DNA from: Alistipes sp.
GTDB lineage: Bacteria; Bacteroidota; Bacteroidia; Bacteroidales; Rikenellaceae
Direction of reading: 5' to 3'
NCBI GenBank assembly: GCA_017646625.1
Contig: JAGCMF010000028.1
Span: forward strand, 1-49,022
DNA: 49,022 nt
Position 1 is the stretch's first letter. Each line of letters begins with the position of its first letter. The notes beneath the pieces are model-generated. The model was not told where the DNA came from. It did no database searches and was given only the letters and a program-made list of their open reading frames with translations. The translations under genes and the position numbers were made by a program. This document shows positions 1 through 49,022 of the stretch, one piece after another.

Positions 1-24
1 GGGCGGGGCCACTACCGTTTATAT

Positions 25-59
25 ACAAAAAAGTTGGCGTCTTACCGAGACGCCAACTT
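25..59 (-). terminator. Terminator of the RND efflux operon
   Basis: An 11-bp perfect stem (31-41 pairing with 49-59) has a 7-nt loop. On the minus strand it is followed by a run of T (complement of the A run at 25-30). It lies 5 bases past the stop codon of the TolC-like gene, so it fits a Rho-independent terminator for that operon. Confidence 0.85.
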
Positions 60-63
60 CATT

Positions 64-1473
64 TTAGTTGCTCTTCTTATTGCGTTTAGACTTACTATTG
101 TCATCCTCGACGATCGGCTCTCTACCACCGCCGAGTGCGGCGTATAGATTTACCATGCCCTGCATCTTATCGAAGAAGTCTGATATCTGCGATAGACGGC
201 CAGTAAGTAGATTCTGCTGCGCTGTGAGCACCTCGAGGTATGTAGTTGAACCATGCTGCATGAGAAGCTCTGTGCTCTCAACTGCCATAATAAGTGAGTT
301 TATCTGCTGCTCACGGATACCCATCTTGCTATTTGCCGTCTGTACCTGTGCCAGAAGTGTGTTGACCTCGGCACCAGCATTGAGCAACGTCTGCTGGAAT
401 GTGAGGAGTGCCTCCTGCTGCTGTGCCTCGGCAATCTTCACCTGTGCGCGTAACTTACCACCATTAAATATAGGTGCTGCGATAGATGCTGCTGCCGACA
501 GAAGTAGGCCTCCTGGGTTGATGATGGCGGAACCCGCATCATTTGTCCATCCCAATATGCCATTAAGGGTAAGCGATGGGTATAGTGCTGAACGTGCTGC
601 GGCTGTTGCATAGTATGCCTGCATAAGGGCATATTCAGCCATGCGCACGTCGGGACGATTTGCAAGTAACTGCACGGGGATACCTATGTTGATATCCGTG
701 GGTAACACCTGCTCGGTAAGGGTGCTACGGTCGATGACGTGTGGTGTCTCTCCAAGGAGTGTGCAGAGGGCATTCTCCACATTGCGTATGTTGTACGCTA
801 TGTCGTAGAGTGATGCCTCTGCAGAGAATGCGGCAGCCTCCATCTGTGATACACCAGCACGATTTGTCATGCCGGCATCCATCATTGAACGCATAGTCTC
901 GGCACTGCCAGCAAGAGACTCGGCAGTCAACGCTGTGACCTCGAACTGACTATCGAGCATCAGAAGAGTGTAGTAGTAGTTAGCAATTTCAGCGATTAGA
1001 CGTGTGCGTACGGCTTGGCGATACTCCAGTGACTGCGCATATACCGCCTTCGCCTTGCGCTTGGCATTTGTAATGCCACCAAAGATGTCTATCTGCCATG
1101 ATGCTGCAAGGGGTGCTGTGTATGTCCATGCACCACGAGACCCCGCAAAACTCGATACGCCACCCGTGGGGTTAAGGTTGAATGATGGTAGGTATGCCAG
1201 GCGTGCCGACTTAAGCGCAGCCTCGGCCTCGTCGATGCGCAGCTGTGCAGCTTGTAAATCGATATTGTTCTCCAAGCCTCTCTCAATGAGTGCTTGAAGC
1301 TTCGCATCTGTGAAGAATTCGTGCCACTCTATGTCGGCAATTGTCGTAGTGTCGCAGCTCTCAAGCTCTGCGCCGTAGAGGTTATCTGTGCTAACCTCTG
1401 GACGTGAGTATGGCTTATATATTCCACATCCTGTTACGGCGATGGCTATGGCGACTATAATATATCTCTTCAT
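64..1473 (-). CDS. TolC/OprM-like outer membrane efflux lipoprotein
   Basis: Outer membrane channel of a tripartite RND pump that would carry exported compounds across the outer membrane. The protein is about 469 residues with a lipoprotein signal (MKRYIIVAIAIAVTGCG, lipobox ending in Cys), then the duplicated OEP (outer membrane efflux protein) helical domains. Motifs such as NRPDVRMAEYAL and LLQHGSTTYLEVLTAQQNLL are typical of the NodT/OprM branch. I start at the ATG at 1473 because it gives the lipobox; an upstream in-frame start would add residues overlapping the pump gene. It is the last gene of the fusion-protein, pump, channel operon and overlaps the pump gene's 3' end by no more than a few bases. 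Substrate cannot be told from sequence. Confidence 0.93.
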   Translation of the reverse strand: MKRYIIVAIAIAVTGCGIYKPYSRPEVSTDNLYGAELESCDTTTIADIEWHEFFTDAKLQALIERGLENNIDLQAAQLRIDEAEAALKSARLAYLPSFNLNPTGGVSSFAGSRGAWTYTAPLAASWQIDIFGGITNAKRKAKAVYAQSLEYRQAVRTRLIAEIANYYYTLLMLDSQFEVTALTAESLAGSAETMRSMMDAGMTNRAGVSQMEAAAFSAEASLYDIAYNIRNVENALCTLLGETPHVIDRSTLTEQVLPTDINIGIPVQLLANRPDVRMAEYALMQAYYATAAARSALYPSLTLNGILGWTNDAGSAIINPGGLLLSAAASIAAPIFNGGKLRAQVKIAEAQQQEALLTFQQTLLNAGAEVNTLLAQVQTANSKMGIREQQINSLIMAVESTELLMQHGSTTYLEVLTAQQNLLTGRLSQISDFFDKMQGMVNLYAALGGGREPIVEDDNSKSKRNKKSN

Positions 1474-1477
1474 AACA

Positions 1478-4400
1478 TTACTTTGTTTCGTTAAGAATCT
1501 TATCAACCTCATCAATCTCCTTCTGTACAGCTGGCTCTATCTCGCCCTCAAACTTTACAGGACTCATCTTCTCCTGTATCCACTGGAAGAGTATGAAGAG
1601 GCTTGGCACAAGGAACAAAAGCGCTGTTGTGCCTATGAGCATGCCGCCAACAACACCCGAGCCGAGTGATGAGTTACCATTAGCACCTACGCCAGTTGAG
1701 AACATCAATGGCAACATGCCGAAGATCATCATCAACACAGTCATGAGGATAGGACGTAGACGCGCGCGTGCTGCAGCCATGGCTGCCTGCTTGAGACTCA
1801 TGCCAGCACGACGGCGTTCTGATGCGTACTCCGTGAGGAGGATGGCTGTCTTCGATAGCAGGCCTATAATCATAATCATACCCGTCTGTAGGTATATGTC
1901 GTTCTCGAGGTCCATCATGCGTGCAAATAGCAAGCAACCCAAAAGACCTGCTGGCACAGCGAGGAGCACAGCGAAAGGTATTAGATAACTCTCGTAGAGT
2001 GATGCCAAAAGCAAGTATATGAGTAAGAAGCATATGCCATATACAACTACAGCATTACTTGATGTACTCTCCTCCTCGCGTGTGAGGTCGCTGAACTCGA
2101 ATCCATAACCACGTGGTAGCACCTCGGCAGCTGTTGCCTTGATGGCATTTATAGCCTCACCCGATGAGTAGCCCTCGGCAGCCTCACCATTGATGGCTAT
2201 CGACGTGTACATGTTGAAACGATTGTATGTCTCGGGACCATATACCTTTGTGAGTTTAACGAACTGGCTTATAGGCGCCATTTTACCCTGAACTCGTACA
2301 TATACATTGTCGAGAGACTCTATGTCCATACGATCCTTGGGGTCAGCCTGAATCATCACACGGTAAACTTTAGAGAATCGGTTGATGTTTGAGACATACT
2401 GACCACCATAGTAGCCACCAAGTGTTGCAAGCACCTCGGAAGGTGATATACCAGCGCGCTTGCACTGTGCAGCATCTACGTCGACCATATACTGTGGGAA
2501 GTTGACATTATATGTCGTATATGCCATGCCAATCTCTGGGCGCTTGTTGAGGGCTGCGATGAACTGCATCGCCACATTGTAGAAGTCAGTGATGTCGCCT
2601 CCATTGAAGTCCTGGACATGTAGCGAGAAACCATTTGATGTACCATATCCCGAGATCATAGGTGGTACAATAGCGATTACCTGTGCATCTTTAATATCGG
2701 CACACAATGCCATGATCTGCTGACTGATATAGTTTACATTATCAGTATCCTCTGGACGTTCCTCCCAATCCTTGAGACGGATAATCATAGTACCATATGA
2801 AGAGCCCTGACCAGAGAGAATACCAAAACCAGAGACCTTACAGTGTGAACTGATCTGTGGTATTGTTGATATGCGGTCACTTACCTCCTCCATGATGCTG
2901 TCTGTCTGCTCGAGTGTTGAGCCTGGTGCAGTTGTCACGTTCACCATGATTGTTCCCTGATCTTCAGATGGCACAAGACCTGTCTTTGTTGTAGAGAATA
3001 GGTATACCATGCCCACGATGCAGAGGACGAGAACGCTGCCAAATACTACGCGACGCTTGATGAAGAACTTAACGCCACGCTGATACTTGTTTAGTAGGGC
3101 ACCGAAAGAGGCGTCGTAAGCACGGCGGAAGCGTGCCATGAAACCATTGCTACCCTCGGTGTGCTCATCATGAGGCTTGAGCATGAGTGTGCAGAGCACT
3201 GGAGATAGTGTCAAGGCGTTGATACCCGAGATACCTACCGCTACAGCCATGGTAAGACCAAATTGTGAGTAGAAGATGCCGGATGTACCACCCATCATAG
3301 ATACGGGGATAAATACCGCCATGAACACCAATGTAGAGGTCACCACGGCCGATGATATGCCTCGCATGGCATCTACGGTGGCGTTATACGACGACTTATA
3401 TCCAGCCTCGAACTTCGCCTGCACGGCCTCAACAACAATCACGGCATCATCAACGACGGTACCAATGGCAAGCACAAGGGCAAACAAGGTAAGCATGTTG
3501 ATGGAGAAGCCAAGGAGCACCATCGCAGCAAATGTACCTATAAGCGAGACGATGATAGATATCAGCGGGATTACCGTTGATCGCATGCTCTGAAGGAAGA
3601 TGAACACCACGAGGATAACGAGGATGATAGCTTCGATGAGGGTCTTGATAACCTCATGGATAGAGGCAAATAGGAAGTCATTACTATTCATGATGCTCAC
3701 GAACTCTATGCCCTGTGGGGCCTTTGCCTCCTCCTCTTCAAGCATCTCCTCGATGAGCTTAATCACCTGTGTGGCATTTGAGCCTGGTGTCTGATAGATG
3801 AGTGCTGCAACACCGTTAAAGCCATTAACCTCACTTGTGAATGAGTATGCCTCGTTGCCAAACTCTACATCTGCAACATCCTTTAGGCGCAGTACCTCAC
3901 CAGACTCTGTCGATAGGATTACAAGGTCCTCGAACTCCTCGGGAGTAACCTTGCGACCCGAGTAGCGCATTGTGTACTGGAAGGTGTTGTTAGAGTTCTC
4001 GCCGAGGCTACCTGTTGATGCCTCTATGTTCTGCTCGGCAAGGATTGCTGTGATGTCGGATGGCACGAGGTTGTGCTGCGCCATGATATCGGGCTTCATC
4101 CATATACGCATAGAGTACTTCGAGCCAAGTGTCGTACACTCACCCACACCATTGATACGCAACAACTTGGGTTGTATGTTGTTTACGAAATAGTTTGAGA
4201 GAAACGCCTCGTCGTATGTGCCATCTGGCGAGTTGATACCTATGGCCTTGATAATTGATGTCTGCTTCTTTGATGTCTGCACGCCCACCTTTGTAACCTC
4301 GGCAGGGAGCACGGATGTAGCACGCGCCACACGGTTCTGAACATTAACGGCAGCCATATCTGGGTCAGTGCCCTGGGCAAAGTATACCGATATGGATACA

Positions 4401-4663
4401 TTACCAGAGTTGGATGCCGTAGATGTCATGTATGTCATGTTCTCCACACCATTAATCTGCTCCTCAAGGGGTGCGATGACTGCCTTCTGTATTGTCTCGG
4501 CAGAGGCACCTGGGTAGGATGTAGATACGTTAATGGTTGGAGGTGCGATGCTTGGGTACTGCTCTATGGGGAGTGTCATCAAGCCAAGTATGCCGGCAAG
4601 CATAATGACTATCGATATCACCGTAGAGAGTACGGGGCGGTCGATAAAATTCTTGATATTCAT
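1478..4663 (-). CDS. AcrB-like RND multidrug efflux pump (HAE-1 family)
   Basis: Inner membrane proton-driven pump, about 1061 residues, full length for AcrB/MexB. Family landmarks seen: N-terminal FIDRPVLSTVISIVIMLAG; the transmembrane-4 proton-relay pair in GTVVDDAVIVVEA near residue 405; the transmembrane-10 lysine in LLSKTAILLTEYA near residue 935; and large periplasmic porter loops (QNRVARATSVLP). The ATG at 4663 follows the fusion-protein stop codon by one base and has a GAGGAG ribosome site. An in-frame TTG 12 bases upstream would lie inside the previous gene, so I reject it. Likely exports hydrophobic drugs or bile-like compounds; the substrate is inferred from family only. Confidence 0.95.
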   Translation of the reverse strand: MNIKNFIDRPVLSTVISIVIMLAGILGLMTLPIEQYPSIAPPTINVSTSYPGASAETIQKAVIAPLEEQINGVENMTYMTSTASNSGNVSISVYFAQGTDPDMAAVNVQNRVARATSVLPAEVTKVGVQTSKKQTSIIKAIGINSPDGTYDEAFLSNYFVNNIQPKLLRINGVGECTTLGSKYSMRIWMKPDIMAQHNLVPSDITAILAEQNIEASTGSLGENSNNTFQYTMRYSGRKVTPEEFEDLVILSTESGEVLRLKDVADVEFGNEAYSFTSEVNGFNGVAALIYQTPGSNATQVIKLIEEMLEEEEAKAPQGIEFVSIMNSNDFLFASIHEVIKTLIEAIILVILVVFIFLQSMRSTVIPLISIIVSLIGTFAAMVLLGFSINMLTLFALVLAIGTVVDDAVIVVEAVQAKFEAGYKSSYNATVDAMRGISSAVVTSTLVFMAVFIPVSMMGGTSGIFYSQFGLTMAVAVGISGINALTLSPVLCTLMLKPHDEHTEGSNGFMARFRRAYDASFGALLNKYQRGVKFFIKRRVVFGSVLVLCIVGMVYLFSTTKTGLVPSEDQGTIMVNVTTAPGSTLEQTDSIMEEVSDRISTIPQISSHCKVSGFGILSGQGSSYGTMIIRLKDWEERPEDTDNVNYISQQIMALCADIKDAQVIAIVPPMISGYGTSNGFSLHVQDFNGGDITDFYNVAMQFIAALNKRPEIGMAYTTYNVNFPQYMVDVDAAQCKRAGISPSEVLATLGGYYGGQYVSNINRFSKVYRVMIQADPKDRMDIESLDNVYVRVQGKMAPISQFVKLTKVYGPETYNRFNMYTSIAINGEAAEGYSSGEAINAIKATAAEVLPRGYGFEFSDLTREEESTSSNAVVVYGICFLLIYLLLASLYESYLIPFAVLLAVPAGLLGCLLFARMMDLENDIYLQTGMIMIIGLLSKTAILLTEYASERRRAGMSLKQAAMAAARARLRPILMTVLMMIFGMLPLMFSTGVGANGNSSLGSGVVGGMLIGTTALLFLVPSLFILFQWIQEKMSPVKFEGEIEPAVQKEIDEVDKILNETK

Positions 4664-4664
4664 A

Positions 4665-5810
4665 CTACTCCTCAATTACGTCTGTTTGGTCAATAGTGGC
4701 AACTGTCTGCTCATCATCTTCGCGGAGAAGCACTGGGGCACCCTCGCGTAGCATTGCTACACCCTCTGTGAGGATGATGTCACCCACAGCAAGACCGTCG
4801 GTAACTATGTAGTTAACGCCGTCATACTTCTCTATGCTGATAATCTTCGATGATGCCTTGCCATCAACGGGCTGATATACATATGTCTTATTCTGAATCT
4901 CGTATGTTGCTATGCATGGGATGATAATGCAGTCGGGCTTCTTGTAGTTGAGTACGATGTTGCCCGAGCCGCCGCTGTGGAGCAACTCGCCAGGGTTGGG
5001 AAATACAGCACGAAGTGATATAGAGCCTGTGGTCTGATCTATGACGCCACTCACTGACTCGACATAACCCTCATGCTCATATGTAGAGCCATCTGTGAGT
5101 TCCAATGTGGGCTTTGGGAATGCAGCAAGAGCAGCCTCCATGGAGCCATGCTCACGTGTGAGGGCAAGGAGCTGCTTCTCACTCATCGAGAAGTATACGT
5201 ACATCTCTGTGTTGTCAGATACGGTTGTTAGGGGCTGTGCCATAGATGGACCTACGAGTGCACCTACGCGGTGAGGTATTGTTCCAACAACACCATTTGC
5301 TGGCGACTTAACAACGGTGTAGCCGAGGCTATTCTTTGCATTTACAAATTGTGCCTCTGCCTGTGCAAGTGTTGCCTCTGCTGTTAATACCTGATTCTCC
5401 GCCACTCGCAACTCATACTCTGATATCACACTCTTGGCGTATAACTCCTGCTTACTGTCGAAGGTTAGCTTTGCTGTCGCCACGCTTGCACGTGCAGCCT
5501 TGACATTTGCCTCGGCAGTCTTCAGTGCCGCCTCGTATGGCACCTGGTCTATGATGAAGAGTGTCTGGCCCTTTTCAACCCTCTGACCCTCGGTCACCAT
5601 AACCTCTGATATTGTACCACTCACCTGTGGCATAATATTTATATCTTGACGACCGCGTATAGATGCGGAAAATCTACTTACAACCTCGGCGTCGGCTGTT
5701 GTAATCTCCAGGTAGTCGTACGTGCCAACTTCCTGAACTGTTGGAGCCTCTTTGCATGAGGCAAAGAGTAGCAGCGTTAGTGCAATACTGCACATGAGAG
5801 TTTTCTTCAT
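4665..5810 (-). CDS. RND efflux periplasmic adaptor (AcrA-like lipoprotein)
   Basis: Membrane fusion protein bridging the pump and the outer membrane channel. It has 381 residues with a lipoprotein signal (MKKTLMCSIALTLLLFASC, Cys at about 19). A split biotinyl-lipoyl domain (NIMPQVSGTISEVMVTEGQRVEKGQTLFIID, and later TVVKSPANGVVGTIP) flanks a coiled-coil hairpin at about residues 75-140, followed by beta-barrel and membrane-proximal segments. It is the first gene of a three-gene operon; the pump gene starts one base after its stop codon. No repressor gene lies beside it, so control of the operon is not visible here. Confidence 0.95.
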   Translation of the reverse strand: MKKTLMCSIALTLLLFASCKEAPTVQEVGTYDYLEITTADAEVVSRFSASIRGRQDINIMPQVSGTISEVMVTEGQRVEKGQTLFIIDQVPYEAALKTAEANVKAARASVATAKLTFDSKQELYAKSVISEYELRVAENQVLTAEATLAQAEAQFVNAKNSLGYTVVKSPANGVVGTIPHRVGALVGPSMAQPLTTVSDNTEMYVYFSMSEKQLLALTREHGSMEAALAAFPKPTLELTDGSTYEHEGYVESVSGVIDQTTGSISLRAVFPNPGELLHSGGSGNIVLNYKKPDCIIIPCIATYEIQNKTYVYQPVDGKASSKIISIEKYDGVNYIVTDGLAVGDIILTEGVAMLREGAPVLLREDDEQTVATIDQTDVIEE

Positions 5811-5855
5811 AGTTATTCTAGTTTACATTGTTTTCTGTAGATAAATAAATGCCTA

Positions 5856-5863
5856 CAAATATA
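5856..5863 (-). promoter_or_regulatory. -7 box (TATATTTG) of the RND operon
   Basis: On the minus strand this reads TATATTTG, matching the Bacteroidota -7 consensus TAnnTTTG. It lies 46 bases upstream of the fusion-protein start codon. No clear TTTG -33 box is seen at the usual 19-21 base spacing. Confidence 0.5.
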
Positions 5864-5921
5864 CTGTTTTTTTAGAAAAGCAGAACTATTTATGGGCATT
5901 TTTAATCAATGGTAGCGCGTG

Positions 5922-7091
5922 TTACCCTATCATCTCTAACAAATTTGCCATTAGGACACCAAGGTGGTTGCCTAATGCATATCCCATGATGCCTGCGCCA
6001 AGACCTGTTACGAGTACTGCCCTATTGCGCATAGCTACAGTGACCATGGGCACAAAGGGTGGTGAGTTGATGAAGGCGACAGAGGATATGACCATCGAGT
6101 CGGCATCTACGCGCATAAGACGACAGATGATGGCGTGTATGGCCAATGATGCGAATACGGCAAACGACATAAATGCTATTTGATATAGACCATTTGTGAG
6201 GTCAAACTTCGAGAAGTCTGCCATGGTGGCTATGACAAGGCTGAAGATGTAGATAAGATACATTCCTACGTCGTAGCTATACTTGAGGTTACGCACAGGT
6301 TTGATGAATGATGCGCATACACCAAGTGTCGTTAGCATAAGGATGAAAACAATCATGAACCAACCCTCTGGAAGAGGTAGTGCTGCAGCGGCAGAAAGAG
6401 CAACAATACAAATTGTTACACTTATCACCTTTAGCAGTTGATAAAGTCCATGTTTGCTCCATAGACCACTATATGGGTTGCTGTTTGTCTCCTCCTCTGA
6501 TGTTGTGTTAGACATACCCTCTTGCTTATTGCGAAGCTGTGGGTCTGTTGGCTCGCCATAGAGTCTACGGAATAGCTTGATGCCTATTGCAAATAGAAAG
6601 ACAAAGTAGAGAAACGAAATGAGAATGTCGTATGAGTTGATTAGTACAAATGTCTCCTCCTTGGCTTTGAGTACTGTCTGTAGTGCTGCGGCGTTCAGCG
6701 TGCCTCCAGTATACATTCCCGAGATTATGCCGCCAATCTTTGCACCCTCATCAACATTAGTGCCGAAGAGTAGGTAGCCAACTGTAACGGCAATGACGAC
6801 AGCAAGGAATCCACTGACTACAACCTTTAACTGCAATCCTGCATCGCTAAAGGAGAAGTTGCATCCGAAGAGCATCATGGGTATTGCTAATGGCACCATG
6901 ATGTTTGGTAGTAGCTCTTGGAGTGTTGCCATCTGTTCTGGTAGAGATGGTAGATTGCCTATGCCGATACCTATCATATATAGTAGCATGATGGGACCAA
7001 TCTTGCCGAGTATTTTCGATTTGCGACATAACCATAAAACAAATGCTGGCAGTAGCAAAAAGAGTAGTGTAAAGATTAAATAATTAAGCAT
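5922..7091 (-). CDS. DUF819 family integral membrane protein
   Basis: Polytopic membrane protein of 389 residues resembling the DUF819 (YjcL-like) family. Repeated hydrophobic segments are interrupted by polar turns, with family-like stretches LPNIMVPLAIPMMLFGCNFSF (about 64-84), GMYTGGTLNAAAL (about 125-137) and FINSPPFVPMVTVAMRNRAVLVTGLGAGIMGYALGNH near the C terminus. A polar loop at about residues 180-212 probably lies in the cytoplasm. The family is suspected to transport small solutes, but the substrate is unknown. It is a single-gene unit divergent from the symporter gene at 7309. Confidence 0.8.
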   Translation of the reverse strand: MLNYLIFTLLFLLLPAFVLWLCRKSKILGKIGPIMLLYMIGIGIGNLPSLPEQMATLQELLPNIMVPLAIPMMLFGCNFSFSDAGLQLKVVVSGFLAVVIAVTVGYLLFGTNVDEGAKIGGIISGMYTGGTLNAAALQTVLKAKEETFVLINSYDILISFLYFVFLFAIGIKLFRRLYGEPTDPQLRNKQEGMSNTTSEEETNSNPYSGLWSKHGLYQLLKVISVTICIVALSAAAALPLPEGWFMIVFILMLTTLGVCASFIKPVRNLKYSYDVGMYLIYIFSLVIATMADFSKFDLTNGLYQIAFMSFAVFASLAIHAIICRLMRVDADSMVISSVAFINSPPFVPMVTVAMRNRAVLVTGLGAGIMGYALGNHLGVLMANLLEMIG

Positions 7092-7131
7092 TATTATTCA
7101 TGTTTGGTATAAAAATATCTAAATTTCCCCA

Positions 7132-7163
7132 CAAAAGTAGCATAAATTATAATAAGTTGCCAA
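7132..7163 (-). promoter_or_regulatory. Promoter of the DUF819 gene
   Basis: The minus strand carries TACTTTTG (complement of 7132-7139), matching TAnnTTTG. A TTG-containing -33-like element (complement of 7161-7163) lies 21 bases upstream. It is 40 bases before the DUF819 start codon. Confidence 0.5.
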
Positions 7164-7228
7164 TAAGTATAAAGACGTATTGTGTGCTAAATAGCTCATA
7201 AATATAGTCAATTTATTAAAAAAAGTTG

Positions 7229-7236
7229 TATATTTG
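7229..7236 (+). promoter_or_regulatory. -7 box (TATATTTG) of the symporter-acyltransferase operon
   Basis: Exact match to TAnnTTTG, about 70 bases before the ATG at 7309. The -33 region is weak. It is divergent from the DUF819 promoter. Confidence 0.5.
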
Positions 7237-7308
7237 TCGTATACACAAGTGGCAAAAGGCCTAAATTATTAACTTGCCAATTACGTATTGGCCGTAATAC
7301 TCAAATAG

Positions 7309-8277
7309 ATGAAGGAACAACTTGAAGCACTTAATCAGCTGACCATTAACCTGGGTAATGGCGGTATGCTTATCGTGAATATCATTCTTGCGTTTGTGAT
7401 GTTTGGTATCGCGTTGGGCATTAAACTAGAAACGTTTAAGGATGTTTTCAAAAATCCACGTTCTGTTATTGTTGGACTTTTCTTGCAGTGGGTTGTCCTT
7501 CCTGCGGTTACATTCATCGTGTGTCTTTTACTGCACCCATTGATTACACCATATGTCGCTATTGGCATGTTGCTTGTGGCGTCGTGTCCTGGTGGCAATA
7601 TCTCTAACTTCATATCGTCACTATCGAAGGGTAATGTGGAGTTGTCGGTCTCTATGACTGCTGTATCTACTATTTTTGCTCCACTCATTACGCCTATTAA
7701 CTTCTGGATGTGGGGTTCTCTATACTGCCGTGTTGCTGGTGTGACAAATGAGATTCCTACACTTGAGATTCCATTTATGGATATGTTCCTTCAGGTGCTT
7801 TTGTTGCTCGGTTTGCCTATAATCGTAGGTCTTGTATTTGCGCATTATCACCCTAAATGGACACAGTATATCACTCGCCCTGCACAGGTTATATCCATCC
7901 TACTCTTCTTCGGTATGATTATCGCATCGCTGACACAGGTGCTCACATCGCTTGAGCAGGAGGTAGGAGTGTATATCAGTATATTATGTGCCTTTGTCAT
8001 TGTTATAATACACAATGCTAGCGCTTTGTCTGCGGGCTATTTAGGTGGTACTTTAGCAAAAGTTCCAGATGCAGACCGTCGTTCATTGACAATAGAGGTA
8101 GGTATTCAGAACTCCGGCCTCGGTCTCGTGTTGCTTTTTAATGAGGCTATCTTCCCACCATCGGAGTGGGGTCATATAGGTGGTATGGTGATTATCACGG
8201 CGCTTTGGGGTGTATGGCATATTGTTGCAGGTCTATCCGTGGCACGTATCTTCAACCGCAAACCTCTAAAGGCATAG
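7309..8277 (+). CDS. Bile acid:sodium symporter (BASS) family transporter
   Basis: Inner membrane Na+-coupled symporter of the BASS/SBF fold, 322 residues with about ten hydrophobic segments. The family signature is visible in GMLLVASCPGGNISNFISSLSKGNVELSVSMTAVSTIFAPLITP (about 82-125), the core-domain crossover region, and in the second half EVGIQNSGLGLVLL (about 262-275). Substrates of bacterial BASS proteins include bile acids, pantoate and other organic anions, so the name should not be read as proof of bile transport. It leads an operon: the acyltransferase gene starts 4 bases after its stop codon. Confidence 0.88.
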   Translation: MKEQLEALNQLTINLGNGGMLIVNIILAFVMFGIALGIKLETFKDVFKNPRSVIVGLFLQWVVLPAVTFIVCLLLHPLITPYVAIGMLLVASCPGGNISNFISSLSKGNVELSVSMTAVSTIFAPLITPINFWMWGSLYCRVAGVTNEIPTLEIPFMDMFLQVLLLLGLPIIVGLVFAHYHPKWTQYITRPAQVISILLFFGMIIASLTQVLTSLEQEVGVYISILCAFVIVIIHNASALSAGYLGGTLAKVPDADRRSLTIEVGIQNSGLGLVLLFNEAIFPPSEWGHIGGMVIITALWGVWHIVAGLSVARIFNRKPLKA

Positions 8278-8281
8278 GTTC

Positions 8282-9616
8282 ATGGGTAAAAATATTCAAG
8301 ACCACGATTGGCTATATAGCTTCCTTCGACACTATGTCGATTTAGTACTTAAGTTATCATACCGCACCATTAGGTATGTAGGTAAAGATAGAATACCAAA
8401 AGATGGTGCGATTATCTATGCGCCAAACCATACTAACGCCTTGATGGATGCTATGGTAGTGTTGGCTATGGATAGCAAGGCGAAAGTCTTTGTTGCACGC
8501 GCTGATATCTTTAAAAATCCAAAGATAGCGAAGATCCTACACTTCCTTAAGATTATGCCCATCATGCGTATGCGTGACGGTAGAGATGAGGTGCGTAAGA
8601 ATAATGAGACTATAGAACGTGCTGTAGGCGTATTGCGTGACAAGGTGCCTTTTTGTATCTTCCCCGAGGGTACGCATCAGGCGAAGTATTCGTCGTTGCC
8701 ACTCGCCAAGGGTATCTTCCGTATCGCATTCCAGGCCCAGGAGCTTATGTCTGATATGCCTCTCTACATTGTGCCTATAGGTATCCGCTATGGTAACTTC
8801 TTCCGCTTCCGTTCTACGGTGCGTGTGGCTGCTGGTGTGCCTATCAATGTTGCAGAGTTCCGTAATGACTGTGAGGGTCTTAACGAACAGGAGCAGATGA
8901 ATGCCATGAAGACACTGCTCGAAGAACGTCTGCAAGATGCCATATTCTATATCCCTAACGATGAGAACTATGACTCTATATATGAGATATGTGCAGCTGT
9001 TGTTAAGAGTCGAGTGAAGCGTGCGGGTCGTGATATGGATGGACGCGTGCTCCGAGGTCTCGAGGCACACTTTGCAACAAACAAGTCTACTCTTAAGCTT
9101 ATAAATAGAATCCGTGAGGAGAAGCCAGAGGAGGCGCAGAGACTTCTTACTCTTGGCCATGAGGCATCTACCTTGCGCCGTGATCGCAAGATAAGTCTCT
9201 CGTCTGTATCTGTTAAGAATCCCGTTTTGTCACGTCTATTGATGACGCTGTTCATGATTGTGACACTACCCTACAATCTTGTCGCTTTGATTCTTACATT
9301 ACCAATCAAGGGACTATGTGCATTCCTGTTTACTAAAATGAAGGATTATGCCTTTCGTAACTCGGTGCGCTATGTTGTCAACCTTGTGTTGTGGCCAATA
9401 CTCATGATTATATACTCTGCTGTTGCATACGCAGTATTGCCCTGGGAGTGGGCTCTTCCTATTACATTGCTGCTTCTGCCAGCTCCTATCATTGCGCATG
9501 AGGCATGGCGACTTGCTCGTCTCATGAAGTCGGATATTCGCCTTCTTTGCAGCGAGGAGTTGCGAGAAAAGTATCGTGGCATTAGAGAGATAATAGAGAG
9601 AAATGATAACCTATAA
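8282..9616 (+). CDS. PlsC-like lysophospholipid acyltransferase with C-terminal membrane extension
   Basis: Membrane acyltransferase of the PlsC superfamily, predicted to esterify a lysophospholipid or related acceptor with an acyl chain. Seen are block I NHTNALMD (H-x4-D, about residues 48-55) and block III FPEGTH (about 124-129), plus the following PLYIVPIGIRYGN. At 444 residues it is much longer than a basic PlsC (about 240). The extra part has a charged helical section and then two to four hydrophobic segments (about 320-420). It sits between a BASS transporter and an outer membrane protein in one operon. The acceptor is not known; a lipid-remodelling role in the envelope is inferred. Confidence 0.85.
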   Translation: MGKNIQDHDWLYSFLRHYVDLVLKLSYRTIRYVGKDRIPKDGAIIYAPNHTNALMDAMVVLAMDSKAKVFVARADIFKNPKIAKILHFLKIMPIMRMRDGRDEVRKNNETIERAVGVLRDKVPFCIFPEGTHQAKYSSLPLAKGIFRIAFQAQELMSDMPLYIVPIGIRYGNFFRFRSTVRVAAGVPINVAEFRNDCEGLNEQEQMNAMKTLLEERLQDAIFYIPNDENYDSIYEICAAVVKSRVKRAGRDMDGRVLRGLEAHFATNKSTLKLINRIREEKPEEAQRLLTLGHEASTLRRDRKISLSSVSVKNPVLSRLLMTLFMIVTLPYNLVALILTLPIKGLCAFLFTKMKDYAFRNSVRYVVNLVLWPILMIIYSAVAYAVLPWEWALPITLLLLPAPIIAHEAWRLARLMKSDIRLLCSEELREKYRGIREIIERNDNL

Positions 9617-9626
9617 TTTACATTAT

Positions 9627-11000
9627 ATGAAGCGACTTATACTATTAGTATTTATTGTTTTGTCGACATCTATAGTGTCGGCACAGAATAGTGAGGAGAT
9701 TACAAAGACGGGTTATAACTTTGGTCCATTGCCCGCTGTGGCTTATGATGCTGATAAGGGTTTTCAGCTTGGTGCGCTACTTAATATATATGACTTTGGT
9801 GATGGATCTACATACCCTAACACCCGTCAGCAGTGGTATTTCGAGGCGTCATTCTTTACAAAGGGTTCACAGCTTTTTGTCGTATCGTATGATAACCGCT
9901 TCTTGATTCCTGGTGTTCGTTGGTCAACAGCCTTGGTTATAACAAATGATAAGGCTATGGACTTCTACGGTTTCAATGGCTACATGTCTTACTATGATCA
10001 TGAACGTGTTGCCCTGGGTAAGGATAAGACAAATACGGAAAACTATATCTATACTCCAAAGTATCGTGTTAACCGTCTCGCCGCCCTCTTTAAAACCGAC
10101 TTTGTGGGTGATATCTGGAATGGTAAGCTATTCTGGGAGGCTGGCTATCACTTGAGCTACATAGGTGAGGGTTATAAGCAGCAGGGTGCATTGAACCTTG
10201 ATAAGATAAATAAGAATAAGAAGGATTATAAGGTATTCCCTGCAGAAGAGCCTACAATATTTGACCTATATCGTCAGTGGGGCATCATCTCCGAGGAGGA
10301 GGCCTGGGGTGGTTGGAATAGCACTGTGCGTCTTGGTCTTCTCTTCGATACGCGAGATAAGGAGGGTGCTCCATCACGTGGTATCTGGGCGGAGGCTCAT
10401 GCCATGCTTGCTCCCAAGTGGCTTGGTACAACAAATCCATACTACCGCTACTCTGTAACATTCCGCCACTATGTGCCCATCGTGCAGAACGACATTCTCA
10501 CATTCGCCTACCGCTTGAACTATGAGGGTACATTTGGAAATAAGGCACCATACTACGTGCTTCCTTTCCTCACCACTATGGGTTCATCGTACGACCGTGA
10601 TGGTATGGGTGGTTATCGCACAGTGCGAGGTATGATGCGTAATCGTGTTCAGGGTCTTGATGTAGCATCGTATAATGTTGAGCTTCGCTGGCGCTTCGTG
10701 TCATTTACGTTGTGGAAACAAAATATATCGTTCGGCTTGAACGTATTTAGTGATGGTGCTATGGTTACGAAGAACTACGATATGTCGTTCCGTGGTGATG
10801 AGGCTGATAGAGCTGCGTACGATGAATATATGGCACTCGGTACAGACCGCGATAGACCGCATATCACCGTTGGTGGTGGTTTGCGCTTCATTATGAATCA
10901 GAACTTCATTGTTGCCTTCGAGTATGGTCTTCCTGTTGGCAAGTTGCGCAAGCAGGATGGTGGAGGAGCCTTCTATATTAATACAGGTTACCTATTCTAA
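9627..11000 (+). CDS. Omp85/BamA-like outer membrane beta-barrel protein (surface antigen D15 domain)
   Basis: Outer membrane barrel, 457 residues from the ATG at 9627, which begins a clear signal peptide (MKRLILLVFIVLSTSIVSAQ). The barrel part carries the D15-type strand LLFDTRDKEGAPSRGIWAEAHAML (about 242-265) and later VRGMMRNRVQGLDVASYNVELRWRF, typical of BamA/TamA-like C-terminal barrels. It ends in an aromatic strand (YINTGYLF). No POTRA repeats are present, so it is a barrel-only member rather than the assembly factor BamA itself. An earlier in-frame start at 9603 would overlap the acyltransferase gene and destroy the signal peptide. Confidence 0.82.
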   Translation: MKRLILLVFIVLSTSIVSAQNSEEITKTGYNFGPLPAVAYDADKGFQLGALLNIYDFGDGSTYPNTRQQWYFEASFFTKGSQLFVVSYDNRFLIPGVRWSTALVITNDKAMDFYGFNGYMSYYDHERVALGKDKTNTENYIYTPKYRVNRLAALFKTDFVGDIWNGKLFWEAGYHLSYIGEGYKQQGALNLDKINKNKKDYKVFPAEEPTIFDLYRQWGIISEEEAWGGWNSTVRLGLLFDTRDKEGAPSRGIWAEAHAMLAPKWLGTTNPYYRYSVTFRHYVPIVQNDILTFAYRLNYEGTFGNKAPYYVLPFLTTMGSSYDRDGMGGYRTVRGMMRNRVQGLDVASYNVELRWRFVSFTLWKQNISFGLNVFSDGAMVTKNYDMSFRGDEADRAAYDEYMALGTDRDRPHITVGGGLRFIMNQNFIVAFEYGLPVGKLRKQDGGGAFYINTGYLF

Positions 11001-11012
11001 TCTATTGATGCA

Positions 11013-11056
11013 AAACAATATATGCTGACTACGACAGTAGTCAGCATATATTGTTT
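11013..11056. terminator. Bidirectional terminator between barrel gene and ald
   Basis: A 20-bp perfect inverted repeat (11013-11032 with 11037-11056) has a 4-base loop. It lies between two convergent genes, with T-rich flanks on both sides. Confidence 0.9.
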
Positions 11057-11071
11057 ATTATGTAGGCTATG

Positions 11072-12178
11072 CTACAATGCAAGTTCCTCGTATGAGAGGT
11101 TCCATGCATCGGCCACAGGCCTATATACAACCTTGCCCTCTACGATGTTTAGGCCCTTGCGTAGTTCCTCGTTATCCTGGCATGCCTTGCGCCAACCCTT
11201 GTTTGCGAGCTGAAGCATATATGGGAGTGTGGCATTTGTGAGTGCTAATGTCGATGTGTATGGCACAGCACCAGGGATGTTGGCAACGCAGTAGTGAAGG
11301 ATGCCGTCAACGTAGTATACGGGATCCTCATGCGTTGTTGGGTGAGATGTCTCGAAGCATCCACCCTGGTCTATGGCGACGTCAACCATGACGGTGCCTG
11401 GCTCCATATCCTTAAGCATGTCGCGTGTTACGAGCTTTGGTGCCTTGGCACCAGGTATGAGTACAGAGCCGATTACAAGGTCGGCAGTCTTCAGCTCCTC
11501 ACGAATGTTATACTCTGATGACATCAATGTCTTGACGTTCTTTGGCATAACATCGGCCAAGTAAGTCAGTCGTTGAAGTGAGATGTCGCATATTGTAACG
11601 TCTGCGCCTGTTCCTGCTGCTGTGCGTGCTGCTGCTGTGCCAACAACGCCCGCGCCTATTACGAACACCTTTGCTGGTTTAACGCCTGGTACACCACCGA
11701 GCAGCTTGCCCTTGCCACCGCGAGGCTTCTCGAGGAAGTAGCGGCCCTCCTGTGTCGACATTCTACCTGCAACCTCCGACATTGGAATGAGCAATGGGAG
11801 TGATCTATCCTTGCGTTCTACGGTCTCATATGCACAACATATAGCACCACTCTCGAGCATAGCCTTTGTTAGTGGTTCGCTGCTGGCGAAGTGGAAGTAT
11901 GTGAATACGAGTTGTCCCTTGCGTACAAGCTTATACTCTGGAGCAATAGGCTCCTTGACCTTAACAATCATCTCGGCTATAGCGTATACATCCTCTATTG
12001 TTGGAAGGATCTTGGCACCCTGCTTAACATAGTCTTCATCTTTGAAGCCGCTGTTTACACCTGCGGTAGCCTGAATGTATACCTCATGGCCTCGGCGAAC
12101 GAGCTCCATGGCTCCAGCTGGGGTGAGAGCAACACGATTTTCATTGTTTTTGATCTCCTTGGGAACACCGATAATCAT
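11072..12178 (-). CDS. ald: Alanine dehydrogenase
   Basis: Cytoplasmic NAD-dependent enzyme interconverting L-alanine with pyruvate plus ammonia. At 368 residues it matches the family length. Seen are the N-terminal [20 protein letters not shown], the catalytic lysine region VKVKEP (about 70-75), the catalytic histidine in FTYFHFA (about 93-99) and the Rossmann motif [26 protein letters not shown] (about 168-193). [17 protein letters not shown] closes the cofactor site. It is monocistronic by appearance, with about 70 bases to the upstream ABC permease gene on the same strand and a strong shared terminator downstream. Confidence 0.96.
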
Positions 12179-12248
12179 AGTTTTGCTTTTTTAATGTTTC
12201 ACATTGTTATGGCGATGATGCAATATCTTCACCATTTCAACATCTAAA

Positions 12249-13442
12249 TTAATATATTTTTTTTAAAGTAATGCTGTTATTTATGATTTTTTTTACTTTG
12301 TGGGTGCGATATTCTATTATTACTGCTATTGTGAGGTATCCTGTGGCGAGCACGACAAGGGTTAATATGTCGGTGAGTCTATCTGATAGTGTTGCTCCCA
12401 TTGTGCCTATGGCAACAAAGCTGTCTACGGCGCAGCTGCTTGGTAGTAGTCGTCCAAGAAGATATAGCCACTCGGGAAATGCCTCGCGTGGGTATGACAC
12501 GCCGGCAAGGAGTAGTACGGGGACGGAGGTCCATAGCAATAGCATTATGGGGGCTTCACGGCGCTTGAAGAGGTATGAAATGACAATGCCGAGAGATGCT
12601 GCTGCTATCATGTATATTAGCAGTAGGATCATAACGTCTAGTGTTGCTCCGTTATATGGGAATCCAAATATTGGCCATACTGTTGATAATATTATAGTTG
12701 AGTTAACCGCATATAATGCGATGTAAACAAGTATTTTAGATATGGTTATCTTTATAGACATTGATAGCGTGTGACATTCTCGTTGTCTGCGTCGCAATCG
12801 CACCATTGCAATACCAATGAGCATCGTCTGTTGTATGATAACGATGAGTATTGTCGGCATGACGAACGATCCGTAACCGAGAGAGGGGTTGTATAGGGTG
12901 TGGCTGTCATATATTATCGGCTCCACCACGGCCTCTACATCGCTGTTGCCATGTGATATAAGGCGTTCTATCTCTATGGATACTCCAAGTTCAAGTATGT
13001 CAGCTGCTGCCTGCTCGAGTACTTGTCTATATAGTAGTAGGTGACCTCCGTCAAGGATTAGTGATATATCGCCTTGTTTACCGCCTATGGTCTCCCTCTC
13101 GAAACCCTGTGGGATGTATACGATGCCGTATACCTTATGGCTATAGAATAACTCTTTGGCCATCTCCAATGACTCTGCCTCATAGCACACATTCGTATTT
13201 GGACCAGAACGTAGTCTGTTTATTAATGTTCTGCTTAACGACGTATGGTCATCGTCAACTATACATATCTTGACATCTCGCACGACATCTGCCCCATATG
13301 CCATTGAGTATATCACTATATATATGTGTATTGCGAAGATTATCAGAAGTAGTGCTCCGCTATCTGATAGTATGCTCTTTAACTCCTCGAGGGCCAACGT
13401 GATGATAGATGCCTCATCTCTAATTTGTGCTTTCTGTATCAT
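12249..13442 (-). CDS. ABC-2 type transporter permease (second of a pair)
   Basis: Inner membrane permease of the ABC-2 (YhhJ/YbhR-like) type, 397 residues. It has one N-terminal membrane helix (about 22-42), a large periplasmic domain (about 50-180, VKICIVDDDHTSLSRTLINRL...YGIVYIPQGFERE), then five hydrophobic segments (about 190-380). It starts 4 bases after the stop codon of the sister permease gene and is paralogous to it in layout. No ATP-binding subunit gene is in this operon. It would form an envelope exporter with the HlyD-like and TolC-like products. Last gene of the operon. Confidence 0.88.
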   Translation of the reverse strand: MIQKAQIRDEASIITLALEELKSILSDSGALLLIIFAIHIYIVIYSMAYGADVVRDVKICIVDDDHTSLSRTLINRLRSGPNTNVCYEAESLEMAKELFYSHKVYGIVYIPQGFERETIGGKQGDISLILDGGHLLLYRQVLEQAAADILELGVSIEIERLISHGNSDVEAVVEPIIYDSHTLYNPSLGYGSFVMPTILIVIIQQTMLIGIAMVRLRRRQRECHTLSMSIKITISKILVYIALYAVNSTIILSTVWPIFGFPYNGATLDVMILLLIYMIAAASLGIVISYLFKRREAPIMLLLWTSVPVLLLAGVSYPREAFPEWLYLLGRLLPSSCAVDSFVAIGTMGATLSDRLTDILTLVVLATGYLTIAVIIEYRTHKVKKIINNSITLKKIY

Positions 13443-13446
13443 AATA

Positions 13447-14619
13447 TCAATCTCTTCCCCAATACATCTTGATAGTTGTTATGTGTTGTAGTCGATGCCA
13501 TGATAGTGGCGCTAATAGCGTGAAGGCTATCAGGGGCATAAATCTCCATATCACAAATCTTGTTGGTGCACCATACATTACCTCATCGATGAATATGTCG
13601 CTAAAATATGTAAAAGGAAAGATGTGGGATAGTATGCGTGGTAGCGAGAACATCGCCATCGTTGGAAATGTTATTCCGGAGAATGTGAATGCCATGACGG
13701 CGTATCCACCACCGAGAGAAAGACCGAGGCGGAGGTTGGATGTCATGCTAATAATAAATATGGCAACAGATTGATATGCAATAATGAGAATGGCTATATC
13801 TAAAGTTAATATAATGTAGTTACCTGCGTTTATCATGCCCATTATAACAAATATGATTAGGCATGCGATGAGTGCTATTAATGTCATGATTATATATATG
13901 GGCAGCAATTTGCCAGTCATAGCAATGAGGAGTGAGTCGTTGGCAGACTGGAGCCAGGATACCGTAGTGCCATACTTCAATTCTCTGCCTATAGCATATA
14001 TGGTGGATGTGACGATAAATATCACTATACCCATGAATATGAATATTGGGGCGAGGTAGTAGCCGTAGTTAAGATATGGGTTACCAATGATGTTTGTATG
14101 GAAGTTAATGGGCATTACTTCAATTAATGCTTCATCTTCGCTATACCCCTTCGATATCAGTTTAGATGCGGATATTGTCGCCGAAAATGTCTGCACAACT
14201 TCTTGAACATCACGTTCCACCACTCCGCTTGCTGACATGTTTGCTCCAGATATGTAACATTCAACGTGTGTGGGTATTCCCTGGTATATCATTGACTCAA
14301 ATCCATCCTCTATAACAACTATACCGTACACTTTACCTTCAAGCATCATTCTCTCGGCGTCATTGATAGATGCTGGCTCCGCTGCAATCTCAACCCCCGG
14401 CGTAGCTGATAATGCATATTTTAATCTCCGCGACATTGTGCTATGGTCACTATCACATATGGCAATTGGGAGATTATCTATTGCGCCATCATGAAACATG
14501 ATGGTGAAGAATAGTAGCATTGTTAATGGTAAGATGAGTACGACGCATAGGTAGAGTTTATCGTTGATAATCTCTTTTATCTCTCGTTTTGAGACATTAA
14601 GTATCGCTTTAATAGACAT
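13447..14619 (-). CDS. ABC-2 type transporter permease (first of a pair)
   Basis: Inner membrane permease, 390 residues from the ATG at 14619, which is 4 bases past the HlyD-like stop codon; the longer in-frame start at 14640 overlaps that gene. Layout: an N-terminal helix (about 20-40), a periplasmic domain with DSDHSTMSRRLKYAL and GKVYGIVVIEDGFESMIYQG, then a cluster of five to six helices including the GISFP-like motif AFTFSGITFPTMAMFSLPRILSHIFPFTY common to ABC-2 exporters. It pairs with the next gene, probably as a heterodimer. The ATPase partner is missing from the locus. Confidence 0.88.
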   Translation of the reverse strand: MSIKAILNVSKREIKEIINDKLYLCVVLILPLTMLLFFTIMFHDGAIDNLPIAICDSDHSTMSRRLKYALSATPGVEIAAEPASINDAERMMLEGKVYGIVVIEDGFESMIYQGIPTHVECYISGANMSASGVVERDVQEVVQTFSATISASKLISKGYSEDEALIEVMPINFHTNIIGNPYLNYGYYLAPIFIFMGIVIFIVTSTIYAIGRELKYGTTVSWLQSANDSLLIAMTGKLLPIYIIMTLIALIACLIIFVIMGMINAGNYIILTLDIAILIIAYQSVAIFIISMTSNLRLGLSLGGGYAVMAFTFSGITFPTMAMFSLPRILSHIFPFTYFSDIFIDEVMYGAPTRFVIWRFMPLIAFTLLAPLSWHRLQHITTIKMYWGRD

Positions 14620-14623
14620 ATTA

Positions 14624-15613
14624 TTATAACCTATCACCAAATACTATAACACTCATACCTGGGAGTATGTTTATTGTTGTGTCACATGCAGTGGCATGCA
14701 CCTCAAACGTTCTGATGTCGAAACCTCCACGGGCGCGTGTGCTGCTCCATGTTGCGAAGTCTGCCTCTGGGGCTATGTAGTCTATCTTAAATTCCACCTC
14801 CCTGTCTATGGCGGGTATAAATGCGTTGAATATATGCCCTATCTCTATGCCGTGCATGGCGTTCTCCTTAATATTGAATACTATCCATCTATCTGTTAGG
14901 TCAAGTATTGTAATAACGGGATATCCTGCACTTACAAGCTCGCCTGGCTCTGCGATGATGTTTGATATGCGGCCTGATACGGGGGCATATACGCATGCGT
15001 CGTTGATGTATGTATTGACCTCATCTACAGCGCCACGTGCCTCGCGCACCTTTGCTTCTGCAGCTTGCTTTTGTTCTCTTGTTGCTCCCTCTATGACAAG
15101 TCTGTATTCAGCATGCGCAGCATCTACATTTGCTTGCATGGCTTGTTGCGCTGCTAAAGCCTCGTCATACTGCTGTCTTGTAGCAACACCCTTATCGTAT
15201 AATCTCTTGATACGCATATAACTTTTATCTGCTAACTCAAGTCCTGCTATAGCCTTCTGTAGCATGCTGTGTGCCGCCTCTATCTGCTCGCGTCTGGCAC
15301 CACGTTCAACCTCTTCATTCAATGCCTCTGCTGCACTCTCAAGTGCGGCGACCTGCTCTAACTTTGCCCGTAACTCTGGCGTCGATATTGTGTATAATAA
15401 CTCGCCCTTCTCTACCCATTCGCCCACCGATACGAACATGGAGTCAATGCGGCCCGGTATCTTTGATGATGCCCTATATGTTCGGCACTCTGCGGTGCCC
15501 TGAATAATCTCCCTGTTTGCGTTTACATCATAGCGGTATAGGGCGTATACTGCCACTATTACAACCAATATAATCGCAGTGCTATACCAGATATATTTAT
15601 CCTTTGTTTTCAT
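14624..15613 (-). CDS. HlyD/EmrA-like membrane fusion protein
   Basis: Periplasmic adaptor anchored by one N-terminal transmembrane helix (about residues 7-26), 329 residues, resembling YhiI/YbhG. A split lipoyl domain (RASSKIPGRIDSMFVSVGEWVEKGELLYTI, and later ACVYAPVSGRISNIIAEPGELVSAGYPVITILD) flanks a coiled-coil hairpin at about 78-200 that includes MRIKRLYDKGVATRQQYDEALAAQQA. It is the second gene of the TolC, HlyD, permease, permease operon and would connect the permease pair to the outer membrane channel. Confidence 0.93.
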   Translation of the reverse strand: MKTKDKYIWYSTAIILVVIVAVYALYRYDVNANREIIQGTAECRTYRASSKIPGRIDSMFVSVGEWVEKGELLYTISTPELRAKLEQVAALESAAEALNEEVERGARREQIEAAHSMLQKAIAGLELADKSYMRIKRLYDKGVATRQQYDEALAAQQAMQANVDAAHAEYRLVIEGATREQKQAAEAKVREARGAVDEVNTYINDACVYAPVSGRISNIIAEPGELVSAGYPVITILDLTDRWIVFNIKENAMHGIEIGHIFNAFIPAIDREVEFKIDYIAPEADFATWSSTRARGGFDIRTFEVHATACDTTINILPGMSVIVFGDRL

Positions 15614-15635
15614 TATTTTATAATGATTATATAAA

Positions 15636-17069
15636 CTAATTTATATCTACTGATTCTCCATTATTTAGGTAGTTTACAAATGTATACGCAATGCCAGAGG
15701 CATTAAGCAGTTTGACTAATGATATGCAATAGTCGTAAGCGGCATTCAGATATTTCACTTTGGCGGCCGATAGCTCAACGCTGGCATCTATAATATCAGA
15801 AGATGATGCTATACCCTCCACAAAGCCTTCGTATATCGAGTTGTAGTACTCCTCGGCAAATGTTATTGAATATCTGCTTGATTCTATATTTTGCTTTGCA
15901 TTGATAAGCTCAAAATACTCTTTCTCAACAAGTAGTGAGATGTCACTTTTAGCACTTTCAACCATGTCGTTTACCGCTGCTTCATTTACCTTTGCTGCCA
16001 TATAACGGCGTTCCTTGCCCAGACCGTCGAATATGGTCAAGTTAATGCCTATGCCTACTGCCCATCGAGGTGCGAGATTGCTTAATTGATAGTCGTAAAT
16101 GCTTGCTGCTCCGAGTGCTACAACCTCTGGTAGGAGTGCGGCGCGAGCAAGTTTTACACCCTCATTAGCAAGTTGCTTGCCTATGTTTGCCTCACATATA
16201 ATTGGATTTAGATGATATGCATTATCAATAAAATAATTAATATTATATATATTATTATATACAAAGAGCTTTACTATAGGTTTAATCTCATAATCTATGC
16301 CAAGTAGCGACTTTAGTGCAAGGTGTGACATAGTGACTCTATTCTCTGCTGCTGTTACATTGCGCCGTGCCTCTGATAGTTTATACTCTACATATAGGAC
16401 TACGCTGCGTGGCACCATTCCCTCGTCGTATAATGCTTTGGCATCGTGAAGGTGTCTCTCCACGCTTTGCATAGCCTCCACCTCTACGTCGTATAGTGCC
16501 TCGGCGAGCACTACGCCAAAGTATCGTTCTACGAGTGTTACGATCAATTCACCTTCGAGGGCCTCCAGGGTAATATTTGTCGCCTCGGTCTCAAGCTTCG
16601 CTACCCTATTTGCTATGTTTATGCGACCTCCAGCATATATAGGCATCTCAAGTGTTGCGGATATGCCGCCAAGCGATTGTTTTTGCAGCGTGTAGCCCCA
16701 ATCTGCGCCGAGAAGTGGCGATAGCGCATTGTCGATTAGTGATGCGGCATCGGGAGTTATTATGCCCGCGGAGATACCCCCGTTGATTAATCTCTCAACA
16801 GATTCTGTTACTGCGCCCTTTGCTCCACCGAGCATTACCTCTATATCCTTTTGCAGATATAGGTACCCACCATGTATATCTATGTGTGGCCAGCGTAGTC
16901 CCTCTGTGGCACGTTGCTCAAGGCGTGCCGCCTCAATGCTATGTCGTGTGCTTGTTATGGACTTGTTATTCTCCAGCATTATACTCACAGCCTCCTCAAA
17001 ACTAATTGGTTGCTGTGCCGAGATGTTGCTACATAGAAGGAGTGTGCATATAAGTAAAAGTATAGCCAT
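15636..17069 (-). CDS. TolC family outer membrane channel protein
   Basis: Outer membrane export channel leading the second export operon. From the ATG at 17069 the protein is 477 residues with signal peptide MAILLLICTLLLCSNISAQ followed at once by QPISFEEAVSIMLENNKSI, the usual first helix of OEP proteins. The longer frame to 17168 is rejected because it hides the signal peptide. Two OEP repeats are visible (LEQRATEGLRWPHIDIHGGYLYL; then LANEGVKLARAALLPEVVALGAA). The HlyD-like gene starts 22 bases downstream. It is divergent from the DcaP-like porin gene. Confidence 0.92.
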   Translation of the reverse strand: MAILLLICTLLLCSNISAQQPISFEEAVSIMLENNKSITSTRHSIEAARLEQRATEGLRWPHIDIHGGYLYLQKDIEVMLGGAKGAVTESVERLINGGISAGIITPDAASLIDNALSPLLGADWGYTLQKQSLGGISATLEMPIYAGGRINIANRVAKLETEATNITLEALEGELIVTLVERYFGVVLAEALYDVEVEAMQSVERHLHDAKALYDEGMVPRSVVLYVEYKLSEARRNVTAAENRVTMSHLALKSLLGIDYEIKPIVKLFVYNNIYNINYFIDNAYHLNPIICEANIGKQLANEGVKLARAALLPEVVALGAASIYDYQLSNLAPRWAVGIGINLTIFDGLGKERRYMAAKVNEAAVNDMVESAKSDISLLVEKEYFELINAKQNIESSRYSITFAEEYYNSIYEGFVEGIASSSDIIDASVELSAAKVKYLNAAYDYCISLVKLLNASGIAYTFVNYLNNGESVDIN

Positions 17070-17216
17070 AATGGTATTATTTCCATCTATACCTTCAAAT
17101 ATCGCGCACAAAGTATCTCTGGGGTCTAAAAAAGTTTGCATAGTTGTTTGGCATACTCCTTGCCACAACGAGATACGACATTTAAAATAACTAATTGTAA
17201 ACTAAAGTTATCAGTT

Positions 17217-18545
17217 ATGAAACGAATTAGACTCTACTCTCTATCCCTGCTTCTTATGGCAGTCGGAGCAGTAAGCGCAGAAGCACAAAGCGCGAAGTGT
17301 GATGCAGAGCAGTACTCTCCAACAATCTATATGATTGCTATAGGTGAGACTGTTCAGGAGTATGATTGTCAGCATGCTCATGATAAAGTTGTTGGCGACT
17401 TTAAGGAGACGCGTCGTCACGGCTTCCAGCAGATGCATAACCCGCAGTTCATATTCTCTACGCGCAATAATAGATTCTCGTTAGGTATAGGTGGCATGGT
17501 GAACCTACGCACAAGCTTCGACTTTGGAGGTGCTATGGGTAATATCGACTTTGTGCCGTACGATATTCCTATGACGAGGGGTTATGCCAATAAGCAGCGT
17601 ATCATGATGGATGCCTCAACATCTCGTCTATTTGTGAAGGCTATCATCAATAGCCGCATGATTGGCCGTGTGGTGGTATATACCGACATGGACTTCCGCG
17701 GTGGCGAGGAGTTTACCTATATCCCTCGCTTGAGGTCGGCATATGTGCAGGCGTGTGGTTTTACCGTAGGTCGTGATGTGACAACCTTCTGTGACCTTGC
17801 TGCGGCGCCACAGACGGTGGACTTTCAGGGCCCCAATGCCTATAACTTCGCATTTACCGAGATGATACGCTACGAGCACAGTTTCATTCATAATCACCTA
17901 ACCGTAGGTGTGGCTGCCGAGTTGCCGGTGGTAAATGCTACTTATGGAGAGAACTTCTCGCCCATATACCAGCGTGTTCCTGATGGTATTGCCTATGTGC
18001 AGTATGCCTGGGGTGAGAAGAGGTCGAGCCATCTGCGCCTGTCTGGTGTTATACGAGATATGTATCTACATGACAATGTCAATGGCGAGAATACTACGCA
18101 GCTTGGTTGGGGTGTGCAGTTGAGTGGTCATATCGGCATTGGCCGTTGGGTTGACTTGTTTATGAATGGTGTATATGGTCGAGGCATAACTCCTTATATC
18201 CAGGACCTTGCGGGCTCGCCTTACGATTTCACTTATGGACCTAATGATGCAAAACGTATCCAGACGCAGCCTATGTGGGGCTGGCAGGTGGCGGGTCAGG
18301 TTAATATAATGCCTGGTAGGATGTGGCTTGCTGGTGGCTACTCTACTGTGTGCCTTGAGCCTCATAATGGTTATCTCTCGGCTAACCAGTACCACCGTGG
18401 TGACTATGTATTTGCTAATGCCTTCTATAACGTGACGAGCAACTTTACGGTGGCTCTCGAGTATCTCTACGGTAGTCGCAGAGATATGGGTGGTTCGCAG
18501 AATGAGGCAAATCGTTTGAGTCTTATGGCGCAGTATAGCTTCTAA
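17217..18545 (+). CDS. DcaP-like outer membrane porin
   Basis: Predicted trimeric outer membrane porin of the DcaP-like family, 442 residues from the ATG at 17217 (signal peptide MKRIRLYSLSLLLMAVGAVSAEAQ). Recognisable stretches are IFSTRNNRFSLGIGGMVNLRTSFDFGG, MDASTSRLFVKAI, VVVYTDMDFRGG, LRSAYVQACGFTVGRDVTTFCDLAAAPQTVDFQGPNAYNF and the final barrel strand ANRLSLMAQYSF. DcaP relatives take up small negatively charged molecules; the substrate here is unknown. Monocistronic, divergent from the TolC-like gene and followed by a strong terminator. Confidence 0.78.
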   Translation: MKRIRLYSLSLLLMAVGAVSAEAQSAKCDAEQYSPTIYMIAIGETVQEYDCQHAHDKVVGDFKETRRHGFQQMHNPQFIFSTRNNRFSLGIGGMVNLRTSFDFGGAMGNIDFVPYDIPMTRGYANKQRIMMDASTSRLFVKAIINSRMIGRVVVYTDMDFRGGEEFTYIPRLRSAYVQACGFTVGRDVTTFCDLAAAPQTVDFQGPNAYNFAFTEMIRYEHSFIHNHLTVGVAAELPVVNATYGENFSPIYQRVPDGIAYVQYAWGEKRSSHLRLSGVIRDMYLHDNVNGENTTQLGWGVQLSGHIGIGRWVDLFMNGVYGRGITPYIQDLAGSPYDFTYGPNDAKRIQTQPMWGWQVAGQVNIMPGRMWLAGGYSTVCLEPHNGYLSANQYHRGDYVFANAFYNVTSNFTVALEYLYGSRRDMGGSQNEANRLSLMAQYSF

Positions 18546-18568
18546 TAAAACTAATACAAATGATAGGT

Positions 18569-18598
18569 CGGCAGCCCCCTCGGGTTGCCGTTTTTTTT
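18569..18598 (+). terminator. Terminator of the DcaP-like gene
   Basis: A 9-bp stem including one G-T pair (18569-18577 with 18582-18590) has a 4-base loop and is followed by eight T residues. Confidence 0.92.
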
Positions 18599-18599
18599 G

Positions 18600-18607
18600 T
18601 ACTTTTG
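18600..18607 (+). promoter_or_regulatory. -7 box (TACTTTTG) of the DUF4491 gene
   Basis: Exact TAnnTTTG match starting 2 bases after the T run of the preceding terminator and 31 bases before the ATG at 18638. Its -33 region would fall inside the terminator stem. Confidence 0.5.
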
Positions 18608-18637
18608 CTACTGATTTAGAATATAAATATTTAAACT

Positions 18638-18961
18638 ATGGAATTACATTATATTGGCATCGTAACAGGTGTTGCAACATTTATTATCATTGGCATTTTT
18701 CACCCATTAGTCGTAAAGGGCGAGTATTACTTTGGTGTTAAGATATGGTGGTTATTCTTATTGAGTGGTATCATAACAGGTGTAGCCTCGCTGCTAACAG
18801 CAAATACTCTTATATCTACTCTGCTTGCAGTCTGGTCGGCATCATCCTTTTGGAGCATTGGTGAGTTGTTTGAGCAGCGTAAGCGCGTGGAGAAGGGTTG
18901 GTTTCCAGCGCGTAGTGGCGGTAAACTGTGGTCGAAAAGTGGTCATGATGTAAAAAAGTAA
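18638..18961 (+). CDS. DUF4491 family small membrane protein
   Basis: Small membrane protein, 107 residues, with three hydrophobic segments (about 5-22, 36-55, 57-74) and a basic C-terminal tail (EQRKRVEKGWFPAR...). The stretch FHPLVVKGEYYFGVKIWWLFLLSG followed by FWSIGELFEQRKRVEKGWFP is characteristic of DUF4491, a family common in Bacteroidales with no known function. Monocistronic between two hairpin terminators. Confidence 0.85.
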   Translation: MELHYIGIVTGVATFIIIGIFHPLVVKGEYYFGVKIWWLFLLSGIITGVASLLTANTLISTLLAVWSASSFWSIGELFEQRKRVEKGWFPARSGGKLWSKSGHDVKK

Positions 18962-18965
18962 CAAG

Positions 18966-19001
18966 AATGACGGCTGCAAAGTTGCATTTGCAGCCGTCAT
19001 T
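18966..19001. terminator. Bidirectional hairpin terminator
   Basis: A 15-bp perfect stem (18966-18980 with 18987-19001) has a 6-base loop. It lies just past the DUF4491 stop codon and faces the convergent EamA gene. Confidence 0.85.
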
Positions 19002-19074
19002 ATTTATACGTGTGGAGTATCCAAGACTATTGGATAGCATGGTGCACGGTGTGACTCTCTATTAAGAGCCACAA

Positions 19075-19983
19075 CTAATGCTTTAGCTCCTCAATCTTTG
19101 TCTTGCCGTTCTTTGCTTGCGTTATTACAAGTACCACAGCAAGTATTATTAAGATAAGCCCCGCAATGCTCGAGTAATCAAATCGTTCTCCAAAATACAT
19201 AACGCCGATGATGACCGCTGTCAGTGGCTCCATGGAGCCGAGTATAGAGGTCATCGTAGAGCCTATATTCTTTATTGCGAGTATAAGTGTGAAGTCTGAT
19301 AGTACGGTGCATATTACGGCAAGCATTAGTAGGTTGCGCCAGCTGCTCCATCTATGTATCGCCTCTATGCCTGTTGTGGTAAGGGCGTATATCATGAACA
19401 TAACAGCACCTATTACCAGAACATAGAATGTTAGCACCAGTGAGTCTATCCTTGCGGTACGACTACGCATCACGCCCACCATGTATGCGGCATATGTCAC
19501 CACGGTCATAAGGGCGAGTGTTACGCCTCTGCCAAAGTAGTTTGACGAGTGTGTGCCCCATGCGAGTAGGGCAACGCCAACAAGGGATACGCCAACGGCT
19601 ATGTATGTCACTACGGAGCTCTTCTCGCCAAATAGCCACGACATGGTGAGTGTTACGGCAAGCGGATAGAGAAAGTGTATTGTTGTCGCTACACCACTCG
19701 GTATATACTCGTAGCTCTCAAGGAGAAGGATTGCCGTTGCGGCATATAAAGCAGATAGTAAGATGACAATGCCTAACTGCCTTCTCTCTATTTTAAAGCT
19801 ACGTCGTGTCATGAGCATTACTATCGCCATGACTGCTGCAGCCAACAAAAAACGATAACATAGTATTGTTGGCGAGCCTACGCCCGACTCGAGTAGTGGT
19901 ATTGAGAAGAGAGGTATGAGTCCGAATGTTGCTGACGAGATAACGGCATATATGATGCCTGTGACCCTACTGAAGTGTGTCAT
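19075..19983 (-). CDS. EamA/DMT family transporter
   Basis: Drug/metabolite transporter-like permease of 302 residues with ten predicted helices in two EamA repeats: the first begins at MTHFSRVTGIIYAVISSATFGLIPLF, the second at about FGRGVTLALMTVVTYAAYMVGV. The loop ESYEYIPSGVATTIHFLYPLAVTL is typical of repeat 1 ends, and GSTMTSILGSMEPLTAVIIGVMYFGE of repeat 2. Family members export amino acids, nucleobases or other metabolites; the substrate is unknown. It lies 63 bases downstream of rubrerythrin on the same strand, with a hairpin in between. Confidence 0.9.
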   Translation of the reverse strand: MTHFSRVTGIIYAVISSATFGLIPLFSIPLLESGVGSPTILCYRFLLAAAVMAIVMLMTRRSFKIERRQLGIVILLSALYAATAILLLESYEYIPSGVATTIHFLYPLAVTLTMSWLFGEKSSVVTYIAVGVSLVGVALLAWGTHSSNYFGRGVTLALMTVVTYAAYMVGVMRSRTARIDSLVLTFYVLVIGAVMFMIYALTTTGIEAIHRWSSWRNLLMLAVICTVLSDFTLILAIKNIGSTMTSILGSMEPLTAVIIGVMYFGERFDYSSIAGLILIILAVVLVITQAKNGKTKIEELKH

Positions 19984-20003
19984 GTGTCCATTGAGGAGGT
20001 TAA

Positions 20004-20034
20004 GAGAAGCCTCGATATGATGTCGAGGCCTCTC
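20004..20034 (-). terminator. Hairpin between rubrerythrin and EamA genes
   Basis: A 12-bp stem with one mismatch (20004-20015 with 20023-20034) has a 7-base loop. It lacks a strong T run on either strand, so it may be a weak terminator or a transcript-stabilising hairpin. Confidence 0.5.
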
Positions 20035-20046
20035 AATGTTCTATCT

Positions 20047-20628
20047 TTAGTAGTTATCTGCCATAGGCTCGAAGAAGCGCTGCTCATGCTCACATGAGGG
20101 GCATATCTTTGGTGCCATCTTGGTCTTTACGATGTAGCCGCAGTTGCGACACTGCCACACTATCTCGCCATCACGCCTAAAGAAGTCGCCGTCTGTTAAT
20201 CTGCTCAATAGCTTGAGGTAACGTCGTTCATGTTCCTTCTCCACTTCAGCTACATGCTTGAATGTGAGTGCCACCTTCTGAAAGCCCTCGGCATGTGCTG
20301 TCTCGGCAAATGATGAGTATAGCACATCCCACTCCTCATGCTCGCCTTCGGCTGCCATGATGAGGTTTTGTTGTGTTGTGGCAATTATGCCTGCGGGGAA
20401 TGAGGCGTTGTGTATCGTAGCCATGCCTCCTTCGAAGTACTTGAAGAAGCGCTTTGCATGCTCCTTCTCTTGGTCTGCTGTGGTGTCGAATACTGCTGCA
20501 ATCTGCTCATATCCCTCACGTCGTGCTACGGATGCGAAGTAGTTGTATCTGTTGCGTGCCTGGCTCTCGCCTGCAAAGGCCTTCAGTAGATTCTCTTCGG
20601 TGAGAGTCCCCTTAAGTGTGTTTTTCAT
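20047..20628 (-). CDS. rbr: Rubrerythrin
   Basis: Cytoplasmic non-haem diiron peroxidase that reduces hydrogen peroxide in anaerobes. It is 193 residues, full length for the classical form. The ferritin-like four-helix domain (about 1-145) has iron-ligand motifs FAGESQARNRY, DQEKEHAKRF, EGEHEEW and EVEKEHERRY. The C-terminal rubredoxin-like domain (about 155-190) has the two cysteine pairs CRNCG and CPSC for one Fe(SCys)4 site. Monocistronic or weakly linked to the EamA gene, and divergent from ettA. Confidence 0.96.
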   Translation of the reverse strand: MKNTLKGTLTEENLLKAFAGESQARNRYNYFASVARREGYEQIAAVFDTTADQEKEHAKRFFKYFEGGMATIHNASFPAGIIATTQQNLIMAAEGEHEEWDVLYSSFAETAHAEGFQKVALTFKHVAEVEKEHERRYLKLLSRLTDGDFFRRDGEIVWQCRNCGYIVKTKMAPKICPSCEHEQRFFEPMADNY

Positions 20629-20752
20629 AATAGAGTGTTAATTTGTTAAAATAAATACGCTTACACTCATTGCAAAACTCACGCCAAAGGGTATGCATGA
20701 GGTATATGTAACGTATATGTTATAAATATTTCTAAATATCATTTTTTTTGCC

Positions 20753-20760
20753 TATATTTG
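20753..20760 (+). promoter_or_regulatory. -7 box (TATATTTG) of the ettA-hisS operon
   Basis: Exact TAnnTTTG match, 40 bases upstream of the ATG at 20800. The -33 region is not clear. Confidence 0.5.
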
Positions 20761-20799
20761 CCCACTATTAGTGAAAAACAATATAAAAAATCATATACT

Positions 20800-22479
20800 A
20801 TGGCAGACGAGAAAATTATATTTTCGATGGTTGGTGTGAGCAAGGTGCTCAACAACAACAAGAAAATTCTGAACAACATCTACCTTTCGTTCTTCTATGG
20901 CGCAAAGATCGGTATCATCGGTCTCAATGGTTCGGGTAAGTCTACCCTCATGAAGATTATCGCGGGTATAGACAAGAGCTTCCAGGGTGAGGTGGTATTC
21001 TCACCAGGTTACTCTGTGGGTTACCTCGAGCAGGAGCCACAACTTGACCCCACAAAGACCGTAAGAGAGATTGTCGAGGAGGGTGCAGCATCAACAGTAG
21101 CCCTTCTTAAGGAGTATGAGGATATCAACATGAAACTCTGCGAGCCTATGGATGATGATGAGATGGCGCGTCTTGTGGAACGTCAGGGTGAGCTATACGA
21201 GAAGATTGACCAGGTTAACGGCTGGGAGCTCGATAGCGTCTTAGAACGTGCTATGGATGCGTTGCGTTGTCCTGATGGCGATCAGTCGGTGAGTGTGCTC
21301 TCGGGTGGTGAACGTCGTCGTGTGGCACTATGCCGCCTCCTCTTGCAGCAGCCTGACGTGTTGCTCCTCGATGAGCCTACCAACCACCTCGATGCCGAGA
21401 GTATCGACTGGTTGGAGCAGCATCTCCAGCAGTATAAGGGTACGGTTATTGCCGTTACTCACGACCGTTACTTCCTCGATAATGTAGCTGGTTGGATTCT
21501 TGAGCTCGACCGTGGTGAGGGTATTCCATGGAAGGGTAACTACTCTGGTTGGTTGGAGCAGAAGACACAGCGCATGGCCATGGAGGAGAAGCAGGAGAGC
21601 AAGCGTCGTAAGACCCTCGAACGTGAGTTGGAGTGGGTGCGCATGTCTCCATCAGGTCGTCATGCCAAGTCAAAGGCTCGTCTCTCGGCCTACGATAAGA
21701 TGATGAATGCCGACACAAAGGAGCGCGAGGAGAAGCTTGAGATATACATCCCTAATGGTCCACGTTTGGGCGATCTCGTTATCGAGGCGCAGGGTGTGAC
21801 CAAGGCCTTCGGCGATCGTGTACTATATGAGGGTCTCGAGTTCTCGTTGCCACCAGCAGGTATTGTGGGTGTTATCGGTGCTAATGGCACAGGTAAGACT
21901 ACCCTCTTCCGCATGATTATGGGCTTGGAGGAGCCTACATCTGGTAGCTTCCGTGTAGGTCCTACTGTTAAGCTTGCATACGTAGACCAGCAGCATAAGT
22001 CTATCGATCCAGAGAAGACTGTTTATGAGGTTATCTCGCAGAATAGTGACCTTATACAGCTTGGCAATCGTCAGGTTAATGCACGTGCATATGTCGGCCG
22101 TTTCAACTTCAACGGCGCTGACCAGGAGAAGAAGTGTGGTGTGTTGTCTGGTGGTGAACGTAACCGTTTACACCTCGCACTTGCACTTAAGGAGCAGGGC
22201 AACGTGTTGCTTCTCGATGAGCCTACCAACGATATCGATGTTAACACATTGCGTGCGTTGGAGGAGGGTCTTGAGAACTTCGCAGGATGTGCGGTGGTCA
22301 TCTCGCACGACCGTTGGTTCCTCGACCGTATTGCTACGCATATTCTCTCATTCGAGGGTGACTCAAAGGTTGTATACTACGAGGGTTCATACTCGGAGTA
22401 CGAGGCGTGGAAGAAGTCGCAGGGCGAGGATACTACACCAAAGCGTGTTAAGTATAAGAAACTTTTGGCAGAGCAGTAG
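20800..22479 (+). CDS. ettA: Energy-dependent translational throttle protein EttA (ABC-F ATPase)
   Basis: Soluble ABC-F ATPase that binds the ribosomal E site and couples first peptide bond formation to the cell's ATP/ADP ratio (known for E. coli EttA). It is 559 residues, close to EttA's 555. Two ATPase cassettes are visible: Walker A GLNGSGKST (about 41) and GANGTGKTT, signatures LSGGERRRV and LSGGERNRL, and Walker B VLLLDEPTNHLD and VLLLDEPTNDID. The arm/linker region with KRRKTLERELEWVRMSPSGRHAKSKARL fits EttA. The ATG at 20800 gives the usual MADEKIIF start. hisS begins 3 bases after the stop codon, so the two are co-transcribed. Confidence 0.92.
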   Translation: MADEKIIFSMVGVSKVLNNNKKILNNIYLSFFYGAKIGIIGLNGSGKSTLMKIIAGIDKSFQGEVVFSPGYSVGYLEQEPQLDPTKTVREIVEEGAASTVALLKEYEDINMKLCEPMDDDEMARLVERQGELYEKIDQVNGWELDSVLERAMDALRCPDGDQSVSVLSGGERRRVALCRLLLQQPDVLLLDEPTNHLDAESIDWLEQHLQQYKGTVIAVTHDRYFLDNVAGWILELDRGEGIPWKGNYSGWLEQKTQRMAMEEKQESKRRKTLERELEWVRMSPSGRHAKSKARLSAYDKMMNADTKEREEKLEIYIPNGPRLGDLVIEAQGVTKAFGDRVLYEGLEFSLPPAGIVGVIGANGTGKTTLFRMIMGLEEPTSGSFRVGPTVKLAYVDQQHKSIDPEKTVYEVISQNSDLIQLGNRQVNARAYVGRFNFNGADQEKKCGVLSGGERNRLHLALALKEQGNVLLLDEPTNDIDVNTLRALEEGLENFAGCAVVISHDRWFLDRIATHILSFEGDSKVVYYEGSYSEYEAWKKSQGEDTTPKRVKYKKLLAEQ

Positions 22480-22482
22480 TAT

Positions 22483-23823
22483 ATGGCACAGAAACCTTCA
22501 ATACCAAAGGGTACGCGCGACTTTTCTCCCGAGGAGATGATGCGCAGAACATATATCTTCGATACAATTAAGAGTGTATTCCGTCTCTTCGGTTATGCGC
22601 CTCTTGAGACACCATCCATGGAGAATCTATCGACACTCCTTGGTAAGTATGGCGACGAGGGAGATAAGCTGCTATTCAAGATTTTGAATTCAGGCGACTA
22701 TGGTGCAAAGCTCACCGATGAGGAGCTTCGCCAGGCATCTAAAATCTCGGAGAAGGGTCTACGTTATGACCTCACGGTGCCTTTTGCGCGCTATGTTGTG
22801 CAGCACCAGAATGAGCTCGTCTTCCCCTTCAAGCGCTATCAGATTCAGCCTGTATGGCGTGCTGACCGCCCACAGAAGGGACGCTATCGTGAGTTCTACC
22901 AGTGTGACGTGGATGTCATAGGCTCAAAGTCGTTGCTCTCGGAGGTGGAGCTTGTTGATATCGTAGCACGTGTATTTGCCAAGCTCGGTATCTCGGTGAC
23001 ACTCAAGATGAACAACCGTAAGATCCTCTTCGGTATCGCAGAGTCTATTGGCCATGCTGATAAGATGATTGATATCACCGTGGCCATCGATAAGCTCGAT
23101 AAGATTGGTCTTGACAATGTTAAGGCGGAGTTGCGTGAACGCGGCATTGATGATGCGGCTATAAATAAGCTTCAACCAATCCTTGAGTTGAGTGGTACTA
23201 ATGCAGAGAAACTTGTTAAGTTGACAGATGTTATCGGTGCTTCGGAGACAGGTATGCTCGGTATTGAGGAGATGCGTACTATCTTCGATAATATCGAGAA
23301 GTTGGGCATATCTCTCACCCCTGAACTCGACCTATCGTTGGCACGTGGTCTCAACTACTACACGGGTGCTATCTTCGAGGTTAAGGCTAACGACTTTGCC
23401 ATCGGCTCAATATCGGGTGGTGGACGCTATGATGACCTCACAGGCATCTTTGGCATGCCAGGCATGTCGGGTGTGGGTATCTCGTTTGGTGCAGACCGCA
23501 TCTACGATGTTATGCTCGGCCTAAACCTCTTCCCCGAGGAGCTTGCATGTTCAACAATGGTGTTGTTTGTAAACCTTGGCACAGAGGAGCAGACTGCCTC
23601 TATGCGTCTTATGGGTCGCCTACGCGATAAGGGTGTTGCAGCGGAGATATATCCTGATGCTGGCAAGATGAAGAAGCAGATGGAGTATGCTAATCGTCGT
23701 GGTATCCCATATGTTGTTATCATTGGCTCGGATGAGTTGCAGCGTTCTGCCGCCACTCTGAAGGATATGCGTTCAGGTGAGCAGCGCGAGGTGGGCTTTG
23801 ATGAGCTCGTAGAGTTGCTATAG
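22483..23823 (+). CDS. hisS: Histidine--tRNA ligase
   Basis: Class II aminoacyl-tRNA synthetase charging tRNA-His, cytoplasmic homodimer, 446 residues. Seen are the N-terminal [15 protein letters not shown], motif 2 loop [12 protein letters not shown] (about 91-102) and [31 protein letters not shown], histidine-binding [11 protein letters not shown] (about 289), motif 3 GGRYDDL and SFGADRIY, and the anticodon-binding domain at the C terminus (about 350-446). It sits 3 bases after ettA and 10 bases before the S41 peptidase gene, so all three probably form one operon. Confidence 0.97.
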
Positions 23824-23833
23824 CACTTGGCGT

Positions 23834-25402
23834 ATGCGCACTACATTAGTATCATTGTTGTTTGCGTTGTGTTGCCTGCCACTTATGGCACAGCAACACA
23901 ACCAGCAGCAGATACAGAAGCTAAACTATGTATTCAACTATCTGCGTAATAACTACGTGGATGATGTAGACCTCGAGCCTCTTGTCGATAGTGCCATAGA
24001 GGCGACACTCAATCAACTCGATCCTCACTCATCCTATATTTCGCGCGACGAGATGTCGCGTATGCTATCCTCTATGGATGGTGAGTTTACAGGCATCGGC
24101 ATCACCTATGCCATTCTGCGCGACAGCGTTGTCATCACACATGTTATGGATGCTTCACCCGCAAAGAGGTGTGGCTTGAAGAAGAACGACCGTATCGTAG
24201 CTGTTGATGGACGCCACATTGTTGGGTGTAGTAGAGATACTATACAGAACCTTCTTCGTGGTCAACGTGGCAGCAATGTGAGTCTCACTATTGCCCGTAG
24301 GGCGCAAGATGGCTATAGCGAACTATCTATCAAGCGCGATGATATACCTACAAAGTCTATTGGCGCAGCATATATGATTGGCAATATCGCATATGTTGAT
24401 GTCGATAGCTTTCTTGGTCGCGATGTCACTGCGGAGTTTAGAGAGGTGGCGAGAGAGTTTAGGGATGCTGAAGGTGTGATTATAGATCTTCGCGGCAATA
24501 TGGGTGGACTACTTACTTCTGCCGTACAGTTCTCGGAGCTATTCTTGAGGCGCGGAGATAGGATAGTTAGCACGGTAGGTCGCAGACAGAATGATGTCTA
24601 CGAGGCATCGCGCGATGGTCTGTTTAGCGATATGCCGCTTGTTATACTTGTTGATGAGGCTACAGCCTCGGCAAGCGAGATTGTGACAGGAGCACTTCAA
24701 GATCACGACCGTGCAGTCGTTGTAGGACGTCGTACATATGGTAAGGGTCTTGTGCAGCGCGTCATAAAACTATTCGACGAGACAGGCATTAGGATTACTA
24801 TTGCCCACTATATCACCCCCTCTGGTCGAGATATACAAAGGCCTTACAGTATGGGTGATAAGGAGGGTTATATTGAGGATCGTGAGAGGTATAATCACCC
24901 AGACTCAATTGACTATGGAGCACTGCCGCGATATACCACGCTGCACAATCATCGCACCGTTTATGGCGGAGGTGGCATCACGCCAGATGTATATGTGCCA
25001 GCGACGCAGAGCCCTTCATCGCCATTTATTCGCACGCTAATTGCCGAGAACGTCGTGACGGAGGTTGTTGTGGAGTATTTTGATCGCAATAGCATAGATG
25101 AGTTTATGGCTCACTACCCCACACTCCAGGATTATGTTGATGGTTTTGTGCTTGATGACGATATCATTGAGTATATGATGTGTGCAGTATGTCGCCACAA
25201 CAATGATGCAGAGGAGGATGAGGAGGGCATAGCGGAGGCCGTGCGCATTGTTATAGCACAGATTGCAGAGGATGTATATGGTGCTGGGGCTTACCATTTT
25301 GTTTATGGAAGGTATGCTGATGCTGCGCTTGCAGAGGCCGTGAGTATCATCGAGGATGTGGATGCAATGAGTAGACTACTCGGTATTGATGTTAGATTTT
25401 AG
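23834..25402 (+). CDS. S41 family carboxy-terminal processing protease (CtpA/Prc-like)
   Basis: Exported serine protease, 522 residues. A signal peptide MRTTLVSLLFALCCLPLMAQ is followed by an N-terminal helical region, a PDZ domain (about 75-165, GIGITYAILRDSVVITHVMDASPAKRCGLKKNDRIVAVDG) and the S41 core with the catalytic serine in ATASASEIVTGALQDHDRAVVVG (about 277) and the lysine of RRTYGKGLVQ (about 303). Family members trim C termini of envelope proteins. The C-terminal 90 residues are acidic and not recognised. Last gene of the ettA-hisS unit. Confidence 0.93.
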   Translation: MRTTLVSLLFALCCLPLMAQQHNQQQIQKLNYVFNYLRNNYVDDVDLEPLVDSAIEATLNQLDPHSSYISRDEMSRMLSSMDGEFTGIGITYAILRDSVVITHVMDASPAKRCGLKKNDRIVAVDGRHIVGCSRDTIQNLLRGQRGSNVSLTIARRAQDGYSELSIKRDDIPTKSIGAAYMIGNIAYVDVDSFLGRDVTAEFREVAREFRDAEGVIIDLRGNMGGLLTSAVQFSELFLRRGDRIVSTVGRRQNDVYEASRDGLFSDMPLVILVDEATASASEIVTGALQDHDRAVVVGRRTYGKGLVQRVIKLFDETGIRITIAHYITPSGRDIQRPYSMGDKEGYIEDRERYNHPDSIDYGALPRYTTLHNHRTVYGGGGITPDVYVPATQSPSSPFIRTLIAENVVTEVVVEYFDRNSIDEFMAHYPTLQDYVDGFVLDDDIIEYMMCAVCRHNNDAEEDEEGIAEAVRIVIAQIAEDVYGAGAYHFVYGRYADAALAEAVSIIEDVDAMSRLLGIDVRF

Positions 25403-25411
25403 TGAAATAAT

Positions 25412-25442
25412 TTTGGCGTTAAAGAAAAAAGCAGTACCTTCG
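25412..25442 (+). promoter_or_regulatory. Promoter of the DUF3276 gene (-33 TTTG, -7 TACCTTCG)
   Basis: A TTTG at 25412-25415 and TACCTTCG at 25435-25442 are separated by exactly 19 bases. This is the best full match in the window to the Bacteroidota promoter (TTTG-N19-TAnnTTTG, one mismatch). The ATG at 25500 lies about 57 bases downstream. Confidence 0.7.
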
Positions 25443-25499
25443 TTCTGCTAAATATGGTTTTTTAGTAAAGTATAATAACCCCAAAAACTACTTTTCTAT

Positions 25500-25832
25500 A
25501 TGAGTTTTGATAACGCCCCCCGTCGTGAGCATGACGATTTAGGTAATCTTATTCACTCGAAGGCTGTTCGTGCCGGTAAGCGCACCTACTTTATTGATGT
25601 AAAATCTACGCGCGATGATGACTACTTTATCACCATCACCGAGTCGCGCAAGCGCCATGATGGCGATGGAGCATCAAGTTTTGCTCGCCAGCAGTTGCAC
25701 CTATATAAGGAGGATTTTGATAAGTTTATTGATGGACTTGAGGAGATTGTGGACTTCATTAAGAGTCGTAAGCCAGACTACTTCGAGCAGGCGAAGAGGG
25801 CATCTATAGACGAGGAGTTCGATAATTTGTAA
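25500..25832 (+). CDS. DUF3276 PUR-domain nucleic-acid-binding protein
   Basis: Small cytoplasmic protein, 110 residues, of the DUF3276 family related to PUR-alpha and Borrelia BpuR. The PUR fold reads AVRAGKRTYFIDVKSTRDDDYFITITESRK (about 23-52), then a helix LYKEDFDKFIDGLEEIVDFIKSRKPDY (about 69-95). Relatives bind single-stranded DNA or RNA; the targets here are unknown. It has its own promoter and is followed 7 bases after its stop codon by a hairpin that abuts the mnmA start. Confidence 0.88.
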   Translation: MSFDNAPRREHDDLGNLIHSKAVRAGKRTYFIDVKSTRDDDYFITITESRKRHDGDGASSFARQQLHLYKEDFDKFIDGLEEIVDFIKSRKPDYFEQAKRASIDEEFDNL

Positions 25833-25839
25833 TAGACGG

Positions 25840-25872
25840 GAGGTTGTCCATCAGATGTGACAACCTCTTTTA
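25840..25872 (+). terminator. Hairpin terminator abutting the mnmA start
   Basis: A 9-bp stem (25840-25848 with 25859-25867) has a 10-base loop and is followed by TTTTA. Its T run ends about 6 bases before the mnmA ATG at 25878, so it can serve as the DUF3276 terminator and also as an attenuator or translation block for mnmA. Confidence 0.75.
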
Positions 25873-25877
25873 ATTAT

Positions 25878-26894
25878 ATGCGTATGGATAAGAGTGTACT
25901 TTTGGGTTTCAGTGGTGGTATCGACAGTAACATGTCGGCGCGTATGCTACGTGATGAGGGTTATAGGGTCGTTGCTCTGACAATAGATACTATTGGTGAT
26001 GAGGCTATGCTACAGAGGGCCGAGTCGAGTGCGAAGGGGCTGGGTATCGAGTGGCATAGTTATGATGCCCGTGAGATGTTTGCTCGAGAGATTATCGACT
26101 ATTTCTGCTCGGAGTATGCTTTGGGTCGCACACCTGCACCATGTACACGCTGTAATACGCATATCAAGTGGAGAATATTATGTGAGGTTGCTGATAGGCT
26201 TAATATATACCATATAGCGACAGGACACTATTTCAATGTCGAGAGACGTGGCGATAGGTGCTATGTTGCCCAAGGTATAGACCCAGCAAAAGATCAGTCC
26301 TACTATCTGTGGGGCCTGGACCAGGCGACACTACGTCGTGCCATCACACCCATGGGGCGCAGAATAAAGCAAGATGTGAAGCAGCACTTTGAGGATAAGA
26401 GTGAGAGTATGGGTGTTTGTTTCCTTGGAGGTAGACACTATGCGGACTTCCTTGCATCGCGTAATATTGGCATGACATGTGGTAATATTATCAACCTTCA
26501 GGGGGAGGTGTGTGGTCGACATAATGGTATCGCACGCTACACCTCTGGACAGCGTAGAGGTTATGGTATTCCCGAGGGTATGAGGGTCATTGGCATAGAT
26601 GCGGCAGCCAATAGCGTCATCGTGGGCAACAACGATATGTTGTTTAAACATAAGTTATATATAAATCGCTGTAATGTGGTAGATGATAGTGAACTACTCG
26701 CCAGCGATGATATAAAGATAAAGATTCGAGGTATTGGCAGAAATCCAGAACGCGCTGTGCGTGTAGAGCCCTACGGTGATGGATATGTGGTGATTCTTGA
26801 TGATGCTGCATGGGCGCCAGCTGTCGGTCAACCATTGGTGTTCTATCGTGAAAATTTGGTTATTGGCGGTGGTATTGTTGTAGGTTTCGAGTAA
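25878..26894 (+). CDS. mnmA: tRNA 2-thiouridine(34) synthase MnmA-type
   Basis: ATP-dependent thiolase that makes the 2-thio group on U34 of Lys, Glu and Gln tRNAs. It is 338 residues from the ATG at 25878 (or 336 from the next Met). Seen are the PP-loop LLGFSGGIDSNMSA, the first catalytic cysteine in PAPCTRCNTHIKW, GHYFNV, QSYYLWGL and the second cysteine in SMGVCFLGG, then the C-terminal beta domains (HNGIARYTSGQRRGYG). It is slightly short and divergent (FSGGID instead of MSGGVD), so it may be the MnmA2-like paralogue found in many Bacteroidales. Confidence 0.9.
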   Translation: MRMDKSVLLGFSGGIDSNMSARMLRDEGYRVVALTIDTIGDEAMLQRAESSAKGLGIEWHSYDAREMFAREIIDYFCSEYALGRTPAPCTRCNTHIKWRILCEVADRLNIYHIATGHYFNVERRGDRCYVAQGIDPAKDQSYYLWGLDQATLRRAITPMGRRIKQDVKQHFEDKSESMGVCFLGGRHYADFLASRNIGMTCGNIINLQGEVCGRHNGIARYTSGQRRGYGIPEGMRVIGIDAAANSVIVGNNDMLFKHKLYINRCNVVDDSELLASDDIKIKIRGIGRNPERAVRVEPYGDGYVVILDDAAWAPAVGQPLVFYRENLVIGGGIVVGFE

Positions 26895-26900
26895 TAATAG

Positions 26901-26908
26901 TATATTTG
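26901..26908 (+). promoter_or_regulatory. -7 box (TATATTTG) of the yqaA-aroE operon
   Basis: Exact TAnnTTTG match, 24 bases before the ATG at 26933, with a TTG (26878-26880) 20 bases upstream that may act as the -33 element. Confidence 0.55.
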
Positions 26909-26932
26909 CCGGTTCATTTTTAGATATATACT

Positions 26933-27658
26933 ATGGTAAAGAGATTATATAACTGGGTGTTATCATGGAGTGATAGTCGTTGGGGATGGTTGGCGCTGTT
27001 GTTTATTGCACTATTTGAGGCGAGTTGGTTTCCATTGCCTCCAGATATTCTTCTTATTGCTCTCTGTCTCGGTGCTACAAAGAAGTCATTCCGCTTTGCA
27101 ACAATATGCCTTATAGGTTCTGTTGTGGGCGCAGCCCTCGGCTACGGCATAGGTCACTTCTTGTGGATATCTCCCGATGGCACACCGACAGCTATTGCTA
27201 ACTTCTTCTATGATCATGTCTTTAGTGTCGATAGCTTCAATAATGTAGGACGACTATACGATAGGTTTAACTTCTGGATTGTCTTTACTGCAGGCTTCAC
27301 CCCACTACCATTCAAGCTATTTACCGTAGCAGGTGGTATGTTCGACATCAACTTCTTGATGTTCATGATAGCATCTGTTGTGGCACGAGGCATGCGTTTC
27401 TTCCTCATAGGATGGCTTATATGGCGCTTCGGAACACCTATAAAGAACTTTATAGACAAGTATTTTAACCTTCTTGCTACACTATTTACCGTTATACTTA
27501 TTGGCTTTACGCTACTCGCCTTTTGGTTATTTGGCAGTGGTGAGGATGTGGCAGAGCCAGAGACTGCCGTTGTCGAGCAGACCATCAGTGTGGAGGATAA
27601 CACAGAGTCAGAAATTGTAGATATTGATATAGAGACATGCGATACTTCGGACTTATAG
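26933..27658 (+). CDS. YqaA/DedA-like VTT-domain membrane protein
   Basis: Inner membrane protein of the VTT (SNARE-associated/DedA) superfamily, YqaA branch, 241 residues. Membrane segments lie at about 16-37, 45-75 and 103-205, with FEASWFPLPPDILLIALCLGATKK (re-entrant loop, about 28-52), GYGIGHFLW and FTAGFTPLPFKLFTVAGGMFDINFLMF. DedA relatives are implicated in lipid flipping and membrane homeostasis; YqaA itself is unassigned. The C-terminal 45 residues are strongly acidic and probably disordered. Its last 22 bases overlap the start of aroE, which points to translational coupling. Confidence 0.87.
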   Translation: MVKRLYNWVLSWSDSRWGWLALLFIALFEASWFPLPPDILLIALCLGATKKSFRFATICLIGSVVGAALGYGIGHFLWISPDGTPTAIANFFYDHVFSVDSFNNVGRLYDRFNFWIVFTAGFTPLPFKLFTVAGGMFDINFLMFMIASVVARGMRFFLIGWLIWRFGTPIKNFIDKYFNLLATLFTVILIGFTLLAFWLFGSGEDVAEPETAVVEQTISVEDNTESEIVDIDIETCDTSDL

Positions 27659-28362
27659 GCAAGAGCCTTTCGCACTCTTTTTCGCAGAAGTTTTTCACTG
27701 CGAAGTTCGCGGCTGACGGCATAGAGGCTTGCTATGATCTCCTCGAGATTGATAGTATATCGAAGATTGATAGACTTATAGCAGAGAAGCAACTTTCGGG
27801 CTTTAATGTGACAATACCATACAAGGAGAGTATCATACCATATCTCGATGATTTGTCTAATGAGGCGCGTGAGGTAGGCGCTGTTAACTGTGTGGTTATC
27901 AAAGATGCTCGCAAGGTGGGTTATAATACCGATGTGATGGGTATAGATGCCACTCTTGAGTGGTTGGATACAACGGATGTAAAGGTGTTGATTTTGGGCA
28001 CGGGTGGAGCATCGAAGGCTTTGCAACACGTCTTAAGAAAGCGTAGCATGCCATATAGTATCGTGTCGCGTGATAAACAACGTGGTGACTACACATACGA
28101 CGAGGTTACCCCCGACGTTATAGCGGAACACGGCATCATTGTAAATACTACACCTGTTGGTATGTTTCCAAATGTGGATGCTGCACCTGCAATATGTTAT
28201 GATGCCATCACACCCAAGCACCAGGCATTTGACATGGTGTATAACCCCGCAAAAACGCGATTCCTTGAGCTATGTGAGGCGCAGGGCGCAAAGACTATGG
28301 GTGGCATGCTTATGCTCCAGACACAGGCCATAGCCTCATGGCACCTGTGGCAAGAGAGGTGA
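27637..28362 (+). CDS. aroE: Shikimate dehydrogenase
   Basis: NADP-dependent enzyme of the shikimate pathway reducing 3-dehydroshikimate to shikimate. It has 241 residues, somewhat shorter than the usual 270. Substrate site: GKSLSHSFSQKFF (about 8-20), NVTIPYKE with the catalytic lysine (about 59-66), AVNCVV and YNTDVMGID. Cofactor site: ILGTGGASKALQHVL (about 115-129). The C terminus reads FDMVYNPAKTRFLELCEAQGAKTMGGMLMLQTQA. The start lies inside yqaA. Confidence 0.95.
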   Translation: MRYFGLIGKSLSHSFSQKFFTAKFAADGIEACYDLLEIDSISKIDRLIAEKQLSGFNVTIPYKESIIPYLDDLSNEAREVGAVNCVVIKDARKVGYNTDVMGIDATLEWLDTTDVKVLILGTGGASKALQHVLRKRSMPYSIVSRDKQRGDYTYDEVTPDVIAEHGIIVNTTPVGMFPNVDAAPAICYDAITPKHQAFDMVYNPAKTRFLELCEAQGAKTMGGMLMLQTQAIASWHLWQER

Positions 28363-28380
28363 TACAATCAAATATGCATA

Positions 28381-28427
28381 AAGATAAGTGGTTGTCCGAC
28401 ATTCATTGGACAACCACTTATCTTTTA
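28381..28427. terminator. Terminator of the yqaA-aroE operon
   Basis: A 17-bp perfect stem (28381-28397 with 28408-28424) has a 10-base loop, followed by TTTT overlapping its 3' arm. Confidence 0.9.
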
Positions 28428-28494
28428 GAAGCAGTCAAATAAGACAACTTCCGTTTTGTTTCTCGCGAAATAGTTGGCGAGAACACAATCGCGC

Positions 28495-28716
28495 CTAATA
28501 ACTGTCGTTAGCAAGCAGTGCTGTTGCATTTGCAACATCTTCAGTGCGTACCATCAGTCTTATGGGGAAAGCGGATGTGGTGTATATAGATGACATATAC
28601 TCACCATGTAATACACAAAAGATATCAGCACTATCAAGTATAGACTTCGCGATTTCGGCTTGTGTTGGGTTGTCGTAAATATTAAGGACAACCAACGATG
28701 TCGTGTTTCTATCCAT
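28495..28716 (-). CDS. DUF2007 domain small protein
   Basis: Small soluble protein, 73 residues, matching the DUF2007 pattern (ferredoxin-like beta-alpha-beta). A first strand VVLNIYDNP is followed by a helix TQAEIAKSILDSADIFCVLHGEY, then IRLMVRTEDVANATALL. The family is sometimes called putative signal-transducing protein, but no function is established. Monocistronic, convergent with aroE and divergent from dnaE. Confidence 0.75.
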   Translation of the reverse strand: MDRNTTSLVVLNIYDNPTQAEIAKSILDSADIFCVLHGEYMSSIYTTSAFPIRLMVRTEDVANATALLANDSY

Positions 28717-28806
28717 AGGCCAGATTATCTTTAATTTGTAGTAAAGTTAAGCATATTAATTGTAAAAAGCAAATACCCTACCCTATTTTTTCCAAAAAAT
28801 AATATC

Positions 28807-28814
28807 TATATTTG
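28807..28814 (+). promoter_or_regulatory. -7 box (TATATTTG) of the dnaE-trxA operon
   Basis: Exact TAnnTTTG match, 30 bases before the ATG at 28845. The -33 region is only T-rich. Confidence 0.5.
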
Positions 28815-28844
28815 TACGCTGAATAATAATATATGTAAAGTAAT

Positions 28845-31800
28845 ATGCGTCCGTTCGTACACCTACACGTACATAGCCAATATTCGCTGCTCGATGGCCA
28901 GGCGAGCATCTCGAAGCTTGTGGATAAGGCTATTGCTGATGGCATGCCAGGCATCGCCCTGACAGACCATGGCAACATGTTTGGTGTCAAGGAGTTCTTT
29001 AACTATGTTAAGAAGAAGAATTCGGCACGCAAGGATAGAATAAAGTTTCTTCAGTCCCTTATTGAACGCCTCGAGAATGGCACTGCCTCGGAGGCAGAGA
29101 TGGGTGATGATGCCTCTGCGGCACTTGCCAAGGCCCGCCTCGAGTTGGACTCAATGCCCAAGGAGGATTTCAAGGGTATCATAGGTAGCGAGGTCTATGT
29201 GGCACGTCGTCGCCTCTTCAATAAGGATAAGGGCACGGGAGACCAGAGTGGTTACCACTTGATTCTTTTGGCAAAGAATAAGACAGGCTATAAGAATCTC
29301 ATCAAGATAGTATCGAAGGGTTATACCGAGGGTTTCTACGGACGCCCACGTACAGACCGTGTGGAGTTGGAGAAGTATCATGAGGGTCTTATATGCTGTT
29401 CAGCATGTATTGGTGGTGAGGTGCCACGCATGATTCGCGAGGAGAGATATGAGGATGCTGCTGCAGCCATCGAGTGGCATCGTAGCATCTTTGGCGACGA
29501 CTACTACCTCGAGTTGCAGTTGCATAAGGCTACTGTGGAGCATGCTAACCATGAGGCATACCACGAGCAGGTGAAGGTTAACGACTTTCTCGTTGACTAT
29601 GCTCATAAGCATGGCGTTAAACTTGTCTGCACAAACGATGTTCACTTTGTAGACGAGGAGCATGCCGAGGCGCACGACAGACTTATTTGCTTGGGTACGG
29701 GTAAGGACCTCGATGACCCAAAGCGTATGTTATATTCGAAGCAAGAGTGGATGAAGACAACGGCAGAGATGAATGCTCTGTTTGATTATGTCCCCGAGGC
29801 TTTGGATAACACCATTGAGGTGTGTAATAAGGTGGAGTCATACTCCATCGATCACTCCCCTATCATGCCTACGTTTGCCATCCCCGAGGATTTCGGTACG
29901 GAGGAGGGCTATCGTCAGAAATATAGTGAGAAGGATATCTTCGATGAGTTCACGCGCGATGAGAATGGCAACGTGGTGATGTCGGATGATGATGCGCATA
30001 AGAAGATTGAGAAGCTCGGAGGCTACGATAAACTATACCGAATAAAGCTCGAGGCCGACTACCTCGCGAAACTCGCCATGGATGGTGCTCATAAGCGCTA
30101 TGGCGATATACTTGATGAGGAGACAGAGACACGTCTTAAGTTCGAGTTGCATATCATGAAGACCATGGGTTTCCCTGGTTACTTCCTTATTGTGCAGGAC
30201 TTCATACGTGCTGCGCGCGAGGAGCTTGATGTCTCTGTAGGCCCTGGTCGTGGTTCGGCTGCTGGCTCTGCCGTGGCATACTGTCTCGGCATCACGCAGA
30301 TTGACCCTATAAAGTACGACTTGCTGTTTGAGAGATTCCTCAACCCAGACCGTATATCACTTCCTGATATCGATATTGACTTCGACGATGATGGTCGTGG
30401 TAGAGTGCTTAATTGGGTGACACAAAAGTATGGCAAGGAGAAGGTGGCGCACATCATTACCTATGGTACCATGGCAACCAAGATGGCACTTAAGGATGTT
30501 GCGCGTGTGCAGAAGCTGCCTCTCGCCCTGGCTAATCAGCTTTGTAAGTGGATTCCAGAACGTATCCCTGATCCTAACGATAGAGATAAGCTCCTTAAGG
30601 TTAATCTCCGCAATGCCATCATGGCCGTACCTGAACTCAAGCAGGCGGAGGATTCGACTGACCCTACCATGCGCGATACTATCAAGTATGCAAAGATGCT
30701 TGAGGGTAATGTTCGTGGCACAGGCGTTCATGCATGTGGTACTATCATCTGCCGTGATGATATCACCGACTGGGTGCCCGTGAGCACGGCAGTGGATAAA
30801 GAGACTGGCGAGACGATGCTCGTTACGCAGTATGAGGGCGCCGTCATCGAGGATACAGGTCTTATCAAGATGGACTTCCTCGGTCTCAAGACCCTATCTA
30901 TCATCAAAGATGCTGTGGAGACTGTTGAGCAGACGCACGGCGTTAAGATAGATATAGAGAATATACCCATTGACGATAAGAAGACTTACGATCTATATTG
31001 TGCTGGTGGCACCATCGGTACATTCCAGTTTGAGTCACCAGGTATGCAGAAGTATCTCCGCGAGTTGCAGCCCTCTACCTTTGAGGATCTTATCGCGATG
31101 AATGCCCTCTACCGACCTGGTCCTATGGATTATATCCCTGACTTCATCGATCGTAAGCACGGCCGTAAGCCTATAGTCTACGATATCCCCATTATGGAGA
31201 GATATCTCAAGGATACGTATGGTATTACGGTATATCAGGAGCAGGTCATGCTTCTATCGCGCTTGCTGGGTAACTTTACGCGAGGCGAGTCAGATACCCT
31301 TCGTAAGGCGATGGGTAAGAAGATTAAGTCGAAGCTCGATGAGCTTAAACCCAAGTTTATTGCTGGCGGTAAGTCGAATGGCCACGATGAGAAGGTACTC
31401 GAGAAGATATGGGGTGACTGGGAGAAGTTTGCGTCATATGCGTTCAACAAGTCGCACGCCACATGTTACTCATGGGTAGCATACCAGACAGCATATATCA
31501 AGGCGCACTACCCTTCAGAGTATATGGCGACGGTGTTGAGTCGAAACCTTAACGACATCAAGCAGGTTACGGCATATATGACCGAGTGTAAGAGCATGGG
31601 TATCGCGGTGCTCGGACCAGACGTTAACCACTCATTGATTAAGTTCTCAACAAATAAGAGTGGTGATATTCGCTTCGGTCTTGCAGCCATCAAGGGTGTT
31701 GGTGAGGCGGCGTCGGAGTCTATTGTTAAGGAGAGAATGGAGAATGGTCCATTTAAGTCGATATACGACTTTATGGAACGTATAAACTACTCTGTTGTCA

Positions 31801-32684
31801 ACCGTAAGTGTCTTGAGAACATCGCATATGCTGGAGGTTTTGACTCGCTTATAGACTTCAATAGATCGCGCTTCTTTGCTCACGATGCGCAGGATGTACC
31901 ATTCCTCGATACATTGGTGCGCTACGGACAGCGTGTGCAGTCGGATAAGAACAATGCACAGCAGAGCCTCTTTGGTATGTTTAGCGATAGCGGCTCGGAT
32001 GTGCCACCACCACGTGTTCCAGCAGCAGAGGATTGGAGTAATATCGTCATACTAAACAAGGAGAAGGAGGTCACAGGTCTTTATCTCTCGGCACACCCTC
32101 TCAACCGTTTCGACTTCATCCTTAACAAGATGTGCCAGGCGGAGCTTGGCGAGCTCGATAACCTAACACTCCTCAATGGCAAGGAACTTGCTGTGGCGGG
32201 TGTCGTCACATCGGTGACACCTCTTACTACAAAGGATGGTAGACGCTATGCTCGCTTCCTTCTTGAGGACTACAATACGCAGCATGAGTTTACACTCTTC
32301 AGCAAGGACTATGAACGCTATGGTCTGTTCATAGAGATTAATAGTTTCCTCTTTATCCGTGGTCGTGTGCAACCACGCTTCGGTAAGGAGGGTGAGGAAC
32401 TCGAGTTTAAGATTGTATCCATGCAGCATCTTGCCGAGGTAGCTGATAGCATCTCCTCAATACGTATTGAGCTTGATATTCACGATATATGCGGTACCCT
32501 TACGGAGATGCTTATCGAGAAGGTCGAGGCCAATAGTGGAAATACGACATTGCAGTTCACAATCGTAGACCATCAGGATGATGTGAAGATAAAGCTCGGC
32601 TCAAAGAGGTATAGGGTTGCCCCAACCGCCGACTTTATGAATTTCCTTGAGACTAATGAACTAAACTATTTTATTAACATATAA
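28845..32684 (+). CDS. dnaE: DNA polymerase III subunit alpha
   Basis: Catalytic subunit of the replicative DNA polymerase, 1279 residues. Domains in order: the PHP domain (FVHLHVHSQYSLLDGQ, TDHGNMFG); the palm with the catalytic acidic motif PDIDIDFDDDGRGRVL (about 506-521) and GPGRGSAAGSAVAYCLG; fingers (RPGPMDYIPDFIDRKHG and the long helical part to HATCYSWVAYQTAYIKAHYPSEY); a helix-hairpin-helix region (FGLAAIKGVGEAASESIV); and an OB fold near 1085-1170 (LAVAGVVTSVTPLTTKDGRRYARFLLEDYN). A charged insertion of about 45 residues sits in the PHP domain (about 45-95). trxA follows by 20 bases. Confidence 0.97.
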   Translation: MRPFVHLHVHSQYSLLDGQASISKLVDKAIADGMPGIALTDHGNMFGVKEFFNYVKKKNSARKDRIKFLQSLIERLENGTASEAEMGDDASAALAKARLELDSMPKEDFKGIIGSEVYVARRRLFNKDKGTGDQSGYHLILLAKNKTGYKNLIKIVSKGYTEGFYGRPRTDRVELEKYHEGLICCSACIGGEVPRMIREERYEDAAAAIEWHRSIFGDDYYLELQLHKATVEHANHEAYHEQVKVNDFLVDYAHKHGVKLVCTNDVHFVDEEHAEAHDRLICLGTGKDLDDPKRMLYSKQEWMKTTAEMNALFDYVPEALDNTIEVCNKVESYSIDHSPIMPTFAIPEDFGTEEGYRQKYSEKDIFDEFTRDENGNVVMSDDDAHKKIEKLGGYDKLYRIKLEADYLAKLAMDGAHKRYGDILDEETETRLKFELHIMKTMGFPGYFLIVQDFIRAAREELDVSVGPGRGSAAGSAVAYCLGITQIDPIKYDLLFERFLNPDRISLPDIDIDFDDDGRGRVLNWVTQKYGKEKVAHIITYGTMATKMALKDVARVQKLPLALANQLCKWIPERIPDPNDRDKLLKVNLRNAIMAVPELKQAEDSTDPTMRDTIKYAKMLEGNVRGTGVHACGTIICRDDITDWVPVSTAVDKETGETMLVTQYEGAVIEDTGLIKMDFLGLKTLSIIKDAVETVEQTHGVKIDIENIPIDDKKTYDLYCAGGTIGTFQFESPGMQKYLRELQPSTFEDLIAMNALYRPGPMDYIPDFIDRKHGRKPIVYDIPIMERYLKDTYGITVYQEQVMLLSRLLGNFTRGESDTLRKAMGKKIKSKLDELKPKFIAGGKSNGHDEKVLEKIWGDWEKFASYAFNKSHATCYSWVAYQTAYIKAHYPSEYMATVLSRNLNDIKQVTAYMTECKSMGIAVLGPDVNHSLIKFSTNKSGDIRFGLAAIKGVGEAASESIVKERMENGPFKSIYDFMERINYSVVNRKCLENIAYAGGFDSLIDFNRSRFFAHDAQDVPFLDTLVRYGQRVQSDKNNAQQSLFGMFSDSGSDVPPPRVPAAEDWSNIVILNKEKEVTGLYLSAHPLNRFDFILNKMCQAELGELDNLTLLNGKELAVAGVVTSVTPLTTKDGRRYARFLLEDYNTQHEFTLFSKDYERYGLFIEINSFLFIRGRVQPRFGKEGEELEFKIVSMQHLAEVADSISSIRIELDIHDICGTLTEMLIEKVEANSGNTTLQFTIVDHQDDVKIKLGSKRYRVAPTADFMNFLETNELNYFINI

Positions 32685-32704
32685 CCACTAAAACATTTAC
32701 AATT

Positions 32705-33022
32705 ATGGCAGTAAAACTCAACAACGAGAACTATGAAGAGGTAATGGGTAAGGGTTTGCCCGTAGTTATTGATTTCTGGGCTACATGGTGTGGTCCTTGC
32801 CGCATGGTGGCACCTATCATCGATGAGCTTTCAGAGGAGTATGATGGTAAGGTTGTTATCTGCAAGTGTGACGTAGGTGAGGATGGTGACGAGATCGCTG
32901 CACAGTACCGTGTACGTAACGTGCCTACTATCCTCTTCTTCAAGGATGGCCAGCAGGTTGATAAGCATGTAGGTACTGCTACAAAGGATCAGCTCAAGGC
33001 AAAGATTGATGCATTGCTCTAA
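32705..33022 (+). CDS. trxA: Thioredoxin
   Basis: Cytoplasmic protein disulfide reductase, 105 residues, full length. The active site WCGPC lies in FWATWCGPCRMVAPIIDELSEEY (about 26-45) and the cis-proline motif in VRNVPTILFFKDGQQV (about 73-88). The C-terminal helix is amphipathic. It follows dnaE closely and ends at a double hairpin. Confidence 0.97.
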   Translation: MAVKLNNENYEEVMGKGLPVVIDFWATWCGPCRMVAPIIDELSEEYDGKVVICKCDVGEDGDEIAAQYRVRNVPTILFFKDGQQVDKHVGTATKDQLKAKIDALL

Positions 33023-33037
33023 TTAAATGTATCAAAA

Positions 33038-33096
33038 GGTCTAATGGTTATTGTTAGACCAACAAAAAAGAGTTCGGACCAACCGAACTCTTTTTT
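33038..33096. terminator. Tandem hairpins with terminator after trxA
   Basis: A first hairpin (33038-33044 with 33054-33060) is followed by a second with an 8-bp core (33070-33077 with 33083-33090) extended by an A run upstream and seven T downstream. The second is a bidirectional Rho-independent terminator between convergent genes. Confidence 0.9.
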
Positions 33097-33115
33097 TGTT
33101 ATACGGTTTTAAACG

Positions 33116-33943
33116 CTACTCTTGAGTCTCTGCTTGGGTTGCTATCTCCACATCTGTTGATGATGCTATGCGATGTTTCTCCTTGACAAGACGTGTTATC
33201 ATTATGCTCGCCGCAGTGACGACTATGATGGCGGCTGCTATGTATACGAATATGAAGTATGCCTGACCACCGAATATATCCATCACCGATTCATCGTTGT
33301 ACGACAGCACAATAAGCGCATATGCCATGGCATTGTTGCACATATGTAGGAGTATGGGGGCGATTATAGACCTCTTGATAATGTAGAAGTAGCTGAATAC
33401 GAAGCCGGCAAGAAAACCCTCTATAACAACTATTGGTGATAGGTGTATAGCACCAAACGTGAGTGCCGAGAGTGTAGCGGCGAGTAGTGGTGAAGAGTTG
33501 TGACGAAGGATGCCATATAGCCTACCACGGAATATCACCTCCTCTATGATTGGGGCAATGAGCACGATTGTTATAAGCATGAACGTGCCATCACCCACCT
33601 CGATGCCACGTTCAGGAAGCACCTTGGCAAGAGGCATCAGTAGTATGGATGTGGCTACTATAACTATTAGGCCGAGGAGTATTGCCACAGGGTCGAAGCC
33701 CGCACTCTTCCTATCAATCTTGCCAATCTTACCATACATACCTCTCTCAATGAGCATGAGTAGTCCGAGTGTTATGCCCATAGATAGTGTGTAGGATAGG
33801 AAGAATCCAAAATCGGTGATACCGCCATCCGCATCAATAAGCCCCATGCTGCGTATTGCTATGGCCATGAGGAGTTGTGATGCCACAAATATAAGACCTA
33901 AAAGTAGTATGGGTGTTAATATCGACAATAGCTTTTTCATCAT
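33116..33943 (-). CDS. CPBP family intramembrane metalloprotease
   Basis: Membrane-embedded CAAX-protease-like protein (CPBP/Abi family), 275 residues with about eight hydrophobic segments. The three conserved motifs are present: EEVIFRGRLYG (glutamate pair and Arg, about 137-147), FGAIHLSP (about 166-173) and HMCNNAMAY (about 203-211). The C-terminal tail after the last helix is basic then acidic. Targets are unknown; some relatives act in bacteriocin immunity or protein maturation. It is alone on its strand, convergent with trxA and divergent from parA. Confidence 0.88.
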   Translation of the reverse strand: MMKKLLSILTPILLLGLIFVASQLLMAIAIRSMGLIDADGGITDFGFFLSYTLSMGITLGLLMLIERGMYGKIGKIDRKSAGFDPVAILLGLIVIVATSILLMPLAKVLPERGIEVGDGTFMLITIVLIAPIIEEVIFRGRLYGILRHNSSPLLAATLSALTFGAIHLSPIVVIEGFLAGFVFSYFYIIKRSIIAPILLHMCNNAMAYALIVLSYNDESVMDIFGGQAYFIFVYIAAAIIVVTAASIMITRLVKEKHRIASSTDVEIATQAETQE

Positions 33944-34040
33944 CAGTAATTATGTGTAAATAGTAACCTCTGCACCATCTATCGCGCCAATCGTGTGCTA
34001 TACCACCGATTGCTGCATGGATAACATTTGGAAATCAAAA

Positions 34041-34048
34041 CAAATGTA
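34041..34048 (-). promoter_or_regulatory. -7 box (TACATTTG on minus strand) of the CPBP gene
   Basis: The complement of 34041-34048 matches TAnnTTTG, about 100 bases before the CPBP start codon. No -33 box is evident. Confidence 0.4.
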
Positions 34049-34133
34049 CACAAATTATTTTATTTACGTTTTACGTGAGATAAAAATATTACATATTTTT
34101 CTTGATGTGGTGGGTAAATCCGATAAAATTTAC

Positions 34134-34141
34134 TATTTTTG
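34134..34141 (+). promoter_or_regulatory. -7 box (TATTTTTG) of the parA operon
   Basis: Exact TAnnTTTG match, 40 bases before the ATG of parA. Confidence 0.5.
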
Positions 34142-34181
34142 CAAGAATTTAACACATACGAAAAAGTAATTGTATATATAG

Positions 34182-34946
34182 ATGGCAAAAGTAGTCGCAT
34201 TGGCAAATCAGAAGGGTGGCGTTGGAAAGACCACCACGGCGATAAATCTCGCAGCATCTGTTGCCCTCTTGGGTAAGAAGGTGTTGCTCATCGATGCTGA
34301 CCCACAGGCAAATGCTACATCGGGTCTCGGTTTCGATATAAACCTTCCAGGTATATATGAGTGTATCGTTGGCGATAGCCGTGCCGAGGATGTCATCCTC
34401 CACTCCGAGGATATCAAGAAGCTATGGCTACTACCCTCCTCTATAAACCTTGTTGCTGCCGACACGGAGCTCGCTACGATGGATGATGCCCACCATATCA
34501 TCAAGGGTATAGTTGAGTCGGTTCGCGAGAAGTATGACTATATCTTCATAGACTGCTCGCCATCGTTAGGCTTCACTACTGTAAACATCCTTACTGCTGC
34601 CGACTCTGTTCTTGTGCCTGTGCAGTGCGAGTACCTTGCATTAGAGGGCCTCTCAAAGTTGCTCAACACCATCAAGATGGTTAAGGGTCGTCTCAATCCC
34701 GATCTTGCTATCGAGGGTTTCGTGCTTACGATGTATATGCGCAACAGACTGAATAATCAGGTAGTAAGCGAGGTCAGAGAGCACTTCGGCGAGTTGGCCT
34801 ATGATACCATCATACAGCGCAATATTCGCCTCGGCGAGGCGCCATCACACGGCAAGCCTATCATGCTCTACGATGCTGCAGCATCAGGCTCGGTAAACTA
34901 CCTAAATCTTGCGCGCGAGTTCCTCAAGCGCAACAAGAAGAGATAA
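34182..34946 (+). CDS. parA: Chromosome partitioning ATPase ParA (Soj)
   Basis: Walker-type ATPase of the chromosomal ParABS segregation system, 254 residues. The deviant Walker A KGGVGKTT lies at about 11-18, with LLIDADPQANAT (about 37-48) and the Walker B/loop YIFIDCSPSLGFTTVNIL (about 116-133). It lacks an N-terminal HTH, as expected for chromosomal Soj. It is followed 18 bases later by parB and then by conserved cell-envelope and tRNA-modification genes. Confidence 0.96.
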   Translation: MAKVVALANQKGGVGKTTTAINLAASVALLGKKVLLIDADPQANATSGLGFDINLPGIYECIVGDSRAEDVILHSEDIKKLWLLPSSINLVAADTELATMDDAHHIIKGIVESVREKYDYIFIDCSPSLGFTTVNILTAADSVLVPVQCEYLALEGLSKLLNTIKMVKGRLNPDLAIEGFVLTMYMRNRLNNQVVSEVREHFGELAYDTIIQRNIRLGEAPSHGKPIMLYDAAASGSVNYLNLAREFLKRNKKR

Positions 34947-34964
34947 ACGAAAGATTCGCGATAT

Positions 34965-35846
34965 ATGACAACACAGAAGAAGCGAGGCTTGGGACGTGGT
35001 CTCGATGCACTATTTGGAACTACGCCCGCAATGCAGCAGGCAAAGCCAATGTCGGAGATGGCAGAGGTTGCAATTGCTGATATTGAACCTAACCCACTAC
35101 AGCCACGTAGAGAGTTTGATGAGGAGACACTTGCGGAGCTCTCGGCATCTATAGCACAGCTCGGTGTGATACAGCCCGTGACACTCAAGCGTCGCGAGGA
35201 TGGTAAGTATATGATCATTAGCGGCGAACGTCGCTGGCGAGCATCGCAGATGGCGGGTCTCGAGACACTGCCTGCCTACATCCGTGAGGTGGAGGATGAG
35301 GATCTACACGCCATGGCTCTCGTAGAGAATATTCAACGTCAGGATCTCAATGCTATAGAGATTGCCCTCGGCATGCAGCGCCTCATCGAGGAGTGTGGCC
35401 TCACACAGGAGGCTATGGCCGTAAAGGTTGGCAAGAAGCGTTCTACGGTGTCTAACTATATGCGTCTACTTAATATGCCCTCGGAGGTGCAGCTCGCCCT
35501 TAAGGAGGGCATCATCTCTATGGGTCATGCCAAGGCTATTGCTGCCCTCGATGACCAGATGCAGCTCAAGGCACTTAAGAGATGTGTCAAGAAGGGACTC
35601 TCTGTGCGCCAGGCCGAGGCACTCGCACGTAAGTTTGCCCAGGAGGTAGAGTCACAAGGTGTCGCAGATGTAGATGCGGATGAGTACCCAGAGTCATACT
35701 CACGCCTCGTCGAGGAGCTTGAACGTGTGCTATCGGAGAATATATCAATCAAGCGTACGAAGAGTGGTAGTAGTCGCATAACCATTGAATGTGCTAACGA
35801 TGGCGAGGTGGAGATGCTGATTAGCAAACTCGGAAAGATAAAATAA
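34965..35846 (+). CDS. parB: Chromosome partitioning protein ParB (Spo0J)
   Basis: CTP-dependent DNA clamp that loads at parS and stimulates ParA, 293 residues. The N-terminal KKRGLGRGLDALFG is the ParA-stimulating peptide. The CTP-binding ParB/Srx domain has NPLQPRREFDEETLAELSASI, ISGERRWRAS and LVENIQRQDLNAIE. The HTH lies in EECGLTQEAMAVKVGKKRSTVSNYMRLLNMP (about 143-173), and a C-terminal dimerisation domain closes the protein. I saw no convincing parS palindrome in the window. Confidence 0.96.
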   Translation: MTTQKKRGLGRGLDALFGTTPAMQQAKPMSEMAEVAIADIEPNPLQPRREFDEETLAELSASIAQLGVIQPVTLKRREDGKYMIISGERRWRASQMAGLETLPAYIREVEDEDLHAMALVENIQRQDLNAIEIALGMQRLIEECGLTQEAMAVKVGKKRSTVSNYMRLLNMPSEVQLALKEGIISMGHAKAIAALDDQMQLKALKRCVKKGLSVRQAEALARKFAQEVESQGVADVDADEYPESYSRLVEELERVLSENISIKRTKSGSSRITIECANDGEVEMLISKLGKIK

Positions 35847-35868
35847 AAAGTAGATTGGGGCGTTATCA

Positions 35869-37086
35869 ATGATGATGAGCAAGCGTATATTCACAACCAT
35901 ACTGATAGCCATAACAATCCTCTTGGCAACGGGGGCCTCTGCGCAGAGCTACGATCGCGAGAGACTTCGTGGTAACGTGCGTACCATTAATCAGGGTGGC
36001 CTTGTGCCCATTGATTCGGCGGCACTACTGCGCGAGAAGGAGGCGGCAGCAGCACGTCGTGACTCGCTGTACTATCGTCATATAGACTCTTTGGCTAATA
36101 TGGAGCATGCTCTATATGGTCAGCTTACTACCGAGGCTCGTGACTCGATACGTTCAACCATTGCAGCCCGCCTACACCGCGACTCACTCATAGTTGGTCG
36201 TGGCGATAGTATCTCCCCCGATGGTCGCCGCATACGTCTAAATAGGAAAGGCGAGGTGCGCAAGCCCTTCATAAGCGACTCTATGGGTCTATCAAAAGTG
36301 TGCTGGCTCTCGCTACCCCTGCCCGGCTTTGGCCAGATATATAATAAGCAATATTGGAAGTTAGGTGTGCTATACCCCGTTGTTGGTGCATCTATTGGTA
36401 TGTTTGTCCTCGAGAATAATAAGTACAAGCCTCTCAAGGCGGAGTATGATCAATATCTTATCGACCATGGCTATATGCGTACCCCCGAGCTCGATAGGAT
36501 ACAGACCGAGATGATACGTCACAATACGCGCCAGCAGATATATGCAGGTCTCGCCATTGCCACATACCTCTATTTTATTGGAGATACTGCATTCAACTAT
36601 AAGACTACAGAGGTGTCGCAGGTGAAGGTTGCAACTACCCTATCGACAATATTCCCTGGTGCAGGACAGGTATATAATAAGAGCTATTGGCGTGTGCCAA
36701 TCGTCATAGGTGGTCTGGCATCAACGATATACACTATCGACTGGAATAACCGTGGCTACCAGCGTTTCAAGACAGCATATAACCTACGTGTAGACTACGA
36801 TAATAATCCCGATAAATACCCGGGAGGTGCTGCCGATGAGTTCCGTGGTGCCTACTCTGCTACATTCCTCAAGAATCTCAAGGATAGCTATCGCCGTAAC
36901 CGAGATTTATGTATCATCCTCACTGGTGGCGTTTACCTGCTCCAGATACTCGATGCACATGTAGATGCTCATCTCCAGGATTATGATATCTCGGATGACC
37001 TTACAATGAATGTCGAACCATACTTCGACTACTCACCTGTAGGCTCGCAGCCAGTCTATGGTGTTAACATGAGTCTCAAATTTTAA
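35869..37086 (+). CDS. DUF5683 domain membrane-associated protein
   Basis: Envelope protein of 405 residues with a signal peptide (MSKRIFTTILIAITILLATGASA). The DUF5683-like part has two copies of a similar motif: LPGFGQIYNKQYWKLGVLYPVVGASIGMFVLENNKYKPLKAEYD (about 148-191) and FPGAGQVYNKSYWRVPIVIGGLASTIYTIDWNNRGYQRFKTAYN (about 262-305), each followed by hydrophobic segments. Function unknown. It lies between parB and mltD, where Bacteroidales commonly keep this gene, which suggests a link to cell-envelope growth by context only. Either of the first three Met codons could be the start. Confidence 0.83.
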   Translation: MMMSKRIFTTILIAITILLATGASAQSYDRERLRGNVRTINQGGLVPIDSAALLREKEAAAARRDSLYYRHIDSLANMEHALYGQLTTEARDSIRSTIAARLHRDSLIVGRGDSISPDGRRIRLNRKGEVRKPFISDSMGLSKVCWLSLPLPGFGQIYNKQYWKLGVLYPVVGASIGMFVLENNKYKPLKAEYDQYLIDHGYMRTPELDRIQTEMIRHNTRQQIYAGLAIATYLYFIGDTAFNYKTTEVSQVKVATTLSTIFPGAGQVYNKSYWRVPIVIGGLASTIYTIDWNNRGYQRFKTAYNLRVDYDNNPDKYPGGAADEFRGAYSATFLKNLKDSYRRNRDLCIILTGGVYLLQILDAHVDAHLQDYDISDDLTMNVEPYFDYSPVGSQPVYGVNMSLKF

Positions 37087-37091
37087 TAATA

Positions 37092-38489
37092 ATGAAGATA
37101 TCACGACACTACATTCTGCCTCTTGTAGTACTATTAATGCTTGTCGCTACAGAGGCAGGTGCAACATATAACTCGCGCCGCCCAAAAAGTAAGGCACGCA
37201 AGCAGTATACATCGCCCGAGGAGATCAAGGCACAGCAGGATAGTATAGCTGCAGAAAGCAGTATAGAGTATGCCGAGGTTGTGGCAGAGGAGGTTGCCGT
37301 GCCACATCAGCGCACAAATACATTACAGCAAATTGACTCCGTGCTTGCCATGTGGCAGACCACAACAACACAGGAGCACTATAACCGCTACTTCGAGGAG
37401 TTTGTTGCAGTGAGTGAACGTATAGATACTACGATGAGCTACGACAACCTCGACTCTATGTATGTCATGCGTTTGCAGTCGCTTATGTCCCCCGTACCCT
37501 TGCAGTATAACTGGGAGGTGCGCCGTGCTATCGACCGCTTCACCTCGCCCTCCTTCGCTACAATTATGGGCTATGCATACTATTACTTCCCAATGATTGA
37601 GGAGGAGTTTATCAAGGCTGGCATCCCCATCGAGCTTCGCACGCTTGCCATTGTGGAGTCGGGTCTAAACCCTGTTGCCGAGTCACGCATGGGTGCCAAG
37701 GGCCTATGGCAGTTTATGCCATCTACGGGTAAGCACTATGGCCTTGAGATTAATTCGCTGGTCGACGAACGTTGTAACCCCCGTCTCGCAACACGTGCTG
37801 CCTGCCGCTACCTGAAGCATATGTATGACATGTATGGTGATTGGACATTAGCCATCGCATCATATAACTGTGGCCCAGGCAATGTTAATAAGGCTATTAC
37901 ACGTGCTGGTGGCGACCCCCGCAACTACCATGGCTCGTTCTGGGATGTATACAACGGCTTGCCAAGCGAGACACGCAACTATGTGCCACTATATATGGGC
38001 GCCACATACGCCTTTGCCTTCGGCAAGGCACATGGCGTAGAGTTTAATATGCCAGCCATGCCGCTTGCTACGGATACGATAATGATTAATCGTCCAATGC
38101 ACCTTGAGCAGATATCGTCAACAATTGATATCAGCATCGAGTTGTTACGTATGCTTAACCCAGAGTATACCCTTGCCATCATACCCGCGACTACAAAGAG
38201 CTACACTCTAACACTACCTACAGAGCTCATCACTGAATATGTTATGCATGAGGCTGAAATACATGCTAAAGACAGCACTTATCTTAAGGAGTACGTGATA
38301 CATGCAAATCTTGAGCAGAAGCGTCATGAGGCACCCCCAGCAACATACTATACCGTGAAGAAGGGTGATACACTTGGCGCCATAGCACGTAAGTATGGTC
38401 GCACAGTGAAGCAGCTCATGACTTGGAATAACCTAAAGAATGCAAACTCGTTGCGCATAGGCCAGCGTCTACGCGTAAGCCCTAATTAG
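37092..38489 (+). CDS. mltD: MltD-like lytic transglycosylase with LysM
   Basis: Periplasmic murein hydrolase cleaving the MurNAc-GlcNAc bond, 465 residues. Signal peptide (about 1-24); a coiled N-terminal region; the SLT family-1 domain with the catalytic glutamate in AIVESGLNPVAESRMGAKGLWQFMPSTGKHYGL (about 186-218) and ACRYLKHMYDMYGDWTLAIASYNCGPGNVNKAI; a degenerate LysM-like stretch (about 335-395); and a clear C-terminal LysM (YYTVKKGDTLGAIARKYGRTVKQLMTWNNLKNANSLRIGQRLRV). It starts 5 bases after the DUF5683 stop codon. Confidence 0.93.
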   Translation: MKISRHYILPLVVLLMLVATEAGATYNSRRPKSKARKQYTSPEEIKAQQDSIAAESSIEYAEVVAEEVAVPHQRTNTLQQIDSVLAMWQTTTTQEHYNRYFEEFVAVSERIDTTMSYDNLDSMYVMRLQSLMSPVPLQYNWEVRRAIDRFTSPSFATIMGYAYYYFPMIEEEFIKAGIPIELRTLAIVESGLNPVAESRMGAKGLWQFMPSTGKHYGLEINSLVDERCNPRLATRAACRYLKHMYDMYGDWTLAIASYNCGPGNVNKAITRAGGDPRNYHGSFWDVYNGLPSETRNYVPLYMGATYAFAFGKAHGVEFNMPAMPLATDTIMINRPMHLEQISSTIDISIELLRMLNPEYTLAIIPATTKSYTLTLPTELITEYVMHEAEIHAKDSTYLKEYVIHANLEQKRHEAPPATYYTVKKGDTLGAIARKYGRTVKQLMTWNNLKNANSLRIGQRLRVSPN

Positions 38490-38496
38490 TATAGTC

Positions 38497-39843
38497 ATGC
38501 TCATCAACACCCTCGATACATCGACAACAATTGTAGCTCCAGCAACAGCACCTGGAGGTGCTGTTATGGTCGTGCGCATGTGTGGCCCCGAAGCAATTGC
38601 CATTGCCGATAATATGTTTTGCGGCAAGGGTCGCCTGTGTGATGCTAAAGGCTATACACTACACTATGGCACTATCGTCGATGCCCAGGATAACACTATT
38701 GATGATGTCATCGTGGCACTTTTCCGTGCGCCACACTCATATACTGGAGATGATAGTGTGGAGATAACACTTCATGGCTCGGAGTATATAACCACCGAGG
38801 TACTACGCCTTGCAATATCATATGGCGCCACCATGGCGTCTCCTGGCGAGTTTACACGTCGTGCCTTCCTCGCTGGTAAGATGGACTTGAGTCGCGCAGA
38901 GGCTGTGGCAGATATCATAGCATCAGACTCACAGTGGTCACATATCGTTGCCACCACACAGATGCGTGGTGGCTACTCGGCAAAACTCGCAGAACTGCGT
39001 TCTGAACTACTACGTCTATGCTCACTCCTGGAGTTAGAACTCGACTTCTCGGAGGAGGATGTTGAGTTTGCCGATCGTAAGACACTCTACAACACCCTCG
39101 AGGAGATAGATAAACAGATTACATCATTAACATCATCCTTTACATTAGGTAATGCACTTAAGAACGGTGTTAATGTGGCTATTATAGGTGAACCAAATGT
39201 TGGTAAGAGTACGCTACTCAACACTCTCATTGAGGAGGATAGAGCCATGGTATCTGATGTGGCAGGCACTACGCGCGATACTATTGAGGCCACGACAACC
39301 ATCGATGGCATACGCTATCGTTTCGTCGATACGGCAGGTCTACGCGATACTGACGATGCTCTCGAGAAGATGGGTATCTCCCGAACCCATAAGGCTATAG
39401 AGCAGGCACACATAGTACTTCATGTCGCAAGCGCTGACAATCCATATTTTGAGGAGGTTGAGCTACTCGATACACAGTCATATATTCGTGTCGTTAATAA
39501 GGTTGATAAGATAGAAGATACGCAGTCGGAGGAGGCACTTATGATATCTGCCAAACATGGCATCGGCATCGACGAGTTACGTGCTACCCTACGATTGAAG
39601 ACTGATACATCACAGCTTCGCGCTGGCAGTGTTGTGGTATCAAACATGCGCCACTACGAGGCGCTGTGCCATGCCCATGAGGCTATGATTGATGCTATGC
39701 GCGCAATGGCCATGGGTATCCCCACCGACCTATTAAGTGAGGATATACGCAGGGTCATCAATCACCTTGGCGAGATCACTGGCGAAATCACCTCCGACGA
39801 CATCCTCCACACCATCTTCTCTAGATTCTGCATTGGAAAGTAA
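38497..39843 (+). CDS. mnmE: tRNA uridine-5-carboxymethylaminomethyl(34) synthesis GTPase MnmE
   Basis: GTPase that with MnmG modifies the wobble uridine of several tRNAs; 448 residues. An N-terminal tetrahydrofolate-binding domain (about 1-120) is followed by a helical domain interrupted by the G domain: G1 GEPNVGKST (about 230), G2/G3 AGTTRDT and DTAGLRDT, G4 NKVD. It ends in the invariant FCIGK with its single catalytic cysteine. The gene is intact although its 3' end is the probable attachment site of the island downstream. It complements mnmA, also in this window, in wobble-uridine modification. Confidence 0.97.
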   Translation: MLINTLDTSTTIVAPATAPGGAVMVVRMCGPEAIAIADNMFCGKGRLCDAKGYTLHYGTIVDAQDNTIDDVIVALFRAPHSYTGDDSVEITLHGSEYITTEVLRLAISYGATMASPGEFTRRAFLAGKMDLSRAEAVADIIASDSQWSHIVATTQMRGGYSAKLAELRSELLRLCSLLELELDFSEEDVEFADRKTLYNTLEEIDKQITSLTSSFTLGNALKNGVNVAIIGEPNVGKSTLLNTLIEEDRAMVSDVAGTTRDTIEATTTIDGIRYRFVDTAGLRDTDDALEKMGISRTHKAIEQAHIVLHVASADNPYFEEVELLDTQSYIRVVNKVDKIEDTQSEEALMISAKHGIGIDELRATLRLKTDTSQLRAGSVVVSNMRHYEALCHAHEAMIDAMRAMAMGIPTDLLSEDIRRVINHLGEITGEITSDDILHTIFSRFCIGK

Positions 39844-39847
39844 CTAA
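39828..39847 (+). other. Left attachment-site repeat (mnmE 3' end)
   Basis: This 20-base segment encodes CIGK-stop and the four bases after it. It matches 48726-48745 at 18 of 20 positions in direct orientation; the two mismatches fall at third codon positions (Ile and Gly). Integration at the 3' end of mnmE/trmE is established for Salmonella genomic island 1 and relatives. I infer that it is the left end of the island. Confidence 0.65.
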
Positions 39848-39851
39848 ATAT

Positions 39852-39857
39852 AAGGAG
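39852..39857 (+). promoter_or_regulatory. Strong Shine-Dalgarno site of the first methyltransferase
   Basis: AAGGAG lies 7 bases before the ATG at 39865. It is unusually strong for this genome, where most genes show weak or no such site, and fixes the start. No promoter is visible between mnmE and this gene. Confidence 0.6.
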
Positions 39858-39864
39858 TTATATA

Positions 39865-40668
39865 ATGAAAAGCAAGGTTGTTATTCCATTCCGTTGGCCT
39901 GGCGGTAAATACTATGCAATAAAACTATTGCGAGCTTTCTGGGAAAATCACGATCACAATGAATATCGCGAGCCATTTTTCGGTGGAGGTTCAGTATTTT
40001 TTGCTAAGGATAAGGTTGAGCATAATTGGATTAACGACATCGATGTAGATCTTGTTAATACGCTTATGGTTATGCAAGATGCAACTACGCGTGCGCAGCT
40101 GGCGGACATGTATAGGGATGAATATGAGGCTACGCCAGAGAGTTATGCTGTAGTGAAAAATATGACACCTCAGAGTAACCTAGAAAGAGCATATAAGTAT
40201 TACTACCTTAATCGTACTTCGTATAGTGGTAAAATGCTAAATCCATCATGGGGCTATAGACCCAAAAGAAGTCTTCCTCCACGTCGATGGCATGAAAGAA
40301 TATTACCATGTGGTCAAAAGCTAGAGGGGGTAAAAATAACATCAGTAGACTTCTCTGAAGTAATGTTGGCCGACTCTGAAAATAGAGTGCTAATATTTGT
40401 AGATCCACCATACTATAATGCCAAACAGTATGTCCACTCATTTGTAGAAGAGGATCATAAAAGACTTGCTGAAGTATGTAAGCAGACAAAGCATGATTTC
40501 TTTCTAACGTATGACGATTGCCCTGAAATACGAGAACTCTATAGTTGGGCATATATATACGATTTAAAATTTTACTATAGGCTTGACAATTCTCGAGATA
40601 ATGATGATAAAAGGCAGATAGGATCGGAACTTGTAATTACAAACTTTGAGGTAAATTTTAATAAGTAG
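39865..40668 (+). CDS. D12-class DNA adenine methyltransferase (M1)
   Basis: Predicted N6-adenine DNA methyltransferase of the Dam/D12 class (alpha group), 267 residues. Motif X RWPGGKYYAIKLL (about 8-20), motif I YREPFFGGGSVFF (about 35-47) and the catalytic motif IV DPPYYNAKQ (about 182-190) are all visible. Between them lies a target-recognition region (YYLNRTSYSGKMLNPSWGY). It begins 21 bases after mnmE and is followed one base later by a second D12 methyltransferase. Base use is visibly A/T-richer than in mnmE, in line with transfer. Recognition sequence unknown; it probably protects one strand of the target of the nuclease at 41734. Confidence 0.9.
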   Translation: MKSKVVIPFRWPGGKYYAIKLLRAFWENHDHNEYREPFFGGGSVFFAKDKVEHNWINDIDVDLVNTLMVMQDATTRAQLADMYRDEYEATPESYAVVKNMTPQSNLERAYKYYYLNRTSYSGKMLNPSWGYRPKRSLPPRRWHERILPCGQKLEGVKITSVDFSEVMLADSENRVLIFVDPPYYNAKQYVHSFVEEDHKRLAEVCKQTKHDFFLTYDDCPEIRELYSWAYIYDLKFYYRLDNSRDNDDKRQIGSELVITNFEVNFNK

Positions 40669-40669
40669 C

Positions 40670-41560
40670 ATGAACCAGCAACTGCGACTTTTTGACATTT
40701 ATGATGATAGTCCTAAGAGTACAAACATAAAATTAGATACTCTTAGAGGCATCTCACGTGCAAAAAGAGTCGATAATGTAAGGCCTTTTTTACGCTATCC
40801 TGGCAGCAAGTATAATGCCGCTAAATTTATAGAACCATTCTGGGCGAATATTGAATTTGATGAATATAGGGAACCATTCCTTGGCGGTGGTGCCATCTTC
40901 TTCAAAATGCCTAAAAGTAACTATTCAATCCTAAATGACATTGATGAGGAACTTATCAACTGTTATAGAGTAGTTCAAGATCCAGTAATGGTTCAAAGAC
41001 TAAAATCAGATGTTAGCAGTGTGATGCCAACACGCGAGTGGTTTGAAACGTTGAAACACTCGAAGCCAGTTGATGAATATGCTAGAGCACTGAGATACTT
41101 TATGATTAATAGAACAGCATATAGCGGCATCATGAATCTCCCCAATTGGGGCTTTCATCCCATTAAAAGCGTTCAACCAGACAAATGGCCAGATCGTCTG
41201 CAATCAGCTCATGACAAATTAGTAGATAATGTGGAGCTAACAAACACTCATTTTAGAGATATTATAACTCACAAATCGAGTAGACGAGTGTGGATGTTTG
41301 TCGATCCGCCATACTATGCAGCAGATCAGAAAAGAGCATACAAGATGAGTTTTAATGTAGAAGATCATTTAGAGCTCAATGAACTGCTTAAGAATACTAA
41401 ACATATGTTCTGCCTAACATACGACAATTGTCCACAAATTAAAGAGTTGTACTCATGGGCAAATATTTATGAGTTAGAATGGATGTATCACACGGCAAAT
41501 TCAAATGTTACCACACGTAAAATTGGCAAGGAACTTATCATAACAAACTATGACCTATAG
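40670..41560 (+). CDS. D12-class DNA adenine methyltransferase (M2)
   Basis: Second N6-adenine methyltransferase, 296 residues, paralogous to its neighbour. Motif X RYPGSKYNAAKFIEPFW (about 41-57), motif I YREPFLGGGAIFF (about 66-78) and motif IV DPPYYAADQKRAYKMSF (about 216-232). The N-terminal 40 residues are extra compared with M1 and not recognised. One base separates it from M1, so the two are co-translated. Two D12 enzymes side by side usually mean an asymmetric target with one enzyme per strand. A/T-rich like the rest of the island. Confidence 0.9.
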   Translation: MNQQLRLFDIYDDSPKSTNIKLDTLRGISRAKRVDNVRPFLRYPGSKYNAAKFIEPFWANIEFDEYREPFLGGGAIFFKMPKSNYSILNDIDEELINCYRVVQDPVMVQRLKSDVSSVMPTREWFETLKHSKPVDEYARALRYFMINRTAYSGIMNLPNWGFHPIKSVQPDKWPDRLQSAHDKLVDNVELTNTHFRDIITHKSSRRVWMFVDPPYYAADQKRAYKMSFNVEDHLELNELLKNTKHMFCLTYDNCPQIKELYSWANIYELEWMYHTANSNVTTRKIGKELIITNYDL

Positions 41561-41563
41561 AAT

Positions 41564-41683
41564 GAGAGTGAATAAAAAGTGTATTTTGTCGTTACGCTTG
41601 CCCTCAAAATGCTCATTTACGATCAGTAAACTCCGCTTTTTCGGGCTTCGCAAGCCTAAAACTACTTCTTTTTATTCACTCTC
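41564..41683. repeat. Structured inverted-repeat element between convergent RM genes
   Basis: Outer arms of 16 bp are perfectly complementary (41564-41579 with 41668-41683). Inside lie two small hairpins: TTTAC with GTAAA (41616-41620 with 41626-41630) and GGCTT with AAGCC (41644-41648 with 41652-41656, loop CGC). It sits exactly between the convergent methyltransferase and nuclease genes and may act as a bidirectional terminator. The branched layout also resembles small palindromic mobile elements. Confidence 0.75.
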
Positions 41684-41733
41684 TTAGGTTATGGGGGGGC
41701 TGGTACTGTTACTTTTTAGTCAGCCTCATTTCT

Positions 41734-42990
41734 TTACCTCCACTCTTCAGGTATAGCATTAAGCACATATCTCTTATTTTTCCTAAACTCCGAGTCTAAT
41801 GGGATAACATCAAATCCACGATGACGTCTATATCCATCGATGTCGGGAGATATTATTATGTCATCATTGACTATTTCGAATCTAAACTTTAGGTTTGGAT
41901 ATATGACATCACTATATTCTGGCAAGTTCCACTTTTTATTACCGCTACCCTTTTCAATTGTTTCATCACCATTACCCACTAAATAGTGTGTTGGAAGGTC
42001 AGCTGTTGGGATTATAACAAAATTTACCTTTCTAACTGCTGTGTGCGGCGGAAGTTGATCCTTCGATATAATGATAGCTACGTAATCTATGCTAGATCTC
42101 TTATACCCTCTTGCTGGGAACTGTCCATGTGTTCCCATAACCTCAGTTCCCAACTTTCTCGACTTTATATCACACATATTCTTTGAGGTACCTTTAATCT
42201 GAACACGGTACTGACCACTATTTGATGAGACCAATACATCGTACGCACTATACGTTGGGATGGTGTCATCCACCGTAACACCTTCGTCGATTAGTTGTTG
42301 TATAAACATCTGCTCTTTTAAGTTGCCTTTTAACCCCATAACAGCAGCTCTAAAATATTCAGGCTTACATAGCATCTCTATAATCTCATAATCTTCTAGA
42401 TATGTTTGACTACTCAAGAATGGCAATACACTATTCTTTGGAATATCTCTACGATCAAACTCCATACACTTTGTACTATCTAAACCAAGTAGATCCCACC
42501 TATTAAGCCACTCTGATGTCCATGAAAAATATGCGGGATCGGCTAGTCTATTTTCCCAACGTCTATGTAATGGAATTTCACGAAACGGCACTATATATAC
42601 ACCACTCTCGGGATGTTGAGTGCAAAGGATATTAAATGGAGGCTCATCTGTTGGGTACAGGTTAAATGGTGCAGTCTCGTCACCATGTGTTTTGTGCAAT
42701 GCCACACCAACTCGTATGTTTCGTTTTGTAGATGTCACAACAGGAGTCTTTACCTGCACAGCAATGCCATTAACATAAAGATCTACATCACTATCACCGA
42801 CACCATCTTTCATATCAACACTTTCATCGGCTTGCTTGATGATTTTCTTCATATACTCTTCAAATGCAATTCCCTTTATAGGCCGCAATATATTTACATC
42901 CCTTCTTGCAACAGCATCAATACTACTCCACTGAATGTTGTGTATCTCAATAATGCTCTCAAAGCGTTTTTTTAGTTCCTCAGATATCAT
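41734..42990 (-). CDS. Putative type II restriction endonuclease with two PD-(D/E)XK-like cores
   Basis: Predicted DNA-cleaving partner of the two methyltransferases, 418 residues; I do not recognise a named isoschizomer. Two nuclease-like cores are visible. The first, FEEYMKKII then GVGDSDVDLYVNGIAVQVKTP (about 60-80), has the GD...D...QxK pattern of Mrr-type enzymes. The second, TYSAYDVLVSSNSGQYRVQIKGTSK (about 237-261), has D...QxK. In both the usual E of ExK is Q. Both look intact. Its ATG overlaps the stop codon of the XRE gene (ATGA), so expression is coupled to the regulator. Function is inferred from motifs and neighbours. A single-core enzyme with a DNA-binding pseudo-core is the alternative. 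Confidence 0.7.
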   Translation of the reverse strand: MISEELKKRFESIIEIHNIQWSSIDAVARRDVNILRPIKGIAFEEYMKKIIKQADESVDMKDGVGDSDVDLYVNGIAVQVKTPVVTSTKRNIRVGVALHKTHGDETAPFNLYPTDEPPFNILCTQHPESGVYIVPFREIPLHRRWENRLADPAYFSWTSEWLNRWDLLGLDSTKCMEFDRRDIPKNSVLPFLSSQTYLEDYEIIEMLCKPEYFRAAVMGLKGNLKEQMFIQQLIDEGVTVDDTIPTYSAYDVLVSSNSGQYRVQIKGTSKNMCDIKSRKLGTEVMGTHGQFPARGYKRSSIDYVAIIISKDQLPPHTAVRKVNFVIIPTADLPTHYLVGNGDETIEKGSGNKKWNLPEYSDVIYPNLKFRFEIVNDDIIISPDIDGYRRHRGFDVIPLDSEFRKNKRYVLNAIPEEWR

Positions 42991-43199
42991 TCTAATAAGT
43001 CTGTTATTTTAACATTTAGGGCTGCAGCTATCTTCTCGATGTTAATCAATGTAATATTCTTTTCAGCGCGTTCAATCATGCCTATGTACGTACGATGAAG
43101 TCCAGCAATCTCTGCCAATTGTTCCTGAGATAACCCCTTGCTCTTTCGCAATCTTTGAACATTCTTTCCAAATAGTATAAGTACTGATTCATTTGTCAT
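42987..43199 (-). CDS. XRE-family HTH regulator, controller (C) protein-like
   Basis: Small DNA-binding regulator of 70 residues from the ATG at 43199 (MTNESVLILFG). The HTH_3 fold spans NVQRLRKSKGLSQEQLAEIAGLHRTYIGMIERAEKNITLINIEKIAAALN (about 12-61). Size and position, directly upstream of and overlapping the nuclease gene by ATGA, match C proteins that delay restriction until methylation is in place. The start at 43223 is rejected because it lies upstream of the expected transcript start. A 10-bp inverted operator pair brackets its promoter. Confidence 0.85.
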   Translation of the reverse strand: MTNESVLILFGKNVQRLRKSKGLSQEQLAEIAGLHRTYIGMIERAEKNITLINIEKIAAALNVKITDLLE

Positions 43200-43210
43200 A
43201 ATTTCGATAT

Positions 43211-43261
43211 TTATAGTATGCAAAATTATAATGAAACAACCGATTTAACAACATACTATAA
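43211..43261 (-). promoter_or_regulatory. Promoter and paired operator of the XRE-nuclease operon
   Basis: On the minus strand the order is TTATAGTATG (complement of 43252-43261), a TTG -33-like element (43249-43251), 20 bases, TAATTTTG (complement of 43221-43228), then CATACTATAA (complement of 43211-43220). The two 10-mers are a perfect inverted repeat (31 bases apart) that exactly brackets the core promoter. This fits autoregulation by the XRE protein. Confidence 0.65.
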
Positions 43262-43352
43262 TTAGCATATCTTCATCTTTATCATATCTCATAGCTACAT
43301 AATTTTGGAATACCATATATCGGTACATCCACACTATCTATAGGCGTATATA

Positions 43353-43659
43353 ATGCAGTATGCATCACTATACGAAACCCTACTTTTGCTTGAGAAACAT
43401 AAAAAGAGAGGCTTGGTATTCCCAGATTTGACCGAGTACAAGTTGAGTTTCTATATCCCTCGCCTACTCAAATTCGGCAATGATTTAGAAACACATCACC
43501 TTCCACTGCTTCCTGCACACATTCGCTATGCGTCTTCTGGACAACGGCGTGGACATCTACACCATCGCCACCCTCCTTGGACACAAATCAGTCACCAGCA
43601 CGCAGGTCTACGCCCGCCTCTCACCAGCTCAAGTCCGTGAGGCGGTAATGAAATTATAA
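43353..43659 (+). pseudogene. Tyrosine recombinase C-terminal remnant, frameshifted
   Basis: The first part (about 43400-43482) reads KRGLVFPDLTEYKLSFYIPRLLKFGND. The reading then continues in the next frame from about 43489 as KHITFHCFLHTFAMRLLDNGVDIYTIATLLGHKS and STQVYARLSPAQVREAVMKL-stop at 43659. These are the box II region of phage-type integrases with the LLGH histidine and the QVYAR tyrosine. The conserved Arg before HTF is Leu, and a frameshift lies near 43483-43490. The N-terminal two thirds are missing. It cannot encode an active recombinase as it stands and marks past integration. Confidence 0.85.
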
Positions 43660-43666
43660 ATATAGT

Positions 43667-43705
43667 GTCATAAACGACGAGGGATTTACTTTCGTCGTTT
43701 ATGAC
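43667..43705. terminator. Hairpin at the end of the 409-residue gene
   Basis: A 14-bp perfect stem (43667-43680 with 43692-43705) has an 11-base loop. It overlaps the stop codon at 43699-43701 and lies between the recombinase remnant and the convergent gene. No clear T run, so termination is probable but not certain. Confidence 0.6.
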
Positions 43706-44928
43706 TGTTCAGAGAATGCCTTGATAATAGGATAAATCATAGAACTGCTCTGATGTGACTCTATTTCGGTCAAAGTTGGGAACATACAATCTTTTGAGTT
43801 ATCAATAATAGCCTCACTACTAATAAGATATTCTTCTGCTTTATCTTTTGTTATTTTATCAAAAGCAAGTACTTCTGACTGTAAATTGGCGATTCTATAC
43901 CGATAATCTTGATTCAACATATTAAGGTCGTCGTAATATATCATCTCTCCGACAAGAAATACAGCGACTATATTAGTATTTTTCTTTATTTCTGATGCGA
44001 GTTCGTATATTTTTCTATAGGTTGTTGTTTTTATGGATGCTTGATACATAGTCATGGATAATATACCATCCTTGTTTAAGACAAGGATAGTTGGCATAAG
44101 ACTCTTTTGCATTGCATAGTGAACGATATGCAATCGCTTAAAAGCTTCAAATGTATCTTGTATAAAATCATCCGTCAAATCCATTTTAAGTATGTTACAA
44201 AAATCGGAGCATTTAACTCCTGTCGAATGAGGAGTAATCATCTCATATCTTTGCCCTTTTTCAAAATAACCATCTTCCCTATAAAACACATAGTCATCTA
44301 CAAACCATGCTTCCTTAGGCGTTTTGTGAAATAACAGTTTATCTATCTTAGATAAAAGAGTTTTGCGTTCTTGTGATGGGGCTGCTCCAATTTTCTCATC
44401 TATAGCAAAAAGCATTGATTGAAGAGATTCTATTCCACGATCTATGGTTTCAAATAAATTCACTTCCTTCCCGACCTCTTTATAAATAAACTCTGTCGAG
44501 AAAAATACTTCGAGTGCTGGGATATTGCTTATTACTCTTTTTACCATATCAATTAATGACGAGTAATCAACTTCATCTTCAATTGTAAAACACTCTGTCG
44601 GAAAGACTCCAGTACTATATGGAAGATAGATTCTCAATATCAACTGTTTTTCCAAAGAGAAAGGCTTTTCTTTTTGTATTTCATTTCTTTTTATCTTCAA
44701 CCATGAGCAATGAGGATTGCTAAGATATTGCTCGCATAATTGTTTATACACAGACAAATAATCCGTATGTGCTAATGACTTGTGCAAAACAAAAGTCACA
44801 TTGCGAAATTCTGATAGAAAATTATCGATGCACGCAATGTTATCAAAAAGATCCTGACCTTTATTGAATCTTTCTATACTCTGAAGAGCAGAATAGAGCT
44901 TTTGATATGCTGATAGTAGTAAATCCAT
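43699..44928 (-). CDS. Unrecognised 409-residue protein, possible HEPN-like N terminus
   Basis: I do not recognise this protein. It has no signal peptide or membrane segment and looks soluble. The N-terminal 100 residues are helical, and FLSEFRNVTFVLHKSLAHTDYLSVYKQLCEQYLSNPHCSWLKIKRNEIQKE resembles HEPN-like helical bundles that carry an R-N-x4-H motif, but here the His position is Lys, so nuclease activity is not supported. The C-terminal half alternates strands and helices (TILVLNKDGILSMTMYQASIKTTTYRKIYELASEIKKNTNIVAVFLVGEMIYYD). Divergent from the TPR regulator, with a -7 box TATCTTTG upstream. A/T-rich island gene. Confidence 0.8.
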   Translation of the reverse strand: MDLLLSAYQKLYSALQSIERFNKGQDLFDNIACIDNFLSEFRNVTFVLHKSLAHTDYLSVYKQLCEQYLSNPHCSWLKIKRNEIQKEKPFSLEKQLILRIYLPYSTGVFPTECFTIEDEVDYSSLIDMVKRVISNIPALEVFFSTEFIYKEVGKEVNLFETIDRGIESLQSMLFAIDEKIGAAPSQERKTLLSKIDKLLFHKTPKEAWFVDDYVFYREDGYFEKGQRYEMITPHSTGVKCSDFCNILKMDLTDDFIQDTFEAFKRLHIVHYAMQKSLMPTILVLNKDGILSMTMYQASIKTTTYRKIYELASEIKKNTNIVAVFLVGEMIYYDDLNMLNQDYRYRIANLQSEVLAFDKITKDKAEEYLISSEAIIDNSKDCMFPTLTEIESHQSSSMIYPIIKAFSEQS

Positions 44929-44956
44929 AATATTATGTATTCGTTATATGACTCAC

Positions 44957-44964
44957 ACAAAGAT
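44957..44964 (-). promoter_or_regulatory. -7 box (TATCTTTG on minus strand) of the 409-residue gene
   Basis: The complement matches TAnnTTTG, 29 bases before the start codon at 44928. No -33 box is seen. Confidence 0.45.
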
Positions 44965-45001
44965 AATGATAATTACACAATCTAATATGAGAAAATTATG
45001 A

Positions 45002-45009
45002 TAACTTTG
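45002..45009 (+). promoter_or_regulatory. -7 box (TAACTTTG) of the TPR regulator gene
   Basis: Exact TAnnTTTG match, 30 bases before the ATG at 45040. No -33 box is seen. Confidence 0.5.
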
Positions 45010-45039
45010 CAGGAAATTAGGTGATGTATTTATGAAATA

Positions 45040-46137
45040 ATGCAAAATAGGATGAAATGGTTCATATATATAATAACAATTATAAGTTTAATATTTTGGA
45101 GCTTTACTTCGCCTTGTGCGGCTCAATATCGTGAGACGCGCAGGCTTCTAACAGAGGTTCAAGAATACATAAATGAAAAGCCAGATAGTGCAATTATTAT
45201 ACTGAAGGGGTACGAAACACTTGCTGCACAGGATGAGGGCACGGAGGCACTGCGTGCCGTTTTGCTTACCAAAGCGGAATATATAGCAACTGATAGTATC
45301 GCATCGGATTCATTGATTCAAGGTGCTGTAAAATACTACAACAAAGAAATTTCGTTAGAATCGGCTCAAGCATCCTATTATCTCGGATGTTACTATTTTA
45401 GTCGTGATAAAAACAAGGCGGCATACTCCTTTCAAAACTCCATCAATTTCACCCCAGATGGCAATAATAATCATAAGGGGCGTGCATATCACGCTTTAGG
45501 TTCTTGCCATTTTGCAAATGGAAGTATTGAAGAGGGTGTCAAGGCCTATGAAACAGCATTAGCATTGCTGGATGAAAATGAAAACGAAAGCACCTGGCAA
45601 CTCTGTCAAGACATAAAAAAGGCGTTAAATGCAGTCAATAGAGTCGAAAGGGGAAATACCCTATTCGCTATATTTGTTATACTAACGTTGCTTGCCGTTA
45701 TTAGTCTATGTGGATTTATATATTACAAAGTTAAGAAGTATAGCATGGTCAAGACTACCAAAACTAAACTTTCAGATGATCCATTAGAACAGAAACTACT
45801 TGAGGGTAAATCTACATTTGAGCAGACATCTGTTTATAAAACTCTTCAAGAGATACGAAGTCTGAATGAGAATGAACTTCACTCAAGAAATGACATCGAT
45901 GTCAAAGCCATAGAGGAAACCATTCTTGCGTCGTTCAATGATGCTTATCATATTTTAGCTGAATGTGAAAGCAAAATAAGTCATCAAGACTTGATGTTAT
46001 GCTTGTATAGTTATCTCAAAATAACAAATAATGTTGCAGCATTTTGCTTGAATTCCGTACCAGGAACGATACGCCAGAGGAAAAACAGACTAAAAAGCAA
46101 ATTGCCTGAAAACGTGTACATTATACTCTTTTCATAG
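45040..46137 (+). CDS. TPR/transmembrane/HTH one-component regulator
   Basis: Predicted membrane-spanning transcription regulator of 365 residues. An N-terminal signal or anchor (about 5-27) is followed by TPR-like helices facing the periplasm (about 30-195; PDSAIIILKGYETLAAQ, ASYYLGCYYFSRDKNKAAYSFQNSI, GRAYHALGSCHFANGSIEEGVKAYETALALL), one transmembrane helix (about 208-229, LFAIFVILTLLAVISLCGFIYY) and a cytoplasmic part. The end carries a LuxR-like HTH (SHQDLMLCLYSYLKITNNVAAFCLNSVPGTIRQRKNRLKSKL, about 310-353). It sits 114 bases upstream of the barrel gene, across a phased repeat array that is its likely binding site. Ligand unknown. Confidence 0.78.
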   Translation: MQNRMKWFIYIITIISLIFWSFTSPCAAQYRETRRLLTEVQEYINEKPDSAIIILKGYETLAAQDEGTEALRAVLLTKAEYIATDSIASDSLIQGAVKYYNKEISLESAQASYYLGCYYFSRDKNKAAYSFQNSINFTPDGNNNHKGRAYHALGSCHFANGSIEEGVKAYETALALLDENENESTWQLCQDIKKALNAVNRVERGNTLFAIFVILTLLAVISLCGFIYYKVKKYSMVKTTKTKLSDDPLEQKLLEGKSTFEQTSVYKTLQEIRSLNENELHSRNDIDVKAIEETILASFNDAYHILAECESKISHQDLMLCLYSYLKITNNVAAFCLNSVPGTIRQRKNRLKSKLPENVYIILFS

Positions 46138-46141
46138 TTTA

Positions 46142-46182
46142 TGTAACGCAAATGTAACGCCCCTATAACGCTGATGTAACGC
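46142..46182 (+). repeat. Four TGTAACGC-type repeats with exact 11-bp period
   Basis: TGTAACGC occurs at 46142, 46153 and 46175, and TATAACGC at 46164, so starts are spaced 11, 11 and 11 bases. All face the same way. They lie just after the TPR-regulator stop codon and end 30 bases before the -7 box of the barrel gene. One repeat per helical turn suggests cooperative binding on one DNA face. Confidence 0.9.
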
Positions 46183-46212
46183 AGAAAAATAGGCATCGGA
46201 GCACCTTAGCCA

Positions 46213-46220
46213 TATCTTTG
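46213..46220 (+). promoter_or_regulatory. -7 box (TATCTTTG) of the barrel gene
   Basis: Exact TAnnTTTG match, 31 bases before the ATG at 46252. No TTTG at the -33 position; the phased repeats lie immediately upstream instead, which suggests an activator-dependent promoter. Confidence 0.6.
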
Positions 46221-46251
46221 TCAACAAAAATAACAGATTAAAAAACAGGTT

Positions 46252-48585
46252 ATGACAAAGAAATTGGTTTTATTGGTTATGATGTTCTTGAGCTGTACTA
46301 TATCTTTAATGGCTCAGAACATTTCGGGAAAGGTGGTAGATGATAATAATAATCCTCTGCCATATGTTAGTGTAGTTCTTCAAAATGTTCAAGATTCTTC
46401 CTATGTAAGAGGTGTTGCAACTGATCCTGAAGGTTTATTTACTCTCTCGGTTAAGGCTGATGTTGAGTATGCATTGTCAATATCATATATTGGATATGTG
46501 ACTATCAATAGAACTTGTAAAGCAGGTGATGTTGGCACCATTGTAATGAAAGAAGATGCAATGATGCTCGAAGAAGTCAGTGTCATTGCATCGAGAACTC
46601 AGCACGATGCAAATGGATATACAGTAAACCTCCGTTCATCTGAAATTGCCAAAGGTAAACAATCTTCAGACGCATTGGCATTTCTTCCTGGTGTAAGTAA
46701 TGAGGATGGCAACTACAGAATTAACGGATTACCCGTTAGCGAAATTTATGTAGATGGCGTAAAACTCACTTCTTCTGATGAGCTCAAAGACTTGCCTGCC
46801 GATATGATAGATAAGGTAAAGGTAAATTATTTGGCAGGTAGTAACCAGAATGCAGCAATGACTGGTGGAACAATTGAAATCTCATTGCGTCAGCCACCCC
46901 AAGGAGGATATTATGGAGCAGTAACAGGCGGAGTCACACTCTATCCATCTTATGGCTTTAGCAATGAAAACATAGGAGGAATTATGTACTATCGCTACAA
47001 GAACCTTAGTATATATGATAACCTATCATTGAATTTCAACCAGCAACAAGAGACTGCCGAACAGACTATTTGGGATCCTGCAACAGATTTGCGTACAGAA
47101 ATCAATGAGGAGACAAAATATAAGGGATATACTATTAACAATCGTTTGAGCCTTACCCAACAAATTAATGACAGAAACTCTATCGGAGGTAGTTATTATA
47201 TTGCAACAAATAGACTTAATACTACCTCTACAACTTTGGGTAATGATGTGAACGCCATTCAATCTATGATTGATGATAGGAGCAGTTATCTTGACCAAGA
47301 GGCTACTTTGAAATATACATCCATACTCAGTCAGCGAGGTACAACACTGGATATTATTGGCGACTATTTCAATCGCCAAACAGACAGCAAGTCTAACTAT
47401 TCGTACAGTGACAATACTTCAAGTATATCTGAGGATGAATCTTCATTGAATATGTACAAACTATCTGTAGATTTGACCGACCCTCGTAGTCAAAAGTTGG
47501 TTTGGAAATATGGAGCCTCTATTCAGTATATAACCTCTGATTATACCCCTACGCTCGGAACTACAAACAACGAAGATCGCTTCCAAACGAGCTTGATTCC
47601 GACTAGAACAAGTGGTTTGACTCCACTTGCATATGTTTCTGCAATGGGTCAAATATGGAAAATTCAATATAGTGCAGGTGTGAATTTCCAATTGAATAAG
47701 ATTAGCTACGAGACATTGGATGATGGAGCAAAGTCTTCGGATATCCAGTGGGGAATAAATCCTACCGTTCAATTGATGATGCCTCTTGACAAGAATGGCA
47801 AACACGCTTTGATGCTTAACTATAAGCGTACACTTGATGACATCCCTTATGCTGCTATATCATCGACTATTCGTTGGAGTGACCCATATAACTATACAGT
47901 AGGTAGCCCCGATTTGAAATCGCCAACAGCAGATATGGTTATTGCTGGAGCATCATTATTCCGCAATATATTGAACCTGACGGCTGTTTATGCTCATTCA
48001 AAGAATGCTATTTATTGGGAAACAATGCAGAGTCCAACAGCATCAGATGTGTTTTACACAAAGCCTGTTAATTTGGCTGCCGAAAACATGTATGGTGTAG
48101 GCGCTGAAATCAATTGGAGTCCAGTAAAGCCTTGGACTATGAAGTTGTCTGGTCGTCTTGAAATTCATCCTGAAGATATCACATTGGGTGGTATTTATTA
48201 TGGAGACACAAGACTTCGCCAATACTACGCGATGTATAACACATTCAGTTTTAATCATGGCTGGGGTGGTATGTTGAATATTATGTATGAGCCTACTTAC
48301 AAGACATATGATAGAACTTACCACGCAGTCTATAATATCGGCGGTCAGATATATAAGACAATGTGTAAGGATAAGTTGCAATTGACACTTACCTTCAATG
48401 CTCTTGGCGATCGTCGCAAGTATGACAGATATGCCAATGGCAACAAAATTACATACAATTACACTACACCTGTACAAAACATCGGAATTTCACTCGTGTG
48501 GAGATTCTCTGGCGGTAAGAGTGTAAATGTCAATGTCGTAGAAAACGGTTCACAGAGTTTCAAAGAGGTTAAAGATATTAGATAA
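46252..48585 (+). CDS. Outer membrane beta-barrel protein with carboxypeptidase-regulatory-like and plug domains
   Basis: TonB-receptor-like outer membrane protein of 777 residues. A signal peptide (MTKKLVLLVMMFLSCTISLMAQ) is followed by an N-terminal regulatory-like Ig domain (about 24-105; ISGKVVDDNNNPLPYVSVVLQNVQDSSYVRGVATDPEGLFTLSV), a plug-like domain (about 107-210; LEEVSVIASRTQ, SSDALAFLPGVSNEDGNYRINGLPVSEIYVDGVKL) and a barrel of the OMP_b-brl_3 kind ending in NIGISLVWRFSGG. No obvious TonB box, and it is smaller than SusC proteins. Ligand unknown; probably binds or imports a small molecule, or acts as a surface receptor. Controlled, by inference, by the upstream TPR regulator. Confidence 0.85.
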   Translation: MTKKLVLLVMMFLSCTISLMAQNISGKVVDDNNNPLPYVSVVLQNVQDSSYVRGVATDPEGLFTLSVKADVEYALSISYIGYVTINRTCKAGDVGTIVMKEDAMMLEEVSVIASRTQHDANGYTVNLRSSEIAKGKQSSDALAFLPGVSNEDGNYRINGLPVSEIYVDGVKLTSSDELKDLPADMIDKVKVNYLAGSNQNAAMTGGTIEISLRQPPQGGYYGAVTGGVTLYPSYGFSNENIGGIMYYRYKNLSIYDNLSLNFNQQQETAEQTIWDPATDLRTEINEETKYKGYTINNRLSLTQQINDRNSIGGSYYIATNRLNTTSTTLGNDVNAIQSMIDDRSSYLDQEATLKYTSILSQRGTTLDIIGDYFNRQTDSKSNYSYSDNTSSISEDESSLNMYKLSVDLTDPRSQKLVWKYGASIQYITSDYTPTLGTTNNEDRFQTSLIPTRTSGLTPLAYVSAMGQIWKIQYSAGVNFQLNKISYETLDDGAKSSDIQWGINPTVQLMMPLDKNGKHALMLNYKRTLDDIPYAAISSTIRWSDPYNYTVGSPDLKSPTADMVIAGASLFRNILNLTAVYAHSKNAIYWETMQSPTASDVFYTKPVNLAAENMYGVGAEINWSPVKPWTMKLSGRLEIHPEDITLGGIYYGDTRLRQYYAMYNTFSFNHGWGGMLNIMYEPTYKTYDRTYHAVYNIGGQIYKTMCKDKLQLTLTFNALGDRRKYDRYANGNKITYNYTTPVQNIGISLVWRFSGGKSVNVNVVENGSQSFKEVKDIR

Positions 48586-48610
48586 CAGCATCAATAAACC
48601 CTCAGACACA

Positions 48611-48646
48611 CTAATGGCGACTGCTCGGTTGAGTAGTCGCCATTAG
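48611..48646. terminator. Hairpin after the barrel gene
   Basis: A 16-bp stem with one G-T pair (48611-48626 with 48631-48646) has a 4-base loop. No T run follows, so it is a likely but not classical terminator. Confidence 0.65.
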
Positions 48647-48725
48647 TCACAATTGCAAGGCTCAATTGATTCCCTCATTTTACCCACAAGTCTGTAATCA
48701 TCTGATTATCGATGCTATTTTCACA

Positions 48726-48745
48726 CTGCATCGGCAAGTAACTAA
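48726..48745 (+). other. Right attachment-site repeat (mnmE 3' end copy)
   Basis: Direct repeat of 39828-39847, identical at 18 of 20 positions. It still reads Cys-Ile-Gly-Lys-stop, with synonymous codons ATC for ATT and GGC for GGA. The similarity continues four bases past the stop codon. Upstream of it no mnmE coding remains. Confidence 0.65.
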
Positions 48746-48780
48746 CGCCCTCTAACGCTCACTAACAAACGCTAACGCCT
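48741..48780 (+). repeat. Four CTAAC(GC) repeats with exact 10-bp period
   Basis: CTAACGC starts at 48742, 48752 and 48772, and CTAACAA at 48762; the spacing is exactly 10. The first unit overlaps the end of the right attachment repeat. The shared core TAACGC recalls the array upstream of the barrel gene. Confidence 0.85.
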
Positions 48781-48818
48781 ACAAATAGCAACAGCATTTC
48801 CCACAAAAATAGACGAAT

Positions 48819-48856
48819 AAATCCCGAAAGTTAGACTCGACTTTCAGGATTTTTTA
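48819..48856 (+). terminator. Hairpin with T run between the two terminal arrays
   Basis: A stem of about 13 bp with one mismatch (48819-48831 with 48840-48852), an 8-base loop and a T run overlapping its 3' side (48850-48855). Fits a Rho-independent terminator on the plus strand. Confidence 0.75.
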
Positions 48857-48890
48857 TGCTTTAATGTCTTCAACAAGAATATCTCTCCAA

Positions 48891-48940
48891 GTTTGCAGTG
48901 GAGTGCAATGAGGTGCAATGGAGTGCAACGAGCTGCAATA
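48891..48940 (+). repeat. Five TGCA-centred repeats with exact 10-bp period
   Basis: Five consecutive decamers share TGCA at 48894, 48904, 48914, 48924 and 48934, with GAGTGCAATG as the approximate unit (GTTTGCAGTG, GAGTGCAATG, AGGTGCAATG, GAGTGCAACG, AGCTGCAATA). Different core from the TAACGC arrays but the same head-to-tail helical phasing. Confidence 0.85.
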
Positions 48941-49022
48941 ACAGGGCGAAGAGAATTGTACTTTCTACTAAAAAGGCATTGGTTGTCGGTGGCGAAAGTC
49001 GTTCACAACTTTTTCCGAAAAA

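Follow-up and report, generated by a model that had tools for sequence, protein, structure and literature searches.

A phased array of TG-words as the predicted operator of a TPR-transmembrane-HTH regulator encoded beside an outer-membrane barrel gene in Alistipes

Introduction

Tandem winged helices of the OmpR/PhoB type bind direct repeats spaced 11 bp apart above a promoter, as in the Pho box, and one word serves a genome-wide regulon. The transmembrane one-component activators ToxR and CadC carry a winged helix-turn-helix (HTH) at the N-terminus; SusR of Bacteroides, like ToxR and CadC, combines an extracytoplasmic sensor and a cytoplasmic HTH in one protein. A promoter consensus for the primary sigma factor of Bacteroidota is given in the accessible parts of PMC7366714 and PMC12632263, the second of which names SusR as a sus regulator. 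PMC2954219 describes BT_3442 as a TPR protein clustered with lipoproteins and putative pore formers, and the accessible part of that source mentions neither a regulatory role nor an operator for it. Our search found no literature on TPR-HTH membrane regulators with phased operators or on the pairing of such a regulator with a barrel, an absence that carries little weight because subscription papers mostly lay beyond its scope.

Here we analyse positions 1 to 49,022 (forward strand) of contig JAGCMF010000028.1 of Alistipes sp. (GCA_017646625.1); this whole stretch of 49,022 nucleotides is referred to as the window. Close to its end, four phased repeats separate the gene of a TPR-transmembrane-HTH regulator from that of an outer-membrane β-barrel protein. 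The array has 11-bp phased direct repeats above a promoter in common with OmpR/PhoB operators; there, however, a single word is shared by promoters, whereas in the TPR-HTH family the word differs with the regulator. We do not count the regulator as a member of the PhoB group, the same word not being found at several promoters in the window's genome. With ToxR and CadC it would share the union of extracytoplasmic sensor and cytoplasmic HTH that we propose here, but its HTH is C-terminal and its outer part is TPR, whereas theirs is N-terminal. The likeness of its HTH to those of the NarL/FixJ (GerE/LuxR-type) proteins EvgA, VraR and FixJ is one of weak alignment (E 0.15–1.5); in contrast to these, the HTH is joined to a TPR-transmembrane protein rather than to a receiver domain, and the sites are direct repeats one turn apart. 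Finally, N-terminal similarity and HTH matches to the model connect the regulator with the BT3442 family and DUF6377, TPR proteins of Bacteroidota, although the BT3442 model spans 563 positions and the regulator 365 residues. In its working, the TPR-HTH regulator would resemble the transmembrane one-component activators, with a geometry like that of the Pho box.

Results

Architecture of the regulator

The regulator gene (45040..46137, + strand) is an open reading frame of 365 codons whose product has a hydrophobic N-terminus and an HTH-like region at its C-terminus. The single transmembrane segment, FAIFVILTLLAVISLCGFI (aa 209–227; 45664..45720, + strand), has a Kyte-Doolittle mean over 19 residues of 2.85, the strongest in the protein. 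Judged by hydropathy only, this one membrane helix lies between the TPR part and the HTH, as in a one-component regulator. A TPR_2 match over aa 148–179 scored 26.5 bits, just under the cut-off of 27. The BT3442_fam model (NF053779) matched aa 13–186 with 41.2 bits against an equivalog cut-off of 940, so the protein is not a member, and DUF6377 (PF19904) gave 19.5 bits over aa 187–280, short of its gathering cut-off of 36.7.

Profile A4, together with the covariation described below, places the C-terminal HTH region at aa 312–356 (45973..46107, + strand), with VPGTIRQRKNRL as the putative recognition helix. A Pfam search of this region returned no confident HTH family and no GerE match. Run against the PDB, profile A4 (17 HTH domains) retrieved EvgA, VraR and FixJ among 13 listed sequences, at the weak E-values given above and below one implausible match (E 0.034); the alignments span the HTH including the recognition helix. 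Fifteen of the 17 domains match the BT3442 family model (E ≤ 1). The covarying residue, which follows a conserved basic residue, aligns in profile A4 with what we take to be the base-contacting valine of NarL; its counterpart in the window, by covariation, is Q346 (codon 46075–46077, + strand).

The phased array and its promoter

The target gene (46252..48585, + strand) encodes a 777-residue outer-membrane β-barrel protein (OMP_b-brl_3, E 4e-56) with a carboxypeptidase-regulatory-like domain at the N-terminus (CarbopepD_reg_2, E 1e-15). The array lies on the same strand in the intergenic region of 114 bp. Copies 1 (46142..46149) and 2 (46153..46160) read TGTAACGC; the first is kept in two homologous loci, L034 and L035, as is the hexamer of the second. 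Copy 3 (46164..46171) is degenerate, reading TATAACGC in the window and L034 and AATAACGC in L035, and copy 4 (46175..46182), the promoter-proximal one, is again TGTAACGC and starts 38 bp above the −7 box.

An earlier, sequence-only reading of the window had described four same-strand octamers in exact helical phase, starting 5 bases past the regulator's stop codon and followed after 30 bases by a perfect −7 box. The phase (11, 11 and 11 bp), the distance from the stop codon (which ends at 46137) and the box (TATCTTTG, 46213..46220, + strand) proved correct; three of the four copies are exact, the one at 46164 having one mismatch. In L035 the box reads TAACTTTG. The same reading had noted the absence of a −33 box. 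Tested against the primary-sigma consensus, the window has TAnnTTTG at −7 and lacks TTTG near −33, where ATAG stands at 46189..46192 (+ strand), but this is not a family trait: sequence comparison places TTTG there in L035, and many relatives have it too.

The best four-copy score of the intergenic region was 31 of 32, a value equalled by none of 2000 dinucleotide shuffles (shuffle maximum 26), and the array is the top-scoring four-copy array at periods of 7–20 in the 49-kb window. At up to one mismatch, TGTAACGC is not enriched window-wide (22 observed, 36 expected); its clustering and phasing, not its abundance, are what stands out. The window's genome (G000; 1.87 Mb, 91% complete) contains no second exact TAACGC-N5-TAACGC, and with one mismatch five places were found against four for the control.

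Three further elements lie 3′ of the barrel gene. A terminator-like 16-bp inverted repeat (15 of 16 paired, 4-base loop) follows it directly at 48611–48646. At 48742–48778, about 156 bp past the gene, three copies of cTAACGC and one of CTAACAA are arranged in exact 10-bp steps; they have TAACGC in common with the putative operator, and no TAnnTTTG was seen 38–39 bp below them. Near the contig end, at 48894–48939, TGCAGT, TGCAAT, TGCAAT, TGCAAC and TGCAAT succeed one another in 10-bp steps; no such array was seen in the 500 bp past the barrel of L034 or the 180 bp past that of L035, and the words may form the operator of a gene past the contig end.

Homologous loci and origin of the gene pair

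A scan of genome contigs yielded the homologous gene pair at two loci, L034 (recorded as Bacteroides sp.; regulator 88% identical, barrel split into two frames) and L035 (Bacteroidaceae bacterium; regulator 71% identical). Both have four repeats in exact 11-bp phase and keep the −7 box. Across the three sequences, 23 of the 24 columns of the core hexamers are invariant, compared with 13 of 20 in the linkers, 15 of 27 between array and box and 7 of 8 in the box. Remote TPR paralogues in L030, L031 and L032 have, as judged by eye, no phased array behind them, and the viral contigs scanned for close relatives contained no homologue.

Within the window's own family (268 genomes), the sole other match at E 1e-12 covers residues 33–189 of a 576-residue frame. 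About 6 kb to the left, a gene shares no more than 53–67% identity with its same-genus matches, and GC content drops past about 40 kb (0.35–0.38 at 40000–49022, 0.42–0.51 before). Because of the single partial match, the diverged gene and the GC drop, the regulator-barrel pair, operator included, was probably acquired from another family. The low-GC stretch 40000–49022 at the contig end, which holds a PD-(D/E)XK nuclease-like gene (41734–42990), was probably acquired. That L034 and L035 belong to another family than the window is deduced from their absence among these 268 genomes. A mis-binned contig instead of an acquired pair is a possible explanation.

Recurrence of the layout behind related regulators

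We searched genomes from L034's family with the regulator profile and then with the HTH profile, which gave matches in 12 of 399 genomes at E 1e-15 and in 45 of 251 at E 1e-7 (up to 18 per genome); 12 chosen genomes and 19 genomes of one genus completed the survey. This gave 128 rows, 123 of them distinct by C-terminus and following DNA. Sixteen rows with an HTH that is not C-terminal were dropped, leaving 112; removal of near-identical downstream DNA reduced these to 62, and L241, a stretch that is not behind a regulator, was excluded. The final sets comprised 61 stretches, 18 anchored arrays and 43 HTH lineages. Of these 16 relatives, ten (L162, L168, L169, L171, L172, L177, L178, L194, L195 and L197) end in GT-x-G-x-N-x-x-G-x-DP behind a hydrophobic stretch.

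The layout shared by the family consists of at least two like TG-words 11 bp apart and a −7 box 38–39 bp below the last copy; it is found behind the regulator gene and in some loci before it, with copy numbers from two upward. Since scoring for four copies missed operators with two, we used the spectrum of spacings instead. In the 250 bp past the 61 non-redundant regulators, exact 7-mer repeats occurred 16 times at a distance of 11 and 11 times at 22, compared with a mean of 1.5 and a maximum of 5 at control distances. A strict version of the layout (a pair of TG-words with at most one mismatch and TTTG 42–43 bp below the last copy) was present at distance 11 in 19 of the 43 HTH lineages, at 22 in five and, for the other distances within the range 5–30, in no more than two each (two at 10 and two at 12). 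The remaining 24 lineages lack it at 11 behind the gene, four of them fitting at 10 or 12; that of the window fails because its copy 3 is TATAAC. Deviating spacings were seen in L196 and L225 (10 bp), L191 (12), L211 and L226 (10 and 12) and L186 (21).

Anchoring on exact TG-hexamer pairs at 11 bp gave 18 arrays, 12 of which have TAnnTTTG 38 or 39 bp below. The other six include the window, where the box lies 60 bp below the anchor at copy 2 and 38 bp below copy 4, and L189, anchored on a shifted word (36 bp); in four of the 18, TAnnTTTG is absent at the expected place. Stretches behind other genes of the same loci show a weaker 11-bp peak (7-mers; 21 of 264, against 14 of 58 behind regulators). 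They are a poor control because the loci hold further arrays, and our controls were instead the other spacings and the pattern in reverse.

The sequence-only reading had expected homologues of the regulator to stand next to barrel genes with phased repeats of 10–11 bp in between. The 11-bp repeats at a promoter were indeed found in relatives, though not always between the two genes, and barrels are frequent but not constant partners, accounting for seven of ten scanned downstream genes. In these ten loci, part of 19 inspected (two of which yielded no gene), the first gene matched OMP_b-brl_3 in four cases, OMP_b-brl_2 in three and Porph_ging in two; one had no match. Some target genes, such as that of L231, begin more than 500 bp past the regulator. 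In the window's genome, the ORF lists around OMP_b-brl_3 matches (nine; seven other stretches) showed no TPR-HTH gene directly before the barrel.

Arrays upstream of regulator genes

Gene pairs devoid of intergenic repeats, which that reading had named as evidence against it, do exist; in L079, L080 and the groups of L164, L176, L185 and L218, however, the repeats precede the regulator gene. The lineage of L141 (13 members, including L078–L080 and L087–L090) has the layout behind the gene in L082 only; L081, L085 and L086 have four repeats there with one copy off. Words of the type TGCCAC lie before the genes of L079 and L080 (loci L302 and L285). The layout search returned upstream arrays at L257–L259 (TGTAAG), L260–L261 (TGCAAC) and L269 (22-bp spacing). 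By eye we recognized others at L252, L253, L255 and L256 (TGGAAC/GGGAAC), L262 (CGCAAC/TGCAAC) and L265 (AGTCAC/TGTCAC); those of the L164 group, L262 and L265 were not returned by the search, and L265 is without TTTG at 42–43 bp. No clear repeats precede the gene in L264, L266, L267 and L268, and the gene start was not found in L263 and L270. The longest array seen, before the regulator at L269 (G559:C84), comprises about a dozen TGCAGT/TGCAAC-like words in steps of about 11 bp.

The words beside regulators are TGTAAC, TGTCAC, TGTTAC, TGTTGC, TGTAGC, TGCAGC, TGGGAC, TGGAAC, TGCCAC, TGCAAC, TGCAAT, TGTAAG, TGTGAG, TGTCTT, TGTCCC and TGAAAC, many of them followed by GC. Inside a single genome, G328, the word changes with the neighbouring regulator: TGTAAC at L035, TGTCAC at L086 and TGTTAC at L051.

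Distribution of the pattern across genomes

We searched 19 genomes of one genus with the degenerate pattern TGNNRCGNTTTTGNNRCGC, in which the two words are free to differ. It occurred at 60 sites in 15 of the 19 genomes, and the same pattern reversed at none. At 48 of the 60 sites the free positions were identical, where 1.9 were expected. The pattern was derived from known words and many matches are the source loci themselves; the reversed control and the agreement at the free positions are the informative results.

Among the matches listed, 31 of the 60 sites lie at most 400 bp behind a regulator HTH on the same strand and 10 lie before one within 2500 bp. The zone from −2500 to +400 bp of regulator HTHs thus holds 41 of the 60 sites in about 0.4% of the sequence, again among the matches listed. 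Five more follow a listed regulator HTH at a distance of at most 8 kb, and 14 are near no regulator among the matches listed, though some of these may have an unlisted one. Some of these 14 have the same word as a regulator elsewhere in their genome, for example TGTTGC in G400 and TGTTAC in G531, and may be second targets. At L286 (G358:C15:90447-90498), TGTAAC, TGGGGC, TGAGAC and TGGGAC follow each other in 11-bp steps with no regulator nearby among the matches listed.

Covariation of word and recognition helix

The proposal that the repeats covary with the HTH sequence was borne out in a table of 31 lineages. The strongest of 44 residue-base pairs links core base 4 to helix residue 7, the one after the conserved basic residue in the recognition helix (R-X-R-K; z 9.1, familywise p 0.001, 1000 permutations); the familywise permutation was applied because a rule connecting Lys with C had first been spotted by eye. 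All 10 lineages with Lys have C at base 4, and none of the 21 with another residue does (by clade, 6 of 6 and 0 of 14); Met is paired with T in all three cases. Similarity of helices correlates with similarity of words (r 0.31, p 0.0005), and the correlation persists when comparisons are restricted to different clades (r 0.25, p 0.0015).

The lineages were collected by hand and grouped into 18 clades by eye, without a tree. The table omits lineages without a readable word as well as L227 (22 bp) and L234 (about 12 bp), both of which lack Lys at the helix position and C at base 4. For L206, whose copies differ, we entered the last one, and for L144, L150, L191 and L229 one of the variants; L164 was entered as TGGAAC despite a second copy starting with G. 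Eight lineages read after the rule had been noted agree with it, two with Lys (L233 and L079/L080) and six without; this later set consists of L233, L164, L176, L185 and L218, all five also in the table, and of L079/L080, L287 and L276.

Close relatives illustrate the rule: STLRKRK is paired with TGTCAC (L170), GTLRKRK with TGCCAC (L223) and STLRSRK with TGGGAC (L204), and the array of L206 (GTLRSRK) begins with TGCCAC and ends with TGCAAC. L206 and L215 are exceptions in that their first copy is TGCCAC despite Ser at the helix residue. The regulators of the window and of L035 have Gln and Val, respectively, at the covarying place, both with TGTAAC. The predicted residue-base code is clear for Lys and Met and loose for other residues, which pair with A or G.

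Discussion

The conserved phase, the shared layout, the adjacency of sites to regulators and the covariation of word and helix lead us to regard the array as most likely the predicted operator of the regulator encoded beside it. The fuller reading, in which HTH domains of this membrane protein bind head to tail and activate the barrel gene, is in our judgement highly probable. What the DNA itself displays is a phased array, its conservation, a recurrent distance to the −7 box, a place beside members of the family and a covariation of word and helix; we infer binding, oligomerization, topology, activation and a periplasmic signal, activation being argued from position only.

In the mechanism that we propose, a single helix would hold the regulator in the inner membrane, the TPR part lying outside the cytoplasm and the NarL/LuxR-like HTH inside. 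Several HTH units would line up head to tail on one side of the DNA, one per 11-bp turn, each reading one TG-word via its recognition helix. The promoter-proximal copy ends just above the −33 position, from where the bound protein could contact RNA polymerase; this contact would help the primary sigma factor and offset the absent −33 box, and the active regulator would switch the barrel gene on. Other family members would do likewise with their own words, the counterpart of Q346 largely setting base 4.

The regulator might instead bind the array as a repressor, or act mainly on its own gene, with the barrel otherwise constitutive. Arrays do precede the regulator's own gene in several lineages, and position alone is not proof of activation; however, a repressor would be expected less readily where the promoter-proximal copy stands 38–39 bp above the −7 box, as in 12 of the 18 anchored arrays, and so keeps off both box and start, or where the promoter is without TTTG at −33, as in the window. 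We therefore consider repression or autoregulation unlikely.

Less probable still is a site for a global response regulator of the OmpR/PhoB type with the TPR gene as an incidental neighbour. The period is indeed that of the Pho box, and in G327 TGCAAT, TGTAAC and CGTAAC stand 11 bp apart before a putative Na/Pi cotransporter gene, but that site is without TTTG at 42–43 bp. We rejected such a site as the main explanation: TAACGC-N5-TAACGC has a single exact occurrence in the window's genome, and the word varies with the neighbouring regulator inside G328 and covaries with its helix. The G327 site itself (L038; G327:C21:254383), which has a regulator HTH on the opposite strand some 5 kb away, could be a true Pho box.

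Chance, a microsatellite born of slippage or an RNA attenuator is hardly credible as the source of the repeats: slippage can create tandem repeats and two other short phased arrays lie 3′ of the barrel gene, but the words are kept while the linkers diverge and the same spacing recurs across lineages with unrelated words, and the attenuator was rejected on the grounds that the intergenic transcript folds no better than shuffles (z +0.85).

Returning to the array as the operator of the adjacent membrane regulator, the comparisons, which cover about a hundred relatives, suggest a private variant of the word for every such regulator, through which it would control a gene nearby, in many cases one that encodes a cell-surface protein. 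From the periplasm, the TPR part might monitor the condition of the surface protein under its control. Whether gut Bacteroidota possess a large family of membrane-spanning TPR-HTH regulators with private, helix-coded phased words and adjacent targets, often surface proteins, that moves between families as a cassette of regulator, operator and target is a wider proposition to which we give even chances. A family annotated by its TPR repeats alone gains predictions of its function, of a DNA site recognizable by eye and of a residue-base code. If true, many regulator-target pairs of gut bacteria could become assignable from their sequences, and such pairs could be usable as a mutually insulated set of promoters for gut commensals.
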